The notes under the pieces: generated by a model
The model's database searches: none
Told to the model about the DNA's origin: nothing
What the model saw: only the letters and a program-made list of their open reading frames with translations
In this document: one piece after another, positions 1 through 64,000 of the stretch
How the letters are laid out: each line of letters opens with the position of its first letter
Position numbering within the stretch: position 1 is the first letter of the stretch
Origin: Enterovibrio norvegicus DSM 15893
Lineage (GTDB): Bacteria; Pseudomonadota; Gammaproteobacteria; Enterobacterales; Vibrionaceae
DNA length: 64,000 nt
Direction of reading: 5' to 3'
NCBI RefSeq assembly: GCF_900115495.1
Contig: NZ_FOWR01000023.1
Location: 1,384 to 65,383 of the forward strand
Position numbers and translations under genes: made by a program

Positions 1-3000
1 ACTGGCGGTGGTTTTGAAGTGCTGCCGGATAATCCGTCTGCAGTTGAAACGACGATCAACGAAGACACGACCTCGACAGATAAACCAACGCTCACGCTCA
101 CGGGCGATGCAGAAGTTATCGAAGGTGCTGAAGCCAGCTACACGCTGACCATCAGCGAAGCGCCAACAACGGACTTAACCGTGACCGTCGTTGTCGGTCA
201 CAAAACCTCAGAAGACGGCGATGTCACGCCAGTCACTCGCAGTGTCGTCATTGCTGCAGGCACAACGTCTACCGATTTCACCGTTGCGACGCTGGACGAT
301 TCGATTCTGGAAACCAATGACGATGATGTCTTTGAGGTGTCTGTTACAGGCTCGACCGGCGGCGGCTTTGAAGTGCTGCCAGACAACCCAGCGGCAGTTG
401 AAACCACGATCAACGAAGACACGACCTCGACAGATAAACCAACGCTCACGCTCACGGGTGATGCGGAAGTTACTGAAGGCGAAGAAGCCAGTTACACGCT
501 GACCATTTCAGAAGCACCAACCACAGATCTCACCGTGACTGTCGTGGTTGGACACAAAACCTCAGAAGATGGCGATGTCACCCCTGTTACTCGCAATATC
601 GTCATTGCAGCAGGTACAACATCGACCGACTTTACCGTCGCAACCTTGGATGACTCCATCCTTGAAACCAACGACGATGATGTCTTTGAAGTGTCAGTCA
701 CTGGGACGACTGGCGGTGGTTTTGAAGTGCTGCCGGATAATCCAGCATCGGTCGAAACCACGATCAATGAAGACACAACGTCCACTGACAAACCAACTCT
801 GACATTGACGGGCGATTCGGAAGTCGTTGAAGGCGAAGAAGCCAGTTACACCCTGACTATCAGCGAAGCACCAACGATTGATCTCACCGTCACTGTCGTT
901 GTCGGTCACAAAACTTCCGAAGATGGCGATGTCACGCCAGTCACTCGCAATGTGGTGATTGCAGCAGGCACAACCTCGACCGACTTTAGTGTCGCGACCT
1001 TGGATGACTCGATCTTAGAAACTTCTGACGATGATGTCTTTGAAGTGTCCGTCACTGGGACGGCTGGCGGTGGCTTTGAAGTCTTGCCGGATAATCCGTC
1101 TGCAGTTGAAACCACGATCAACGAAGACACCACGTCCACTGACAAACCGACCCTGACGTTAACAGGTGATCCGGAAGTCGTTGAAGGTGCGGAAGCGTCA
1201 TACACGCTGACCATTTCAGAAGCACCAACGACAGATTTAACCGTGACTGTCGTGGTGGGTCACAAGACATCCGAAGACGGCGATGTGACTCCAGTGACTC
1301 GCAATGTGGTGATTGCTGCGGGCACAACGTCCACCGACTTCACCGTCGCAACCTTGGATGATTCCATCCTTGAAACCAATGACGATGACGTCTTTGAAGT
1401 GTCCGTCACTGGAACGGCTGGCGGTGGTTTTGAAGTCTTGCCAGACAACCCATCTGCGGTTGAAACCACCATCAACGAAGACTCGAACTCGACCGACAAA
1501 CCAACCCTTACATTGACGGGTGATAGCGAAGTCACCGAAGGTGAAGAAGCCAGTTACACCCTGACTATCAGCGAAGCGCCAACGGTTGATTTAACCGTGA
1601 CCGTCGTTGTCGGTCATAAAACCTCTGAAGACGGCGATGTGACTCCAGTGACTCGCAGTGTAGTGATTGCAGCGGGCACCACCTCGACCGACTTCACCGT
1701 CGCAACCTTGGATGACTCCATCCTTGAAACCAACGACGATGACGTCTTTGAAGTGTCGGTAACAGGTTCTGCGGGCGGTGGATTTGAAGTCTTGCCGGAT
1801 AATCCAGCGCCGGTTGAAACCACGATTAACGACGGCGATGTTGATGCGCCAACCCTTACGCTGACAGGAGATAGCAGCGTAGAGGAAGGAAGTTCAGCAA
1901 GCTATACCGTATCTATATCTGAAGCGCCAATTTCCGACATGAATATCACAGTGGTCATTGGTCATAAAACGTCAGAATCTGGCGACGTCACTCCAATAAC
2001 AAGAACCGTCACGATAGCCGCAGGCACAACGTCGCAAAGCTTCACTGTTGCGACTACCGAAGACACATTGAATGAATCAGCGGATAACGATGTCTTTACG
2101 GTGTCAGTATCAAACGTGTCTGGTGGTGGGTTTGAAGCACAACCTGCGCTACCTGACAGCATCGAAACCACCATCGATGATGACGACATTTCATCCTTGA
2201 TCGAGGATGTCGGCCCACAATCTGTATCAGGTGTGTTGCAGGTTATTGATGACAGTGACAATGCGCTTACTTTTGCCAACACAACCGTTGTTGGGGAATA
2301 TGGTTCTCTAACACTGGTTGATGGCGATTGGACCTACACTCTCTATCAAAATGCTCAACCGCTAAACGACGGTCAAGAAGTGAATGAAAACATCACCTTG
2401 ACCGCAACAGATGGTACACAGCAGGTTATTTCTATCGCTGTGACAGGCACACAAGATGCTCCTGTCGTGACGGGGAGTTTCACAGGTAGCGTTGATGCGG
2501 ATGGATTCAGTATCAATCCGGATGAAACGAACAATGTTCATGCCGATAACGGAGCCGTTACAAGTACGACAAACGCGGCATGGACAACAACGTCCACTAC
2601 AATCAATGGTGTGCCATACGTTATCGCGACACAATGGGGAGCAGGCACAGTTTCTACCTTCCTATCACGCGTGAATGATGACGGAACACTCACTGAAACT
2701 GATCGCATCACATACAACCCAAATGACGGTACCGTAGTCACATCATCAGGCGGCGATATCACCGCGGATCTGACTGCACTCGGTATCGAAGCAAGATCAC
2801 TTGGCAATGGATTAACGCAATCCAACGCATCAAATATTGACGGTCAGCCAACGCTATTTGTGACATCGCAAAATAGTTCCTCTCTCACCGCTTGGAATAT
2901 TTCGGACACAGGGACGCTCTCCATCAATGGCGGGATCACAGATATCAATTCAGATGATAGCCAAAGTTTTATAAGAGAAAACGTCACGTTCGAAGGGGCA

Positions 3001-5721
3001 GATGGCACAGACTACATCTATGTAACACGACCAGGAACCGACGGCATTTCCAAGCTCGCTTATGATGCACAGACGGGTGAGATGGTTAATACCAACGAGT
3101 TTATCTTTGGCGGAGAGTCTGTCTCTTCCATCGATGTCTTCACCAATGACAATTACGACAGCTTCCTCGCTGCTGCCTCCAATGACGCGGTGAGAATTTT
3201 CTCTATTGACCAAAGTACAGGGGCATTAACTCTCGTCGATACGGCAACAGTCGCACAGGGTACGAGCAACAGTGTGAATTTCTATCACACCAGTGATGGA
3301 CGAACCTACGCCATCTACGCCAATAATTCGAGTAACCAAGCGACCATCTTTGAGGTGAGTAGCACCGGCGAACTCACTCAAACCGATACCGTCAATGGCG
3401 CAGGACATTACTTTGCTTCTGCCGGTTACATCGATGGCGAACCTGTCTATGTGATGCCAAATGCAACCCAAGGTGTTGACCTCTACACCATTGGCCAAGA
3501 TGGGAAATTAGTCTTCCAAACTAACGTGGCAGATATCGAAAACGATTGGACACCACCTGTTATCGTCCAAACCGAGGATGGCAGTTATTATCTGGTGGAC
3601 AGTGATGGCGAAGATAATGGCATTGTCAGCACCACCAAGCTGACCTTCGGCAATAGCGAAAGCAGTAACACTGACGATTCTAGTGTCACAGTGTCAGGTA
3701 TTATCGGCATTTCGGACATTGATTCGAACGACAACCCTAGCTTCGAAAACACCACAATTCAGGGCACTTACGGTTCATTGACTCTGATAGATGGGACATG
3801 GACATACACGCTGGATAAGGAGAAATCTGCAAACATCCCAGATGATGAAACCACACAGGACATCTTCACGCTAACGGCAACGGATGGAACAGTGCAAAGT
3901 ATCGTCATCGATGTGACAGGTCATCAGCCAGCCATTGATTTGAGTCTGCAAGGCGAAAACACAGGAAGTATAATTGTTGATCTGTCACCACAAGCGGCAT
4001 CACCAGGTTTTGTTGAAAACAGTTCTACAGGTGATGTTGCTTTCACGCTGGATGCTTATACGGCAGACCTTGTCGATGACGCAGATCTTTCGGATTCTCT
4101 CGAAACACGTATCCAAATCACCTCATTGCCTAATGATGGTGTGCTGTATTATTTCAATGACAGCGGCACTAAGATTGCGGTTGCGTTAAATCAAATCCTG
4201 CCAGATGACACCGCTTTTGTGTTTGAACCTGACCGCTCATCTGTCACATTTGCCGAAAGCGATATCACAAGCTCTACTCAAACAACCATCGTAAAAGACG
4301 GGATCACCGTCTCTGGTGGCACATTCTCAGGCTCTAAACCAGACTCAAGCAGTACGATTACACCCGCCAATATCGCATGGGAGTTCCAATCCGGCGAAAG
4401 TGGCATTGGTGTTGGTGCTGATAGAGAGCTCACATCCTCCCTCAATGAAGTCATGGTGATCGAATTTACTGGCAATTCGGATATCACCAGCAGCAACATA
4501 GTGGTGAGTAGCGCTTACGGTAACTTTTCAGACACCCGTCCAGCAAATGGACAAGCGCATGCCATCGTTTATCGTGATGGACAAATCGTTGGTGAATATG
4601 ACTACCCTAACTTGTGGGAAGCATCTGGCGGCGACGGTATCGCCACCATTAACATCGCGGACCCTGACGGGTTTGATGAAATACGCTTCTATGTCACTGC
4701 AACTGTGAATTCAAATCTAAACGTCACCAGCATTTCTGCAGAAGGCGTGAACACCACCGGAACTGAATTCAGCTATAAAGCGATAAATTCACTCAACAAT
4801 GAAAGCGAAACGGCAACGGTTACATTGGGGGAAACCATTAACGACCAAGTATCCGTTAACACACCATCTAAGGCGACAGGCTCACTGTCTGTTGTGGGAG
4901 CTAGCGGCCTTGCGGCAGTATTTGCCAATACGACAGAAACTGGCCTGTATGGAGAGATAGTGCTTGTCGACGGCATGTGGACCTACACGGTCGACCCTAC
5001 GCGCCTTGATGCTATTCCTGACAACCAGAGCGTCCAAGATGTCATTACCTTGACCGCGACAGACGGCACAACAACGGATGTCACGATTGTGATTGGAGAG
5101 TCAGAAGGTGCCATCACCAATTTCTATACGTCCCTCGCCGATGACAGCCTGTCAGACATTATCAACATGAACAATGTCACTTACCTTGGCAGTACAAATG
5201 ACGACCTCATTCAAGGTGATGATGACGAAGATGTCATCATTGCGAGAGAGGGTAACGACCGCATTTTTGGCGGTGATGGGAACGACACCATTGATTTAGG
5301 GTTCGGTGATGACTTTGTCTCTGGCGGACGTGGAAACGACATTCTGACGGGAGGCGAAGGCGAAGATACATTTGCGTATTTCAGTGGCGATGAAGGCACT
5401 GGCTCAGCCCCTGCCGTTGACCATATTAGCGACTTTAATACACAAGAAGACACGCTGAACCTGACCGACCTTCTTCAGGGTGAGACAACAAGCACCGTCG
5501 ATCAATATCTCAATATTGTTGATGACAGCCAGGGGCACGCCATTTTGAACATATCAAAAAATGGTGATGGCGTGGTAAATCAACAAGTTGTGTTTGATAA
5601 CTTAAGCGTTGATGACATGGCGTCTGCATATCAAATTGACACCAGTAACATGACAGCAGATCAAATAAGCACTTCTGTCATTGACGCAATGCTTATGCAA
5701 TCAAAATTGGTGATTGATTAA
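1..5721 (+). CDS. Giant RTX-type repeat adhesin, C-terminal part (5' end outside window)
   Basis: The reading frame is open from the first base, so the protein starts upstream and at least 1906 residues lie here. In order I see: about six Calx-beta/LapA-like Ig-fold repeats (bases 4-2121), a VCBS-like domain (about 2200-2460), a beta-propeller-like segment of roughly 390 residues (2470-3655), a second VCBS (3670-3930), a less familiar segment (4000-4830), a third VCBS (4866-5096), RTX nonapeptides of GGxGND type (about 5215-5370) and a C-terminal type I secretion domain ending in VID. This is the build of a very large, calcium-binding surface adhesin exported by a type I system; no secretion genes are in view. 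The gene downstream is a paralogue sharing everything from the propeller onward. Very confident it is coding and of the RTX adhesin class; ligand unknown. Confidence 0.9.
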   Translation, partial: TGGGFEVLPDNPSAVETTINEDTTSTDKPTLTLTGDAEVIEGAEASYTLTISEAPTTDLTVTVVVGHKTSEDGDVTPVTRSVVIAAGTTSTDFTVATLDDSILETNDDDVFEVSVTGSTGGGFEVLPDNPAAVETTINEDTTSTDKPTLTLTGDAEVTEGEEASYTLTISEAPTTDLTVTVVVGHKTSEDGDVTPVTRNIVIAAGTTSTDFTVATLDDSILETNDDDVFEVSVTGTTGGGFEVLPDNPASVETTINEDTTSTDKPTLTLTGDSEVVEGEEASYTLTISEAPTIDLTVTVVVGHKTSEDGDVTPVTRNVVIAAGTTSTDFSVATLDDSILETSDDDVFEVSVTGTAGGGFEVLPDNPSAVETTINEDTTSTDKPTLTLTGDPEVVEGAEASYTLTISEAPTTDLTVTVVVGHKTSEDGDVTPVTRNVVIAAGTTSTDFTVATLDDSILETNDDDVFEVSVTGTAGGGFEVLPDNPSAVETTINEDSNSTDKPTLTLTGDSEVTEGEEASYTLTISEAPTVDLTVTVVVGHKTSEDGDVTPVTRSVVIAAGTTSTDFTVATLDDSILETNDDDVFEVSVTGSAGGGFEVLPDNPAPVETTINDGDVDAPTLTLTGDSSVEEGSSASYTVSISEAPISDMNITVVIGHKTSESGDVTPITRTVTIAAGTTSQSFTVATTEDTLNESADNDVFTVSVSNVSGGGFEAQPALPDSIETTIDDDDISSLIEDVGPQSVSGVLQVIDDSDNALTFANTTVVGEYGSLTLVDGDWTYTLYQNAQPLNDGQEVNENITLTATDGTQQVISIAVTGTQDAPVVTGSFTGSVDADGFSINPDETNNVHADNGAVTSTTNAAWTTTSTTINGVPYVIATQWGAGTVSTFLSRVNDDGTLTETDRITYNPNDGTVVTSSGGDITADLTALGIEARSLGNGLTQSNASNIDGQPTLFVTSQNSSSLTAWNISDTGTLSINGGITDINSDDSQSFIRENVTFEGADGTDYIYVTRPGTDGISKLAYDAQTGEMVNTNEFIFGGESVSSIDVFTNDNYDSFLAAASNDAVRIFSIDQSTGALTLVDTATVAQGTSNSVNFYHTSDGRTYAIYANNSSNQATIFEVSSTGELTQTDTVNGAGHYFASAGYIDGEPVYVMPNATQGVDLYTIGQDGKLVFQTNVADIENDWTPPVIVQTEDGSYYLVDSDGEDNGIVSTTKLTFGNSESSNTDDSSVTVSGIIGISDIDSNDNPSFENTTIQGTYGSLTLIDGTWTYTLDKEKSANIPDDETTQDIFTLTATDGTVQSIVIDVTGHQPAIDLSLQGENTGSIIVDLSPQAASPGFVENSSTGDVAFTLDAYTADLVDDADLSDSLETRIQITSLPNDGVLYYFNDSGTKIAVALNQILPDDTAFVFEPDRSSVTFAESDITSSTQTTIVKDGITVSGGTFSGSKPDSSSTITPANIAWEFQSGESGIGVGADRELTSSLNEVMVIEFTGNSDITSSNIVVSSAYGNFSDTRPANGQAHAIVYRDGQIVGEYDYPNLWEASGGDGIATINIADPDGFDEIRFYVTATVNSNLNVTSISAEGVNTTGTEFSYKAINSLNNESETATVTLGETINDQVSVNTPSKATGSLSVVGASGLAAVFANTTETGLYGEIVLVDGMWTYTVDPTRLDAIPDNQSVQDVITLTATDGTTTDVTIVIGESEGAITNFYTSLADDSLSDIINMNNVTYLGSTNDDLIQGDDDEDVIIAREGNDRIFGGDGNDTIDLGFGDDFVSGGRGNDILTGGEGEDTFAYFSGDEGTGSAPAVDHISDFNTQEDTLNLTDLLQGETTSTVDQYLNIVDDSQGHAILNISKNGDGVVNQQVVFDNLSVDDMASAYQIDTSNMTADQISTSVIDAMLMQSKLVID
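4..2121 (+). repeat. Tandem 354-bp in-frame repeats, five close copies plus one divergent 348-bp copy
   Basis: The codons for GGGFE recur at 4, 358, 712, 1066, 1420, 1774 and 2122. The first five intervals are exactly 354 bp (118 codons) and nearly identical; the last is 348 bp and clearly diverged. Each unit encodes one Ig-like/Calx-beta-like domain with the motifs LPDNP, VETTIN, TLTLTGD, YTLTISEAP, VVVGHKTSEDGD and VIAAGTTSTDF. More copies probably lie to the left of the window. Confidence 0.95.
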
Positions 5722-5760
5722 ATCACTTCAACAACAACTCGTTACTTTTATAAATTAGCC

Positions 5761-5806
5761 CCAAATATTTAGACGCTTAACGTTTAGATTTTTGGGGTAT
5801 TTATTA
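5761..5806 (+). terminator. Probable terminator of the giant adhesin gene
   Basis: CCCCAAA (5761-5767) can pair with TTTGGGG (5793-5799), with further imperfect pairing inside the stem, followed by an AT-rich tail. It begins 39 bases after the stop codon. The U-run is weak. Confidence 0.5.
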
Positions 5807-6154
5807 TCAACACGCAACAACAAACACACCCATCATCAAGCAGAAAAATAAAACACTGCTATCACCTTACGAGCTTATCGTTACCCAAACATTCACTCAC
5901 CAATAAATTAGGCACGCAATAAAAAATAGTCAGAGATTTCATTACAATTACGCCTCACTAGTGAGACTCAGAAAGCACACTGTCTAGACACCCTTCAAAA
6001 CACCGTGGATTTACTATGGATTTAGTTGAATATTGTCACTGCGCGATATTTACACTGCTCAGACATAATTAATCGTCAGTCTCAATTATTAGATAAATAA
6101 AATCATGTTGTGGGAGAATGGACGATATTTCAGCGATGGTTTTCTTATAAATTC

Positions 6155-6183
6155 TGATAGATAAAAATACACATAAATATAAT
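6155..6183 (+). promoter_or_regulatory. Candidate promoter of the 959-aa adhesin gene
   Basis: A perfect TATAAT at 6178-6183 lies 28 bases before the ATG at 6212. The hexamer 17 bases upstream (6155-6160, TGATAG) is a poor -35, so an activator may be needed or the site may be coincidental in this AT-rich stretch. Confidence 0.3.
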
Positions 6184-6211
6184 TTAAAGACGCGGACAAC
6201 AGGAGTGCATA

Positions 6212-9091
6212 ATGCCGAATTCAGTTCTCGGTCTGGCATCCGGAAATGCATATATCATAAAAGCTGATGGTTCTATTCAAATTGCTGCCGATAATCCCAC
6301 CCTTTCAGAGGGTGATATTCTCATTCCTTCAAAATCGGCAGCGAAAAACAGCGACATCGATAATGACAGCAATACCAATGAGGGAGACCTTGGTGTTGAC
6401 ACGCAAGATGGTGAAGAAGTCGCTCTAGACGACCTTCCTACCGATGTTCAACAGATCATCGAAGCATTGGAGCGTGGAGAAGATCCTCTCAACGAAGAGG
6501 ATTCAGAACCAGAAGCAGGTCAAGGCCTTCTAGGATCATCCATTGCCGCCCCCCCTACCATTGAATCAGGCAGCGAACACGTACAAGTTGTTGCTGATTT
6601 TTCTCTGGACGATAGCGCATTAGCGACTGATTCTGCTGGCGGTGATGGTGATGAAATCAGTGCATCATCACGTTTCATTCCAATAACGACTGACGACACC
6701 TCTCCTGTTATCACTCCTATCATCACGCCCGACCAACCAGCAGTATTTACTGGCACGCTGACAGGCAGCGTCAACTTTCTTGGTTTTGATGTAAACCCAA
6801 ATGAAGGCAGTAACCTGACAAGCCCCAATGACGCGATCTCTAACGGTACACAACCCACGCGAACGACAACGACCATGTCGGTCACAGGTCTTGCTTTTGT
6901 CATTTCGACCACAACGGGTGGCGCAGATGGTATGGCAACCATTTCGCGCGTCAACAATGACGGCACGTTAACAGAAACTGATCGCATTACCTACGACGCC
7001 GCGAATAACACCATTGAATCGACGTCTGCCGGCGACCTCTCAGCAGCACTGACCGCGGCGGGTATCGACGATATCGCCTTTAGCAACTTGACCCATTCCA
7101 ATGCCTTTAACGTTGATGGTGTCGAAACGCTGTTTTTGACATCCAACAGCGGATCTTCTATCACCGCGTGGTCAATTTCAGACGCTGGCACTCTTTCATT
7201 CAATGGCGGAAAAAGCTTCATCAATGCAGAAGATTTTAAAAGAAGCATTGGTGAGAACGTGGTGTTTGAAGCAGAAGATGGCACCGAGTATATCTTTGCC
7301 ACACGCCCAGGAGGCGATGGGGTCTCCAAATTCACTTATGATCCTGTCACGGGTCAAATCACCAACAATAACGAATTCATTGATGGTGGCGATGCAGTCT
7401 CCGCCATCGACATCATTACACTCGACAACTACAGCACCTTCGTTGTTACCTCATCGCGAGACAATATAAAAACCTTCTCGGTGAACCAAAGTAACGGTGA
7501 ATTGACGCTGGTTGATACACAGATTCCAAACAATGGAAATGCATCTTCCGTCAACTTTTACCACACGCCGGATGGCAGAACTTACGTCATCTACTCCAAC
7601 AATGACCGTGATTCTGCAAGCATTTATGAGCTAAGCAACACGGGGACGTTGACCCTCACTGACACCATCACTGGCAATGGACATTACTTCGCATCGGCTG
7701 GATACATCGAAGGGCAACCCGTTTACGTCACCGCCAACAAAGTAGAAGGGGTCGACCTCTACACCATTAGCGATGATGGCAAGCTCGTCTATCAATCAAC
7801 CGTTGACGATATTGAAAATGATTGGACGCCTCCCGTTATCGTTCAAACCGAAGATGGTAGCTATTACTTGGTTGATGCTGACAGTAACTCTGCCACTGCC
7901 AAAATAGACATTGGCGATGAAGATGTGCTTACTGTATCTGGCTCAGTCGCGTTTATAGACCCAGATTCAAGCGACGTACCCGTGTTCAACGACACAACCA
8001 TCAAAGGCGAATATGGCACCTTTACATTGGTGAGTGGTACTTGGACTTACACGCTAGAGCGCGACAAAGCCCAAAGTTTAGATACTAATGAGGTGGCGCA
8101 AGACACCTTTACAGTCACCGCAACCAATGGCGCACAACAAAACATCGTTATCGATGTCACGGGTAACAAACCCTATGTCGCCAACAGTGTCATCGGTAAC
8201 AATACAGACTCGCTTGCGCTTAACCTTAGTCAAACAACAGCGACTGGCACGTTGTCGATGGTGAATGCTGACGGAGATTTGGCGGCGGTGTTTGCTAACA
8301 CCACAGAGTCTGGAAGTTACGGTAGCCTCACACTGGTCAATGGTAACTGGACATATACCGTCGACCCTTCCCTTCTGCCTACCATTCCAGCAGGAGCCAC
8401 GATTCAAGATACCCTTTCGTTGCAAGCCACCGATGGCAGTAAAACAGAAGTGGTTATCGTTATTGGTCACACAGAAGCAGACATCAGCAGCTATTACGAT
8501 AGCCTCGCAGATACTGGGCTGTCAGACATTATTGACCTCAACAGCATCACATTTGTTGGTAGTGAAAATGCAGACCTCATTCGCGGTAATAGCGGTGACG
8601 ATGTGCTTTTGGGGTTGCTCGGCGATGACATTATTCATGGCGGTGCTGGGAATGACACCATTGATTTAGGCATGGGTGATGACACCGTCATTGGCGGTGC
8701 AGGCAACGACACGCTTTATGGTGGTGCGGGAGAAGACACCTTTGTGTTTGAACTCGACGACGTTGGAACAGCAGCCTCACCCGCTGTCGATACCATTGGT
8801 GATTTCAATACGTCAGATGATGCGCTCGATCTGTCGAACTTGCTGCAAAACGAGCATGAAGAGAGCATTGGCCAGTATTTGAACTTCATCGATAACGCGA
8901 GTGGTAACGCCACACTGCAAGTGTCATCTGAAGGGAATGGCGATATCGACCAACAAATCATCTTCGAGAATAAAAGTGTTGCTGATTTTGCTAGCGATTA
9001 TGGCATCACCATCACAGGCGTTGCACCAGAGCAAATCAGTACCGCGGTTATCGATGCCATGATTGCGCAATCGCAAATCATGGTTGATTAA
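6212..9091 (+). CDS. RTX surface protein with LapA-like N-terminal module and beta-propeller, 959 aa
   Basis: ATG with AGGAG at 6201-6205. Residues 1-40 (start MPNSVLGLASGNAYIIKADG) resemble the N-terminal retention module of LapA-type adhesins, which plugs the type I secretion channel. An acidic linker follows with DVQQIIEALERGEDP (79-92) and a double alanine at 112-113 (IAAP); LapG-family proteases cut at a double alanine in this region, but the usual TAAG/AAAG context is not obvious. Then come a beta-propeller-like segment (about residues 175-560), two VCBS-like domains (about 570-755), RTX repeats (about 780-840) and a type I secretion C-terminus ending MVD. It lacks the tandem Ig-like repeats of the upstream paralogue, so it would not reach far from the cell. 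Likely surface-retained adhesin or sensor-like protein; ligand unknown. Confidence 0.88.
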   Translation: MPNSVLGLASGNAYIIKADGSIQIAADNPTLSEGDILIPSKSAAKNSDIDNDSNTNEGDLGVDTQDGEEVALDDLPTDVQQIIEALERGEDPLNEEDSEPEAGQGLLGSSIAAPPTIESGSEHVQVVADFSLDDSALATDSAGGDGDEISASSRFIPITTDDTSPVITPIITPDQPAVFTGTLTGSVNFLGFDVNPNEGSNLTSPNDAISNGTQPTRTTTTMSVTGLAFVISTTTGGADGMATISRVNNDGTLTETDRITYDAANNTIESTSAGDLSAALTAAGIDDIAFSNLTHSNAFNVDGVETLFLTSNSGSSITAWSISDAGTLSFNGGKSFINAEDFKRSIGENVVFEAEDGTEYIFATRPGGDGVSKFTYDPVTGQITNNNEFIDGGDAVSAIDIITLDNYSTFVVTSSRDNIKTFSVNQSNGELTLVDTQIPNNGNASSVNFYHTPDGRTYVIYSNNDRDSASIYELSNTGTLTLTDTITGNGHYFASAGYIEGQPVYVTANKVEGVDLYTISDDGKLVYQSTVDDIENDWTPPVIVQTEDGSYYLVDADSNSATAKIDIGDEDVLTVSGSVAFIDPDSSDVPVFNDTTIKGEYGTFTLVSGTWTYTLERDKAQSLDTNEVAQDTFTVTATNGAQQNIVIDVTGNKPYVANSVIGNNTDSLALNLSQTTATGTLSMVNADGDLAAVFANTTESGSYGSLTLVNGNWTYTVDPSLLPTIPAGATIQDTLSLQATDGSKTEVVIVIGHTEADISSYYDSLADTGLSDIIDLNSITFVGSENADLIRGNSGDDVLLGLLGDDIIHGGAGNDTIDLGMGDDTVIGGAGNDTLYGGAGEDTFVFELDDVGTAASPAVDTIGDFNTSDDALDLSNLLQNEHEESIGQYLNFIDNASGNATLQVSSEGNGDIDQQIIFENKSVADFASDYGITITGVAPEQISTAVIDAMIAQSQIMVD

Positions 9092-9417
9092 ACGACACAA
9101 GGTCGATTAAGCAACACAAAGCCAACCAATAAAAGCCAGCATCGAGAATTTCTCTACGCTGGCTTTTTTACTTTCCGTACACATCTGCCGCTTCCCTATA
9201 CAGAAAGCCCTTGTCCCTGATCCCTCACCTCAACACCCAGTGTTTTACGATTTTTACAACTTCTCGCTAAAACAAGGCGTTAGCCAAGCCAGTAAACATG
9301 CGTGTCTGCCTGTAAAAAACACCGTACAAAAAACTTTCACTTTTCGCTTCATTCCGGTTGATCAACCTCACATTAAATTGCATAATCTGCTCGAAATTTC
9401 ACCGAGAGGAATAACTT
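9092..9417. other. 326-bp intergenic region
   Basis: Contains the adhesin terminator (9131-9169). The rest, to the small ORF at 9418, shows no other gene I can support; an open frame around 9240-9440 has neither a family resemblance nor a clear ribosome binding site. Confidence 0.5.
9131..9169 (+). terminator. Rho-independent terminator after the 959-aa adhesin gene
   Basis: AAAGCCAGC (9132-9140) pairs with GCTGGCTTT (9158-9166), followed by a T-run. It lies 40 bases after the stop codon. Confidence 0.85.
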
Positions 9418-9531
9418 GTGTCACAGAAAATCGTCGCTAAAGTCTCTAAGAACGCACCACTTTTTGTACTAATGGGCGCAACTATCGCGTTTACCATGTT
9501 TAATGCAATGTACTGGGGCGGCGTGCTGTAA
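9418..9531 (+). CDS. Hypothetical 37-aa single-pass membrane protein
   Basis: GTG start with GAGAGGA at 9404-9410, seven bases upstream, a good ribosome binding site for such a short gene. The product begins MSQKIVAKVSKNAP, a short basic amphipathic stretch, followed by a hydrophobic segment of about 20 residues (15-34) and ends WGGVL. The shape is that of a small inner-membrane protein with its N-terminus in the cytoplasm. I do not recognise the family. A loose hairpin (9589-9596 with 9613-9620) follows the stop but lacks a T-run. Coding is inferred from start context and composition only. Confidence 0.5.
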   Translation: MSQKIVAKVSKNAPLFVLMGATIAFTMFNAMYWGGVL

Positions 9532-9714
9532 GGCACGAATACCTTAGAGTATGTTAGAAGCCCAACGCGCTTTTAACATCGGGGAAAACTGGCAGTTGAC
9601 CACCCTCGTTTGACTGCCAGATAGAACATCAGTAAACCTCACATCCTCTGTAACACGCTATGGACAGTTTACTTCCTCAACACCTTACCTCGTTCCGATC
9701 CAGCAAAAACACGC

Positions 9715-9743
9715 ACAAAAAAAGCCCGATTTACACCGAGCTT
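9715..9743 (-). terminator. Rho-independent terminator of the minus-strand cluster
   Basis: On the minus strand AAGCTCG (9743-9737) pairs with CGGGCTT (9728-9722, one G-U pair) and runs into seven T residues. It follows the stop of the 239-aa gene by about 30 bases. Confidence 0.75.
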
Positions 9744-9774
9744 GCTTGAACGAATCAAAACATATTTGCACGAG

Positions 9775-10494
9775 CTATTGACCACCCGCCCCCATTTTTG
9801 ATTGCTCACTGCTTTCCACTAAATTGCGTGACGCATAATGCTTAAGAGCCTGCCAATGGGACTCATCAATCTCGATACCGTCTCTCCATGCTCTGCGGTC
9901 AGCTTCAGACAAAGACTTTGCCGTGATACATGTTGTAAAGGGACCAAAATCTTCCGCAGTAAACGCCGACTGTTGAACGTCAATATGCAGACATTTCTTG
10001 GGTAATTGGGGCAATTCACTGAAATAGATATCAGGAAAACGTCGCCCCGCATTCCACACACAATCCACATGAAACGGCGCTTGGCTATTGCTCCACTGCG
10101 CACGAACTGACAATCCCTTACCCGCCAGCTTGAGCAATTCACCGTACGCAAACCAGCGGTTATGGCTGTTCAGAATTTCAATACGAATGGCTGAGCGACC
10201 GATCATTTGATCCATAGAAACATCGATCAAAGCAGGAAAATGGTTCAGTAGACTCGCACCCTTCAAATCCGCAGAAATGGTGGCATCGTTTGTCAGAAAA
10301 GCGCCAACAGGTACGTCAGGCTCTGCCGCCAAAAAATCCATGGATGACACAAAATGAGAGACGCCTTTTAGCCCTGACATTTCTAAATCTGCCACCATGT
10401 TAGCAATCACATCCGATTCCCCACATTGGCGATGTAAGCTTTCATAAGCCTTACTGCACAGGGTAACCAGTTCATTGTGAGAGAGATACATCAT
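9775..10494 (-). CDS. Uncharacterised protein, probably DUF3726 family, 239 aa
   Basis: Begins MMYLSHNELVTLCSKAYESL, which I associate with the DUF3726 family; this assignment is from memory and moderate. No signal peptide, membrane segment or catalytic motif is obvious; there are scattered Cys residues and several Trp. It overlaps the 577-aa gene by ATGA (10491-10494), so the two are translationally coupled and probably work together. Last gene of the BCCT/M19/aldehyde dehydrogenase cluster and followed by a terminator. The context suggests a role in breakdown or handling of the transported compound; nothing in the sequence shows the reaction. Confidence 0.75.
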   Translation of the reverse strand: MMYLSHNELVTLCSKAYESLHRQCGESDVIANMVADLEMSGLKGVSHFVSSMDFLAAEPDVPVGAFLTNDATISADLKGASLLNHFPALIDVSMDQMIGRSAIRIEILNSHNRWFAYGELLKLAGKGLSVRAQWSNSQAPFHVDCVWNAGRRFPDIYFSELPQLPKKCLHIDVQQSAFTAEDFGPFTTCITAKSLSEADRRAWRDGIEIDESHWQALKHYASRNLVESSEQSKMGAGGQ

Positions 10495-12224
10495 GCCAGC
10501 CCCCCTCGCTTACACGTTGCCAACGCTGTCACTTCGCACTCAGTACAAGGCATCAATGGAAACAACCAGCTTTCCTCAAACCGTTTAGCGGCGAGATCAC
10601 TCACTAAAGGCGCACCTTGGAATAAGGTCACACGCACCCAACGGTCTGATCGAGGGTCAAACTTAGTCGCACCAAACATCGACAATTTACAGCGCAACAA
10701 ATGCATCGGTAATGCACGCTCTGACAAGACATTCATTTGAATATCGCCCATCGGCTGCTGCGCCATGGTCCACACACGTCGTGAAATCACGCGATGAGAA
10801 GGATTACTCAACAAAAAGTGCGCCAAAGACAATGACGGATCCGCCTGTTGCAGTGCCGCATACAATTTCGACACTTGACGCCCAATGTCCAAAGGTAATT
10901 CGCGTTCTTCTCCAGGCTCCTGGCCGCGAACACCCATTCTCGGTTCTTCTTTATCTTGTGAACGATACCAAAACCAATACTTGTTTTCTGGCTCAGTAAA
11001 GTCAATATCAATCGCCCAACGGTAGCGGGTTTCCATTACCTCCAGCATGTCTTTCACACTGATGCCAGGATCAAGTGATAGAGATTCGTCCGTATTCAAT
11101 TTGTTGATGAAGCGATCAACACATTCAGGAAAGATCTCCATGATGCAAGTAGCAAGCACCTCTTGCGTTTCCAAGCTCAAATCGCTCGCACTATCAAGCA
11201 CATCACCCCAAGTGTTGAACGGTGAAAACTGCTGTCGTATGCGTGTCATCAATGCAGGGATCTGCGCGATGCATTCCATATTCAACGCTTGTTGTTGTTC
11301 GTTGATCGTGATGATTTGCTCAAAGTGCCTTTGGGCTTTTTTCAGCAAGCCACACACACGGTTTGTACTCTCTTCATTCACACTCTGTGAGCAGGCTGAA
11401 GCCAACGCCATTTCACGTTGTGACAACCAGCGATCCACCACGCGAGGATGACGAATAAGATACGGAGCCATGCCCAAGCCCGTCGCATTACCTATACCAA
11501 GGTAACGTTTTAATTCAGGACAAATTGTTGATGCTTTTTCACCGCCGCGCTGCTTGGCAATATACTCGACCCAATCCAGACTGAATTGACGAAGAATATA
11601 CACCGCGCACATTTGGGCGCTGAACGTTAAATTAAAATCTTCGTTGCTCTGCAGAGTTTCAAAATCTGCAATGCCAAACTTCCCATTGCCGTAAACAGCC
11701 GTGGTACGGAGGATATACCCCACGCGGGCAATCTCAGCCGTGTTTGGCTGTTCGCCTTGTGCCAATGACGACACCAAGTGTTCGAATACGCGCACGCTTT
11801 TGTTTGCACGCGCCAACACCAGCACACGGGAAGAATTACGACCTGCTTCTTGTAGGGGAACATTTTGACGAAGTTGTTCAATGGTGCTCATATCCGCACG
11901 CCCACGGATTAGCGCGAAGGTGACATCCCATTTTTCAGCAATGACACGGTCATTTCGATCTTCATCCGCAATCGCATCAGAGAAGACAACCAATTGGTAT
12001 GTGTCATAAGAAGCTTCAAGTTCGTAAACTGCGGTACCAAAACCCTTGTCACTCATTTTCCAAAGGGCTTGCGACACTTTCCAATTTTCAGTCGCCATTT
12101 TTCTTATCAGCGATCGAACAAAGCTGATGCGGGTTTGGTGCATGGCGCCCAAACGTGTTGGGGCCATAACGATTGCAGGGTCTCGGAGCGTATTCTCAGA
12201 TTCCTTGGCAAAGCTCGCGTTCAT
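10491..12224 (-). CDS. Uncharacterised 577-aa protein coupled to the DUF3726-like gene
   Basis: ATG at 12224 with AGGTGAG just upstream. No signal peptide or membrane segment; the protein looks cytoplasmic, mostly helical, with few low-complexity parts. The only motif-like feature is the C-terminal PCTECEVTALATCKRGG, with a CxxC and a further Cys that could bind metal. I do not recognise an enzyme family. It overlaps the next gene by four bases, and is separated from the BCCT gene by 117 bases containing a strong palindrome (12280-12307). Its company (transporter, M19 hydrolase, aldehyde dehydrogenase, RidA) suggests that it belongs to the same pathway, possibly with the 239-aa protein as a complex. 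Confidence 0.75.
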   Translation of the reverse strand: MNASFAKESENTLRDPAIVMAPTRLGAMHQTRISFVRSLIRKMATENWKVSQALWKMSDKGFGTAVYELEASYDTYQLVVFSDAIADEDRNDRVIAEKWDVTFALIRGRADMSTIEQLRQNVPLQEAGRNSSRVLVLARANKSVRVFEHLVSSLAQGEQPNTAEIARVGYILRTTAVYGNGKFGIADFETLQSNEDFNLTFSAQMCAVYILRQFSLDWVEYIAKQRGGEKASTICPELKRYLGIGNATGLGMAPYLIRHPRVVDRWLSQREMALASACSQSVNEESTNRVCGLLKKAQRHFEQIITINEQQQALNMECIAQIPALMTRIRQQFSPFNTWGDVLDSASDLSLETQEVLATCIMEIFPECVDRFINKLNTDESLSLDPGISVKDMLEVMETRYRWAIDIDFTEPENKYWFWYRSQDKEEPRMGVRGQEPGEERELPLDIGRQVSKLYAALQQADPSLSLAHFLLSNPSHRVISRRVWTMAQQPMGDIQMNVLSERALPMHLLRCKLSMFGATKFDPRSDRWVRVTLFQGAPLVSDLAAKRFEESWLFPLMPCTECEVTALATCKRGGLA

Positions 12225-12279
12225 TCATGCTCACCTATGATTCTGGGACGTTACCTATTTGTCCTTATCCATAATTATC

Positions 12280-12307
12280 CGGAACATCACGAGTTCGTGA
12301 TGTTCCG
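12280..12307. repeat. Near-perfect 28-bp palindrome between BCCT gene and 577-aa gene
   Basis: CGGAACATCACGA (12280-12292) and TCGTGATGTTCCG (12295-12307) are exact reverse complements separated by two bases. No T-run follows on the minus strand, so it is not a typical terminator; it could be an mRNA-processing or stabilising hairpin, or an operator. Confidence 0.8.
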
Positions 12308-12341
12308 AAACGGCATATTTCTGTCCAATTGCGTCAGCGGG

Positions 12342-13907
12342 TTATCTCAACCCTTGCGCTGTCGCCATCTTCATTGCGATTTGTGGCGCATTCCAAAGTG
12401 CAGGAAGCAAGATGAGCGACACAGGTACCGCGGTAATCACAATGAAAGATTGCAGTGCCGATACACCACCCGCCCCTAGGGAAATCAATATGATGGCTGT
12501 TGCCCCCATCATCACACCCCAGAATGAGCGAATAAGCGCATTCGGTTCTGTTTCACCACTGATCACCACACTGATGGTGTAGGTCATGGAGTCACCCGTG
12601 GTGACGATGAAGATCGTGGTCAAAATCAGGAACAAAATAGACACAATCATTGGGAACGGAAGTTGCTGTGTGATCGCAAGCAAAGAGGCTGGCAAGTTAA
12701 AACCTTCAAATGCCGCACTCACAGAGCCTGGGTTCGCCATTTCAAATGCCAAACCAGAACCACCCACAATCGAGAACCAGAAACACGTAATAAGCGGTGC
12801 GATAATGCTAATCGTCGTGACCAACTGTCGAATGGTGCGTCCACGAGAGATTCGCGCAATGAAGATCGCCATCATTGGTCCATACCCAAGGAACCAACCC
12901 CAGAAGAACACTGTCCACCAGCTCAACCAACCCATATCACCGCGGAACGTCGCCATCGGGATAAAGTTGTCAATCATTGTACCCACACCCTGAACGTAAC
13001 CGTTGATAATGAAATCAGTTGGGCCAACGAGAAGGATGTATATCATCAAGCCAACAGCCAGAATGATGTTGTAGCGGCTCAAAATTTGAATCCCTCGGTT
13101 TACCCCACTCAATGCAGAGATGGTGTAAATCGCAATGGCACCCAAAATGATGATGAACTGCGTGGTAAAGCCGTCAGGCAAGTCGAACAACGCATTTAAC
13201 GCGTAACTGACTTGCAAGCCCAAGAAGCCGATAGGACCAATGGTACCCGCCGCCACTGCCACAATGCAGCATGCATCAATGAAAGAACCGAAGAAGCCTG
13301 TTAACACGCGATCGCCAAAAACTGGATACAAAAGTGTGCGCGGTTTAAGTGGAAGGCCTTTGTCGTAGTGAAGGTGCATCAACACAATGGTTGTTAGCGT
13401 GCCAAGGATGGCCCAAGCCAAAAAGCCCCAGTGCATGAAAGACTGTGATAAGGCATTGAACGCTTGGCGTTGAATATTGCCTTCAGGCGTACCATACAAC
13501 GGAGGAGGATTCACAAAGTGAGCAATCGGCTCTGCCGCCGCCCAGAACACTCCACCACCCGCAAGTAGCGTACACAGAATAATGGCTAACCATTTGAAAC
13601 CGTCTAGCTCTGGTTTCTCAAGACCACCCAATCGGACTTTCGATGTGGTTGGGCTAATCGCAAGGCCCATACCGACCAGGAACGTAATTAGCAGCAGCAA
13701 CTGCCAATAAGGCCCAAATATTTTCACAGACCAAGCAAAGCCTGCATTTACAAGGCTCGACAACAGTTCGTTATCAACCAGTGCAAGCACAACGAACGCA
13801 GTCAAAAACCCTCCGCTCATCCATAACACAGGGTTGTTTAACCCAAGCTTTTCAATGGTGCTTTGTGCCTGTGGCACGGTTTTCTCTGAGTTGAGTAAGT
13901 CAGACAT
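12342..13907 (-). CDS. BCCT-family betaine/choline/carnitine-type transporter, 521 aa
   Basis: Sodium- or proton-coupled uptake of a zwitterionic quaternary-amine-like solute across the inner membrane. About 12 hydrophobic segments are visible, with the family signatures FWAAAEPIAHF, MHWGFLAWA and, near the middle of the second half, FWGWFLGYGPMMAIFIARIS followed by RGRTIRQ. I chose the ATG at 13907 (MSDLLNSEK), preceded by GGAGA, over an extension of 24 residues from 13979 that lacks a ribosome binding site. Neighbours in the same direction encode an M19 hydrolase, an aldehyde dehydrogenase and RidA, so the solute is probably catabolised rather than only stored. It is a different BCCT subtype from the dddT product at 42557. 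Exact substrate not readable from sequence. Confidence 0.93.
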   Translation of the reverse strand: MSDLLNSEKTVPQAQSTIEKLGLNNPVLWMSGGFLTAFVVLALVDNELLSSLVNAGFAWSVKIFGPYWQLLLLITFLVGMGLAISPTTSKVRLGGLEKPELDGFKWLAIILCTLLAGGGVFWAAAEPIAHFVNPPPLYGTPEGNIQRQAFNALSQSFMHWGFLAWAILGTLTTIVLMHLHYDKGLPLKPRTLLYPVFGDRVLTGFFGSFIDACCIVAVAAGTIGPIGFLGLQVSYALNALFDLPDGFTTQFIIILGAIAIYTISALSGVNRGIQILSRYNIILAVGLMIYILLVGPTDFIINGYVQGVGTMIDNFIPMATFRGDMGWLSWWTVFFWGWFLGYGPMMAIFIARISRGRTIRQLVTTISIIAPLITCFWFSIVGGSGLAFEMANPGSVSAAFEGFNLPASLLAITQQLPFPMIVSILFLILTTIFIVTTGDSMTYTISVVISGETEPNALIRSFWGVMMGATAIILISLGAGGVSALQSFIVITAVPVSLILLPALWNAPQIAMKMATAQGLR

Positions 13908-13998
13908 CTTCTGTCTCCACATGATGGCGAACACAATGGTCAGAGCCACGGTGCCCGTTTCGTTGACAGCAGGAGGCAAATCCTTCAGCCGCAGTAAG

Positions 13999-14988
13999 TT
14001 ATTCCGCTGGTTTTAAGCCAGCATCGAGGAATTCGATCCAGTTTCCGCCAAGGATCTTGGCGGTCTCCGTTTCAGAAAACCCTTTATCGCGAAGTCCCTT
14101 AAAGATGTTCTTCATACCGCTACTATCGGGGAACCACGGCAGCGCCGCAGGCCAACCCGAGTTGCTGGCCGAACCTTCTCCAAAATCGAGGCTCTTTGAC
14201 CAACGTCCATTTCGCATCCATTCCAGTACGCTTTGTGGCTGGTTCAGGCACAAATCGCTGCCAATGGCTAAACGATCAATCCCTACCATTTCGGCAGTAT
14301 CTGCAATGAGCGAACAGAATCTTTCTAAGGTGCAATCACTGCCATCGGGCAAATGGAATGGATAAAGGCTAAAACCAAGCAGGCCGCCTCTTTCCGCCAA
14401 TGCACGGATCACAGTGTCTGATTTGTTTCGAAGCGCTGCGTGCGCTGAGGAAGGGTTTGCATGACTAATGCAAATGGGGCGTGACGAAAGATCGATGGTT
14501 TCCAACGTTGAACGTTCCGCACTGTGCGACATGTCAATCACCATGCCCACGCGATTCATCTCTTCAATCACTTGTTTACCGAAGCGCGTAATACCGCTGT
14601 CGTTTTTCTCGTAGCAACCCGTCGCCAGGAGGCTTTGGTTGTTATAGGTCAATTGCATGATGAGCAAACCCTGCTTTCTCATCACCTCGACCATGCCGAT
14701 TTCGTCATCCAGTGGCGAACAGTTTTGCGCGCCAAAAAATACGCCAACTTTGCCTTCTTCTTTGGCTTTCACTACATCGCTCATCGACATGACGTGCATA
14801 ATGAGGTCAGGATTTTGCTCAAAGAGTAAATTCCACTCGGCAAAACGCGTTAGCGTTTCACGGGCCGTTTCGTGGTAAACCAAAGTGGCATGAATCGCCG
14901 TCACACCACTTTCTTTGAGCTGTTCGAAGTAAGCTCTGTTCCAGTTGCAGTACTGCAAACCATCGATAATAAGGTGGTCTTGATACAT
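13999..14988 (-). CDS. M19 (membrane dipeptidase) family metallohydrolase, 329 aa
   Basis: Member of the renal-dipeptidase amidohydrolase family. Features visible are the early D (LIIDGLQYCNW, in place of the family's usual DxHxD), an FFGAQNCSP strand, the VIDMSHSAE His motif, ISHANPSS and the late IGSDLC segment with its Asp. The ATG at 14988 is preceded by AAGGAG at ideal spacing; an upstream TTG would add only five residues. No signal peptide, so it should be cytoplasmic. Its place between a BCCT transporter and an aldehyde dehydrogenase suggests hydrolysis of an amide or lactone intermediate rather than of dietary dipeptides; related M19 genes lie in betaine-degradation clusters of other bacteria. 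Departure from the DxHxD motif makes true dipeptidase activity uncertain. Confidence 0.85.
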   Translation of the reverse strand: MYQDHLIIDGLQYCNWNRAYFEQLKESGVTAIHATLVYHETARETLTRFAEWNLLFEQNPDLIMHVMSMSDVVKAKEEGKVGVFFGAQNCSPLDDEIGMVEVMRKQGLLIMQLTYNNQSLLATGCYEKNDSGITRFGKQVIEEMNRVGMVIDMSHSAERSTLETIDLSSRPICISHANPSSAHAALRNKSDTVIRALAERGGLLGFSLYPFHLPDGSDCTLERFCSLIADTAEMVGIDRLAIGSDLCLNQPQSVLEWMRNGRWSKSLDFGEGSASNSGWPAALPWFPDSSGMKNIFKGLRDKGFSETETAKILGGNWIEFLDAGLKPAE

Positions 14989-15104
14989 GCTGACTCCTTG
15001 CAAATGTTCGCGGTGTGTAACGTTAGAATGTGTTTAGGGAGAGGTGTGTAGAAACACACCTCTAAGATAAACATCAAATATCGTTGTTAAATACTAGGAA
15101 TAAC

Positions 15105-16553
15105 TCAGTAAGGACGCTGGTAAGCCGTCTTTACAATGGTGTAGAAATCACGGGCATATTGGCCTTGCTCTCGTGGCCCAAAGCTCGATTCTTTACGACC
15201 ACCAAACGGGACGTGGTAATCCGTACCTGCAGTTGGCAAGTTCACCATCACACAACCGGTTTGAGCTTGACGCTTAAACAAAGTGCTGCTGCGCAGGCTT
15301 TGCGTCACGATACCGGCCGTCAAACCAAAACGTGTGTCATTCACGGTGGCGATAGCTTCTTCCAGTGAACTCACTTTCTGAATGCATGCCATTGGCGCAA
15401 ACAACTCTTCTTGGTTGATGTCCCAGCTGTTGTCGGTATTAAGGAAAAGGGTTGGTGACATGTAGAAGCCATCGTGTTCACGGTCGAGACGCTCACCACC
15501 AAAGGCCAAATCAGCACCGTGCTCTTTCGCGCGTTCAACCCAATTCATGTTTGCGCTGAGTTGACGTTCATCAACCACAGGCCCCATAAACACGCCGTCT
15601 TCCAAAGCATGACCCACTTTGAGTTCTGACATACGTTTGATCAGCGCTTCCACGTAGGCATCGTGAATGTCTTCCATCACCACAAGACGCGAAGACGCCG
15701 TACATTTTTGGCCAGTGCCTGAAAATGAACCCGCAATGGTTGCATCAACCGCTGACTTCAAATCTGCATCGCTCGCAATAACCAAGGCATTTTTACTGCC
15801 CATTTCTAGCTGGCAGCGCACAAAGTTTGGTGCGGTTGCCGCAGCAACAGTTCGGCCAACATCGACAGAACCCGTGAAGCTCACGGCATCGATGTCTGGG
15901 CTATTGATCAAAGTGTCACCCACTTGGGCACCAGAACCCAGAAGCAAGTTAAACGCACCAGGATGAACGCCTGCACGGTGAATAATGTCTGTCAGTGCCA
16001 CTGCGCTTGCAGGCGTCAGGTTGGCAGGTTTCCAAATTACACTATTACCAAACGCAAGTGCTGGGGCGATTTTCCACGACGCGGTTGCCGTTGGGAAATT
16101 CCACGGTGAGATAATTGCCACCACACCCACCGCTTCGCGTGTTACTTCCACTGTTACATCTGGGCGAACTGAATCGGCAATGTCGCCCATTTGACGCAAC
16201 ACTTCCGCGGCGTAGTATTGAAAGAATTGGCCTGAACGGTATATTTCGCCGCGTCCTTCTGCGAAAGGCTTGCCTTCTTCCATCGATAGCAAACGCCCTA
16301 GCTCGTCACAACGTGCAATCAGCTCATCACCAATGGTTTGTAATACTTTTTGTTTGAATTCAAGTGGTGTGCTTTCCCATGAAGGCTGCGCGTTTCTCGC
16401 GGCGTCAATCGCCTGCTGAACCTGAGATTGACTCGCTTGAGCAAAATCACCAAGTGACTGTGATGTATCAGACGGATTAACGTTTGCAACTGTGTTTGCG
16501 CCTTGTAGCCATTGACCGTCGATGTAGAGTGCGCTTTCCGTGTTATACGTCAT
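15105..16553 (-). CDS. NAD(P)+-dependent aldehyde dehydrogenase, 2-oxoglutarate-semialdehyde-dehydrogenase-like, 482 aa
   Basis: Full-length aldehyde dehydrogenase superfamily member. I see the cofactor-binding [22 protein letters not shown], the catalytic Glu in [10 protein letters not shown], and the nucleophilic Cys in [14 protein letters not shown]. The [10 protein letters not shown] context and the short SKN segment are typical of alpha-ketoglutarate semialdehyde dehydrogenases (YcbD/AraE-like), which finish hydroxyproline, arabinose and glucarate pathways by giving 2-oxoglutarate. ATG at 16553 is preceded by AAGGA. Lies between the RidA and M19 genes. If the inference holds, the imported compound is degraded to a five-carbon dicarboxylate; succinate-semialdehyde or another acid semialdehyde remains possible. 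Confidence 0.88.
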
Positions 16554-16614
16554 GAGAAATCCTTGATTTTGTTATCTAAATACGTGTTCTAAGCATGTAT
16601 TGCTTACTGCGATT

Positions 16615-17049
16615 CTAGTCTGTGTTTGGTACGGCTGCGTACACGGCCAATTCCACCAGCATGCCTTCTCGCGCTAACCCAGCGACCACCATGGCGGCTC
16701 GGTTTGGGTAAGGCGCTTCAAAATACTCAGCGTAAACACTATTGACCGTGGCGAGATAGCTTCTGTCTGTGACATAGATAAGCACCTGTAATACCGCATC
16801 CATCCCCACCCCTGCACATTCGAGGGTGTGAGCAAGGTTATCGAGCGTTTGGCGTGTTTGCGCTTCAATACCACCTTCAACAAGCTGCCCTCGGACATCA
16901 ATAGGAATTTGAGCCGTATAAAGCGTACCGTTGTGCGTCACCGCCCATTCTAAAGGCGCTTTTGAGGCAAACAGCTGAGTTTGCACTGCAGTTTTATTGG
17001 TAGGTGAAGAGGTATTTAGTGACATGGCGCTCGCATCCGTTTTAACCAT
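16615..17049 (-). CDS. RidA family protein (YjgF/YER057c/UK114), 144 aa
   Basis: RidA proteins hydrolyse reactive enamine/imine intermediates to ketones and ammonia in the cytoplasm. The family traits seen are LYTAQIPIDVRGQLVEGGIEAQT, split here into an early strand and Gln-rich helix, DNLAHTLECAGVGMDAVLQVLIYV, YFEAPYPNRAAMVV and a terminal hydrophobic strand VELAVYAAV. The N-terminus is about 15 residues longer than usual; an alternative ATG at 17025 gives a more typical length, and neither start has a strong ribosome binding site. First gene of the minus-strand cluster and divergent from a LysR regulator 121 bases away. Its presence suggests that the pathway passes through an enamine or imine, as expected for nitrogen-containing substrates. 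Confidence 0.88.
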   Translation of the reverse strand: MVKTDASAMSLNTSSPTNKTAVQTQLFASKAPLEWAVTHNGTLYTAQIPIDVRGQLVEGGIEAQTRQTLDNLAHTLECAGVGMDAVLQVLIYVTDRSYLATVNSVYAEYFEAPYPNRAAMVVAGLAREGMLVELAVYAAVPNTD

Positions 17050-17085
17050 TTCGTTTCATTTGATTTACATATTGCACCTTTGATT

Positions 17086-17136
17086 TTGATAAATCTAACG
17101 GTTAATTTTTGACAATTGTTCAGTTTTATTTATCAA
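17086..17136. promoter_or_regulatory. Inverted repeat in the RidA/LysR intergenic region, candidate operator
   Basis: TTGATAAAT (17086-17094) and ATTTATCAA (17128-17136) form a perfect 9-bp inverted repeat with 33 bases between, enclosing the palindrome ACAATTGT (17112-17119). It lies in the 121-bp divergent promoter region, where LysR-type regulators normally bind. Confidence 0.45.
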
Positions 17137-17170
17137 TAGAAGGAAGAGGGAGAAATCAACGGGACGCGGG

Positions 17171-18064
17171 ATGGATATCAAACTTCAACAGCTTAAGCAT
17201 TTTTCATTGGTGGTCGAGCAAGGTGGCTTTCGGGCGGCGGCTTCCAAAGCAAATCGCTCACAGGCAGCATTATCTACATCAGTCAAAGAGTTAGAAAAAA
17301 TTCTCGGGCAATCTCTGTTTGATTCAGGGCACAAAGCGAAGCTCACACCGTTTGGTGATCTTTGCTTACCCAAAATTAATCAGTTCTTAAAGCTGTATGA
17401 GGACCTCAACTCCGATCTTCGCGCAGCAGCGGCTGGGCAATTGGGACAAGTGAGAATCGCAAGCGTGCCTTCAGTGGCCGCAAAACTGATCCCCCGTATT
17501 CTGGCAACCTATACGGAAAGCCACCCAGAGGTTGAAGTCGTGTTGGTGGATGACACTGCTGCTGGCGTAGAAAATCGACTACTGGCAGGAGAAGTGGATG
17601 TTGCACTGGGGAATTGCCTGCACATTCAAGATGAGCGCATTGACTTTATTCCATTACTGGCAGACCCCGTCGGCATTGTTTGCCTGAGCGATCACCCCTT
17701 GACTCAACACACATTGCCTATCGACTGGGAGGTGCTCACACCCTACCCCTTCATTAAAAACGGGACATGCTCCCTACTTGAATCCACACCCGCCAATGCG
17801 CTAACAAACACAGCGCTCTACACAGTTGAAAACATCACGTCGCTATTTTCCGTGCTCGAATTGGGTATCGGCATTACGACGCTCCCTCGCCTCGCCTTCC
17901 CCGATAACGCCAAAAACCTCACTTGGCTGCCGCTGGCCTCACCCTACGTAGAGCGACAGATCGGGATATTCCGTCTCAAGGCGCGCGCTATGTCTCCACA
18001 AGCTTATGATTTTTACGAAATGTGTATCCGAGAATTAAAAGTAAAAGCAAACCTCAGACAATGA
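17171..18064 (+). CDS. LysR-family transcriptional regulator, 297 aa
   Basis: N-terminal winged helix-turn-helix (residues about 5-62; LKHFSLVVEQGGFRAAASKA and the recognition helix SQAALSTSVKELEKILG), then a LysR substrate-binding domain (about 90-290) with GQVRIASVPSV, the usual first strand. Standard length for the family. Divergently transcribed from the RidA-aldehyde dehydrogenase-M19-BCCT cluster, so it is the expected regulator of that cluster, with a pathway compound as coinducer; this is inferred from position only. The ATG at 17171 has a G-rich but not consensus upstream region. Confidence 0.9.
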   Translation: MDIKLQQLKHFSLVVEQGGFRAAASKANRSQAALSTSVKELEKILGQSLFDSGHKAKLTPFGDLCLPKINQFLKLYEDLNSDLRAAAAGQLGQVRIASVPSVAAKLIPRILATYTESHPEVEVVLVDDTAAGVENRLLAGEVDVALGNCLHIQDERIDFIPLLADPVGIVCLSDHPLTQHTLPIDWEVLTPYPFIKNGTCSLLESTPANALTNTALYTVENITSLFSVLELGIGITTLPRLAFPDNAKNLTWLPLASPYVERQIGIFRLKARAMSPQAYDFYEMCIRELKVKANLRQ

Positions 18065-18289
18065 ATGCCTATTTTTCTTGCAAAAGAATTAACCTCTCAC
18101 CGCATTCTATGACCGCGATTTGGTGCCAAACCACTGATTTCATCGAAATGCAATTAAGCGCTCAGTGACTTTCGAACTGTTAATCGCAAATCATAAATTT
18201 CACATACGACAACTTGGAGAGACATACATTCATCTGCTTGATTTTATATGGGTCACAAATACCCAACATGAATAGTCAAGGAGAACCCA

Positions 18290-19840
18290 TTGAACAAGAA
18301 ACTCTCTACACTTTTTATCGGCGCTGCGTTCGCGCCGAGCTTGTTGCTCGCACAACCTCTCGACACAAAAGATGTCAGTCCGCGTATTGTCGGCGGTAAA
18401 CCCGCAGCACCAGAAAATTGGGCTTTCTATACGCAAATTGTGAACCGTCCAAGCAATCGCTCATTCTGTGGTGCTAGCTATATCGGTGACGGTTATGTAC
18501 TCACCGCCGCTCACTGTGTCGACAATGATGCCCCTAACCACATAGCCGTAAAAATCGGCGGTATTCGATACAACGGCACAGACGGTGTTCGCGTCAATGT
18601 TGAACAAATTTTCGTTCACCCCGATTTCAACACAAGAACACTGGCCAATGACATTGCCCTCCTTAAACTCACCAACGTTCCTTCGGGTGTACAAGCCGTT
18701 GATATCGCGGCGGGCAGCGTCAGCCAATATGCAGTTGAAGGCGATACGCTTACGGTGGCAGGCCTCGGTCGAACATCTGAAGGTGGTAGCTCACCTACTG
18801 TGCTGCAAGAAGTCGATGTTCCATTAGTGTCTGATGCAGTTTGCCGTCAGTCTGGTGGCAACTATGCCAATGTCGGCAACGTGTCATTTTGTGCCGGCAT
18901 TCCTGCTGGTGGTATCGATTCATGCCAAGGTGACAGTGGTGGACCACTGGTCATCAATCAAGCAGGACAAATTACTCAACTTGGCATCGTGAGCTGGGGC
19001 ATTGGGTGCGCACGCCCAGGGAAGTATGGTGTATACAGTGATATTGCAGCGCTTCGACGTTTTGTTGATGGGATTGTTGGCAATTCCAATGACGTGCCGT
19101 CTGTTGAGTACAAAGCCAATGAGACTCTCACTGCATTTAATTGGGGTGACATTAAACAGCACGCGTTTGCCATCAATAACACTGGCTCAGTTGGCTTTAC
19201 CGTCGAAAATGTCAACGTAACAGGCTCTGGTGTTGCAACCTCTCCCGTTATCGCAAACGACCAATGTACGATGGCAACACTCGCGGCAGGTGAAAGTTGC
19301 CAAATAGAGGTTGAATTTGGCGCATCAATGGCAGGAACAGCAACAGCAACAGCAAACCTGACCTTTGACATTGATAAAACCACAACCATATACCGAGCAA
19401 AGGTGTCGGCTATCGCCAAAGATCCATCCACACCACCAACGGGGACATGTCAGGATGAATGGAAACCAGGAACAATTTATCTCACTGGCGACACGGTGAA
19501 TTGGGCAAACACAACCTGGCAAGCAAAATGGTGGACACAAGGCGACAACCCATCTCAATCAAATGAATGGGGAGTTTGGAAAGCCATAGGCAGTGTTGAC
19601 TGTTCGCCAACAACGCCGCCTGTGAATCCGCCAACAGAACCCGAGCCACCTACAGAGCCGCCAGCGAATGGTAATGCCTACGAAGTCGGTCAGAATTACA
19701 ATGCAGGGGACATCGTCACAAACAATGGCGAAAGCTTTGAGTGTCTGTCTTGGCCGAATAGCCTTTGGTGCAGCGGAACTCCCAGTGTTTACGCACCAGG
19801 GACAGGGACAAGCTGGCAACTCGCTTGGGCAAAACAATAA
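18290..19840 (+). CDS. Secreted trypsin-like serine protease with chitin-binding modules, 516 aa
   Basis: TTG start with AAGGAG at 18278-18283. Signal peptide residues 1-21 (cut after LLLA), short propeptide, activation site R|IVGG at 32-36. Peptidase S1 triad: His75 (TAAHC), Asp121 (ANDIALLKL), Ser216 (GDSGGP); Asp210 six residues before the Ser predicts trypsin-like cleavage after Arg/Lys. After the protease domain (to about 270) is an Ig-like domain (about 275-380), then a CBM5/12 chitin-binding module with AKWWTQGDNP (about 390-440), a Pro/Thr linker, and a second, more diverged CBM-like module with Trp residues at the C-terminus. Resembles Vibrio extracellular serine proteases (Ves family), exported by type II secretion in Vibrio. 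The chitin modules would anchor proteolysis to crustacean or squid surfaces. No operon partner. Confidence 0.92.
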   Translation: MNKKLSTLFIGAAFAPSLLLAQPLDTKDVSPRIVGGKPAAPENWAFYTQIVNRPSNRSFCGASYIGDGYVLTAAHCVDNDAPNHIAVKIGGIRYNGTDGVRVNVEQIFVHPDFNTRTLANDIALLKLTNVPSGVQAVDIAAGSVSQYAVEGDTLTVAGLGRTSEGGSSPTVLQEVDVPLVSDAVCRQSGGNYANVGNVSFCAGIPAGGIDSCQGDSGGPLVINQAGQITQLGIVSWGIGCARPGKYGVYSDIAALRRFVDGIVGNSNDVPSVEYKANETLTAFNWGDIKQHAFAINNTGSVGFTVENVNVTGSGVATSPVIANDQCTMATLAAGESCQIEVEFGASMAGTATATANLTFDIDKTTTIYRAKVSAIAKDPSTPPTGTCQDEWKPGTIYLTGDTVNWANTTWQAKWWTQGDNPSQSNEWGVWKAIGSVDCSPTTPPVNPPTEPEPPTEPPANGNAYEVGQNYNAGDIVTNNGESFECLSWPNSLWCSGTPSVYAPGTGTSWQLAWAKQ

Positions 19841-19855
19841 TGTAGAGACCAAAAT

Positions 19856-19886
19856 GAGTACCTCGCTGCAGAGGTACTCTTCTTCT
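19856..19886 (+). terminator. Rho-independent terminator after the serine protease
   Basis: GAGTACCTC (19856-19864) pairs exactly with GAGGTACTC (19871-19879) around a GCTGCA loop, followed by a T/C-rich tail. Confidence 0.8.
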
Positions 19887-20078
19887 CACTGTCGCTCTAC
19901 GCAATGAAAATCAAAACTTTCATCACAACCATACGAGTAAATAAAACCTTAAAATACAAATAATCGCGATAAAAAGCACATATCTTCCTAAAGACTTGCC
20001 TAATGATAGATTTGTAACTTTTCTGACATAAGCCCAAATTAAGTTAGCGGCATAGTATCCCCATGTTAGGCCGTTTTT

Positions 20079-21677
20079 ATGAGCATACGTCAGCGTCTTC
20101 TGATTGCATTTTTATTCTTCACATCACTCACCATCGCCATGGGTGGGTTGGCGCTTTGGATCTCTTCGCGATCATCAGACGCTTACTCCGAATATGTTAA
20201 CAAAAAGCTGCCCGAAGTCTGGACCCTGATGGCACTGGAGCGCGACCATCGTGCTTTGGTCACACTCTCTCAAAAAGTCAAAGCACAATTGTTATTTTGG
20301 AATGAAGTGGAACCTCAATTCGAGGCTTTTAAAACGAATTATGAATACCGTTGGCAAGAGCTTTCTCAATACCCTTCATTAACGCTTTGGCGAGAAGAGA
20401 ACCAGGCGAATAAGGAGAAGATCGATACTTACATTCAAAAATTCGAGAAAGCGATTGACGAGAAAAGCTATTATGACGCGGGCCGTTTGGTTGACTTTGA
20501 CATGTACCCTAGCGTTGACCCTATTCTTATTTCGATAGATGAAAAACTCTTCGAGCGACAAACAAACGCACATGCCTCCGCCAATGGATTGATTCATTTC
20601 CTTGATCAGCAAGCGAACGTCATTTTTGGGGCTATTGGCCTCTCACTGCTGGTTGCATTTTCCTTGATGCTTTGGCTGACGAAAACCGTGATATTAAGGT
20701 TAAAACGCATCGCTAAAGCACTCACTGGAATAGACTCACACTCAGACCTTACCGTCAGAATTGAAGACAAATATTGCGATGAGGTTTCTGCCGTCGCGCT
20801 CGCAACCAACAACCTGCTCGAAAAATTCAATCAGTTTGTCACCAATATCCAAACCCGAACCGGTGAACTCGACAAGCAATCAGGTACGCTAGACCAGCAA
20901 AATCAGACCGTATCGAGCATTAACAAAGACACACAAGATCAGATCACAGAGGTCGCACACTCTCTTACGGTGATGGATACAGCAACCACGGACATTGCAT
21001 CAGCCATACAGCAAACCAGGGAATCCATTGGCGACCTCGTTGCCGGCAACAATGAGCTGCAATCGCACATGACAGCGACGGAAAAATCGATCGCATACAG
21101 CGTTACCACTGTCGGCAACGTAGAATCGACCATGCAAGGCCTCACCGACACAAGCAAGAAAATCGCGAGTGTGATGGACGTGATTGAAAGTATTGCGGAA
21201 CAGACAAACTTGCTCGCATTAAATGCCGCTATTGAAGCTGCAAGAGCCGGCGAATATGGCCGAGGGTTCGCCGTTGTCGCAGACGAAGTGCGCAGTCTTT
21301 CTCAGCGTACTTCTGAGTCAACAGGTGACATTCGCACCTGGATTAATGAGCTCATCAACAATGTGGATGCCGCCAGCCGGCTACTTGGGGACACCAAACT
21401 GGCCAGCGAAAACAACCAAAAAGCAAGCGTTGAACTTCAACATCATCTGAGTGCAATGAGCCAAACCTTTGAGGGGTTAGAGAAACGCAGTGTTGTTGTA
21501 GAATCCGCGATAAAATCTCAGCATAGAGAGCTAGCCCAGCTAACGGAGCGACGACAGGTACTAAAGCGCGGTAGCCAAACCCTCACAGAGGCAATCACAA
21601 GCACACACAGTGTCAGCAATGGTCTGAGCCAGCAATCAACCGAGTTGGCAACCCTGATCGAGCAGTTTAAAACCTAG
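20079..21677 (+). CDS. Methyl-accepting chemotaxis protein, 532 aa
   Basis: Transmembrane chemoreceptor that signals to CheA/CheW. TM1 at about residues 7-28, a periplasmic sensor of roughly 155 residues without a recognisable Cache or PAS motif, TM2 at about 187-207, a HAMP segment (about 208-260), then a long coiled-coil signalling domain. The hairpin tip is clear ([19 protein letters not shown], then [12 protein letters not shown]). The sensor domain is alpha-helical in look, rich in Lys, Glu and aromatic residues, like four-helix-bundle sensors. No C-terminal CheR/CheB-binding pentapeptide is visible. Transcribed alone. Ligand unknown. Confidence 0.93.
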
Positions 21678-21783
21678 CTTAAAACGAAGTTATTTAGATA
21701 AGCGTCGACTGGCATTGTTATGACAATGTCAGCCAACTCACCCGCAGTGAATACCTCTTCATCTAACATGGGTAAAACACTTA

Positions 21784-22722
21784 TCAAGCGTCAAAGCGGT
21801 CATCGATAAATGCCTGAGGCGGAATAAAATAATTCGCCCCGGTTTTTGCTTCGACATAATCCAACAATCGGTCGTAGTTACCGTCTTCATCGGCGGTGAT
21901 CATTTGCCTTAACGACGTTTCAATTAAAGACGCGGTCGATGCAAACCCCACGAACATGGTGCCATGTTCAATGGCATTGCCGTAAGGGCGATTTTGACGC
22001 AACATTTTGACTTCCTCCCCCTCCATCTCGACCTTACTCTTTTCGTTGTGGGCCCAAGCAGGCTTCTCCGCATCACTAAGTTCAATGTCGTCCATCTTTG
22101 TGCGGCCAATGACTTTTTCTTGGTGCTCCGTTGCTTGCGCGTCCCATAACCCCTGACGATCAACATACCGCTGCACGGTGAGGTAACTGCCGCCTTGGTA
22201 ATCATCACCTGTGCCAATAAGCACGGATTCAACACGCTCGTCATCCACGGGGTTTTCCGTGCCATCCACAAAGTCGATCATGTCGCGGTTATCGAGGTAC
22301 TTGTAGCCTTGAATATCTTCAACCAAATCAGCAATACCTGATAGCGCCTTTGCCACATGCTTCGCCACTTGGAAGTTCAAATCGATCCGTTCAGATTTCA
22401 CCATCAAGAAAATATCACCCGCCGTTGACGGGAAATGACGCTCGCCATTTTGCATTTCAGCAAATACACGCAACTCGGCTGGCGGGTTTACATCGGGAAA
22501 TAGGCTAGGCCACGCATTCGCAGAAAAACCCATCGTCATGGTTAAACCAGCGGAAGGATCCTTTTGTCGAATGGATTTCTCGATACCAGGCAACTGGCTA
22601 AGAGCTTCTCCAATCTCATCGAGGTTTAACCATTGGTCTTTTAATATAAACGTCAGGTATTCGACGTGTGAGGTTGGGTTGGTTAGGACACCTGGTTGCG
22701 CGAGCATTGCAAGTTCATTCAT
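21784..22722 (-). CDS. yfeX: DyP-type haem peroxidase (YfeX-like), 312 aa
   Basis: Dye-decolourising peroxidase family, haem-dependent, reducing H2O2 with organic donors in the cytoplasm. Visible are the distal motif FVDGT (residues 151-155) with its catalytic Asp, the probable proximal haem ligand His225 (PAWAHNEKS) and the RQNRPYGN segment with the distal Arg. The ATG at 22722 (MNELAM) has AGGTG upstream; an open frame reaches 22794 but the extra 24 residues have no family resemblance. No Tat signal, consistent with the cytosolic YfeX/P subfamily. Single gene; the symbol reflects subfamily likeness, not proven orthology. Confidence 0.9.
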   Translation of the reverse strand: MNELAMLAQPGVLTNPTSHVEYLTFILKDQWLNLDEIGEALSQLPGIEKSIRQKDPSAGLTMTMGFSANAWPSLFPDVNPPAELRVFAEMQNGERHFPSTAGDIFLMVKSERIDLNFQVAKHVAKALSGIADLVEDIQGYKYLDNRDMIDFVDGTENPVDDERVESVLIGTGDDYQGGSYLTVQRYVDRQGLWDAQATEHQEKVIGRTKMDDIELSDAEKPAWAHNEKSKVEMEGEEVKMLRQNRPYGNAIEHGTMFVGFASTASLIETSLRQMITADEDGNYDRLLDYVEAKTGANYFIPPQAFIDDRFDA

Positions 22723-23214
22723 ACATACACCTGTCGTAAGACTCCCTGTTTCAGAATCATAGAGGCGGGAAGGATGCCATCGTCCTTGAATCATCTATGG
22801 TCAACAAATACGTTGTTACTGTAGATCAGCTTTTGGCTAGGGGATAAGGGAAGCCTGTAACGAATCTGCTTTTCTTTCATCGTTCGCAAAGATGTTACGC
22901 CTGATAATCCCAGAAATAAAACAGTGAGCAATCGGTCGCAAAACGAGAAATGGTGCAGGATGACGACGTTGCAAACGGTTTACCTGTCAACTATTCGTAC
23001 CAATCTAGTCTCAATTACCCCCCTTATCACCTTATCACACTCGATATATCTTCTATCTCAGTTTATTAGCAAGCACTTTCATACGCTTACACCTTGCAGA
23101 TAAAACGCATATACCCAAACAACCTGAAGATGCTCGATTTCAGAGGCCTTCAGGTTGTTTGGGTATAGATAGCGATACAGTCACCCCATTCATGTTTATT
23201 AAGGATGTTAAACA
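22723..23214. other. 492-bp intergenic region with a REP-like hairpin
   Basis: Upstream of the DyP gene and of the SnoaL-like gene. The only strong structure is the 58-bp inverted repeat at 23110-23167. No small ORF with a good ribosome binding site was found. Confidence 0.6.
23110..23167. repeat. REP-like dispersed hairpin element, 20-bp perfect arms
   Basis: The 20 bases at 23110-23129 (TATACCCAAACAACCTGAAG) are exactly reverse complementary to 23148-23167, with an 18-base loop. From memory this ACCCAAACAACCTGAAG hairpin is a common dispersed intergenic repeat in Vibrionaceae. A decayed partial copy (AACCTGAAGATGC) is at 47626-47638. Confidence 0.8.
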
Positions 23215-23625
23215 ATGAATACCGCGGTAACAGAGAAAGAAAATCGATCGGTTGTTGCTGCTTATTTTGATGCGCTGAAAAGCAGTGATATGACAGGGCT
23301 AGCACTGCTGTTTGATAGAAGCGCACTATGGCATCAACCGGGCCGTAACCCTTTCTCGGGGGACAAAGTGGGGGTTGGACGTGTTTTGGCAATGCTTTCA
23401 CGCATGCAAAATGCCACCAATAATTCCTACGCCATAAAACGTGATGGCTCGCTCATGACGAGCGGCAACCTCGTTTCTGTTCCAGTCCACACCACGGCCT
23501 CCAGCGGCAACCTTTCGATTTCAATGAAAGGCACTCACCTTTTCCGCATTGACGGCGGATACATCATGGAAGTCTGGCTATTTTCCGAAGATCAGAAAGC
23601 TGAGGATACTTTCTGGTCTGTTTAG
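23215..23625 (+). CDS. SnoaL-like / NTF2-fold protein, 136 aa
   Basis: ATG with AAGGA nine bases upstream. Length and pattern fit the SnoaL-like NTF2 fold: an N-terminal helix pair (NRSVVAAYFDALKSSDMTGL), a strand with WHQPGRNPF, then alternating strands ending in a hydrophobic strand (GGYIMEVWLFSED). The family contains cyclases, isomerases and ligand-binding proteins, so the activity cannot be read. It converges on a LysR gene with a shared terminator between. No operon partner. Confidence 0.75.
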   Translation: MNTAVTEKENRSVVAAYFDALKSSDMTGLALLFDRSALWHQPGRNPFSGDKVGVGRVLAMLSRMQNATNNSYAIKRDGSLMTSGNLVSVPVHTTASSGNLSISMKGTHLFRIDGGYIMEVWLFSEDQKAEDTFWSV

Positions 23626-23654
23626 TATTGCTACAACCCTCCCTTTTGTGGCAA

Positions 23655-23688
23655 GAGCCCGATGCGATAACGCATGGGCTTTTTTTTA
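23655..23688 (+). terminator. Rho-independent terminator, SnoaL-like gene
   Basis: AGCCCGATGCG / CGCATGGGCT hairpin (23656-23666 with 23671-23680; tetraloop ATAA and a bulge) followed by at least seven T residues. Confidence 0.85.
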
Positions 23689-23689
23689 C

Positions 23690-24577
23690 TCAGATCTTGT
23701 CGCGACTTTCCAACAGGTAATCAATAAATAGCCGTAAACGCATGGGAATATGCTGGCGGCTTGGATACAACAAGTAACACGTTAAACTGTCGCCATGCCA
23801 CTCAGGTAAGACAGGCACGAGCTTTCCTTCCTTTAAAAGATGCTGAACATTTTGATAGATCAAACACCCCAGTCCCCGTCCAGCTACCACCAACTCATTG
23901 AGCATACTGGGTGAATTTACAATGTCGTAGCGACTAGGCTGAAACCTCAAGGTCTCGTCACCTTTCATCACAGTAACGGTACGATTTGGCATTAACTGCT
24001 CAAGCACAATCCAACGACAAAACTCTAGATTTTGCTCAGTGATAGGCTCTAAAAGTGTGTCGAGATATTCCGGTGAGGCGTAGATGGCGAGTTGATCATC
24101 AAAGACAGGTCGCGCGACAAAATCTTGCTCATTAACGCGAGAAACGCGAATTGCCAAATCTATTTGGTTTTCGATCAGGTCAATCTTTTGATCTGTCATA
24201 ACCAAATCAAAGGTGATATCAGGATATTGCAGCGTGAAGGCTTCTAACTTGGGCGCGAGCCAAGACTTCATGATGTCCAGCGTTGCCGTTACACGGATCG
24301 GGCCTTTGGGCTTATCTCGCGTCAGTACATCATCAATATCGATCAACGACGACAATACTGATTCCGCTAAAGGCAGTAAACGCGCACCATCTTGGGTGAG
24401 GGAAACACTACGGGTGGTCCTTTGAATAAGCCGAACTGACAAACTCTCTTCCAGCTTTTGAATCTGTGCGCTCACTGCAGGACGGCTAATTCCGAGCAAC
24501 TTCCCCGCTCGGCTAAAATTGCCTGTTTTGACCACAGCAGCAAACACCGCCATGGGTTTTAGTCGTGATAACTGCAT
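23690..24577 (-). CDS. LysR-family transcriptional regulator, 295 aa
   Basis: Winged helix-turn-helix at about residues 5-62 (FAAVVKTGNFSRAGKLLGISRPAVSAQ is split between helix two and three), then the substrate-binding domain from about 90 (PIRVTATLDIMKSWLAPKL). The conserved NQIDLAIRV and the C-terminal layout place it in the CrgA-like subgroup of LysR proteins, many of which regulate redox or aromatic-aldehyde responses. No divergent target gene is close: the upstream neighbour is tRNA-Ser. The convergent SnoaL-like gene could be part of its regulon, but nothing in the sequence shows this. Confidence 0.9.
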   Translation of the reverse strand: MQLSRLKPMAVFAAVVKTGNFSRAGKLLGISRPAVSAQIQKLEESLSVRLIQRTTRSVSLTQDGARLLPLAESVLSSLIDIDDVLTRDKPKGPIRVTATLDIMKSWLAPKLEAFTLQYPDITFDLVMTDQKIDLIENQIDLAIRVSRVNEQDFVARPVFDDQLAIYASPEYLDTLLEPITEQNLEFCRWIVLEQLMPNRTVTVMKGDETLRFQPSRYDIVNSPSMLNELVVAGRGLGCLIYQNVQHLLKEGKLVPVLPEWHGDSLTCYLLYPSRQHIPMRLRLFIDYLLESRDKI

Positions 24578-24701
24578 GTCTATCCTTAGAACATCACACT
24601 ACTCAGGAGAATTCACTCATCTCTACCAACTATAGAAGTGTTGACGATAACATGCGGGAAATTAACGGATTTTGTGACTATTTGATATGCCAGAAACGAG
24701 A

Positions 24702-24727
24702 AAACCCGAGCATCTCTGCTCGGGTTT
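24702..24727 (-). terminator. Terminator of tRNA-Ser copy 1
   Basis: AAACCCGAGCA (24702-24712) pairs with TGCTCGGGTTT (24717-24727); on the minus strand it is followed by TTCTCGTTTCT. The same hairpin follows the second tRNA-Ser at 38384-38409. Confidence 0.85.
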
Positions 24728-24733
24728 CAAATA

Positions 24734-24821
24734 TGGCGGTGAGTGAGAGATTCGAACTCTCGATACGTTGCCGTATACACACTTTCCAGGCGTGCTCCTT
24801 CAGCCACTCGGACAACTCACC
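24734..24821 (-). tRNA. tRNA-Ser (anticodon GGA), copy 1
   Basis: 88 bases with encoded CCA. Acceptor GGTGAGT pairs with ACTCACC; anticodon stem CACGC/GTGTG-type around loop CTGGAAA gives anticodon GGA (reads UCC/UCU); long variable arm and TTCGAAT T-loop are typical of class II tRNA-Ser. Identical to 38416-38503. Confidence 0.96.
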
Positions 24822-24869
24822 AAATTTTCATCAAGCCGAATGCGAAGCAGTTCGTCTCAACGGGGCGCT

Positions 24870-24898
24870 ACTATAATGATTTCCCCATGCAGGGTCAA
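24870..24898 (-). promoter_or_regulatory. tRNA-Ser copy 1 promoter
   Basis: On the minus strand TTGACC (24898-24893), 17-base spacer, TATAGT (24875-24870), then the GC-rich AGCGCCCC discriminator expected of a stringently controlled stable-RNA promoter. Confidence 0.75.
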
Positions 24899-24963
24899 TG
24901 CTTTAAGCCTTAACTTCGGTTTACTCGTTCAGCATTTGAGCACCCCATCAGAGAGTAGCGAAA

Positions 24964-26220
24964 TTAGCGACGCGTTGGCTTACTCTTGAACTGCTTAATG
25001 CTGCTTTTCTGGGAAGTTCGGCGATTGGCTTGTTTGTCGCGTGGCGCACGTTTGCTGTCACCCGTCGGTGGCTTGTCCGTAACGGGAAACGCTTCCAGTT
25101 CATGTAAAGGCAACTCGCGCTTTATCATGTTGCGAATGGCTTGCAGATAATTCGTCTCGGCATGACAAACCAGTGTGATAGCAAGACCTTGCTCCCCAGC
25201 CCTTGCTGTTCGGCCAACGCGGTGAACATAGACAGCAGGACTCAATGGCACATCGAAGTTAATCACAACGGGCAAGTGGTCAATATGTATGCCGCGCGCC
25301 AAGAGATCAGTAGCTATCAGCACTTGCACCTGTTTGTCTTTGAAAGCAGCAAGCGTTTGTTCGCGCTCGGACTGAGCTTTGTCACCGTGTAACGCAGCAG
25401 AGGTAACACCCGCTTTGTTCAGCTTCTTACACAATGCATCAGCATTATCACGCGCACTGATAAACACCAATACTTGCGGCCAGTCTTGTTGTTTAATTTG
25501 GTCTATCAACACATTGGCTTTGCTGCCTTTGTTTACCAGATATAAGCGCTCTTCAATCTGCTTCACCATGCTGTTTGTGGCACTAGCAAAAATGGTCGCA
25601 GGGCTGTTTAGTAACCCTTTCATTGACGCTTCTAACTCTTCTGGCAAGGTTGCTGAAAACAACATCATTTGGCGTGATGTGGGTATCGCCGCCAAGATGT
25701 TTTCAACATCTGGCCAAAACCCCATATCAACCAGTCTATCCGCCTCATCGAGTACAACACTGTCAATCGTCGATGTTTCAAGAGCCCCTTCTTTTAACAA
25801 CTCTTTCAACCGGCCTGGCGTTGCAATAACAACTTCTGGCTTCAATAAAAGGCGTTCAATTTGCGATTCTTTCTCTATGCCACCGCATATCACAACGGTA
25901 GAGAGATTTAATGCAGTCGCAATCGGCGTCAGCGCTTCATTGACCTGTGCAGCTAGCTCACGGGTTGGCACCAAAACCAGCTTACAAACGTGCGATGCCG
26001 TCGCTTGGGCACCATCGAGCAGCGGTAAGCCGTATGCCAGGGTTTTTCCGCTGCCTGTTTGCGCTATCGCAAGTACATCCTTGCGGGCGCTGATTGCAGG
26101 GATCGCAAGTGATTGAATCGACGTAGGTGCTTGGTATTGCACAGGCAATGCTGCAACAAGAGCAGGCGACAAAGGCAACGTTGAAAAGGTGTTAGGCGTA
26201 GAGAGCGACATCGTGCACAT
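24964..26220 (-). CDS. DEAD-box RNA helicase, RhlE-like, 418 aa
   Basis: All core motifs are present in order: Q-motif region (YQAPTSIQSLAIP), Walker A AQTGSGKT, PTRELAAQ, TPGRLKE, DEAD (VLDEADRL), SAT (LFSATLP), then domain 2 with VFISARDNADAL, ATDLLARGIHID and HRVGRTARAG. A short basic tail (TGDSKRAPRDKQANRR..., ending KPTRR) likely binds RNA non-specifically. Differs from dbpA at 47897, which has a specific rRNA-binding domain. Start uncertain: GTG 26223, ATG 26220 or ATG 26211 (MSLSTPNTF); none has a good ribosome binding site. Role likely RNA remodelling in ribosome assembly or cold adaptation. Confidence 0.9.
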   Translation of the reverse strand: MCTMSLSTPNTFSTLPLSPALVAALPVQYQAPTSIQSLAIPAISARKDVLAIAQTGSGKTLAYGLPLLDGAQATASHVCKLVLVPTRELAAQVNEALTPIATALNLSTVVICGGIEKESQIERLLLKPEVVIATPGRLKELLKEGALETSTIDSVVLDEADRLVDMGFWPDVENILAAIPTSRQMMLFSATLPEELEASMKGLLNSPATIFASATNSMVKQIEERLYLVNKGSKANVLIDQIKQQDWPQVLVFISARDNADALCKKLNKAGVTSAALHGDKAQSEREQTLAAFKDKQVQVLIATDLLARGIHIDHLPVVINFDVPLSPAVYVHRVGRTARAGEQGLAITLVCHAETNYLQAIRNMIKRELPLHELEAFPVTDKPPTGDSKRAPRDKQANRRTSQKSSIKQFKSKPTRR

Positions 26221-26316
26221 CACTTATTAGGAGTAATCGGAACGCGGGGAATGGGGGAGCAAAACGCGAGCAACTCTCGTCGTCAAAGAATGACGGAAAG
26301 CTGCTCGCGATGTAAA

Positions 26317-26799
26317 TTATGCGTCGATGTCTTGCGTGTCTTCAGGACGAAGTTTACGTTGCACACCCATCAGGAAGTTACGCAGGATTTGGTCTTTACA
26401 CTCACGGTAGTGTTTGTTGTCCGCTTTGCGTGAGAATGCACTCAATTCGTGCTTGCTCAAGCGGAACTCCATCAGCTCTAGCGTTTCGATCACATCTTCT
26501 GCTTTCATGTTCAGCGCGATACGCAGCTTCATGAAAATCATGTTGTTGTTCAAGCGCTTCTCAGGCTCAGGCTGTTCGCCTTCACGCTTGCCACGTTTCG
26601 TGTTGATCAAACCATTCAGGAAAATCGCTAATTCGGTATCTGTTGCTTTAACAAAAGCTGCATCATCATCCTTGCGAAGCCAGTTAACCACTTGCTCTTG
26701 CGTCACAGCGTGATCAGCAGCAGCGAAAATTTCTACCATCGACTGATCTTTAAAGTCAAAGGTATAACGGATACGGCGGAGAATGTCGTTATTAGTCAA
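26317..26799 (-). CDS. yehS: YehS-like protein, DUF1456 family, 160 aa
   Basis: Two repeated modules of about 70 residues, each starting with a similar NNDILRRIRYTFDF / NNNMIFMKLRIALNM pattern (residues 3-16 and 84-98), which is the tandem DUF1456 layout of E. coli YehS. Acidic middle and a short acidic tail (EDTQDIDA). No catalytic motif or membrane segment. Function of the family unknown. The same orientation as the helicase at 24964, 93 bases upstream of it, so co-transcription is possible. Confidence 0.85.
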   Translation of the reverse strand: MTNNDILRRIRYTFDFKDQSMVEIFAAADHAVTQEQVVNWLRKDDDAAFVKATDTELAIFLNGLINTKRGKREGEQPEPEKRLNNNMIFMKLRIALNMKAEDVIETLELMEFRLSKHELSAFSRKADNKHYRECKDQILRNFLMGVQRKLRPEDTQDIDA

Positions 26800-27036
26800 A
26801 ATAATTCCTAGTGTTAGGTTTGATCTAGCCTTTCAGTGCAACCACTGACGGCAAAAATAAAAGCGCGCAACTTTAGCATAATGCCCTCTACGTACCAATG
26901 ATTTCTTGTTCTCACACAGCGGCCCTGCAGTTATCCACTCTTTATTCTTACACCAACTCAACATAAACATCCGATCCACTCTTGCAATAAATACAAAATC
27001 TTCGAAGAGAGGGCTTTACTTTTCATTGATACGATC

Positions 27037-27055
27037 AATAATGATAATCATTACT
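27037..27055 (+). promoter_or_regulatory. Fur box upstream of the nickel SOD operon
   Basis: AATAATGATAATCATTACT matches the 19-bp Fur consensus GATAATGATWATCATTATC at 16 of 19 positions, with a perfect core ATAATGATAATCATTA. It ends 21 bases before the first start codon, over the likely promoter, so iron-loaded Fur would repress the operon. Confidence 0.8.
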
Positions 27056-27076
27056 ATTCGCATAACGGTGATGAGA

Positions 27077-27478
27077 ATGGATTGGAAAACCTACGTGACA
27101 CACGGAAATAGATGTTTTCACAACAAACACTGGGTTGATGCAGAGCGGCATTATGGCCTCGCATTACACGCAGTGGAAAAGGAAGAACCTGTCATACATC
27201 AAAATGGCGACATCCTTTTTGCTTGGCTTGCCTGTCACCATAACCTGGCCACCTTGTTCCAATCCCAAAGCAAGCACTCAGAAGCGCGTTTCTATTTAGA
27301 TACCCCTCTTGAGATCCTCGAAAAGACGCTTGGTAACACACCCCCTGACGATCCCTTTTTTATTTCGCTGCTGCGCGCCTACCAAACGGGATTAAACGCG
27401 CTGTGCTTATTCGAAAAAGCCATGAATTCAACGGTAGCGTCAACCGCTACATCGCAAACACAGGAGAACGTGAAATGA
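27077..27478 (+). CDS. Small helical, TPR-like protein, first gene of the sodN operon, 133 aa
   Basis: I chose ATG 27077 (MDWKTYVTHGNRCF) because GGTG sits six bases upstream; ATG 27071 is also possible, and the open frame further upstream runs through the Fur box. The sequence shows one clear TPR-like helical pair (YVTHGNRCFHNKHWVDAERH, then LALHAVEKEE) and a second (HHNLATLFQSQSKHSEARFY). His and Cys are frequent in the first 30 residues. No signal peptide. It overlaps the next gene by ATGA, so it is coupled to the His-rich membrane protein and the sodN-sodX pair. Possibly an assembly or nickel-handling helper; function not known. Confidence 0.75.
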   Translation: MDWKTYVTHGNRCFHNKHWVDAERHYGLALHAVEKEEPVIHQNGDILFAWLACHHNLATLFQSQSKHSEARFYLDTPLEILEKTLGNTPPDDPFFISLLRAYQTGLNALCLFEKAMNSTVASTATSQTQENVK

Positions 27479-27675
27479 CTCAACGCTTGGCATTATTTGC
27501 ATTCCTATTAACAGCAAGCCCAATGTTGATGGCGCATGCAGGTCATGATCATGGACATTGGTCAGCCTCCCTTATTCATCTTCTATGGGCGCTACCTGTT
27601 ATTGTCGCAGGGGCAATTGCATTTTGGGGGTTACGCCGTATACGTCATCAAAAGCATCATCAACAAGGAGAGTAA
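27475..27675 (+). CDS. Small His-rich membrane protein in the nickel SOD operon, 66 aa
   Basis: ATG with AGGAGA upstream, overlapping the previous gene by four bases. Signal peptide-like residues 1-20 (MTQRLALFAFLLTASPMLMA), then HAGHDHGHW: four His and an Asp at the start of the predicted mature protein, a likely nickel- or other metal-binding cluster on the periplasmic side. One membrane segment (about 33-52) is followed by a basic cytoplasmic tail RRIRHQKHH. Position directly before sodN suggests a role in nickel acquisition or delivery for Ni-SOD. I do not recognise a named family; the function is inferred from composition and context. Confidence 0.8.
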   Translation: MTQRLALFAFLLTASPMLMAHAGHDHGHWSASLIHLLWALPVIVAGAIAFWGLRRIRHQKHHQQGE

Positions 27676-27677
27676 GC

Positions 27678-28178
27678 ATGCTATACGCCCTATTAAATAA
27701 GCTCGACCAAAGAACAGCGTTTACTCGCGCATCTGCGCATTGCGATATTCCTTGTAAAATTTATGACCCTTCCCATGCACAAATCGCAGCACTTACGATC
27801 ATAAGAATGTTGGACTTGATTGAAGAATTACCAACCTCGGAATTGTCCCAAAATCAGCAAGCACGTTTCGTTCGTTTGGTGCAGCAAAAGGAAGAACATG
27901 GCAGCAAAGTAAAAGAAGATATTCGTGTCATTTGGGGGGATTATTTCAAGCAACCACAATTCGATACGTTCCCTGAAATCCACACGCTTACGCATGACAT
28001 CATGATGCTGGCTTCAAAGGCGAAACAAGAAATTGATCGTGAGGCAGCACTGGCGCTTTTAGACAAAGTGAACCGCTTTGCAGATATATTCTGGCAGAGC
28101 AAAGACGTTCCCACTTATGTCGCAACGTGCCCGTACCCGCCAGCACTTCCTGTCATTTACCCAGATTTGAAGCCATAA
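27678..28178 (+). CDS. sodN: Nickel-containing superoxide dismutase precursor, 166 aa
   Basis: Converts superoxide to H2O2 and O2 with a nickel centre in the cytoplasm. The diagnostic nickel hook HCDIPCKIY (residues 21-29; family H-C-x-x-P-C-x-x-Y) follows a 20-residue leader, MLYALLNKLDQRTAFTRASA, which must be removed so that His21 becomes the N-terminal ligand. The rest is helical, as in the four-helix-bundle fold. ATG 27678 with AAGGAG seven bases upstream; longer open frames upstream belong to the previous gene region. The protease that should remove the leader is encoded four bases downstream. Fur-box control fits the idea that Ni-SOD replaces Fe-SOD when iron is scarce; this is inference. 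Confidence 0.95.
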   Translation: MLYALLNKLDQRTAFTRASAHCDIPCKIYDPSHAQIAALTIIRMLDLIEELPTSELSQNQQARFVRLVQQKEEHGSKVKEDIRVIWGDYFKQPQFDTFPEIHTLTHDIMMLASKAKQEIDREAALALLDKVNRFADIFWQSKDVPTYVATCPYPPALPVIYPDLKP

Positions 28179-28182
28179 ACCC

Positions 28183-28500
28183 ATGCTCGGATTACGACTC
28201 TTCCGGATTGAGGGACATTCTATGTTCCCTCTCTATAAATCGTCTGACTTTGTGATAACCGTGCGTGAACCATCATGGTGGAGAAAGCAAACTGGCACAG
28301 CTTATGCGTTTACCCACCCTATTTTTGGATGTGTCATCAAAACACTTAAGCAAAGCGATGAACATGGCCGATATTGGTTTCGAGGCGCAAACCCATCCAG
28401 TGTCAGCAGCCGAACACTCGGCGCTATTGATCCAGCAATGCCGCTCTATCGGGTGTTGTTTAAAATCAGTAAACCCACGAAGTCGTTGACGGCGTCATGA
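28183..28500 (+). CDS. sodX: Nickel-type superoxide dismutase maturation protease, 105 aa
   Basis: Short S24/S26 signal-peptidase-like protein. Nucleophile Ser13 lies in EGHSMFP and the general base is probably Lys53 in GCVIKTL, the Ser/Lys dyad pattern of the family. It has no membrane anchor, consistent with cutting a cytoplasmic precursor. It starts four bases after sodN and has only a weak ribosome binding site, so translation is probably coupled. Expected to remove the SodN leader to expose His21. Followed by a strong terminator. Confidence 0.92.
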   Translation: MLGLRLFRIEGHSMFPLYKSSDFVITVREPSWWRKQTGTAYAFTHPIFGCVIKTLKQSDEHGRYWFRGANPSSVSSRTLGAIDPAMPLYRVLFKISKPTKSLTAS

Positions 28501-28527
28501 ACCTTGGACGCTCTTCTCCAAAAACAA

Positions 28528-28558
28528 AAAGCCCCAGTATTTCTACTGGGGCTTTCGA
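28528..28558. terminator. Bidirectional terminator between sodX and the TelA operon
   Basis: AAAGCCCCAGTA (28528-28539) pairs exactly with TACTGGGGCTTT (28544-28555). A-rich on the left and T-containing on the right, so it can serve both converging operons. Confidence 0.85.
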
Positions 28559-28572
28559 TATTTCACTTCACA

Positions 28573-29634
28573 TCAAGACAAGGTCTGCTCTAACGCTTTT
28601 TTAAGCTCCAATTCTGCCTTCTCAATCACTTGTTGTGCATGCTCTCGCTGGGCTCTACCCTCTTTGACGCGAGACAAGGTGTTATTCAAGGTTTCAATCG
28701 TCAGCTGATTCACGGTTTCCAATGAATCCAGATCAAGAATGCCACGCTGATAGTTCTCGGCAATTTGCTCTTCCAGCGCCTTGAGCTTCTCAGCGTTCTG
28801 AACATACTGCTTGTTGGTGTAGTCTTTCACCGCACGCGTCACTTTCAGCGCTTTCTCTTTTTCATAATTGGAAATCGCAATCAAGAACTGGCGTTTCCAT
28901 AGCGGGAAGGTGTTATGGACGATATCTTGAATATCCTCCATCAACATTTTATTGCCTTCCTGCGAGAGGCGAATTTGAGGCGCAGTTTGAATAGCAGCCA
29001 AACGCGTTAACTCAAGGTTGTGAACACGCTTTTCAAGACGTGCAATCGCTTGAGAAGCATCACGGTACTTTTGCGCATCAAGGGCATCACCACTTTGCTC
29101 TGATTGCGCAAGCAAATCAGGCAGTACGTTCTGTGTGAGATCGTTCAGTTTGTATTTACCCGCCGCGATGTACTGATCTAACCCCGCAAGCAGCTCTAAG
29201 TTATGATCATAAAGCGTATCTAGCTGCGTAATATCATGCGCAAGTTTTACTTCCTGCGCTTCTAAGCTGCCCGATAACTGCTCTAATTGACCTTTCACCG
29301 AATCAAAACTCGCCGAGAATTTTTTGAAAGAATCAAAAAGTTCGCCCACCAACGGAAGCCTCGATAACAGGCTCTTCTTACCAAGGTTGTCGAACTCAGC
29401 ACTGTCCATGGATGACACCATGGCGTGCAGAATATCTCCTGCCTCACCGCTGTCACGAACACGGACTTGCTCTAAGACTTCATCAGAGAATGCGGTGATC
29501 TTTTCCAACGCACCTTTACCAAAGGTAATCGTGGCTACGGTATCAAACGCATCAAACTGTTCAGCCAAAGCCACGATTTGAGGTGTCACCTCAACATCCA
29601 GCACCTGACTCTGAGGATTCGTCAATTCAGTCAT
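28573..29634 (-). CDS. TelA/KlaA family toxic-anion-resistance protein, 353 aa
   Basis: Long helical, acidic, cytoplasmic protein with the TelA (PF05816) pattern: an N-terminal helix pair, KSLLSRLPLVGELFDSFKKF at about 85-105, KYKLNDLTQNVLPDL, and the conserved IQTAPQIRLSQEGN followed by NTFPLWKRQFLIAI. Much of the C-terminal third is coiled coil. Named after tellurite resistance, but the biochemical role is unknown; comparative genomics has linked TelA to membrane-associated stress responses. Last gene of the operon, 15 bases after the PLD gene, with GGGAG upstream of its ATG. No ter genes are in the window. Confidence 0.9.
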   Translation of the reverse strand: MTELTNPQSQVLDVEVTPQIVALAEQFDAFDTVATITFGKGALEKITAFSDEVLEQVRVRDSGEAGDILHAMVSSMDSAEFDNLGKKSLLSRLPLVGELFDSFKKFSASFDSVKGQLEQLSGSLEAQEVKLAHDITQLDTLYDHNLELLAGLDQYIAAGKYKLNDLTQNVLPDLLAQSEQSGDALDAQKYRDASQAIARLEKRVHNLELTRLAAIQTAPQIRLSQEGNKMLMEDIQDIVHNTFPLWKRQFLIAISNYEKEKALKVTRAVKDYTNKQYVQNAEKLKALEEQIAENYQRGILDLDSLETVNQLTIETLNNTLSRVKEGRAQREHAQQVIEKAELELKKALEQTLS

Positions 29635-29649
29635 TGGATCTCCCTGTCT

Positions 29650-30354
29650 CTATGACGGCTTATGGCAGGGAAACTTCTGCCATAGCGTTTCAAACTGCCT
29701 TGAGAACGCAGTAACAAACCTGCGATCATCGGTAAGCGTAATATCTTCCTGATTATATTTGGAGGCACTGCGCGTCCAGTTAAAACTGCCGTTAATCAGT
29801 CTTTGTTCGTCAAATATCGCAAACTTATGGTGCATATGGTACTGAGTCGTATCAATTTTGACGGCAACGCCTTGTTCGGCGAGGTACTCTACGTCACTCC
29901 CTCTGTCGTACATCTTGTCGTTGTCCGTCACGATACGCACCTTAATCCCGCGCTTGTGAGCATCAAGAATATGCTTGGTCAAATCATTGTCTGCAATGGT
30001 AAACACACAAATATCGATGGAATGACGAGCGAGTTTTAGCTGTTCAATAATACCCGCAGCACACGTTCTCCCAGGCGAGAACCAACTCGTTGCTGTTTCC
30101 GTTGAACTCGCGCTTATGATGTTATCTAGCACTTTCACAACGCGTTCCAACCAACGCACAAGAGCTGCAGCATCGCCTTGGTTTGCGATTTCTTTCTGCA
30201 CCAATTTGAAACTCAAATTACGCAGATAAGAACGGTCTTCATCGCTTAACACCGATTCAGCAAGCTCAGCTTGAAGCTCTCGGCGTTCATTGTCGTCTAA
30301 GCGGTAATCTTCAATCGAGGCTTCCAGCCACGCCGACCATTTTTGTCGATTCAT
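29650..30354 (-). CDS. Single-HKD phospholipase D / nuclease-like protein, 234 aa
   Basis: One complete HKD motif: His175-His176-Lys177, Asp182, then GSFNW (189-193), preceded by a beta/alpha segment (HSIDICVFTIADNDLTKHIL) typical of the mitochondrial cardiolipin hydrolase/Nuc subgroup. Single-HKD proteins act as dimers and may cut phosphodiesters in lipids or nucleic acids. About 80 residues of helical N-terminus precede the domain; no signal peptide or membrane segment, so it is cytoplasmic. The ATG follows the ATPase stop codon directly and uses AGGAGG inside the ATPase gene, giving tight coupling. Substrate (DNA, RNA or cardiolipin) cannot be decided from sequence. Confidence 0.88.
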   Translation of the reverse strand: MNRQKWSAWLEASIEDYRLDDNERRELQAELAESVLSDEDRSYLRNLSFKLVQKEIANQGDAAALVRWLERVVKVLDNIISASSTETATSWFSPGRTCAAGIIEQLKLARHSIDICVFTIADNDLTKHILDAHKRGIKVRIVTDNDKMYDRGSDVEYLAEQGVAVKIDTTQYHMHHKFAIFDEQRLINGSFNWTRSASKYNQEDITLTDDRRFVTAFSRQFETLWQKFPCHKPS

Positions 30355-33300
30355 TTAATTGCCTCCTTGGCTGTTACCGCCAAAGCGGGCAACATGTTGG
30401 TTCAGCATGGCGAGCTGTTGTACTACTTGTCCTGCACGGTCTTCGGAATCACCCATCATTTGTTGGCGTTGATATCCGTCAGTGATTTCCTGCCAACGTC
30501 CTTGTTGTTCCGGTGTCATATCACCACGCAGTTCAGCAAGTTTCAGCAGGTTTTCTTCCGTACCCGCCGCCAATGTCTGGGCTTCACCTTGATAGTGATC
30601 TTGCAGCATGGTGTTGAGTTCTTCATCGGTCATGACTGACGAGATTTTCTCGGCAAGTTTGTTCATGTTTCGATAAGAACCCTGCAGCTTAAACGGTGGC
30701 TCAACACGATACTGATCCGCCGTAGCGGCGGATTTGATGTACTGCTGATTCACCTTGAGCACGGTTTGCTGTGCCATCATCATTTTTTGCAGCGTAGAGA
30801 CAATCTCATTGGATTCGGTCGCCGAATACGAATGGCTCATGTCACTCAGTGCAATGCTCTCCCCTTCTGCCATGCGAACAAAGCGGTAAAGGTCATTCAA
30901 GTCTCTGGTCGCTAGCGGTGCAAGTACAGAGTTCGACGTCAGAGAGTTCTCAATGAAGCTGAGTTCGAACGCTTGCTTCTGATCAGACAGCATGTCACCA
31001 AGGTTGTAGATATCTGCACGGTTCGACAACATATCGGGAATTCGGAACGCTTCACCGGTTTCGGTATACGGGTTACCCGCCATCACAACCGCAAACTTCT
31101 TGCCACGCATGTCATAGGTTTTGGTTTTGCCTTTCCACGTACCTTCAATGCGACGTGTTCCATCACACAGTGAAATGAATTTCTGAAGAAATTCAGGGTG
31201 GGTGTGCTGAATATCATCAAGATACAAGAGCACGTTGTTACCCATTTCAAAGGCGAGGTTAATTTTTTCGATTTCGCGCGCGGCGTTTTGATCAGGCGCA
31301 TCAGCAGGATCAAGTGAGGTGGCTTGGTGCCCAATGGACGGGCCATTGATCTTCATAAACACCAAGCCAAGCTTGTGTGCTACGTATTCGATCAAGGTGG
31401 TTTTACCGTAACCCGGCGGCGAAATCAGTAGCAGCATCCCCATCAAATCGGTGCGTTTCTTATCACCCATGGTGCCCATCTGTTTGGCAAAATTATCGCC
31501 AATCAATGGCAGATAGCTTTCGCTGATGAGTTTGTTTCGAACAAAGGATGTGAGAGGACGAGGTTTGAATTCCCCGAGTCGGAAATCATCTTTCGCGGTA
31601 TTAAGGAGCTCTGTGCGTTGATTGAGGTAAGCATCAAACTGCGGAACCACCGCAGTTCGGTGATGCTCGTTACGCTGGATAAAATCATCTAACACCAGCG
31701 TTAACTGACCTTTTTCAATGCGATCATGCTCACCCAATAAGCCGTCAATGCTGCAAAGCAGCGAGAAGTCGACACTGCCGATAGAGAAATTAGAACATGA
31801 TTTCAACACAGTGATGGTCGCGGCTTCCAAAACAAACGCTTCGCCATACTGCTTACGAGACGTATAAGCAGTCAACCATTGTTTGTGATCAGCAAACGCT
31901 GTTTCAATGACTTCATCAGCTTGATGCCAACCCAGACTGCGACGAAACTGAAGGTAGTCTTCACAAAGCGTTAGGGCATCCTGACTGACTTCAATGTTGA
32001 GTTCACTCTGACCCAGTAAGTTCACCAGATACTCTGCAGCCTCATTCGCTTGTTCAGCCTCGAGTAACGCCACCAGCTGAGTTTGCAACAGTTGATAAGC
32101 CTCTGACGAATTCAAATGTTCACGCAATAGCTGCGCATTGATGGCTTGTTGACGATAATGTTCCACTATTTGGCTATCTTGAGCGAGCAACCACAGCAAC
32201 GCAGAGGAACGGGCTGATTGGCTGAATCGTAGCAATCCCGCTTGCTGGTAGATAGGTAACACTTTGTCCAAAATACGAATGGCATCGTTGTCGTGAATAC
32301 CTTTCACATAACCTTCTTTGTAGCGAGGTGCAGCGAATTTTTGTATGCACTCACTCAACAAGCCTTCTTTTTGATCAGCGTAGAGCTTATCGAGACTCAA
32401 CCCATCGGTATTGAGTTCAGCACCGTGCAGGATCAAGTACGCCAAATATTCTGCGCGATACACGTCTTCACTTTCTGATGCCACATCCAAACGGGACATA
32501 GATTGGAGCGTTAGGAAGGTTTCATCTTCAACAGATTGGTAAAAATCCGTACCCGAAATGTGGGTAGACAATTGACCGTCATGATCAACAAGACTGAGAT
32601 CAAGCGGCTGTTGATTTACACTAAAACGGTGCTTACCAAGACGAAGGACTTTACCTCCCTGCTCGAAGATATCCTGATTGTCACGCAGCGAACGCAAAGA
32701 CTGATCTTGCAGTGATTTGATTTTTGAATCGACACTGTCAGCCTTCACGCTGTCACCCAATTCTCGAATCGTTGTCGACAGTTGATGCAGTTTCAGCACC
32801 ATTGCATCTGTTGCGAAGTAGCTGTTAAGCCCCGCCACATCATCAAAGCGTTCCACGCGCTTTTCGATGCTCGACATGGTGACGTTAGCAGCTTGCAGAA
32901 GGTTCTGAATACGACGCTGTTGAGCCGCAATCAATTGCTGTTTGTGGTTATCGAGCGTTGATTGAATTTCATCTCGTTTGGCATAAATTTCAGCGAGAAA
33001 CTGGTCAAAGTCAGCAAAACGAGATTCAAGCTTGTCCAATTGACCAACCAGTTTCGCTAGCTGATTGTCACAGTCGTCAGGACTTGTTGCCTGCTCCATC
33101 GCACTGCTAACAGATTGACTAAGCAACTTAAACTGCGCACTGAATTCAGCTTGCGCTTCTTCACTTTGAAGGCCTTTAGACTTACCACGAAGTTTCGCGG
33201 AGACAGTATTGAGCATTGACGACACTTCCGTCGTCAAATCTAAAATCCGTGTCGCTTGTGTCGGGTCATCCGTTTCAATGTCCGTGACTTCTTCCGTCAC

Positions 33301-35220
33301 CAATTGAAGTTCGCTTCTTAGCGTTTCAACCTGATCTTGCAGGATCTGAATTTCAGCGGTTTTATCCACCTCTTCAAGCTGCGTTTCAATGGTCTGGATT
33401 TGCTTTTTAAAAGGCAGGTAAGCCTTTTCATCCTGCAGAAGGTTTAGCAACTGCAGATTCAGACTTTCGCGCTGCTCCTGAAGTGTTTCCAGTAAGGTAT
33501 CAATCCGCTCTTCATCAATGTAATGCTGCTGACGCAGCGCCATCACTGCACCCACCTGCCCTTTCACTTCTGAAAGCAAGGTAAGCAAAGTGTTGGCTTG
33601 TTCTTTCGGTGCAAGTTTGATCTTTCCGATCAGGTCAGAAACGATCCTGTTCTGATCTTCAATACTTTGTGCAGCATGACTTTGAAGCTGCTGAACCTTG
33701 GCGAATTCATCGATGATTTTGTCCGCCGTGCCCATCAGTTCGCCAATGGCATCTCCCATGCCTAACGCGTATTCGTGGCCGAGCCAGGTGTAATGATCAA
33801 GCGTTGATTGACATTGCTTGAGAAGCATTTCAAACGCCGCCTGCGTCACCTCCTCTGTCTGTGCTAATTGGCAAATTGACAAAACAGACGATAAGGCGCG
33901 AACCAGTTCAGTATTGCCAAGATTAAATAACGGGCTGCTGCCATCACCTTTGGCATTTTCGAGGGCATAGTATTCTGGCGTTGAAAACGGCGTATCCCAA
34001 ATACGCAAAGGGTGGATAGTGGAGGCTTCCGCATTTTCAGACAATTGAAAAACAAGGAAGCGTCCATCGGGATAAAGGCTATAACCATGGCTTTCCATGG
34101 GTGCTTCGAACTTTTTCTCAATCAGGTTATAAGTGAAGGCAATGTAGTAACCGTCCACCGCATTGAAGAAGAAATACAGAATGTCTTCACCGTTGGGTGA
34201 AATTACTTTTTGGAAGAATTTGAGATTATTGGCAGGAAAATCGAACTGTTTGCTTTCACCATTGGCGAGCACATAGCCGTTTGCGTAAAGCACACCATGA
34301 TCTTCAGGCAAGGATTTTGCGCTTTCACGCAGCGCATCTGCGCGTGTCACGGATTGATTAAGTGGGTTGTAAAGAAAGTAGCGGCTATGTTTTTCGCGGT
34401 TTGGCTTCACCCGCAATGCAATCAACTCGCCAATAAAGGCATAGTCGATTTGCGCATCGGCAATACTCTGATGTGCATCTTCCACATCTTCGCGATAAAT
34501 GCCTTTTCCTTCTGAGGTGTTGTCTTCAACCTTGATGGTCAAATCCCCACCCACACACTCAACGAATAGCTTATCTCGAATAGACACATGCGGATGCTCA
34601 CCCAACACATGATCTTCACGCGTCGTAGCTATCCAATCAAAATCATGCTGTGTCGCGCTTTCGAGCGGTGCATGACCGTAAGAGTCCATGTACTCGGCGG
34701 AATTGGCATTCAACTGGAAGCGAAACACCTTACGGTCTTCGGGTCGGCTGCCAATTTGAAACGCGATATAAAGAATACTCTCCTGACGCGAGATTTGAGA
34801 TAAACGTGCGTCCCGGTAATAGGTAAACAACTCGGTAAACTCATGCACGAAGCGCGCATCATTCAAGAAGCTGTTTTCTAACGTTAAAGACTCGACACGA
34901 AACGTACCTTCATTTTCATGAAGTTGATAAAGGCCAAACACATCATCCAATGATGGTGCTGCCTTCATACCTACCTGTACGTGGTAACCAAACAACAATT
35001 GTTGGTTTACCTGCGCCATATCGATGGGAATACATTTGGCATCAGTTTGTACATTGGCTTTACCAATCAGCGAGAGCTCTTGGCCGCCAAATACGTCCTG
35101 ACGTTGATGATTGAAAGACTGAGAAAGGGTTTTTAGCTGGTTGCCCTGTTGGGACAGGCGGGATTTGAGAACCTCGTACGCACCGCCTTCACTCACAGCT
35201 TGTTGAGTCGTCTCTGACAT
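30355..35220 (-). CDS. Giant AAA-type ATPase, DUF3686 'DNA repair ATPase'-like, 1621 aa
   Basis: N-terminal third (to about 480) is strand-rich and looks like a beta-propeller or DUF3686 region; the middle (about 500-800) is strongly heptad-patterned coiled coil; the C-terminal third has an AAA module with Walker A SPPGYGKTT (about residue 1265), Walker B VLLYLDDIQH (about 1330) and a following KFAVVMAGNPYTETGE sensor-1-like strand. I chose ATG 35220 (MSETTQQ), with AGGT upstream; a TTG at 35235 would add five residues. Homologues are commonly labelled DNA repair ATPase without experimental proof. Lies between flotillin and PLD genes in one operon; a hairpin (35234-35259) sits just before it. 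The build suggests a large remodelling machine tied to a membrane scaffold. Confidence 0.88.
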   Translation of the reverse strand: MSETTQQAVSEGGAYEVLKSRLSQQGNQLKTLSQSFNHQRQDVFGGQELSLIGKANVQTDAKCIPIDMAQVNQQLLFGYHVQVGMKAAPSLDDVFGLYQLHENEGTFRVESLTLENSFLNDARFVHEFTELFTYYRDARLSQISRQESILYIAFQIGSRPEDRKVFRFQLNANSAEYMDSYGHAPLESATQHDFDWIATTREDHVLGEHPHVSIRDKLFVECVGGDLTIKVEDNTSEGKGIYREDVEDAHQSIADAQIDYAFIGELIALRVKPNREKHSRYFLYNPLNQSVTRADALRESAKSLPEDHGVLYANGYVLANGESKQFDFPANNLKFFQKVISPNGEDILYFFFNAVDGYYIAFTYNLIEKKFEAPMESHGYSLYPDGRFLVFQLSENAEASTIHPLRIWDTPFSTPEYYALENAKGDGSSPLFNLGNTELVRALSSVLSICQLAQTEEVTQAAFEMLLKQCQSTLDHYTWLGHEYALGMGDAIGELMGTADKIIDEFAKVQQLQSHAAQSIEDQNRIVSDLIGKIKLAPKEQANTLLTLLSEVKGQVGAVMALRQQHYIDEERIDTLLETLQEQRESLNLQLLNLLQDEKAYLPFKKQIQTIETQLEEVDKTAEIQILQDQVETLRSELQLVTEEVTDIETDDPTQATRILDLTTEVSSMLNTVSAKLRGKSKGLQSEEAQAEFSAQFKLLSQSVSSAMEQATSPDDCDNQLAKLVGQLDKLESRFADFDQFLAEIYAKRDEIQSTLDNHKQQLIAAQQRRIQNLLQAANVTMSSIEKRVERFDDVAGLNSYFATDAMVLKLHQLSTTIRELGDSVKADSVDSKIKSLQDQSLRSLRDNQDIFEQGGKVLRLGKHRFSVNQQPLDLSLVDHDGQLSTHISGTDFYQSVEDETFLTLQSMSRLDVASESEDVYRAEYLAYLILHGAELNTDGLSLDKLYADQKEGLLSECIQKFAAPRYKEGYVKGIHDNDAIRILDKVLPIYQQAGLLRFSQSARSSALLWLLAQDSQIVEHYRQQAINAQLLREHLNSSEAYQLLQTQLVALLEAEQANEAAEYLVNLLGQSELNIEVSQDALTLCEDYLQFRRSLGWHQADEVIETAFADHKQWLTAYTSRKQYGEAFVLEAATITVLKSCSNFSIGSVDFSLLCSIDGLLGEHDRIEKGQLTLVLDDFIQRNEHHRTAVVPQFDAYLNQRTELLNTAKDDFRLGEFKPRPLTSFVRNKLISESYLPLIGDNFAKQMGTMGDKKRTDLMGMLLLISPPGYGKTTLIEYVAHKLGLVFMKINGPSIGHQATSLDPADAPDQNAAREIEKINLAFEMGNNVLLYLDDIQHTHPEFLQKFISLCDGTRRIEGTWKGKTKTYDMRGKKFAVVMAGNPYTETGEAFRIPDMLSNRADIYNLGDMLSDQKQAFELSFIENSLTSNSVLAPLATRDLNDLYRFVRMAEGESIALSDMSHSYSATESNEIVSTLQKMMMAQQTVLKVNQQYIKSAATADQYRVEPPFKLQGSYRNMNKLAEKISSVMTDEELNTMLQDHYQGEAQTLAAGTEENLLKLAELRGDMTPEQQGRWQEITDGYQRQQMMGDSEDRAGQVVQQLAMLNQHVARFGGNSQGGN

Positions 35221-35233
35221 AATAATACCTATC

Positions 35234-35259
35234 AATCCCGCCTCATAAGAAGCGGGATT
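35234..35259 (-). promoter_or_regulatory. Intercistronic hairpin between flotillin and ATPase genes
   Basis: AATCCCGC (35234-35241) pairs with GCGGGATT (35252-35259) with a 10-base loop; no T-run follows on the minus strand. It may tune expression of the ATPase relative to flotillin by RNA processing or partial termination. Confidence 0.45.
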
Positions 35260-35279
35260 CTGCGAGAAGAAATGAAGGG

Positions 35280-37370
35280 TTATTTATCGTCTGATGACGG
35301 TTCCATTGAGCTTTGAATTTTCTTTAAGAGCTCAGTTGCCCCACCTTGCGAGTTCAACAAACTTGCTAACGCAACATTGCTCAAGTCACTGCTTTTCAGT
35401 TCAGTGTTCTCCAAAATAGCTTTCAAATCTTCTGGTAGGCTTCGGTTTCCATCCACATACTCGGACACCAATGGGTTCAGCACTTTCGATTGCTCAAATT
35501 TGGCATCAATTGCAGAGGCATCCATGATAGTACGGCGAATCTGTTCCATACCTTCACCACCAAACAGACGGATATCAGCTTTTGACAGTGCCTCTGCCAA
35601 TGCTTTCGCGTTTTCACTGACCACGGTTTTCTGTGCATCAATGCGCGCGATTTCCAGATCTTTATCTTGTTGCAGTTGCATCACCCACTTATCGTGGTCG
35701 CGCGTATGCTCATCGTATTGTTGCGCCGCTTCAAAGCGTGCAGTTTGTGCTTCTGCTTCTGCCAAGCCCTTAGCACGAAGTGCCTGCGCTTCTGCTTCAC
35801 CTGCACTTTGCATGGCAAACGCTTCTGCCTCGCCAGTTTCTTTAATGGCCTGAGCGCGCTCACGATCCACTTCGACTTCAGCAAGACCCGTTGCACTGAT
35901 CATTTCTTTCTCAGCATGTGCCATACGCTCTTTGGCTGCGGCTTCACGTTCTTTCGCCACATAGCCCGCTTCTGCACGTTTGGTCGTGACAATATGCTCC
36001 GCTTCCGCTTCGCGTGTCTTCACGGCTAGGTCATTTTCCGCATCACGGGTTTTCACTTTAAGTTCGGCTTCATTTTCAATCAGCAAACGCTCTGCACGTT
36101 CTTTTGCTGCATCTTTCTCAGCGCGAGCACCAACCAATAATTCAAGCTGCGCGGCTTCTGCAGCCGCTTCTGCTTCAATCATCTTCACGCGTTTTTCACG
36201 GCCTACACGCTCATTAACACGAAGGTTTTCAGTCTCTTCCTCTTCACGCGCAATTTTACGTTCAATTTCAACACGCTGAGAGCGTGTTTCGGAAACAGCT
36301 TTGAGCGCTTCTTCAACCGTTGTCTCTTTCTGCATTTCACGCTCAGCCACTTCCGTCGCTGTACGTACTTTTTCTGTTTCAACAGAACGGGTCAGCTCTT
36401 CTTGCTGAATAGCCACTTGGCGCTGATTGGCGATACGGGTCATTTCAACTTCCATTTCCACGCTTTCACGCTTCTTGGACACTTCTTCTTCCGTTTCTAA
36501 TTTCGCCAACTCAGTGACGCGCAAATACTCCTGTCGCTTCTCAGCCGCTAGCGCTTCTTCTTGCGCGGTAATAATGTCAACTTCACGTTGAGTACGCGCA
36601 ATACTCTCTTTTTCTTGCTTATCTAACTGCAGACGGTTTGCTTCCGCTTCAACGTTTTTCTTCTTCATCGTTGTGCGTTCATCCTGACGGATAGCATTCG
36701 TTTCTGTGTTCTTTTGAGCAGTAATTGCTGAGATTTTACGAATACCTTCAACATCAAGAATGTTATCCGGGCTATGAGCATCCAGCGCGGTTTGGTCAAC
36801 TTTATCGATAACCACATCGTAGATTTTGAAACCATCCATTTCGCTGCCGATAACTTCAACAACCGCATCACGGAACGCACGGCGATTGGTGAGCAATTCT
36901 TCAAACTCAAATTGCTTTACCGCCGTTTTCAATGCTTCTGAAAATTTAGGTTGGAAGTGTTCTTTTAAACGTTCAAGATTCGAGGCTTCATGTGCTGTGA
37001 AGAGTTTGGCTACACGAACAATGTCTTCTTCTTCATGATTTACACCGATATAAAAATCAACTCTTAAGTCCGCTCGGATGTTGTCTCGGCAGTGAAGACC
37101 TTCATACTCTTCGCCTTCCTGATCTTTACGACCACTGCGTACAACAGAGATTTTCTTACGCGTAATGTCCATGTATTCGAATCGGTTAACAATCGGCCAC
37201 ACAAACGTACCAGTTAACGAAGCGCGTGTACGGTGAAGTCCGTTCACAATAAGTGCGTCACCCTCACCACGTACTTTTTTATAACGAGAGGTGAGAAAAA
37301 CCATGACGATAAGGAAAACGCTGATGCCAATGCCGATAAAAATGATGCTAGGGGAAATTTCCATTTCCAA
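35280..37370 (-). CDS. yqiK: Flotillin-like SPFH protein, YqiK family, 696 aa
   Basis: N-terminal membrane anchor (residues about 8-28, PSIIFIGIGISVFLIVMVFL), SPFH/band-7 domain (about 30-205, with VDFYIGVNHEEEDIVRVAKL), then about 390 residues of Glu/Ala/Lys/Arg-rich coiled coil with EAEA repeats (about 210-600), and a C-terminal domain with ADIRLFGGEGMEQIRR typical of flotillins. Flotillins oligomerise into membrane microdomain scaffolds. Longer than E. coli YqiK (about 550 aa), mainly by coiled coil. Sits 18 bases downstream of the YqiJ-like gene, the conserved partner pair. Confidence 0.92.
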   Translation of the reverse strand: MEMEISPSIIFIGIGISVFLIVMVFLTSRYKKVRGEGDALIVNGLHRTRASLTGTFVWPIVNRFEYMDITRKKISVVRSGRKDQEGEEYEGLHCRDNIRADLRVDFYIGVNHEEEDIVRVAKLFTAHEASNLERLKEHFQPKFSEALKTAVKQFEFEELLTNRRAFRDAVVEVIGSEMDGFKIYDVVIDKVDQTALDAHSPDNILDVEGIRKISAITAQKNTETNAIRQDERTTMKKKNVEAEANRLQLDKQEKESIARTQREVDIITAQEEALAAEKRQEYLRVTELAKLETEEEVSKKRESVEMEVEMTRIANQRQVAIQQEELTRSVETEKVRTATEVAEREMQKETTVEEALKAVSETRSQRVEIERKIAREEEETENLRVNERVGREKRVKMIEAEAAAEAAQLELLVGARAEKDAAKERAERLLIENEAELKVKTRDAENDLAVKTREAEAEHIVTTKRAEAGYVAKEREAAAKERMAHAEKEMISATGLAEVEVDRERAQAIKETGEAEAFAMQSAGEAEAQALRAKGLAEAEAQTARFEAAQQYDEHTRDHDKWVMQLQQDKDLEIARIDAQKTVVSENAKALAEALSKADIRLFGGEGMEQIRRTIMDASAIDAKFEQSKVLNPLVSEYVDGNRSLPEDLKAILENTELKSSDLSNVALASLLNSQGGATELLKKIQSSMEPSSDDK

Positions 37371-37388
37371 CTCCTGATTTATAGTCCG

Positions 37389-38003
37389 TTATGCTTTCGC
37401 TACCACGTAGCGATTTGAAGTGTCATCTTTGAAGACGATGACCACTTCTTCTCCGTATTGAATCGTGCTTTCGTCTTGGAGCATGACATCAAGTAAGAAC
37501 TCATTACCTTGATGCAATACCACGACTTCCCCTCTTTCTTTGTTAACGACGTTGCTGTGAACCCGCGCTTTCAGACCAATATAGTCAACCTGAGCAAACG
37601 CCTTTTTACGGTCGAACAATGGCGCGAGTGGCTTTAACAACAACGCAGATATTGCAAGGGAGAGGTAAGCAACGATTGGGATTGATACGAGATCAATCAA
37701 AAGGTTTGTAACACCTGAAAACAGGTTGTTATTCACTTGCGCGGAGTAGAACGATATGACGGTTGCGATAAAGCACGATACGCACAACGCAACCATAAGA
37801 GGGACTTTGGATAACACCTGAGGCAATAACAACCCTGCGCCAGGAATATTATCAAGGTCAAAAATGTCAAGATCAGCCGTGAAGCCTTCCACCACATTAA
37901 AAACCAGATCTACGAGCATAATGAGGAAAAACACTACAAACGGAATGAAAAATACGCTTGTAGGAAATGCCATCAGCATACCCAGGAACTCACCAACTGC
38001 CAT
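37389..38003 (-). CDS. yqiJ: YqiJ-like inner-membrane protein with OB-fold domain, 204 aa
   Basis: Three to four hydrophobic segments (about residues 8-38, 65-90, 95-125) followed by a soluble beta-rich C-terminal domain (about 138-204; IGLKARVHSNVVNKERGEV is typical of NfeD/YqiJ OB folds). NfeD-type proteins are genomic partners of SPFH proteins and are thought to control their assembly. First gene of a five-gene minus-strand operon, with a promoter 23-51 bases upstream. The ribosome binding site is weak. Confidence 0.9.
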   Translation of the reverse strand: MAVGEFLGMLMAFPTSVFFIPFVVFFLIMLVDLVFNVVEGFTADLDIFDLDNIPGAGLLLPQVLSKVPLMVALCVSCFIATVISFYSAQVNNNLFSGVTNLLIDLVSIPIVAYLSLAISALLLKPLAPLFDRKKAFAQVDYIGLKARVHSNVVNKERGEVVVLHQGNEFLLDVMLQDESTIQYGEEVVIVFKDDTSNRYVVAKA

Positions 38004-38025
38004 ATAACGTTACTCTAAACAAAAT

Positions 38026-38054
38026 TTTATATTTTATCGTTGTTTTGATGTCTA
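38026..38054 (-). promoter_or_regulatory. Sigma-70 promoter of the yqiJ-yqiK-ATPase-PLD-TelA operon
   Basis: On the minus strand TAGACA (38054-38049), a 17-base spacer and TATAAA (38031-38026), each one mismatch from consensus, 23 bases before the YqiJ start. Confidence 0.6.
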
Positions 38055-38275
38055 AACTTTTTACAACGGTATCCAGACTAACTGAGAATGCTCAGGTTTA
38101 AACCCATGAGGCAGGCTTATATGATTGGGTTCAAAGAAATAATTCGGGAAATTCTTATACAAGACAGAGGCTCGGGCTTTTAGCCAGTGCATACAAAATG
38201 AGACAGCAATGAGGGTGTTATACGCTGTTGCAGTGATGGGGTCGCGTTTAACATCAGTTATACGCTAGAAAAAAA

Positions 38276-38302
38276 CAAGCCCAGCTTTTCTTCTAGGGCT
38301 TG
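38276..38302 (-). terminator. Second, distal minus-strand terminator beyond tRNA-Ser copy 2
   Basis: On the minus strand CAAGCCC (38302-38296) pairs with GGGCTTG (38282-38276) followed by seven T residues. It probably backs up the tRNA terminator and insulates the yqiJ promoter. Confidence 0.7.
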
Positions 38303-38383
38303 GAATGGCAGCACAGGAGAGTACGCGCCACTCTTTAGCCTTCATCTTTCTGTTTCTTGTTTTTCTACAAGCCAGAAACGAGA

Positions 38384-38409
38384 AAACCCGAGCATTTCTG
38401 CTCGGGTTT
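38384..38409 (-). terminator. Terminator of tRNA-Ser copy 2
   Basis: AAACCCGAGCA (38384-38394) pairs with TGCTCGGGTTT (38399-38409); same hairpin as at 24702-24727, with one loop difference. Confidence 0.85.
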
Positions 38410-38415
38410 CAAATT

Positions 38416-38503
38416 TGGCGGTGAGTGAGAGATTCGAACTCTCGATACGTTGCCGTATACACACTTTCCAGGCGTGCTCCTTCAGCCACTCGGACAACTC
38501 ACC
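38416..38503 (-). tRNA. tRNA-Ser (anticodon GGA), copy 2
   Basis: Identical in all 88 bases to 24734-24821, including encoded CCA, loop CTGGAAA with anticodon GGA and long variable arm. Own promoter and terminator. Confidence 0.96.
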
Positions 38504-38539
38504 GTTTTGTTGTTGAGTGCTTGTCTCAACGAGGCGGTA

Positions 38540-38567
38540 CTATATAGGGCTGGTATATAAAGTCAAT
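38540..38567 (-). promoter_or_regulatory. tRNA-Ser copy 2 promoter
   Basis: On the minus strand TTGACT (38567-38562), 16-base spacer, TATAGT (38545-38540), then ACCGCCTC, a GC-rich discriminator like that of copy 1. Confidence 0.75.
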
Positions 38568-38630
38568 TCTTTCACAGGCTCTCAGTGACTGTTCGATGAA
38601 AATACCGCCAACTCATCGGGTAAATTGCAA

Positions 38631-38654
38631 TAATGACGCCCGAAAGCGTCATTA
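38631..38654 (-). terminator. Probable terminator of dddD
   Basis: TAATGACGC (38631-38639) pairs exactly with GCGTCATTA (38646-38654), loop of six bases, about 30 bases after the dddD stop. The T-run is weak. Confidence 0.55.
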
Positions 38655-38683
38655 TGAGGTCGTTGCGTTGATGCTTGTGGCCA

Positions 38684-41194
38684 CTAATTAGGAAGGTAGT
38701 ATTTCGACCACCCTTCGCTCACCACACCTTTGTCGATCAACCTTTGTACTGTGCTCCGCGTCATTCCCATGCCTTCCAGAATACGTCGGCTTGATGTACC
38801 GAACCTTTCTGTTGGTGCAAGGGAGAGAATTTGCCCGCAGGTTGGTCGAATTGCATAGTGGTCAACCATGGTGGTGACATGACCGCTTGGGTGCTCGTCA
38901 TACACAGAGAACGCGTACGTTCCAAGGTCGATGCCGACTTTGCCATCTTGCCTGCGGGTATAGTGTTCACGTAACCACTCGATGCTCTTGATGTCGGCAA
39001 TCGCAACATCCAGTGACTGAAAAGTACTCGCCCAGACATCACTGGTGTTTGTTGCCATCATGCGTGAGATCAATTCAGTCTGTTGAGTGTCATCCATCGA
39101 AGACAACCCCGCAAAACCTGACACACTTTCAATCTTCTCAAGGTCTTTTTCCGTGGCATCCAAATACACCCAACCATCTTGCGTTTTATAGATATGTGAT
39201 AGCGCATTGTACCCCAGTGCTTGTCTACCGGATGGCTCATCAAATGGCGCACGATCTTTATAATCGTAACTGTATTTGATTTGCGCGAGGTTGGTGGTCG
39301 ACGAAAGCGAGGTTCTCGCACGCAGTGCTTCACCCGTATGCTCGCGGTGATAAAGTGCAACCGCGATGCTTAGCCCACCCGCAAAACCACAGTTCACATC
39401 CAGCGTACCAATATGCGCGTGTTCTTCCGGTGTTTGTTCGCCACCGAAACGGCTCATGATGCCACTGTTTGCTTGAATGATATCGTCGTAGCCAATGTAA
39501 TCGGTTTTCTCGCCGCGCTTAGGCCCGCCGAGACAATCGAGACGGCAGAAAATCACATCAGGGTTGATTGATTTCAAGCGCTCATCGCTCAGACCCAAGG
39601 CTTCGACCTGGCGCTCTGGCGCATTAATCACAACGACATCGCTGTCTTTCACCAACTGCTCAAAAATCACCTTTCCTTCGTCAGTCAGCATGTCCATTAA
39701 GAGGCTGCTTTTGCCGATGTTGGTTTGATAGCTAAACAACACCCCAATCAGCGGATCGTACATCGCCGTCGTTGGATCGAGTTTGGTGACTTCTGCGCCA
39801 AACCTGCCAAGGAATGCGGTGGAATGTGGCCCTGCGATGACATTGGTTAGATCCAGAATACGCACGCCTTTGAGCCATAGGTTATCCGACGGCGCAGCCA
39901 TTGCTAAAGGTGCTGAAGGTGCTGAAGAATACGCTGGGCGTTCTGAAAAGTACTGCGCTGCTTCGCTAACATCACTGATTTTTCGTGGTGCCAATTCACA
40001 CATTGCATCCGCGCACTCTTCAAACCAAACGAGAGGCCCGGGTTGTTTCATTTCACCATAGATAGGGTCGTCCACCGTGACAATCAAACCGCTTTGATCG
40101 CAGTGTTCACTGTTTACCCATTCTTGTGTGGTTCTGTGTGGCGCACCCGGTATGCCATTTTCCCCGAACAGTCTGCCCCACTCTTCTGACGTTTTTGTTA
40201 AAAAGACAGCTTTCATCTTTTCAGCAATTTTTCCTGCCCAATTGGAAGGCAGCGGGTAAACACCTATAGAGGTTTCGCCTGACCACTCCGCAATCGGCAC
40301 GTAGAGGTCATCGACTTCAGGTAACCCCTCTTCCAGCAGCTCGTCGAAAATGCCCAACAAGGTTAGACAACGTTTTGCATGGTTACGGTGTGACGGACAC
40401 ACAACATAGAAAAAGCGCCCATCGAGACATTCATAAGTACGAAAAAAGGGATCGAGAAACTCCTGTAAGTCGTCATAACTCACGTTCATCTCAAGGCCTT
40501 CATCATGACGGCGGGCGATTTCATGTTGGCGCATCGTGAGATAACGATCCGGCATATCCTCTATCACAATAGAGTTATAAGAGAGGCCCTCCATTAAGGC
40601 TGACGCGACAGGCACTTCAATGTGGTCACCCCGTCCGTGTTTTTCTCGCGCAAACAATGCCAACGCAAGTGAGCTCGCTGAGAGTGTGGTTGCATAGGCC
40701 GATCCCAACGCCAAGGGAGAAAAGCTGGGATTGCACCCCATCAACACCCGGTTATAACCCATATCAGTAAACACACCGGATGTAGCCGCGATAATGGCCT
40801 CTGTCGCCTTCCATTCTTTTCGTAAAGAATCGTTCGATGCGAAACCGGGAATGGATAGCGTGATGAGTCTTGGGTCTTCAGCGCGAAGGCGATCGAAATC
40901 GATACCCAATTTCGTCAGACGCCCTGGACGGAAGTTTTCAATAATGATGTCAGCAGATGCACACAAAGAAAGCGCTTGAGCTAACCCTTCGTCATCTTTC
41001 AAATCCAATTCAATACACAGCTTATTTCGATTAAGCACCGCATTGGCGGGATCTTTCCAAAATGCGCCTTCCGCGGGATCAATGTGGATCACATTGGCCC
41101 CCAAATCAGCAAGGATCATTGCAACGGCTGGCCCTGCGATGTATTGGCCGAAGTCCACGACATTCACACCGTAAAGTGGCAATGTATTTCTCAT
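38684..41194 (-). CDS. dddD: DMSP CoA-transferase/lyase DddD, 836 aa
   Basis: Two class III (CaiB/BaiF) CoA-transferase domains fused: about 1-420 (NVVDFGQYIAGPAVAMILADLGANV) and about 438-836 (VRILDLTNVIAGPHSTAFLGRFGAEV). The double-domain build and length of about 830 residues are characteristic of DddD, which attaches CoA from acetyl-CoA to dimethylsulfoniopropionate and releases dimethyl sulfide and 3-hydroxypropionyl-CoA. Asp599 (GTLDVNCG) lies where the catalytic aspartate of characterised DddD enzymes is found, close to residue 602. Next to it are a LysR regulator and, divergently, a BCCT transporter, iron alcohol dehydrogenase and methylmalonate-semialdehyde-type dehydrogenase: the gene set known as dddR, dddT, dddB and dddC in Marinomonas. 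That context makes DddD the best call over a carnitine-type CoA-transferase. Confidence 0.9.
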   Translation of the reverse strand: MRNTLPLYGVNVVDFGQYIAGPAVAMILADLGANVIHIDPAEGAFWKDPANAVLNRNKLCIELDLKDDEGLAQALSLCASADIIIENFRPGRLTKLGIDFDRLRAEDPRLITLSIPGFASNDSLRKEWKATEAIIAATSGVFTDMGYNRVLMGCNPSFSPLALGSAYATTLSASSLALALFAREKHGRGDHIEVPVASALMEGLSYNSIVIEDMPDRYLTMRQHEIARRHDEGLEMNVSYDDLQEFLDPFFRTYECLDGRFFYVVCPSHRNHAKRCLTLLGIFDELLEEGLPEVDDLYVPIAEWSGETSIGVYPLPSNWAGKIAEKMKAVFLTKTSEEWGRLFGENGIPGAPHRTTQEWVNSEHCDQSGLIVTVDDPIYGEMKQPGPLVWFEECADAMCELAPRKISDVSEAAQYFSERPAYSSAPSAPLAMAAPSDNLWLKGVRILDLTNVIAGPHSTAFLGRFGAEVTKLDPTTAMYDPLIGVLFSYQTNIGKSSLLMDMLTDEGKVIFEQLVKDSDVVVINAPERQVEALGLSDERLKSINPDVIFCRLDCLGGPKRGEKTDYIGYDDIIQANSGIMSRFGGEQTPEEHAHIGTLDVNCGFAGGLSIAVALYHREHTGEALRARTSLSSTTNLAQIKYSYDYKDRAPFDEPSGRQALGYNALSHIYKTQDGWVYLDATEKDLEKIESVSGFAGLSSMDDTQQTELISRMMATNTSDVWASTFQSLDVAIADIKSIEWLREHYTRRQDGKVGIDLGTYAFSVYDEHPSGHVTTMVDHYAIRPTCGQILSLAPTERFGTSSRRILEGMGMTRSTVQRLIDKGVVSEGWSKYYLPN

Positions 41195-41352
41195 TTATTC
41201 CAACTCCTGTCCAAAGAGGTATATCCATGAAATGAGAAAGTCCCTTTATAAAGAAAGGGAGCTTCATTGCGACCGATATTAATTTGGCGTTTATTTATTC
41301 ACCATTAATAAAAATTAGGCCTAAGCGTTAAATAAATTAATGGCTCATACAA

Positions 41353-42279
41353 TTAATTATATAAATCAAGAAATAGCTTGTTTGACTGATCCTTTTCAAC
41401 CTCGGTCAATAACCAATCAATAAATGCTTGCGCGTGTGGATGGAGGGCTTTTGATTTAGAGCTCACCAAATAAAATGCTTCTTGCGTCGTCACTTTGGTA
41501 TCAAATAAACGGACCAGCTTTCCTTCATCGATGTATCTTTCGACCAAACTGCTCCTACCGAGTGCTATCCCGCCATGATTGACCGCCACTTCTAACGCAT
41601 TAACCAAGGTATCGAACTGACTACCACGATCAAACTCTGCATAGGGTAACCCCATGCGTGTGAACCAGTGTCCCCAGCCATCTTCGTAGCCAATGACATG
41701 AATTAATTTTTGTCTCAACAAATCACTAGGAGAGAACGCCGTATCCAATGTTGCAGCAAACGTCGGGCTACAAACAGGGTAAAGTACATCCCATGTAAGA
41801 CGGTGTGCTTCTAAGTGTGCCCATTTGCCTTTACCGTGGGTAACCTCAACATCAAAATTGTTTGAATTTTCACGGTTATTCACCCATATATTACTGGTAA
41901 TTCTTAGGTTTATGTTTGGATTGTTGTCTGAAAACGTCTGAAGTCTAGGGGCTAGCCAATGGATGAAAAACACCAAGTTCACCCGAACATTAAGCAGCTT
42001 TGACCGTCCTTGACCAAACAACTCCTCGGTGATTTCAGACAGTTTTTCAATCGCCTCATGCACCACAGGAAGATAAGCAGCGCCCGCTTCTGTTAACTCA
42101 AGCCCCCGCGGAAGACGCACAAACAACGTTGTGCCTAATTGACTTTCCAGCCCCTTGATCTGCTGGCTGATAGCCGCTTGGGTAATGTGCAGTTCTTGGG
42201 ATGCATGGGTGAAGCTCAAGTGCCTTGCTGCGGCTTCGAAAGAACGAAGCCAATTCAGAGGCGGTAATCTCTTTTTCAT
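41353..42279 (-). CDS. dddR: LysR-family regulator of the DMSP cluster, DddR-like, 308 aa
   Basis: Helix-turn-helix at about residues 5-65 (PPLNWLRSFEAAARHLSFTHAS; recognition helix TQAAISQQIKGLESQLG), typical of the GcvA-like subgroup, then a substrate-binding domain ending with ALHPHAQAFIDWLL. Start set at ATG 42279 (MKKRLPPLN), preceded by AGGA; the open frame extends to 42360 but the added 27 residues are hydrophobic and unlike LysR proteins. It lies between dddD (same strand, 158 bases downstream) and the divergent dddTBC, as expected for a DMSP-responsive activator. Coinducer is inferred. Confidence 0.85.
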   Translation of the reverse strand: MKKRLPPLNWLRSFEAAARHLSFTHASQELHITQAAISQQIKGLESQLGTTLFVRLPRGLELTEAGAAYLPVVHEAIEKLSEITEELFGQGRSKLLNVRVNLVFFIHWLAPRLQTFSDNNPNINLRITSNIWVNNRENSNNFDVEVTHGKGKWAHLEAHRLTWDVLYPVCSPTFAATLDTAFSPSDLLRQKLIHVIGYEDGWGHWFTRMGLPYAEFDRGSQFDTLVNALEVAVNHGGIALGRSSLVERYIDEGKLVRLFDTKVTTQEAFYLVSSKSKALHPHAQAFIDWLLTEVEKDQSNKLFLDLYN

Positions 42280-42360
42280 CGCTATTTTCCTGATGTGTTT
42301 CTTGTCGAATGTAATAAAAACAATTACGTAAAAATCCATCAAAATTATCAACACCCTCAC

Positions 42361-42378
42361 GTATAAATTTTCTTATAC
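42361..42378. promoter_or_regulatory. Dyad in the dddR-dddT intergenic region, candidate DddR site
   Basis: GTATAA (42361-42366), six bases, TTATAC (42373-42378): a perfect inverted repeat in the 277-bp AT-rich divergent promoter region. AT-rich dyads of this shape are typical of LysR binding sites, but occur by chance in such sequence. Confidence 0.3.
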
Positions 42379-42556
42379 CAATGACCGCATTTTTATTAAT
42401 TGCGAAGGCATCTCTAAATATGAAAGTTTACTTAACGTCAAAAAGCCAAAGGACACATGCTAAATCGCGACAAAATCATGACGCATTTAATACATAAATA
42501 AAAAATGTGACGAATAACGGTATTTATATACGCATATTCGGACGAGGAGTTATGCA

Positions 42557-44128
42557 ATGGAAACGGATGTAAATCCAAGCAACTCAAAAGGAATTTTTGC
42601 GGGGGTTAACCCTGTCATGGCAATTGGCTCTTCCGCGCTTGCTGTATTGTTTGTTTTATACACGGTGATCATGCCTGAACACGCAAACAGTGTTTATTCA
42701 GCCGCTAAAGGCTACATCGCGTCAAACTTTGCTTGGTACTACGTGGGGTTGATGAGCGTGTTTCTGTTCATCGCTGTCTACTTGGTGTTTAGTCGCTACG
42801 GCAGCATTCGACTAGGAAAAGATGATGAAAGGCCAGAGTTTGGCTTTTTCTCATGGTTTTCGATGTTGTTCGGTGCAGGAATAGGCATTGGTATTCTATT
42901 TTGGAGTATCGCAGAGCCTATGTACCACCTTCAAAGCAATCCGTTTATCTCACCTGACAATGCCCTCACCATTGAAGCGGCACAAGTTGCCATGCGCGTC
43001 AGTATTTTTCATTGGGGTTTGCACGGTTGGGGCTTATTTGCTCTTTGTGGACTCTCTCTTGCTTATTTTTCTTATCGCAAAGGCTTACCTCTTTCTATTC
43101 GCTCTGGCCTTTACCCTTTATTGGGTAACCGTATTTATGGCCCGATAGGTCATGCTGCTGATTTATTGGCCGTGTTCGGCACCGTTTTTGGTATTGCAAC
43201 GTCCTTAGGGTTGGGCGCACAGCAAATGAACGCAGGGCTGAATTACCTCTTCGGTATCGAAGTCAGCACAACGACGCAGATGGTATTGATCGTGGTAATT
43301 TCAATCATCGCGACGTTCTCGGTCATCACTGGCGTCAACAAAGGTATCCGCATTCTTAGTGAGCTGAATATGCAGCTTACTGTTGTCATGCTTGCGTTCT
43401 TTATCATCCTTGGCCCAACGGCATATGTGATTGGATCCTTCTTTACCAATTTAGGCGACTACATGCTCAATGTTACGTCGCTAGGCCTTTGGGTTGATCC
43501 AAACCCTGAGCATACGTGGCAAGGTTCTTGGACCATTTTCTATTGGGGATGGTGGATTGCATGGGCACCTTTCTGTGGCATTTTCATCGCGCGTATCTCC
43601 CGTGGCCGCACCATTCGTGAATTCATCCTTGGTGTGCTTATCGCCCCCACCATGTTGGCTGCATTTTGGATCACCATTTTCGGCAACACAGCGATGTACA
43701 TCGAACTGTTTGGTCAAGGCGGCGTGGTAGATGCCGTGAATGACGACCTTACGCTGGCCTTATTCAAAACCATCGAACTGATGGATGCAGGCACTATTCT
43801 GACTACGCTCGGTGCATCTATTTGCACCATCATGCTAGTGACGTATTTCGTGACTTCTGCGGATTCCGCCACGCTGGTTATCTGCACCCTCATCTCTATG
43901 GGTAACCCTCACCCACCCATGCGTTACCGTATTTTTTGGGGCATGTCGATTGGGCTTGTCGCTGCCGTATTACTGCTTGCGGGTGGGTTAGGCGCATTGC
44001 AAACCGCCTCCATCATCGCCGCATTGCCTTATTCCATCGTGATCATCGCCACCATCGTTGGTCTTTACAAAGCACTAAGAGCAGAGCCTCTTCCTGGAAA
44101 ATCTGAAGTCATAGGAGTAGCAAAATGA
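42557..44128 (+). CDS. dddT: BCCT-family DMSP transporter DddT-like, 523 aa
   Basis: Twelve-TM BCCT transporter with signatures FWSIAEPMYHL, FHWGLHGWGL and YWGWWIAWAPFCGIFIARIS followed by RGRTIRE. Expected to import dimethylsulfoniopropionate (and perhaps glycine betaine) with sodium. ATG at 42557 with GGAG eight bases before it. Overlaps dddB by ATGA (44125-44128), so the three plus-strand genes form one unit. Name given because of position; transport substrate of BCCT proteins cannot be read with certainty from motifs. Confidence 0.88.
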   Translation: METDVNPSNSKGIFAGVNPVMAIGSSALAVLFVLYTVIMPEHANSVYSAAKGYIASNFAWYYVGLMSVFLFIAVYLVFSRYGSIRLGKDDERPEFGFFSWFSMLFGAGIGIGILFWSIAEPMYHLQSNPFISPDNALTIEAAQVAMRVSIFHWGLHGWGLFALCGLSLAYFSYRKGLPLSIRSGLYPLLGNRIYGPIGHAADLLAVFGTVFGIATSLGLGAQQMNAGLNYLFGIEVSTTTQMVLIVVISIIATFSVITGVNKGIRILSELNMQLTVVMLAFFIILGPTAYVIGSFFTNLGDYMLNVTSLGLWVDPNPEHTWQGSWTIFYWGWWIAWAPFCGIFIARISRGRTIREFILGVLIAPTMLAAFWITIFGNTAMYIELFGQGGVVDAVNDDLTLALFKTIELMDAGTILTTLGASICTIMLVTYFVTSADSATLVICTLISMGNPHPPMRYRIFWGMSIGLVAAVLLLAGGLGALQTASIIAALPYSIVIIATIVGLYKALRAEPLPGKSEVIGVAK

Positions 44129-45285
44129 GCGCATCAGTCACCTTACCTCGAATGATGGAAATTGGCGGCGGTGCCGTCGCGCAAGTTCCAAACATGGTCA
44201 AAAATTTGAATGCATCACGTGTGTTGCTGATCACTGATAAAAACATGGTTGAATTCGGTTACGTCGCGAAGCTTCAAGGCATCCTGATTGAAGCTGATAT
44301 CGCATCCAGCGTGTATGCCGACACCATTCCTGAGCCAACCTCAAGTTCGATAGAAGAAGCGGTGCTGGTGACGCGTGAAGGCAACTTTGATTGCATCATT
44401 GCATTGGGTGGCGGGAGCGCAATCGACAGTGCGAAAGCAGTCAGTATTCTGGCACGCTTTGGCGGAAAAATGCGCGATTACAAAGTGCCTCGCATGGTGA
44501 ATGAAGAAGGCATTCCTATCATCGCCATTCCAACCACCGCAGGTACTGGCTCCGAAGTAACGCGCTTTACCGTGATCACCGATGACGAATCTGAAGAAAA
44601 AATGCTGTGTGTTGGATTAGGGTTTGCTCCCTATGCTGCGGTTGTCGATTATGAACTCACCATGTCTCTGCCTGCCCGCACCACCGCAGACACAGGCATT
44701 GATGCCCTTACTCACGCTATCGAGGCATACGTGAGCAAAAAGGCCAGCCCATTTAGCGATTACCACGCCCTTGAAGCCATTCGCCTTATCGCGCCGAACC
44801 TTCGGACGGTTTATCACGACGGTAAAGACACGGATGCACGTGAGAAACTCATGCGCGGCGCAACCTACGCGGGCATCGCGTTTTCAAATGCATCGGTTGC
44901 CTTGGTGCACGGCATGAGCCGCCCAATTGGCGCGTTCTTCCACGTGCCGCATGGCTTATCAAACGCCATGTTATTACCTACCGTGACGGCATTCTCCATT
45001 GAAGCAGCGCCGGAACGCTATGCAGACTGCGCGGTTGCCATGGGCATTGCTCAACAAGACGATCCGATCGATGTCGCCAATGCGCGTTTGATCGAGGAGC
45101 TTACCGCTATCAATCTCGAACTCAACGTTCCCACTCTGAAAGAATTTGGGGTGGAATTCTCCATGTTCGAAACCGTACTCAACACCATGATCGAACAAGC
45201 CTTGCTGTCCGGCTCGCCCGCTAACAACCCGAAAGTGCCGACGCCCGATGAAATGAAAAATCTTTACCTAAATCTTTGGTCTTAA
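44125..45285 (+). CDS. dddB: Iron-containing alcohol dehydrogenase DddB-like, 386 aa
   Basis: Group III alcohol dehydrogenase: nucleotide-binding GGGSAIDSAKAV (residues about 94-106), TTAGTGSEVT, and metal ligands in the segments DTGIDALTHAIEAYVS and FFHVPHGLSNA. In the DMSP pathway it oxidises 3-hydroxypropionate (or its CoA ester) to malonate semialdehyde. Start overlaps the dddT stop; dddC begins 18 bases after its stop. The assignment rests on family plus cluster context. Confidence 0.88.
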   Translation: MSASVTLPRMMEIGGGAVAQVPNMVKNLNASRVLLITDKNMVEFGYVAKLQGILIEADIASSVYADTIPEPTSSSIEEAVLVTREGNFDCIIALGGGSAIDSAKAVSILARFGGKMRDYKVPRMVNEEGIPIIAIPTTAGTGSEVTRFTVITDDESEEKMLCVGLGFAPYAAVVDYELTMSLPARTTADTGIDALTHAIEAYVSKKASPFSDYHALEAIRLIAPNLRTVYHDGKDTDAREKLMRGATYAGIAFSNASVALVHGMSRPIGAFFHVPHGLSNAMLLPTVTAFSIEAAPERYADCAVAMGIAQQDDPIDVANARLIEELTAINLELNVPTLKEFGVEFSMFETVLNTMIEQALLSGSPANNPKVPTPDEMKNLYLNLWS

Positions 45286-45303
45286 GGAAGAGGAACCACA
45301 CAA

Positions 45304-46797
45304 ATGAAAACAATTGGACACTTGATCAACGGCGAACAGCGAGAAGAGGGCGAGCAAACACAATTGGTGTACAACCCTGCAACGGGCGAAGCCACAAAAG
45401 AGCTGTTATTGGCCAATGATGACCTGGTGGATGAAGCCATCGAAGCCGCGAGAACGGCTTTCCAAACATGGCGAAATGAACCGCCGATCAAGCGCGCGCG
45501 TGTCATGTTCCGCTACAAGCAATTATTGGAAGAACATAAAGATGAGATTTGCCGACTGATTGGTGAGGAGCACGGCAAGATCGCCCACGATGCAGCGGGC
45601 GAATTGCAGCGTGGTATCGAAAACGTTGAATACGCATGTTCAGCCGCAGAGTTATTGAAAGGCGAATTTAGCAAGAACGTCGGCCCATCGATTGATTCTT
45701 GGTCAGAACATCAACCTCTGGGTGTGGTTGCGGGCATTACGCCGTTCAACTTCCCTGCCATGGTGCCACTTTGGATGTTCCCGATGGCGATCGTCTGCGG
45801 TAACTGCTTTATTCTCAAGCCGTCAGAAAAAGACCCCAGTGCCGCGTTGTACATTGCCAATCTTCTCAAACAAGCCGGTCTGCCTGATGGCGTGATGCAA
45901 GTCATTCAAGGCGGCAAGCCTGTGGTCGATCGCCTGCTTAAAAGTGCAGACGTCGAAGCCATCAGCTTCGTTGGCAGTACGCCGATTGCAAAGTACATTT
46001 ACGAAACCGCAAGTCAAAACGGCAAACGTTGCCAAGCGCTAGGCGGTGCGAAGAACCACGCCATCGTGATGCCTGATTGCGACCTCGACAATGCGGTAAA
46101 CCAACTGATTGGTGCGGCATACGGTTCAAGTGGTGAACGCTGTATGGCCTTGTCTGTTGCAGTTGCCGTCGGCAACGAAACCGCCGATAAGCTCGCAGCC
46201 ATGCTCAAGCCAAAGTTAGAGGAACTTCGCGTGGGCGCGTTTTATGACAATGACAACGATTTTGGCCCGCTGATCAGCCGAGAACATCAGCAAAAAGTGG
46301 TGTCATACATTGATTCGGCAGAGCAAGATGGCGCCACGATTGTTGCTGATGGAAGACACCCCAATATTGAAGGTTACTCAAGCGGGTACTTTGTTGGGCC
46401 GACGTTGATTGATAATGTGTCTCCGACCATGGAAAGCTATCAACAAGAAATCTTCGGGCCTGTTTTACAAATCATCCGCGCGGATTCGATGCAAGACGCG
46501 ATGGATTTGATCGACAAACATGCTTACGGCAATGGCACCTGCATCTTTACACGTGACGGTGAAGCCGCGCGCTACTTCTCGGATAACATCAAGGTCGGCA
46601 TGGTCGGTATCAATGTGCCGCTCCCTGTTCCCGTCGCTTACCACAGCTTTGGCGGCTGGAAACAATCTCTGTTTGGTGACTTACACGCCTACGGACCTGA
46701 TTCAGTCAAATTCTATACCCGTAGGAAAACCATTACACAACGTTGGCCATCAGCCAATGTACGTGAAGGGGCGACGTTCTCGATGCCAGTGCTCTAA
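45304..46797 (+). CDS. dddC: Malonate/methylmalonate-semialdehyde dehydrogenase DddC-like, 497 aa
   Basis: CoA-acylating aldehyde dehydrogenase of the MmsA type: GVVAGITPFNFPAMVPLWMF, the KPSEKDPSA cofactor segment, FVGSTPIAKYIYE, and nucleophilic Cys in GSSGERCMALS. MmsA-type enzymes convert malonate semialdehyde plus CoA and NAD+ to acetyl-CoA and CO2, the last step of the DddD route. AAGGAAGAGG upstream of ATG 45304. Last gene of dddTBC; a terminator follows 25 bases downstream. A separate housekeeping mmsA for valine and inositol breakdown may exist elsewhere. Confidence 0.9.
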   Translation: MKTIGHLINGEQREEGEQTQLVYNPATGEATKELLLANDDLVDEAIEAARTAFQTWRNEPPIKRARVMFRYKQLLEEHKDEICRLIGEEHGKIAHDAAGELQRGIENVEYACSAAELLKGEFSKNVGPSIDSWSEHQPLGVVAGITPFNFPAMVPLWMFPMAIVCGNCFILKPSEKDPSAALYIANLLKQAGLPDGVMQVIQGGKPVVDRLLKSADVEAISFVGSTPIAKYIYETASQNGKRCQALGGAKNHAIVMPDCDLDNAVNQLIGAAYGSSGERCMALSVAVAVGNETADKLAAMLKPKLEELRVGAFYDNDNDFGPLISREHQQKVVSYIDSAEQDGATIVADGRHPNIEGYSSGYFVGPTLIDNVSPTMESYQQEIFGPVLQIIRADSMQDAMDLIDKHAYGNGTCIFTRDGEAARYFSDNIKVGMVGINVPLPVPVAYHSFGGWKQSLFGDLHAYGPDSVKFYTRRKTITQRWPSANVREGATFSMPVL

Positions 46798-46821
46798 TTC
46801 GGTAATGACATGGCTCACAAC

Positions 46822-46850
46822 AAAACCCAGCCTCGCGCTGGGTTTTGATT
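46822..46850 (+). terminator. Rho-independent terminator after dddC
   Basis: AAAACCCAGC (46822-46831) pairs with GCTGGGTTTT (46837-46846), five-base loop, then T-containing tail. Confidence 0.85.
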
Positions 46851-46967
46851 GTTTAGATGGCCCATTTCTCACAGGTGAAGCGCTTTGCGCTGAAAAGTCG
46901 CCATTTTTTTTCAGTACTTAGCAAGTCACTGCTAGAATACAGCCAACATCAATACAGAGACGTAGAT

Positions 46968-47543
46968 ATGCAAGTTTCGCTCACGCAATTTATGACAGAT
47001 AACGATTTAGAAAATCAGTTGTTATCTGAGATGCAAACAAAAGGCTTTGTTACCGCCATGGCGGCAGCACCTTACATGATTGATCCAAGTGAATGGTTAG
47101 CTTTCATGTGGGGCGGAGAGGAAGAGTCACCGTTCTCAAGTCACGAACAGCTTGAGCAATACGCGAATATCATCGTCAACTTGTGGAACGAGCAACGCGG
47201 CGCGCTGCTGTCTGCCGAGTGGCAATGGCCTGAAGGCTGCGCGCTGAGCGATACCGACATTGTTACCGCCGACACTCGCCTCTACTGTGAAGGCCTGCTT
47301 CAAGGTTGGACACTTGCACGTGATGATTGGGAAATTCTGATGCCAGAAGATTCCCAAGAAAGCGCCCTGCTTGGCGGCGTGTTGCTGTCAATTAGCCTGC
47401 TGTTCGATCCAGAAGCTGCACTGCCAACCCTTGAAGCACAAGGCGCCGCAGAATTGGCCCAATTCGAAGAAATATTCAAAGGCATGCCAGTGATGCTTTG
47501 TGGCCTGACGCAACGCGCAGCGCAGCTTGTAGAAGAGGCGTAA
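46968..47543 (+). CDS. UPF0149 (YgfB/YecA) family protein, 191 aa
   Basis: Start MQVSLTQFMTDNDL; purine-rich AGAGACG upstream. Acidic, Leu/Ala-rich helical protein with family features: TAMAAAPYMIDPSEWLAFMW near the start, YCEGLLQGWTLARDDW in the middle and a helical tail. Proteins of this family have no established enzymatic role; some carry a C-terminal SEC-C zinc motif, which is absent here. Transcribed alone between two terminators. An upstream extension of the open frame to 46857 lacks family likeness. Confidence 0.85.
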   Translation: MQVSLTQFMTDNDLENQLLSEMQTKGFVTAMAAAPYMIDPSEWLAFMWGGEEESPFSSHEQLEQYANIIVNLWNEQRGALLSAEWQWPEGCALSDTDIVTADTRLYCEGLLQGWTLARDDWEILMPEDSQESALLGGVLLSISLLFDPEAALPTLEAQGAAELAQFEEIFKGMPVMLCGLTQRAAQLVEEA

Positions 47544-47896
47544 TCCGCTCTCGATCTCAAACACATACTTTCAAACGGCTGCCACTGTGCAGCCGTTTCT
47601 ATAACCGCGGTCTACATACAAACACAACCTGAAGATGCAGGATTCAGCTCGCTCGAAGGGAGGGCATAAACATTGTGCTTTTTATGAGCAAAACAAATCG
47701 CGCACTGTTCGAATAATCCTGATATAGTCCCGCCCCTTGCTTTCAACATCCCCATGTTTTCAGCAAACAACGATGTCCGGCGCTGTTTCGCGTGTCTCCT
47801 GTCAACCAGTGATACAACTATCACGACAAGATTCATCGGATAATCACCTTTTCATGTCATACGCTACCAACAGGTAGTATTGCTCGGGATACCTCC
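47544..47896. other. 353-bp intergenic region before dbpA
   Basis: Contains the terminator above, a decayed half-copy of the 23110 hairpin repeat (AACCTGAAGATGC at 47626-47638), and the dbpA leader. No supported gene. Confidence 0.5.
47573..47600 (+). terminator. Terminator of the UPF0149 gene
   Basis: AAACGGCTGC (47573-47582) pairs exactly with GCAGCCGTTT (47589-47598). It starts 30 bases after the stop codon. Confidence 0.75.
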
Positions 47897-49309
47897 GTGA
47901 CCAAAGAATCAAACTCTGCAGGCCAACAGGCTGCGTTTTCTACATTGCCGCTAAAAGCGGAACTAATTTCTACCTTGAATACGATTGGTTTTGAAACCAT
48001 GACGCCGATTCAAGCGCAAAGTCTCCCTGCCATTTTGGACGGGAAAGACGTTATTGGTCAGGGAAAAACAGGCTCGGGCAAAACCGCAGCGTTCGGTTTG
48101 GGTTTACTCAACCGTTTAGACGTGAAGCGTTTCCGTATTCAAACATTGGTGATGTGTCCGACGCGTGAACTGGCTGACCAAGTCGCCGTAGAAATCCGCA
48201 CCTTGGCGCGTGGCATTCACAACATCAAAGTGCTCACCCTATGTGGTGGTGTCCCAATGGGCCCTCAGATCGGTTCACTTGAGCACGGTGCACACATCGT
48301 TGTTGGCACACCAGGTCGTATTCAAGACCACCTAGAAAAGGGCCGTCTGTCATTAGAGAACGTGAACACCTTGGTGCTTGATGAAGCTGACCGCATGCTA
48401 GAAATGGGCTTCCAGCCTGCATTAGATGCCATCATTCAAGATATTCCAGCAGGTCGCCAAACCTTGCTGTTCAGTGCAACGTTTCCATCGCAGATCCAAG
48501 CGATCAGCAAGCAAATTATGAATAGCCCGCTGATGGTGAAAGTAGAATCTACTCACGATAACAGCAGCATTTCACAACACTTCTATCAGTGTGAAGGCAA
48601 CCGTCAGCGTATGGACGCGTTGCTGTTATTGCTGCTTAATCACCAGCCAGAAAGTGCGGTGGTGTTCTGTAACACCAAACGTGAGACCAAAGATGTTGCG
48701 GCGTGCCTTGAGAATGAAGGCTTCTCAGTCGTTGCATTGCACGGTGATTTGGAACAACGCGACCGCGACCAAATGCTGCTTAAATTCGCGAACAAGAGTG
48801 TCACTGTGATGGTTGCAACCGACGTTGCAGCACGTGGCCTCGACATCGATTCATTGGATGCCGTGATTAACTACCACGTTGCGTTCGACACTGAAGTACA
48901 CGTTCACCGCGTAGGCCGTACTGGCCGTGCGGGTAGCCAAGGTGCTGCTTACACCCTTTACGGCAGTGAAGACGGTTACAAAATCGCGTTGCTTGAAGAT
49001 TACCTAGGCCGCGAAATCAAAGGTGAAGAACTGCCAGATTCGTCTGTCATGCAAGCATTGCCACCAGAGCCTTTGATGGCAACACTGCACATTGATGGCG
49101 GTAAGAAAAGTAAAGTTCGCCCAGGTGACATCCTTGGTGCACTGACTGGCGGCGATGACGGCATTCAAGGTGCTGACGTTGGTAAAATCAAAGTCACGGA
49201 TTACCGCTCTTACGTTGCCGTTAAACGCAACGTGGCGAAGAAAGCGCTGAAGAAATTGTCTGCAGGCAAAATCAAAGGCCGCACATATCGTGTGTGGCAA
49301 CTGCGCTAA
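47897..49309 (+). CDS. dbpA: ATP-dependent RNA helicase DbpA, 470 aa
   Basis: DEAD-box helicase with a C-terminal RRM-like domain that binds hairpin 92 of 23S rRNA; acts in large-subunit assembly. Motifs: TPIQAQSLP, Walker A GKTGSGKT, PTRELADQ, TPGRIQDH, DEAD (VLDEADRML), SAT (FSATFP), ATDVAARGLDID, HRVGRTGRAG. The C-terminal 75 residues (KVRPGDILGALTGGDDGIQ..., ending YRVWQLR) match the DbpA RNA-binding domain. Starts with GTG at 47897. Single-gene unit with a bidirectional terminator downstream. Confidence 0.93.
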   Translation: MTKESNSAGQQAAFSTLPLKAELISTLNTIGFETMTPIQAQSLPAILDGKDVIGQGKTGSGKTAAFGLGLLNRLDVKRFRIQTLVMCPTRELADQVAVEIRTLARGIHNIKVLTLCGGVPMGPQIGSLEHGAHIVVGTPGRIQDHLEKGRLSLENVNTLVLDEADRMLEMGFQPALDAIIQDIPAGRQTLLFSATFPSQIQAISKQIMNSPLMVKVESTHDNSSISQHFYQCEGNRQRMDALLLLLLNHQPESAVVFCNTKRETKDVAACLENEGFSVVALHGDLEQRDRDQMLLKFANKSVTVMVATDVAARGLDIDSLDAVINYHVAFDTEVHVHRVGRTGRAGSQGAAYTLYGSEDGYKIALLEDYLGREIKGEELPDSSVMQALPPEPLMATLHIDGGKKSKVRPGDILGALTGGDDGIQGADVGKIKVTDYRSYVAVKRNVAKKALKKLSAGKIKGRTYRVWQLR

Positions 49310-49346
49310 TTTAGACCTCAAGAGTTACGCTGCTTTTATGGAATAG

Positions 49347-49374
49347 AAAATGCCGTCTCCACAGACGGCATTTT
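49347..49374. terminator. Bidirectional terminator between dbpA and the symporter gene
   Basis: AAAATGCCGTCT (49347-49358) pairs exactly with AGACGGCATTTT (49363-49374), loop CCAC. Confidence 0.88.
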
Positions 49375-49398
49375 AATGTCTAAAATTTCACCCCAGCG

Positions 49399-50253
49399 TC
49401 ATGCTCCCTCACGTACATCTCGACGACTCATCACAATCATGATGATGGCAGGAATGTTCATCAAAATGCCATAAAGCAAGGGCGTCAGCGCGAGTTGTGG
49501 TTGATTAAGCTGAACCACGGCAACGAATATTGCTGTCCCTGCATTTTGAATTCCGACTTCGATAGATAACGTTTTCGACAACCTTGCATCACCGCCAATT
49601 CCTTTCGCCACAGCAACGCCCAGTGCCATACCAAGAACACAGAGAAGAAGCACAGCGATAGAAGCAACGGAAAAGAGTTGATTGAAGACTTTGGTGTTCG
49701 CCGCGAGGGTGATCGCGACAGTGAAAAATAGCGCCCACAACGCAGTACGACCGGCAAACTGAGCAAATCGCTCAAAGCCAGCCGACGAACAATAGTGCTT
49801 GAACATCATCCCCAACAATACCGGCACCAGAGTCACCGCAATAAGCTGCATGATGGCCGTTTTCATAGGAATGATGGCTGACACATCCGACAAAACAAAC
49901 GGCAGCATTAACGGCAAACTGAACGGAATGATAAGGCTGCTTATCGCTGTCATCGTGATAGAGAGTGCTGAATCGCCCCCGCAAAGATGACAAATTGCAT
50001 TTGAAGATGCACCACCCGGTGCTAACGCCAATATCCACAGCCCCACCGCCACCACTTCGGGAAGATTGAAGAGTTGAATTAAGCCATAAGCAATGATCGG
50101 CAAACCGATAAGCTGAGCAGACAGGCCCGCAGCCACCTTACCAGGAAATTGGGAAACACGCTTAAAGTCAGCAACGGTGAGGGTTAACCCCACACAAAAC
50201 ATCATCCAAGCAAGCGCGACAGGCAAGCCAATAGTTAGCATGGTTTGACTCAT
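49399..50253 (-). CDS. Bile acid:sodium symporter (BASS) family transporter, 284 aa
   Basis: Eight to ten hydrophobic segments across the whole length. The family features are an N-terminal MMFCVGLTL motif, LALAPGGASSNAI in the first half and the sodium-site-like EVGIQNAGTAIF in the second half. BASS proteins import organic anions (bile acids, pyruvate, pantoate and others) with sodium; bacterial members have diverse substrates, so none is assigned. Transcribed alone, convergent with dbpA. Confidence 0.88.
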   Translation of the reverse strand: MSQTMLTIGLPVALAWMMFCVGLTLTVADFKRVSQFPGKVAAGLSAQLIGLPIIAYGLIQLFNLPEVVAVGLWILALAPGGASSNAICHLCGGDSALSITMTAISSLIIPFSLPLMLPFVLSDVSAIIPMKTAIMQLIAVTLVPVLLGMMFKHYCSSAGFERFAQFAGRTALWALFFTVAITLAANTKVFNQLFSVASIAVLLLCVLGMALGVAVAKGIGGDARLSKTLSIEVGIQNAGTAIFVAVVQLNQPQLALTPLLYGILMNIPAIIMIVMSRRDVREGA

Positions 50254-50370
50254 AGAATATCCTTCACTGACATCGAAACGACCCGCTGGTTATTATTGTT
50301 TTCGTGTTGCTCGTACATGATTTTCACGTCGTAAATAGGCGGGTTCAACGCGCGGAACAATTTAACAGAT

Positions 50371-50399
50371 CAAAAAAGGCGAACAATGCGTTCGCCTTT
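50371..50399 (-). terminator. Terminator of nadA
   Basis: On the minus strand AAAGGCGAAC (50399-50390) pairs with GTTCGCCTTT (50384-50375) followed by a T-run. Confidence 0.85.
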
Positions 50400-50421
50400 A
50401 AACTAGAGAGAGCATCAAACT

Positions 50422-51516
50422 TTATGCGTTGCCTTTCACTTGGAGTTGCAGCTCCGCAGCGAAATCTAACATACGATTCAGTGGGATCAGCGACTTCTGG
50501 CGAATGGCTTCATCAACATGAATTTCATGCTGCACGCCGCCTTCTTTCAGCGCAAGCTCAATGGCTTTTAAGCCGTTCATTGCCATCCAAGGGCAATGCG
50601 CACAACTTCGGCACGTTGCACCAGCACCGGCGGTTGGGGCTTCGATAAGTTCTTTATCTGGCACGACTTGCTGCATCTTGAAGAAAATGCCTTTGTCCGT
50701 CGCCACGATCATCTGCTTTTGAGGAAGCTCTTTTGCAGCCTTAATAAGCTGACTGGTGGAACCCACGGCATCAGCAAGTTTTACCACGCTGGCAGGTGAT
50801 TCAGGGTGAACAAGGATTGCTGCGTCTGGGTAAACCGCTTTCATGTCCTTGAGGGCTTTGGCTGAAAACTCGTCGTGCACCACGCACTCGCCTTGCCACA
50901 GCAACATCTCTGCACCGGTTTTATTCGCAATGTACGAACCAAGGTGACGGTCAGGGCCCCAAATAATCGGTTTATCCTGCGCATCCAGATGTTCAACGAT
51001 TTCCAATGCAATCGACGAGGTGACAACCCAATCCGCGCGTGCTTTTACCGCTGCCGACGTGTTGGCATAAACCACCACAATATGATCAGGGTGCGCATCG
51101 CAGAAAGCAGAAAACCTGTCTTCCGGGCAGCCTAGATCCAGTGAGCATTCCGCGTCTAGCGTCGGCATGATCACGTTCTTTTCTGGGGTCAAGATTTTCG
51201 CACTCTCGCCCATGAAACGGACGCCAGCAATCAACAACGTTTTCGCAGGGTGTCGATTACCGAACTTGGCCATCTCAAGAGAATCACCCACAAAGCCGCC
51301 GGTTTCTTCCGCCAGCGCCTGAATCTCAGGGTCGGTGTAATAATGCGCAATCATGACTGCGTCTTTCTCTTTCAAAAGCTGTTTGATGTTTTCGATGTAG
51401 TCTGATTTTTGCTGCTCAGACAGCACCTCCGGCTTAGGAGGGAAAGGATATACCGTCTCAGCGGTATTAATAATCTGGCTCATCCACTTACTCAGATATG
51501 CTTGCAGTTCGGCCAT
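50422..51516 (-). CDS. nadA: Quinolinate synthase NadA, 364 aa
   Basis: Condenses iminoaspartate with dihydroxyacetone phosphate to quinolinate in NAD biosynthesis, using a 4Fe-4S cluster. Near-identical in pattern to enterobacterial and Vibrio Nad[41 protein letters not shown] (cluster Cys), IVHPESP-type segment and [15 protein letters not shown] with another cluster Cys. ATG 51516 has AAGGCG upstream, but homologues begin near MSQII (51483), so the first 11 residues are uncertain. Next to the tol-pal genes as in Vibrio. Confidence 0.95.
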
Positions 51517-51587
51517 TATACACGCCTTATAGCAGCATTTTCATCTCAGAAAACGTGTTGTAGCTTAGAGACGCAATAAATTTGCAA

Positions 51588-51614
51588 AGAAAAAGCCGAC
51601 TCAAGGTCGGCTTT
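51588..51614 (-). terminator. Terminator of the tol-pal-cpoB operon
   Basis: On the minus strand AAAGCCGAC (51614-51606) pairs with GTCGGCTTT (51600-51592), followed by a T-rich tail; 19 bases after the cpoB stop. Confidence 0.85.
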
Positions 51615-51632
51615 ATAGGGGAGTTGTTACGT

Positions 51633-52370
51633 TTACTTCTTCATTTGCTTTTCGGCTTGGCTTGCCGTGGTTGACCCTGGGTACTCGGCCACCACTTTTT
51701 GGAACAAGCTCTTCGCCGCAGCTTTATCGCCTTCACGATCTGCAATCATGCCAAGCTTGAGCAATGCATCAGCACGCTTGCTTGATTTTGCAACCTGACT
51801 GACAGCATCAAAATGCTGCTTAGCCAGACTTAGCTCACTTTTAGAGAAGTAAAGCTGACCCAACCAATAGTGTGCATTTGGCTTATAGATTGATTGAGGG
51901 TACTTGGTCAAAAACGCATTGAAAGCATCTGTGGCACCTTGGTAGTTTTTCTCTTTGAGAATCAGGTTCACGGCTGCATCGTACTCTGCGTTTTCAGACT
52001 GATTGTTTGAATACGCTTCTGACGTTGCAGGCTTTTCCGTTTTGTTTTCGACAGCAGGTGCTGGTTTTGCGGTGCGAAGCGTATCGATTTCACGGTACAA
52101 GTCGCGTTGGCGTTCCAACATCTGATTTAATTCATAGCTGTTTCTTTCAACAGTGCCGCGCAATTCGTCCAACTCGCCTGCCATTTGTTCGAGCTGGCGC
52201 TGCATATCGATTTGCATTTGGTTGCGGGCTTCTAGCATTCGCTCCAAGCGCTCTACAGAGCTACTGCTACCACCACCTAACTCAGTCACCGGAGCAGGTG
52301 CAGCAGCCACAGGGGCTGCCACACTCACCAGTAACGCCAGCGATAAAGAACGCAAAGTGTTACTGTTCAT
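51633..52370 (-). CDS. cpoB: Cell division coordinator CpoB (YbgF), 245 aa
   Basis: Periplasmic protein that couples the Tol-Pal complex to peptidoglycan synthesis at the septum. Signal peptide (residues 1-24, cut after PVAAA), a trimerising coiled coil (about 35-95, rich in MLEARNQMQIDMQRQLEQ-type heptads) and C-terminal TPR repeats (about 125-245, YDAAVNLILKEKNYQGATDAF and following). Last gene of the tol-pal operon, 18 bases after pal, with AAGGT before the ATG. Confidence 0.93.
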   Translation of the reverse strand: MNSNTLRSLSLALLVSVAAPVAAAPAPVTELGGGSSSSVERLERMLEARNQMQIDMQRQLEQMAGELDELRGTVERNSYELNQMLERQRDLYREIDTLRTAKPAPAVENKTEKPATSEAYSNNQSENAEYDAAVNLILKEKNYQGATDAFNAFLTKYPQSIYKPNAHYWLGQLYFSKSELSLAKQHFDAVSQVAKSSKRADALLKLGMIADREGDKAAAKSLFQKVVAEYPGSTTASQAEKQMKK

Positions 52371-52388
52371 AATGATTTACCTTCTAAC

Positions 52389-52910
52389 TTAGTAAACCAG
52401 AACCGCACGGCGGTTCTTCGCGTACGCTTCTTCACCTTGGCCTAGCACCAATGGTTTCTCTTCGCCGTAGCTTACGATAGAAATTTGAGAAGCTGGAACA
52501 CCTAGCGCTTGCAGGTATTTCGCTACTGCGCTCGCACGGCGCTCGCCAAGTGCGATGTTGTATTCTGGTGTACCACGCTCATCGGCATGACCTTCTACAA
52601 CCACTTTAATGCTGTCGTTTGCACGCAGGAATTCAGCGTGTGCATCTAGCATGTCTTCAAACTGTGGCAATACAGAGTAGTCATCAAAGTTGAAGTAAAT
52701 AGTTTGAGACTGACGCAGTTCGTTTGCACGAATTTCTTGCTCAGTCAGACTGCCTTGGCCGCCGTCTACTGGTGTTACGATAGTGGTTTCTTGACCTTTG
52801 TTGGTTTCAGAACCCGTGCTATCAGTAGAGCTGTCGCTAGAGCTACACGCCGCTAGGGTAAACATAGGTAGCGCTACCGCCAAACCCTTAAGTACTTTAT
52901 TCAATTGCAT
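52389..52910 (-). CDS. pal: Peptidoglycan-associated lipoprotein Pal, 173 aa
   Basis: Outer-membrane lipoprotein that holds the outer membrane to peptidoglycan and binds TolB. Lipobox LAAC with Cys22 after a hydrophobic signal sequence; Ser/Thr/Asp-rich linker; OmpA-like peptidoglycan-binding domain with [14 protein letters not shown] and [17 protein letters not shown] 52910 (MQLNKVLKG) has AAGGA upstream; the open frame extends 10 codons further without support. Between tolB and cpoB. Confidence 0.95.
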
Positions 52911-52943
52911 CTCGTTTTCCTTAATTTCAAATAAGCGCAAATA

Positions 52944-54296
52944 TTATTGGAACGGGGACCATGTTGGTGCCCTAACTCGGCCGTTTGTTGCTGGTAGTCG
53001 TGCTTTAAACCGTCCATCAATAGAAACCAGTGAAAGTACGTTATTACGCCCATAGACCGAGCTGTAAATGACCATGCTGCCATTCGGTGCGAGGCTTGGT
53101 GATTCATCAAGCATCGTTTTGGTTAGAACTTCTACGGCACCCGTTTGCAAATCTTGTTTTGCAATGTTGTAACCTGAGTCCGAGCGGTGAACCATTACAA
53201 GGAATCTACCATCCGGTGTCAGCTGACCACCGAGGTTTTGGCTACCCTGCCAAGTCAACCTGTTGGTAGAACCGTCGGCTAAATTTACTCGATAAATCTG
53301 TGGTTTACCACCCCGGTCTGACGTAAAGATCAAAGACTGCCCATCTGGATCCCAGAAAGGTTCAGTGTTGTTCGCGCGCCCTTTGGTGATTTGTTCCATC
53401 TTGCGCGTTCTCAGATCTAACACATAAACCTGCAAGCTGCCGGTCTTGGAAAGAACCAAAGCTAACTTGTTGCCATCCGGAGAAAATCTTGGCGAACCAT
53501 TGTGACGAGGAAATGACGAAATCATTTCTCGCTCACCGGTGTAAATGTTCATTAAGAAAATTTGTGCCTGACCGTTTTCAAAACTCACGTAAGCAAGCTG
53601 TTTACCGTCAGGCGACCACGCAGGGGACATCAAAGGTTGCTTTGAACGCAGCACCAACAGTTCGTTATAACCGTCGTAATCAGACAAACGAAGTTGATAA
53701 GGGTGTTCCGATTTATCATCAATCACAACGTAGGCAATACGTGTTAGGAACGCGCCCTTTTCACCCGTTAGCTTTTCATACACCAAATCTGAAATACGGT
53801 GCGCGTATTGACGAAGCTGCTTGCCGTTGACCGTTTTGCGGTTATTAAGCAAAAGGTGGTCTTTGGTCAGTACCAATTCTCCGGTTGCTGACAAGCCTTT
53901 GCTTGTGCCGCCTGTTAACTGGCCGCGAACCACATCGATCAATTGGTACTCAATCAGGTATTTCCCATCAGGTGTTGGGCTGATTTTACCTGTCACAAGC
54001 GCATCGACCCCTAACGCAGTCCAATCGTTGAAATCCACGTTTTCATCGCTGTATGGCGTTTGTGGCATTTTGTCGGTTGGGACTGGGCTGAATTTGCCAC
54101 TGCGTTGAAGATCTGATGCGATAACATCAGACACATTGGTCGGTAACTTGCCTTCGCCTTCCCAGTTAAAAGGGACAATGGCGATAGGACGTGCGGAACT
54201 GATCCCTTCAGTAATAACAATTCTCAACTCAGCATAAGCTGACGGTGCAAAAACGATGAAAAATGTAATGGCACTAAATAGAATTCGTTTGAACAT
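52944..54296 (-). CDS. tolB: Tol-Pal system protein TolB, 450 aa
   Basis: Periplasmic beta-propeller of the Tol-Pal system, binding Pal and TolA. Signal peptide 1-22 (cut after PSAYA), N-terminal alpha/beta domain (about 25-165), then WD40-like PD40 repeats with the recurrent [38 protein letters not shown] and [11 protein letters not shown]. Fifteen bases after tolA, 33 before pal. Confidence 0.95.
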
Positions 54297-54311
54297 AAAT
54301 ATCCTTTATTT

Positions 54312-55403
54312 CTATGGCCTAAACTCGAAGACAAACTCCAGAAATTGCTTTTTAACATCCTCGTCTTCAGGCATTGGAAATGTACCTACTGCGAAAATCG
54401 CCGCACTTCCTATACGACAAGCAATTGGATCGCCCTTGAGTTCTTGAACATCCTGAACGAAACCAGTTCTGGAAAGCTTCAACCTCAAATCACATATCTG
54501 GCCATTCGGCACTGCGTCTTTGTTGTATTTACTTGATATGCTCTTACTAAATATACTGATGTAACGTGCAACTTCATCACTCACGAAACGCCCTCGAGCC
54601 GAACCGCGATTTGCCGATTCGGACTCGAGACCGCTAAAAAGCTCGTTGAGGGCAGCCTCCTGCTCTGCCTGCTTCTTACGTGCAGCTTCAGCTTTACGCT
54701 CAGCTTCTACACGTGCAGCTTCCGCTTTGCGGGCTGCCTCTTCGGCTTTTTTCTGCTCAGCTAGCTTACGTTTACGCGTTTCTTCTGCCTTGCGGGCTTC
54801 TTCTTCAGCGCGTTTTTTCTCTGCTAACTGACGCTCACGTTCTGCTTCTGCTTTCTTACGTTCTTGTTCAGCACGCACGCGCTCAGCTTCTGCCTTTTTC
54901 GCCGCTTCTTCTGCTTTACGCTGTTCTGCGACCTTGCGCTGGCGTTCCGCTTCTGCTGCCGCAGATTTCTCTTGGGCGATGCGTGTGGCTTCTTTAGCTT
55001 TGCGTTGTTCTTCAGCCTCTTTTTTACGGGCTTCCGAAATACGCTTGCGCTCAGTTTCCGCTTCTCGTGTCGCTTTTTCAGCCGCCAGCTTTTCAGCACG
55101 TAATTCGCGAAGACGTTTCTCTTCTTGTTCGCGCTGCTTTTCAAGTTGATCAGCTTGTTGTTCTAAGCGACGAAGGCGATCGCTCTCTTGTCGTTTAGCT
55201 TCATCACGTTGCTGACGAATTTTTCGCGCTTGTTCGTTCACAACGCTCGGGTCTATAACGACCGCTTCAATACTCTGCCCCGCAGGCTGATGCGATACTT
55301 TTGTGAAATCAGCGCCCCACAACAATCCTCCAAACAACGCGGCATGCAAAAGCACGGATATGATCGTTGCGCCTGAGTAGCTTGTGTTCTCGTTCTTCTT
55401 CAT
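54312..55403 (-). CDS. tolA: Tol-Pal system protein TolA, 363 aa
   Basis: Inner-membrane protein that spans the periplasm to link TolQR energy to TolB-Pal. Short cytoplasmic N-terminus, single TM (about residues 12-32), a long Lys/Glu/Ala/Arg-rich helical domain (about 65-250, AEEARKAEE-type repeats), and a globular C-terminal domain (about 260-363) with the two Cys and KLSRTGFVQDVQ. Co-directional with tolR, 13 bases downstream. Confidence 0.94.
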   Translation of the reverse strand: MKKNENTSYSGATIISVLLHAALFGGLLWGADFTKVSHQPAGQSIEAVVIDPSVVNEQARKIRQQRDEAKRQESDRLRRLEQQADQLEKQREQEEKRLRELRAEKLAAEKATREAETERKRISEARKKEAEEQRKAKEATRIAQEKSAAAEAERQRKVAEQRKAEEAAKKAEAERVRAEQERKKAEAERERQLAEKKRAEEEARKAEETRKRKLAEQKKAEEAARKAEAARVEAERKAEAARKKQAEQEAALNELFSGLESESANRGSARGRFVSDEVARYISIFSKSISSKYNKDAVPNGQICDLRLKLSRTGFVQDVQELKGDPIACRIGSAAIFAVGTFPMPEDEDVKKQFLEFVFEFRP

Positions 55404-55416
55404 TCAGTTACTCATC

Positions 55417-55863
55417 TCACGAATCAAGCGGTTCGGTCATGAGTCCTACCGAGGACACACCCGCTTGGTTCAACGCATCCAATGTTAGGATGATCTCTGA
55501 ATAAGGCACTCGACCATCACCGCCAACCAATACTGGCGATTTAGGGTTTAGCTCAAGTTCCGCTTTTACGCGCACCAACATATCTTGCAACGACAAGCCA
55601 CGCTCCATATCACCATTGTTGACACTCAAGCCCAGGCCGCCATTTTGGTCGACCTCAACAATGATAAATGCGCCACTGTCTGCGTCACTTGCAAGGTCTG
55701 CCGCCGTTTTCGCGGTAGATGTTTGTGGAAGGTCAACATCCACGCCCTGCGTAACAAAGGGTGCTGTTACCATAAAGATAATAAGCAACACCAACATGAC
55801 ATCGATGTATGGCACCACGTTTATCTCGGCAGTCATTTTCCGCCGTTTAGATTGATAAGGCAT
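55417..55863 (-). CDS. tolR: Tol-Pal system protein TolR, 148 aa
   Basis: ExbD/TolR family. Single TM at about 18-36 with the essential Asp of the proton channel in the [10 protein letters not shown] motif; periplasmic domain ending in [14 protein letters not shown]. Works with TolQ as proton-driven motor for TolA. Three bases after tolQ, strong AAGGAG ribosome binding site. Confidence 0.95.
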
Positions 55864-55866
55864 GGC

Positions 55867-56553
55867 TTACTCCTTCGGTGCAGCGAATGCCTGACGGTGC
55901 AAAATGCTAGAAAACTCTTCCATGAAGTTCACATAGTTATTTTCGAGCTTACCTACCTTGGAGGTTAACTTGTTGTATGCCATTACCGCGGGGATTGCAG
56001 CAAATAGGCCCATTGCCGTTGCTACTAGCGCTTCCGCGATACCTGGCGCAACCATGGCCAACGTCGCCTGCTTCACCGCACCCAGTGCGATAAATGCATG
56101 CATGATGCCCCACACCGTACCAAATAGACCGATGTAAGGACTGATTGAGCCCACGGTTGCTAAGAATGGTAGGTTGGTTTCGAGTGATTCAACTTCTTTC
56201 GATAGCGACACGCGCATGGCACGGCCTGTTCCTTCCATCACCGCTTCTGGCACTTTGCCGTTGCTGCGGTGAAGGCGCGCGAACTCTTTAAAGCCCGAAT
56301 AGAAAATTTGTTCACTGCCTGTCAGCTGGTCTTTACGCGCTTGCACTTCTTGAAACAGCTGAGAAAGATCCATTCCAGACCAAAAACGGTCTTCAAAACG
56401 TTCTGCTTTTGCAGTCGCCTGAGAAAGGATTTGAGAACGTTTGATGATCATCGCCCAAGACACGATTGACATCCCAAGCAGAACTAACATCACTGCCTTA
56501 ACGAGCAGACTCGCTTGCAAAAACAGATCAAGGATTGACAGTTCAGCGCTCAC
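55867..56553 (-). CDS. tolQ: Tol-Pal system protein TolQ, 228 aa
   Basis: MotA/TolQ/ExbB family proton channel with three TM segments (about 15-38, 132-155, 167-190) and the conserved [20 protein letters not shown] and [19 protein letters not shown] regions. GTG start, GGAG seven bases before it; overlaps ybgC by 11 bases. Confidence 0.95.
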
Positions 56554-56956
56554 TTAAAATCTCCGATTGAATCGATGGGGGGATGGATTTGGGTTTCATT
56601 TTCTCAGAATCGACACAGGCTACCTTAACGACGGCCCGACACAATACCTGCCCGTCTGAATTAACTAAATTCTGACAGAAAGTGAGGGTCACACGACGCA
56701 GCTCTGACACCGTTGTTTCTACGGTTAACAATTCTTCGAACCTTGCGCCCTTGATAAAGTCGATATCCATATGACGTACCACGAACGCAGTGTGTTCTTT
56801 AAATAGCACTTGTTGATTGACACCGATGCTACGTAAAAGTTCTGTCCTTGCGCGTTCGAAGTACTTGATATAGTTCGCATGATATACAAGACCACCAACA
56901 TCAGTATCTTCGTAGTAAATACGAACCGGCCAGCAGAATGGGTGGGGTTGGCTCAT
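56543..56956 (-). CDS. ybgC: Acyl-CoA thioesterase YbgC, 137 aa
   Basis: Hotdog-fold thioesterase of the tol-pal operon, acting on acyl-CoA or acyl-ACP. Signature [20 protein letters not shown] with the catalytic Asp, followed by the helical [12 protein letters not shown]. First gene of the tol operon, overlapping tolQ. Preceded by about 160 non-coding bases, with the cyd operon ahead. Confidence 0.93.
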
Positions 56957-57062
56957 CCGGTAATTACCTGAAATCCATAATAAGGTTTAGCGAATTACTA
57001 TAACTGACTTACTCAAGGTATTGAAAGCACGTTGCACCGTAGTACATCACGATTGGCGCAAA

Positions 57063-57096
57063 ATAAAACAGCCTGAGGCCAAAGGCACTCAGGCTG
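57063..57096 (-). terminator. Terminator between ybgE and ybgC
   Basis: On the minus strand CAGCCTGAG (57096-57088) pairs with CTCAGGCTG (57077-57069), with additional inner pairing, followed by TTTTATTTT. It separates the cyd operon from the tol-pal operon. Confidence 0.85.
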
Positions 57097-57123
57097 CTGC
57101 ATAAATGAACGGTCATTGCGTCT

Positions 57124-57429
57124 TTAAATGAATGCAATCGTGAGGATTGAAATCATCACAGCCCATGCAAGCGGTGGGAAAAAGACCAATTGCCAAAACC
57201 AAAAGCGCGGTTTGAATGCCATGCCGTGAATGATTCCCGTGCATGTCGCCCAAATCAGTGCTGGAGCATTAGCGACACTGAAGCCACCAATGTTGTCCGC
57301 AAAGGTCTGCGGATCCCAAATCACCCATCCCGCGCATGTCAGGGCAAGCACCAATGACATGATCATCAACACACGCTTATGAAGACGGTCGTGCAGACCG
57401 TCCAGCAAAGCCGTGAATTTAGTCTTCAC
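57124..57429 (-). CDS. ybgE: Cyd operon protein YbgE, 101 aa
   Basis: Small inner-membrane protein with three hydrophobic segments (about 18-40, 50-66, 76-100) and the family's GFKPRFWFWQL-like motif (here MAFKPRFWFWQLVFFPP). GTG start overlapping the end of cydX by 11 bases. Associated with cytochrome bd; not essential in E. coli. Last gene of cydABX-ybgE. Confidence 0.9.
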   Translation of the reverse strand: MKTKFTALLDGLHDRLHKRVLMIMSLVLALTCAGWVIWDPQTFADNIGGFSVANAPALIWATCTGIIHGMAFKPRFWFWQLVFFPPLAWAVMISILTIAFI

Positions 57430-57529
57430 TGTCGTGATCCATGGCTTCAGTGTGTTCTAACCAAAGCGCATTGATAATACCGAACGAACACGCCAGCAAT
57501 ACACCTAGAATCCAAGCGAAATACCACAT
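57419..57529 (-). CDS. cydX: Cytochrome bd-I accessory subunit CydX, 36 aa
   Basis: Begins MWYFAWILGVLLACSFGI, the highly conserved CydX start, with one TM and the tail LEHTEAMDHDSED. Needed for stability and activity of cytochrome bd. Lies 15 bases after cydB and overlaps ybgE. Confidence 0.95.
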   Translation of the reverse strand: MWYFAWILGVLLACSFGIINALWLEHTEAMDHDSED

Positions 57530-57544
57530 GGTTGACTCCTTCTC

Positions 57545-58681
57545 TTAGTACAGTGAGGTTTTGTTTTCTTCGATGAACTTGTCATCAAGACGACCAAACA
57601 TTTTGTAGTAACACCACGCGGTGTAAGACAAGATGATTGGCACCATAACAAACGCAACGCCAGTCATAATGTTCAGCGTCAATTCGCTCGAGGTCGCATC
57701 CCACATGGTTAAGCTGTGAGACGGGAACAAGCTAGATGGCATCACGAATGGGAACATCGCAAAACCTGCTGTCAAAATAACACCCGCAATCGCCAAGCTG
57801 TTGAACAAGAACGCAAAGCCGTCACGTTCAAAACGTGCACACACAGCAACCAGCAGCGGCATGAATACAGCCAACGCAGGTGCAGTCCAAAGGATTGGGT
57901 AAGCGTCGTAGTTATTGAACAATGCACCTGTTAGGGTCATCACTTCTTTGTTCAGAGGGTTTGACGTTGCATTGGTCACGATCTCACTGGTGATCACATA
58001 ACCTTCAATGCTCTGTGCCCAGAAGCCCGCCAAAGCAAAACATACTGCCGTCAGAATCGCAGAAATTTGCGCCACGCTACGTGCACGGGTGTGCAGCGCA
58101 TCGGTGGTTTTCATCTGAAGGTAAGCCGCGCCTTGCGTCACGATCATGAACAAGCTAACCAGACCACACAGAATCGCAAACGGATTCAACAAACCAAAGA
58201 ACGAACCTTTGTAAGTCGGGATCAGGAATTCGCTTAGCTCAAACGGTACACCTTGAAGTAGATTACCGAACGCCACACCGAAAATAATAGGTGGAACGAA
58301 ACTACCAATGAAAATTCCCCAGTCCCAGGTTTTACGCCAGCGCGGGTCTTCAATTTTCGAACGGTAGTCGAAGCCAATTGGGCGCAACCACAATGCGGCT
58401 AGCGTCAGAATCATCGCCAAGTAGAAACCTGAGAATGACACTGCGTAGACCAACGGCCATGCAGCGAACAACGCACCGCCCGCGGTGATTAACCATACTT
58501 GGTTACCATCCCAGTGCGGGGCAATCGAGTTAATCATGACACGGCGCTCGTTATCGGTCTTACCAATAACGGGGACCAAGGCACCCACACCCATGTCGAA
58601 GCCATCTGTGACTGCGAAGCCAATCAGCAGAACACCAATCAGTGCCCACCAGATCAGACGTAGAATCTCGTATTCAAACAT
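57545..58681 (-). CDS. cydB: Cytochrome bd-I ubiquinol oxidase subunit II CydB, 378 aa
   Basis: Membrane subunit with about eight TM segments. Conserved start ILRLIWWALIGVLLIGFAVTDGFDMGVG, HWDGNQVWLITAGG and FDYRSK. Forms the high-affinity terminal oxidase with CydA and CydX. Strong ribosome binding site AGGAGAG. Fourteen bases downstream of cydA. Confidence 0.96.
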   Translation of the reverse strand: MFEYEILRLIWWALIGVLLIGFAVTDGFDMGVGALVPVIGKTDNERRVMINSIAPHWDGNQVWLITAGGALFAAWPLVYAVSFSGFYLAMILTLAALWLRPIGFDYRSKIEDPRWRKTWDWGIFIGSFVPPIIFGVAFGNLLQGVPFELSEFLIPTYKGSFFGLLNPFAILCGLVSLFMIVTQGAAYLQMKTTDALHTRARSVAQISAILTAVCFALAGFWAQSIEGYVITSEIVTNATSNPLNKEVMTLTGALFNNYDAYPILWTAPALAVFMPLLVAVCARFERDGFAFLFNSLAIAGVILTAGFAMFPFVMPSSLFPSHSLTMWDATSSELTLNIMTGVAFVMVPIILSYTAWCYYKMFGRLDDKFIEENKTSLY

Positions 58682-58695
58682 GTCTCACGCTCTCC

Positions 58696-60282
58696 TTATG
58701 CTTCAACTTGACGCGCAAGATCCGTTTCCGGGGTCTTTAGCTTTTCAAAGTGATAACGGCCTGTTTTTAGGCTGCTAGGGCCTAAGCGTGCGAATTTAAC
58801 CATCAAGTACACTTCGGCAATCAAGAACACTGTGTACAGTAGAACGATTGCAACCAATGAGGTGATGATTTCTGACGCGGGAACATTAGACGCGGCCATG
58901 TGTACAGGCAGAATTTCACCCACAGCCCACGGTTGACGGCCATATTCTGCAACGAACCAACCTGCTTCACAGGCAATCCAAGGCAATGGAATACCAATCA
59001 GTGCGAGTTTCAGAAGCCATGGTTTTTCGTCGATTTTCTGACGACAGGTTTGGTAGAACGCCATACCGAAGATAAACAGCATTGCGAAGCCACATGCAAC
59101 CATGATGCGGAAACTCCAGAATAACGGCGCTACCTGCGGAATAGAGTCTTTCGCAGCTTGTTTGATTTGCGCTTCCGTTGCATCAACAACGTTTGGTGTT
59201 TGTTCTTTCAGTAGCAGACCAAAACCAAGATCTTTCTTCACGTCATCAAACGCTGCGATGTTTTCAGGCGTTCTTTCACCTGCACGCAGTTTTTCAAGCA
59301 AACCATAAGCAATCATACCGTTACGAATACGCACTTCGTGCTCATCAACGATGTCATGAAGGCCAGTCACTTGCTTATCGAAAGAACGCGTCGCAATAAT
59401 ACCCATCACATAAGGGATTTTGATCGCGTAATCGGTTTCCATGGTTTCTTGGTTCGGGAAGCCAAACACGGTGAACGCAGCAGGTGCTGGCTCTGTGTGC
59501 CATTCCGCTTCAATCGCAGCAAGCTTAACCTTCTGAACGTCACCCAGCTCATAGCCAGATTCATCGCCCAGAACGATAGTAGACAGGATACCGGCGATAC
59601 CAAACGATGCGGCGATCGCGAATGAGCGACGTGCAAACGCCACATCACGGCCTTTCAGTAAGTAGTAAGCACTGATACCCAGAACGAACATTGCGCCTGT
59701 GGTGTAACCCGCTGCCACTGTGTGTACAAACTTCACCTGAGCAACAGGGTTAAGTACAACTTCAGCAAAGCTCACCATTTCCATTCGCATGCTTTCGAAG
59801 TTGAACTCAGCACCCACTGGGTTTTGCATCCAGCCGTTAGCAACAAGGATCCAAAGTGCGGAGAAGTTAGAACCGATAGCGGTTAGCCATGTCACTGTAA
59901 GGTGTTGACGCTTAGAGAGACGATCCCAACCGAAGAAGAACATACCCACGAGAGTCGATTCTAGGAAGAAGGCCATCAAGGCTTCAATCGCAAGAGGGGC
60001 ACCAAAGATGTCGCCGACGTAGTGAGAATAGTATGCCCAGTTTGTACCAAACTGGAACTCCATCGTCAGGCCTGTTGCAACGCCTAGCGCGAAGTTAATA
60101 CCGAAAAGCTTACCCCAGAACTTGGTCATGTCCTTGTAGATTTGCTTGTCAGTCATGACATAGAGCGACTCCATGATGGCAAGCAGAAATGCCATACCTA
60201 AAGTCAGTGGGACAAATAAGAAGTGATACATCGCGGTGAGAGCAAATTGGAACCGCGACAGATCCACAATATCAGTTAACAT
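58696..60282 (-). CDS. cydA: Cytochrome bd-I ubiquinol oxidase subunit I CydA, 528 aa
   Basis: Quinol-oxidising subunit carrying haems b558, b595 and d. Haem ligand His20 in [15 protein letters not shown], the second His in [10 protein letters not shown], quinol-binding Q-loop region in the middle (long form, as in E. coli) and the diagnostic [17 protein letters not shown] 60282 (MLTDIVDL) is preceded by AAGGAG; the open frame to 60351 adds 23 unrelated residues. Promoter and FNR/ArcA-like sites lie upstream. Confidence 0.96.
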
Positions 60283-60430
60283 GTTAACTCCTTCCTCGTC
60301 AGGCTGGCTGACGCGCGATACTTTCGTATCGATAAGTAAATGCTTAAACACATGCGGGGCTGACTGGCCGCGCCTAACTAAGCTTCCTTACGGGATCTGT
60401 GTAAACAGACCTCCCTTTTTATGTTGCACT

Positions 60431-60464
60431 ATTGTACTCAGCTGGTTAGGATTTTGTTAAGTAA
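60431..60464 (-). promoter_or_regulatory. Candidate cydA promoter with overlapping ArcA-like box
   Basis: On the minus strand TTAACA (60460-60455), 18-base spacer and TACAAT (60436-60431). The plus-strand TGTTAAGTAA at 60455-60464 matches the ArcA core WGTTAATTAW at 9 of 10 positions and overlaps the -35. ArcA and FNR are known regulators of cyd operons. Confidence 0.45.
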
Positions 60465-60581
60465 CCCCTAATATAGCCAGGTCTAATATTAAACATTCTG
60501 AGCGGCCGCTTCAAAGTATTTGGCGTGCGCGTACATTGATTGCTGTCAAATTAATCAATTGTCGCTGTCAAAATTTTGCGA

Positions 60582-60595
60582 TTGTTAGACATCAA
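60582..60595. promoter_or_regulatory. FNR-like site upstream of cydA
   Basis: TTGTTAGACATCAA differs from the FNR consensus TTGAT-N4-ATCAA at one position. It is about 300 bases from the cydA start, so it may serve a distal promoter. Confidence 0.4.
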
Positions 60596-60752
60596 TCAAT
60601 TTTGGCGCGATTTTTTTGGCAAATGATCACGCTGAGCAATGACATGCTCACCCTGAAAGTGGGCGAATGGAGACAAGAATAGTTGTTGATTTGAGGTTAA
60701 TGGGAAAATTACGTGTTACAGGTTGCAGAACACCTGTCGTTGGCGAGATAAA

Positions 60753-60833
60753 AGCAGGAAGAGCAGGAAGAGCAGGAAGAGCAGGAAGAGCAGGAAGAGC
60801 AGGAAGAGCAGGAAGAGCAGGAAGAGCAGGAAA
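60753..60833. repeat. 9-bp minisatellite (AGCAGGAAG), eight exact copies plus one variant
   Basis: Eight perfect copies of AGCAGGAAG from 60753 to 60824 and a ninth ending AAA to 60833. It lies 20 bases from the ruvB terminator in non-coding DNA. Strand-slippage would change the copy number. Confidence 0.95.
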
Positions 60834-60849
60834 GGCTAAACGACAGAAA

Positions 60850-60873
60850 CACAAAAGCCAGCGATTGCTGGCT
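60850..60873 (-). terminator. Terminator of ruvAB
   Basis: On the minus strand AGCCAGC (60873-60867), loop of four, GCTGGCT (60862-60856), followed by TTTGTGTTT. Confidence 0.8.
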
Positions 60874-60901
60874 CCTGACTATCATTTTTGGTTACGCAAC
60901 C

Positions 60902-61909
60902 TTACTCAGGCAAATCAAACCCGAAGTGCAAATAGGCACGTTGGCTGGCAATACGCCCCCGCGGAGTACGCTGCAGGTAACCTTGTTGAATCAGGTAAGG
61001 CTCAAGCACATCTTCAATCGTGTCTTTGGCTTCACCAATCGCGGCTGCAAGGTTATCGAGACCAACCGGGCCGCCGTCGAATTTTTCAATGATCGACTTC
61101 AGTAGCTTTCTGTCCATATAGTCAAAACCACGGCTATCAACATCCAACATGTCCAACGCTTTCGACGCGATCTCTGCATTGATATCGCCATCGGCTTTTA
61201 CTTCAGCATAATCACGCACACGGCGCAGAAGGCGGTTTGCAATACGTGGCGTACCGCGCGCACGTTTCGCAATCTCGTAAGCACCCTCTTCATCAACAAC
61301 CAAGTTCAAACAGTTTGCACTTCGTTGAACAATGCCTTTCAGGTCGGCAACGTTGTAATACTCAAGACGCTGCGTGATGCCAAAACGATCGCGCAGTGGT
61401 GAGGTTAATGAGCCAGCACGGGTGGTTGCGCCCACCAGCGTAAATGGCGGTAAATCAATTTTGATGGAACGGGCTGCTGGCCCCTCACCGATCATGATAT
61501 CCAGCTGGTAGTCTTCCATCGCAGGATACAAGACTTCTTCAACCACTGGGCTGAGGCGGTGGATTTCATCAATGAACAACACATCATGAGGTTCAAGGTT
61601 CGTTAACAATGCTGCCAAATCACCGGCCTTCTCAAGCACTGGGCCTGAAGTGGTGCGGATATTCACATCCATCTCATTAGCAACAATGTTCGCTAAGGTG
61701 GTTTTACCCAAGCCTGGCGGGCCAAAAATCAACAAGTGGTCGAGGGCTTCTTCACGCTTTCGGGCTGCATGGATGAAGATTTCCATTTGACTGCGTACAT
61801 GATCCTGACCTTTGTAGTCTTCCAACATCTTAGGTCGAATAGCACGGTCAATGATCTCATCTTCTTTCATTGGCGGCACTGAGCTTATTAGGCGATCAGC
61901 TTCAATCAT
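60902..61909 (-). CDS. ruvB: Holliday junction branch migration helicase RuvB, 335 aa
   Basis: AAA+ motor that drives Holliday junction branch migration with RuvA. Walker [10 protein letters not shown], Walker [10 protein letters not shown], sensor-1 GATTRAG, arginine-finger region SPLRDRFG, and the C-terminal winged helix ending [15 protein letters not shown]. Thirteen bases after ruvA, with GGAG upstream of ATG. Confidence 0.97.
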
Positions 61910-61922
61910 CTCATCGGCTCCA

Positions 61923-62552
61923 TTACACCATCGAACGCAGCGCGTCGCGGATGATGGCTTCGCTGGTCATGCCATCGTGAGCAACTTGCTTCACGACTTT
62001 CTCAGCTTGTGCTGCTTTGTAGCCAAGCGCAATCAATGCACTCATGGCTTCATCTTTAGGATTGGTAGACGCTGCAACCACGGTGCTTGTAACGTTGTCA
62101 CGACGCGCAGCTGCATCAGCATGTGGTGTGAGCAAATCAAAGGCATGCCAGTTCTTCAAACGGTCACGCATTTCAATCACCAAGCGCTCTGCCGTTTTCT
62201 TACCGACACCCGGGATTTTCACCAATGTCGATACGTCTTCACGCTCTACACTGTCCACAAACTGGGTGGCCGTCATACCAGACAAAATGGCGAGACCCAA
62301 TTTAGGCCCAACACCGTTAGCTTTAATGACTTCGCGGAACAATGCGCGTTCTACCGTTGTGTTAAACCCATAAAGCAGCTGTGCATCTTCACGCACCACG
62401 AAATGGGTATAAACAATGGCTTCTTCCCCTGCATTTGGAAGTTCATAGAAGCAACTCATCGGCATACTGACTTCATAGCCAATGCCGTTTACTTCTAAAA
62501 GGATTTCAGGGGGTTGTTTTTCAAGCAGGATTCCGCGTAATCGACCAATCAC
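61923..62552 (-). CDS. ruvA: Holliday junction DNA helicase subunit RuvA, 209 aa
   Basis: Tetrameric junction-binding protein. OB-fold start [20 protein letters not shown], helix-hairpin-helix motifs ([14 protein letters not shown] and [16 protein letters not shown]) and the C-terminal RuvB-binding domain ([19 protein letters not shown]). GTG start at 62552. In most gammaproteobacteria ruvC lies directly ahead; here the upstream neighbour is instead the second bd oxidase operon. Confidence 0.95.
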
Positions 62553-62654
62553 AGTGTGGACTCGTATTTTTGGTGTTAATTGCCGTTAGGATAATAAACA
62601 ACTGGATAGATATCCAGTTTTAATCCCTAAGCGCCAACAGAAATGCCAGCGCGA

Positions 62655-62774
62655 TCAAGCCAGATTTACCAGTCGCATTGTCCACTTAATGAAGTAAGCC
62701 AGCAAAGAAACACTGGCAACCCCCACCAGCCATAAGCCGATGAACCAAAGCAATGAGGTTGTTTGTTTACTCAT
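62655..62774 (-). CDS. Small DUF2474-like membrane subunit of the second bd oxidase, 39 aa
   Basis: MSKQTTSLLWFIGLWLVGVA followed by a further hydrophobic stretch and a short basic tail (KWTMRLVNLA). Single TM, length and position directly after the subunit II gene match the DUF2474 proteins found in cyanide-insensitive oxidase operons, the counterpart of CydX. Overlaps the end of cioB by eight bases, indicating coupling. Confidence 0.85.
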   Translation of the reverse strand: MSKQTTSLLWFIGLWLVGVASVSLLAYFIKWTMRLVNLA

Positions 62775-63765
62775 GGTATCCCTCGTCTGCTTTCACTTTC
62801 CCACGGAACACCCAGTACGAGTAAGCGGTATAAATCAAGATGATGGGCAGCAAAAACGCCGCGCCAGCAAACAAGAACTTGAGGCTATTTTCTGGCGCCG
62901 CCGCCTCCCATAGCGTAAAGGCCCTTGGCACCATGTACGGGAAGATGCTGATAGCAAAACCTGCGAATGCCATGAGGTAAATGACCAAGGTCCAGCAATA
63001 GGCGCTGAGTGGTTTTTCGCTGTGCAGCGATCGCCACAACTTAAACGCCGCAAACGCTGAGATGATGGGGATGAGGAAGAACGCCGCGTCGTTAGGGAAG
63101 GTAAACCATCGTGCTGCGATTTCTTGAGAGATAAACGGAAGCCAAATACTCACCAATCCTATCGAACCAAGAAATGCCATAGTAAGTTGTTTGCAACGCG
63201 CATAGAGCTTCTGTTCGATCGAACCCGAAGTTTTAATCAGCAGCCAGCACCCGCCTAACAAGGTATAGCCAAACGTAACAGCGATGCCACAGAACACAGT
63301 AAAAGGCGTAAGCCAATCAAACCAACCGCCCGCATACTGTCGTCCCTCTACGCTGATGCCCTGCAATAACGCACCGAGAATCATGCCTTGAGAGAAGGTC
63401 GCCACGAACGAGCCACCAAAGAACGACCAATCCCACAAGTACCGTCCTGCTTTTGTTCGGTAGCGATATTCAAAGGCGACCCCACGAAAGATCAGCCCTA
63501 TCAACATTGCGATGATCGGGGCGTACACCGCGGGCATAATGACAGAGTACGCCAGCGGGAATACGGCGAACAAGCCGCCTCCCCCCAACACCAACCAGGT
63601 TTCATTGCCATCCCAGATGGGTGCGATGGAATTCATGGCCGCATCTTTTTCTGCGTCATTCAGCGTAGGAAACAAGATACCCACACCTAAGTCGAATCCA
63701 TCCAAAATGACATAGAGAAGAACGGCAATCGCAATGATGCCAGCCCAAAGCAATGCATAATCCAT
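62767..63765 (-). CDS. cioB: Cytochrome bd-type quinol oxidase subunit II, CioB/CydB-like, 332 aa
   Basis: Second CydB paralogue, shorter than the one at 57545 (332 against 378 aa). Conserved LLYVILDGFDLGVGILFP, IAPIWDGNETWLVLGGGGLF and FEYRYRTKAG; about eight TM segments. Family members of this length typify cyanide-insensitive (CioAB) oxidases. Starts at the TAATG overlap with cioA, with GGAGG upstream. Confidence 0.9.
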   Translation of the reverse strand: MDYALLWAGIIAIAVLLYVILDGFDLGVGILFPTLNDAEKDAAMNSIAPIWDGNETWLVLGGGGLFAVFPLAYSVIMPAVYAPIIAMLIGLIFRGVAFEYRYRTKAGRYLWDWSFFGGSFVATFSQGMILGALLQGISVEGRQYAGGWFDWLTPFTVFCGIAVTFGYTLLGGCWLLIKTSGSIEQKLYARCKQLTMAFLGSIGLVSIWLPFISQEIAARWFTFPNDAAFFLIPIISAFAAFKLWRSLHSEKPLSAYCWTLVIYLMAFAGFAISIFPYMVPRAFTLWEAAAPENSLKFLFAGAAFLLPIILIYTAYSYWVFRGKVKADEGYHE

Positions 63766-64000
63766 TATCTCTCCTCCCCTGCTTGTGGATCCTCTGGCCC
63801 CAGAGGAGCGGCGATGGGGTTTCCGTCTTTGTCCTTACCTAGCTGCCCGTGGGACAACCTCGTCACCACACGCACGTCCATGTCTTGCTCATATTTGCTT
63901 GGGGATTTACGCATGAGCTTGAGCAAGTAATAGATACCCGCACCAAATATCGCGAAATACACCACTACAAACACCGCCAACGAAGCGCCAACGGCGCTGG
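63765..64000 (-). CDS. cioA: Cytochrome bd-type quinol oxidase subunit I, CioA/CydA-like, C-terminal fragment
   Basis: Frame is open to the right edge, so only the last 77 codons or so are here. The fragment shows the final TM segment (VFVVVYFAIFGAGIYYLLKLM) and a hydrophilic tail ending PEDPQAGEER, matching the C-terminus of CioA-type subunit I. Stop overlaps the cioB start (TAATG). The GRQPW and haem-ligand regions lie outside the window. Confidence 0.85.
   Translation of the reverse strand, partial: SAVGASLAVFVVVYFAIFGAGIYYLLKLMRKSPSKYEQDMDVRVVTRLSHGQLGKDKDGNPIAAPLGPEDPQAGEER

Follow-up and report, generated by a model that had tools for sequence, protein, structure and literature searches.

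A mobile YqiJ-flotillin-giant ATPase operon of Vibrionaceae that carries TelA where many relatives carry PspA

Introduction

Which task could unite a YqiJ-like protein, a band-7 flotillin, a giant DUF3686-AAA ATPase, a single-HKD PLD-superfamily protein and TelA? Genes for these five adjoin one another on the minus strand (28573-38003) of the 64,000-nucleotide stretch of Enterovibrio norvegicus DNA analysed here, which we refer to as the window. To our knowledge, TelA proteins and DUF3686 ATPases have no agreed function, and we know of no biochemical activity for the ATPase. We asked what the proteins resemble, whether the genes are inherited as a unit, and which known systems are related to them.

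Layout of the operon and its control signals

The five open reading frames have the position and order given by a first-pass annotation of this DNA, since the coordinates and the family matches agree with it.

24689-24821, minus strand: second tRNA-Ser(gga) copy, on the opposite side of the insertion hot spot
28556-28527, minus strand: intrinsic-terminator-like site 3' of telA, with a 13-pair stem and a T-rich tail
28573-29634, minus strand: telA, 353 aa
29650-30354, minus strand: single-HKD PLD-superfamily gene, 234 aa
30355-35235, minus strand: giant ATPase gene, 1626 aa from TTG or 1621 aa from ATG
35280-37370, minus strand: YqiK-type flotillin gene, 696 aa
37389-38003, minus strand: gene of the YqiJ-like protein, 204 aa
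38135-38116, minus strand: conserved block TTTGAACCCAATCATATAAG, candidate promoter/operator, from an upstream alignment of congeners with the operon at different sites
38371-38503, minus strand: tRNA-Ser(gga) with its 3' flank, a copy of the 133-nt repeat that bounds the insertion hot spot

Counted from the ATG starts, the intergenic gaps measure 15, 0, 59 and 24 bases. The stem and T-rich tail downstream of telA agree with the single terminator proposed earlier; terminator-like sites as a whole were not in excess (14, versus 11 in shuffles). The single promoter proposed along with it found no such backing, as neither sigma-70-like nor sigma-54-type patterns stand out upstream. No sigma-70-like site was listed on the operon strand in positions 38004-38150, and control by sigma-54, as proposed for the bac operon of Pseudomonas, was rejected because the 92 pattern matches with at most two mismatches are at chance level (85.5 expected). 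The 20-base block at 38135-38116, which is kept among congeners, is a candidate for the promoter/operator.

The encoded proteins

The YqiJ-like protein has about three TM-like stretches followed by a soluble C-terminal part. Pfam did not recognize it, and BLAST showed no meaningful similarity to E. coli YqiJ; a profile comparison with the latter did produce a match (hhalign probability 91.6). The flotillin displays one TM-like stretch, a Band_7/SPFH domain and a long charged tail. Its Band_7 domain was recognized when the N-terminal 230 aa were scanned alone (E 9.5e-10), a Pfam scan of the full-length protein yielding no match, and the protein is 26% identical to E. coli YqiK (E 5e-25).

Three Pfam regions were detected on the giant ATPase: DUF3686 (residues 34-482, E 1.8e-158), DUF7902 (residues 604-687, E 2e-17) and a C-terminal AAA+ domain (AAA_5, E 7e-8). 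The motifs SPPGYGKTT and LYLDD, which we take to be Walker-A-like and Walker-B-like, respectively, are identical in the three sequences aligned, i.e. the window protein and two homologues sharing 40-42% identity. With its counterpart in Vibrio jasicida, the window ATPase shares 83% identity.

The PLD-superfamily protein matches PLDc_2 (Pfam, E 1e-30) and is predicted to consist of a helical N-terminal domain and a MitoPLD/Nuc-like domain. By sequence the closest solved structure is MitoPLD (E 5e-29), followed by Nuc (E 6e-11); in the fold comparison Nuc and NucT scored slightly above MitoPLD. The protein has the single HxKx4D and GSxN features of MitoPLD/Zucchini; its motif reads HHKFAIFD, and the HKD and GSxNWTRSA residues are kept in all 17 sequences compared. 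MitoPLD/Zucchini (PLD6) has an N-terminal membrane anchor, whereas the window protein has the helical N-terminal domain instead and lacks a TM-like stretch. This domain aligned with a small TerB-like neighbour family at an hhalign probability of 53.6, over 38 columns only, and the neighbour family is itself below the TerB cut-off. The DISARM protein DrmC was considered as an identity for the PLD and rejected, the score being 32.5 bits against a curated cut-off of 133. The HKD protein may be an effector.

TelA matches PF05816 over essentially its full length (residues 22-349, E 3e-77, 260 bits versus a cut-off of 30). The structure model, which is poor (pLDDT 65), predicts an all-helical protein with long helices at residues 96-181 and 184-271; the matches listed for this poor model were other helical bundles, and PspA, Vipp1 and ESCRT-III were not among them.

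Co-inheritance in Vibrionaceae

The ATPase family is present in 26 of 197 Vibrionaceae genomes. The counts for ATPase, PLD and TelA come from three samples, which we treated as one set of 197 genomes in view of their matching counts and recurring genome handles. A close PLD (at least 56% identical to that of the window) was found in 24 of the 26 ATPase-positive genomes and in none of the 171 ATPase-negative ones; three of the latter contain distant PLDs only (29-33% identity), and two of the 26 contain a second, distant PLD. TelA scored above the cut-off in 25 of the 26 ATPase-positive and in 10 of the 171 ATPase-negative genomes. Fisher values for these associations overstate the evidence because the genomes are related. 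Gene order and strand are constant in 25 further Vibrionaceae loci; the exceptions are a missing PLD gene (G155 and G163), a missing telA (G271) and a broken ATPase frame (G164 and G228). The five genes thus form one unit, and the expectation that the five families occur together is borne out by the PLD and TelA counts, with the PLD being optional (absent from 2 of the 25 loci).

One of the ten ATPase-negative genomes with TelA, G184, has an operon-type telA that is 86% identical to that of G223. Here the other four genes are gone, and telA is flanked by the same neighbours as the whole operon in G223. G184 therefore shows a picture of operon loss; it also suggests that TelA may work alone.

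Mobility and insertion sites

The operon moves as a block. DNA similarity between the window and congeners that have the operon at another site ends at the operon edges: it begins shortly before the first gene and ceases where telA ends. It spans 38019 to 28583 for G178, 38139 to about 28580 for G202, G214 and G222, and 38004 to 28583 for G228. In the window the operon lies between the two tRNA-Ser(gga) repeats, which are 98% identical. In G183 the operon alone occupies the gap between these repeats, in G178 and G162 the repeats are some 200 bases apart, and in G225, G228 and G206 other genes, as judged by eye, fill the hot spot. Several of the hot-spot genomes also have partial 3' tRNA copies.

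The operon flanks vary among species, with at least eight neighbourhoods. In one of them the operon lies between mutS and cinA-recA-recX; further neighbourhoods are next to sodN and between siderophore-interaction and GFO/IDH-type genes (names partly assigned by eye). No integrase was present among the first 25 of the 109 flank families listed. ATPase relatives occur in 12 of 72,556 plasmid records, several of which are chromosome-sized; one of the 12 is NC_009444 of Pseudomonas fluorescens SBW25, presumably pQBR103.

PspA or TelA beside a common core

The relatives were annotated, using profiles built for this analysis, in 84 rows: the best 80 of 555 confirmed loci, a choice that leans towards relatives of the window, three further loci, and the window itself. 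Loci with the core of YqiJ, flotillin and ATPase come from Pseudomonadota, Myxococcota, Planctomycetota and Actinomycetota; genes for rhomboid, zinc-ribbon and small TerB-like proteins are found repeatedly near this core. A PLD gene was found in 22 of the 84 rows and not in the other 62, some of which are cut by contig ends.

The tree and the exclusivity count are based on the 74 rows with a YqiJ match and an unsplit ATPase, whose upstream sequence is complete. Of the ten left out, eight have no YqiJ match (L055, L059, L075, L087, L090, L097, L108 and L112, several of them short contigs) and two have a split ATPase (L006 and L041, the latter with TelA and without PspA); PspA is present in none of the ten. 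PspA only was found in 35 of the 74 rows, TelA only in 11, both in a single one (L086, Lysobacter xinjiangensis) and neither in 26 or 27. The exclusivity of TelA and PspA gives a one-sided Fisher p of 0.002, with kinship ignored and the rows drawn from the best 80 of 555 loci. DUF2170/YjfI accompanies PspA in 35 of the 36 PspA rows, and the identity of both was confirmed by Pfam in one locus; L102 and L105 have PspA on the opposite strand. The PLD gene of these rows goes with TelA in 6 cases, with PspA in 14 (L086 counting in both) and with neither in two (L067 and L107).

In the ATPase tree, TelA operons fall into a Vibrionaceae-Aliagarivorans clade and a second, Lysobacteraceae-type one that lies within the PspA operons; given the starred branches, the TelA label must have changed at least twice. 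The TelA sequences tell a similar story: the two sets of operon TelAs each form a clade, and a joint single clade was rejected (p-AU 1.2e-4, with a long-branch warning). This test covered 28 rows, namely 13 operon TelAs and 15 others scoring at least 150 bits against the operon-TelA profile, thus excluding distant TelAs. On these sequences the simplest reading would be that the operon took up TelA from two lineages and lost the adjacent PspA; the order of gain and loss for Vibrionaceae cannot be derived, because the root of the ATPase tree is not known. L086, with both genes, looks like an intermediate. It seems, then, that TelA replaced the adjacent PspA convergently in two ATPase lineages. 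Functional replacement of PspA by TelA does not have to follow, since a PspA is still encoded elsewhere in the window genome and in each of the 15 further ATPase-positive Vibrionaceae, out of 25, that were searched for it.

Relation to described systems

The first-pass annotation had singled out the operon as an uncharacterised kind of system. This no longer holds, because the core and the PLD were already described by Ravi et al. 2024 (PMC11237479). The available text of that article reports a flotillin/AAA/YqiJ operon organized around a CesT/Tir-PspA pair, with an HKD PLD in some Proteobacteria, and also abbreviated forms without PspA, for which PspA encoded elsewhere in the genome was suggested. 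The window operon shares with this class the TM and band-7 flotillin, the giant AAA+ protein, the YqiJ-type TM protein and the optional HKD PLD; it differs in the absence of an adjacent YjfI-PspA (the CesT/Tir-PspA dyad) and in the addition of telA at the 3' end. Because the adjacent dyad is absent, we file the operon as a variant of the abbreviated, not of the full, form. The giant ATPase of the described class has an N-terminal propeller and a coiled-coil region, and we infer that the N-terminal DUF3686 region of the window ATPase corresponds to the beta-propeller of Ravi et al. TelA does not appear in the main text of their article, and the TelA form was not found in the literature searched.

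The bacABCDEF operon of P. aeruginosa looks like a PspA-type relative. According to the accessible part of Wallart et al. 2024 (PMC10948618), transcripts span each junction from bacA to bacF, BacA belongs to DUF2170 and BacB is a PspA, mutation of bacA impairs rhamnolipid secretion, swarming and biofilm formation, and bac was proposed as a possible PSP system. In other Pseudomonas loci, such as L048-L051, the order is DUF2170-PspA-YqiJ-flotillin-ATPase plus PLD, and by analogy bacC to bacF would be inferred to encode YqiJ, flotillin, ATPase and PLD. Unlike the window operon, bac carries PspA and DUF2170, and TelA is not mentioned in that part of the article.

Two further systems share single elements with the window. 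In E. coli YqiJ-YqiK a YqiJ-type protein also adjoins a flotillin, but no ATPase, PLD or TelA gene is present within the 10 kb examined, nearly all of it downstream. Listeria telA is, in the source text available, one of the LiaRS-regulated nisin-resistance genes, and telA mutants are reported to be more sensitive to nisin. This lmo1966-telA (XpaC-TelA) pair has TelA and a link to envelope stress in common with the window; unlike in the window, no flotillin, ATPase or PLD is mentioned with TelA in that text.

Discussion

We favour the view that the operon encodes a flotillin-anchored, PSP-related membrane-maintenance machine, to which we assign a probability of roughly 0.45. In such a machine the YqiJ-like protein and the flotillin would form a membrane platform on which the giant ATPase docks. 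The AAA+ motor would load, remodel or disassemble a helical inner-membrane protein, PspA in many relatives and TelA here, in a manner likened to the action of Vps4 on ESCRT-III. While the machine is active, the MitoPLD-like enzyme would alter local phospholipids or, less likely, cut nucleic acid, and the outcome would be the repair or sealing of an inner membrane damaged under envelope stress. The membrane-anchored ATPase machine that the first-pass annotation envisaged, with its link to envelope stress, survives in this form, given that the core is common to the PSP-linked operon class and given the nisin phenotype of Listeria telA in the source text available; its defence role and its Ter-type affiliation do not. 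Against membrane maintenance counts that about a third of the 74 loci have neither PspA nor TelA nearby. A more specific proposal, which we regard as speculative and on balance unlikely, is that TelA, although unrelated to PspA, is another membrane-coating protein and acts in the way of PspA/ESCRT-III. The flotillin-anchored giant AAA+ motor would drive it, two independent recruitments would have put it in the place of PspA, and a bacterial MitoPLD-type enzyme would tailor the lipids.

The bac phenotypes tie to membrane repair only indirectly, and could instead mean that operons of this kind serve homeostasis of a surface lifestyle or of secretion (biofilm, surfactant secretion) rather than repair. 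The rhamnolipid, swarming and biofilm defects of the bacA mutant (PMC10948618) speak for this explanation; the orthology of bac to the window operon would, however, be presumed by analogy, and the bac mutants in the available text, bacA (DUF2170) and the earlier pa3731 (PspA), concern genes that the window operon lacks, so that we consider it rather unlikely. Repair or processing of nucleic acids, with the ATPase acting on DNA and the PLD being a nuclease, appears improbable: a literature search retrieved neither a paper naming DUF3686 nor experimental work on which the repair name could rest, TM-like stretches occur in two of the five proteins, many relatives adjoin PspA, and the PLD sequence favours MitoPLD over Nuc.

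An anti-phage function, with the platform sensing membrane damage caused by phage and the HKD enzyme destroying nucleic acid or lipid, would fit the patchy spread among Vibrionaceae (26/197), the mobility, and the tRNA-Ser hot spot with its swapped cargo, and PLDs are known in the DISARM and Dpd systems (where the window PLD matches below the NCBI cut-offs). A defence-island location was considered and rejected. Among 137 flanking proteins, 15 PADLOC models were matched at E 1e-20, each with one member, in a raw count per model, not per individual protein, with no background set. These proteins (at least 120 aa, up to three per side) come from 32 loci, 31 of Vibrionaceae and one of Aliagarivorans, with the window flanks excluded; at most 29 of the loci are independent, as L039/L134, L040/L141 and L041/L142 share sequence, L039 being a Photobacterium, L040 a Vibrio and L041 a Veronia locus. 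The frequent flank families among those listed are LysE, recA, cinA, MFS, mutS and similar ones. Neither 50,697 phage records nor a pattern scan of viral contigs yielded a relative of the ATPase, and the PLD is far below the DrmC cut-off. The phage or defence role proposed earlier is thus not sustained, and we judge it at least as improbable as one in DNA repair. The family name of TelA would suggest resistance to tellurite or another toxic oxyanion in the Ter sense. This is very improbable, since no TerC/TerD-type match was obtained among the 10 window proteins scanned (26317-38003), which also argues against the Ter-type system proposed earlier, and since the TelA phenotype reported in the available Listeria text is nisin sensitivity. 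Defence, tellurite resistance and DNA repair therefore all have less support than membrane maintenance.

Compared with what is in print, the convergent recruitment of TelA and a mobile unit with sharp boundaries that includes a MitoPLD-like enzyme were not found in the literature searched. If the proposal for TelA is true, a family associated mainly with tellurite would gain a molecular job. TelA and PspA as interchangeable clients of one motor is a concrete, testable claim, and the link of a MitoPLD-like enzyme to a membrane machine in bacteria would give a lead on the role of such enzymes in bacteria.

The tRNA-Ser hot spot

The insertion hot spot is bordered by two tRNA-Ser(gga) repeats, and its cargo varies by species within the genus, comprising the operon, nickel superoxide dismutase (NiSOD) genes, a DEAD-box gene or polysaccharide-like genes. 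In some congeners only ~200 bases lie between the repeats.

Window 24689-24821: tRNA-Ser(gga) repeat, 133 nt, one border
Window 27558-28500, convergent to operon: NiSOD and putative maturation protease genes
Window 38371-38503: tRNA-Ser(gga) repeat, 133 nt, other border

The NiSOD matched its family with an E-value of 2e-52, and the putative protease scored 36.5 bits, under the family cut-off of 63.25. This gene pair shares the hot spot with the operon.

Related loci and an operon remnant

L103 15346-16053: ~230-aa protein gene
L057 8072-8743: ~230-aa protein gene
L053 6827-7147: ~107-aa protein gene
L164 1129-3415: two TelA-family genes, side by side
L168 955-3178: two TelA-family genes, side by side
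L167 4502-5578: lone operon-type telA

The ~230-aa protein, encoded between the ATPase gene and telA, is part of Lysobacteraceae-type operons; a Pfam scan gave zero matches above cut-off. The ~107-aa protein adjoins PspA in several operons (L053 and relatives; a cluster of 7 loci). The short ORFs adjoining the paired TelA-family genes may be TerD-like, judging by appearance.

ATPase reading frames are split or broken as sequenced, through either decay or sequencing error, in four loci (L041, from Veronia, L142, L143 and L006), of which L041 and L142 have sequence in common. In the ATPase-negative genome G184 (locus L167), telA is flanked by the same genes that border the full operon in genome G223 (L133). 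The G184 locus is a natural remnant of the operon, with telA the sole gene retained.
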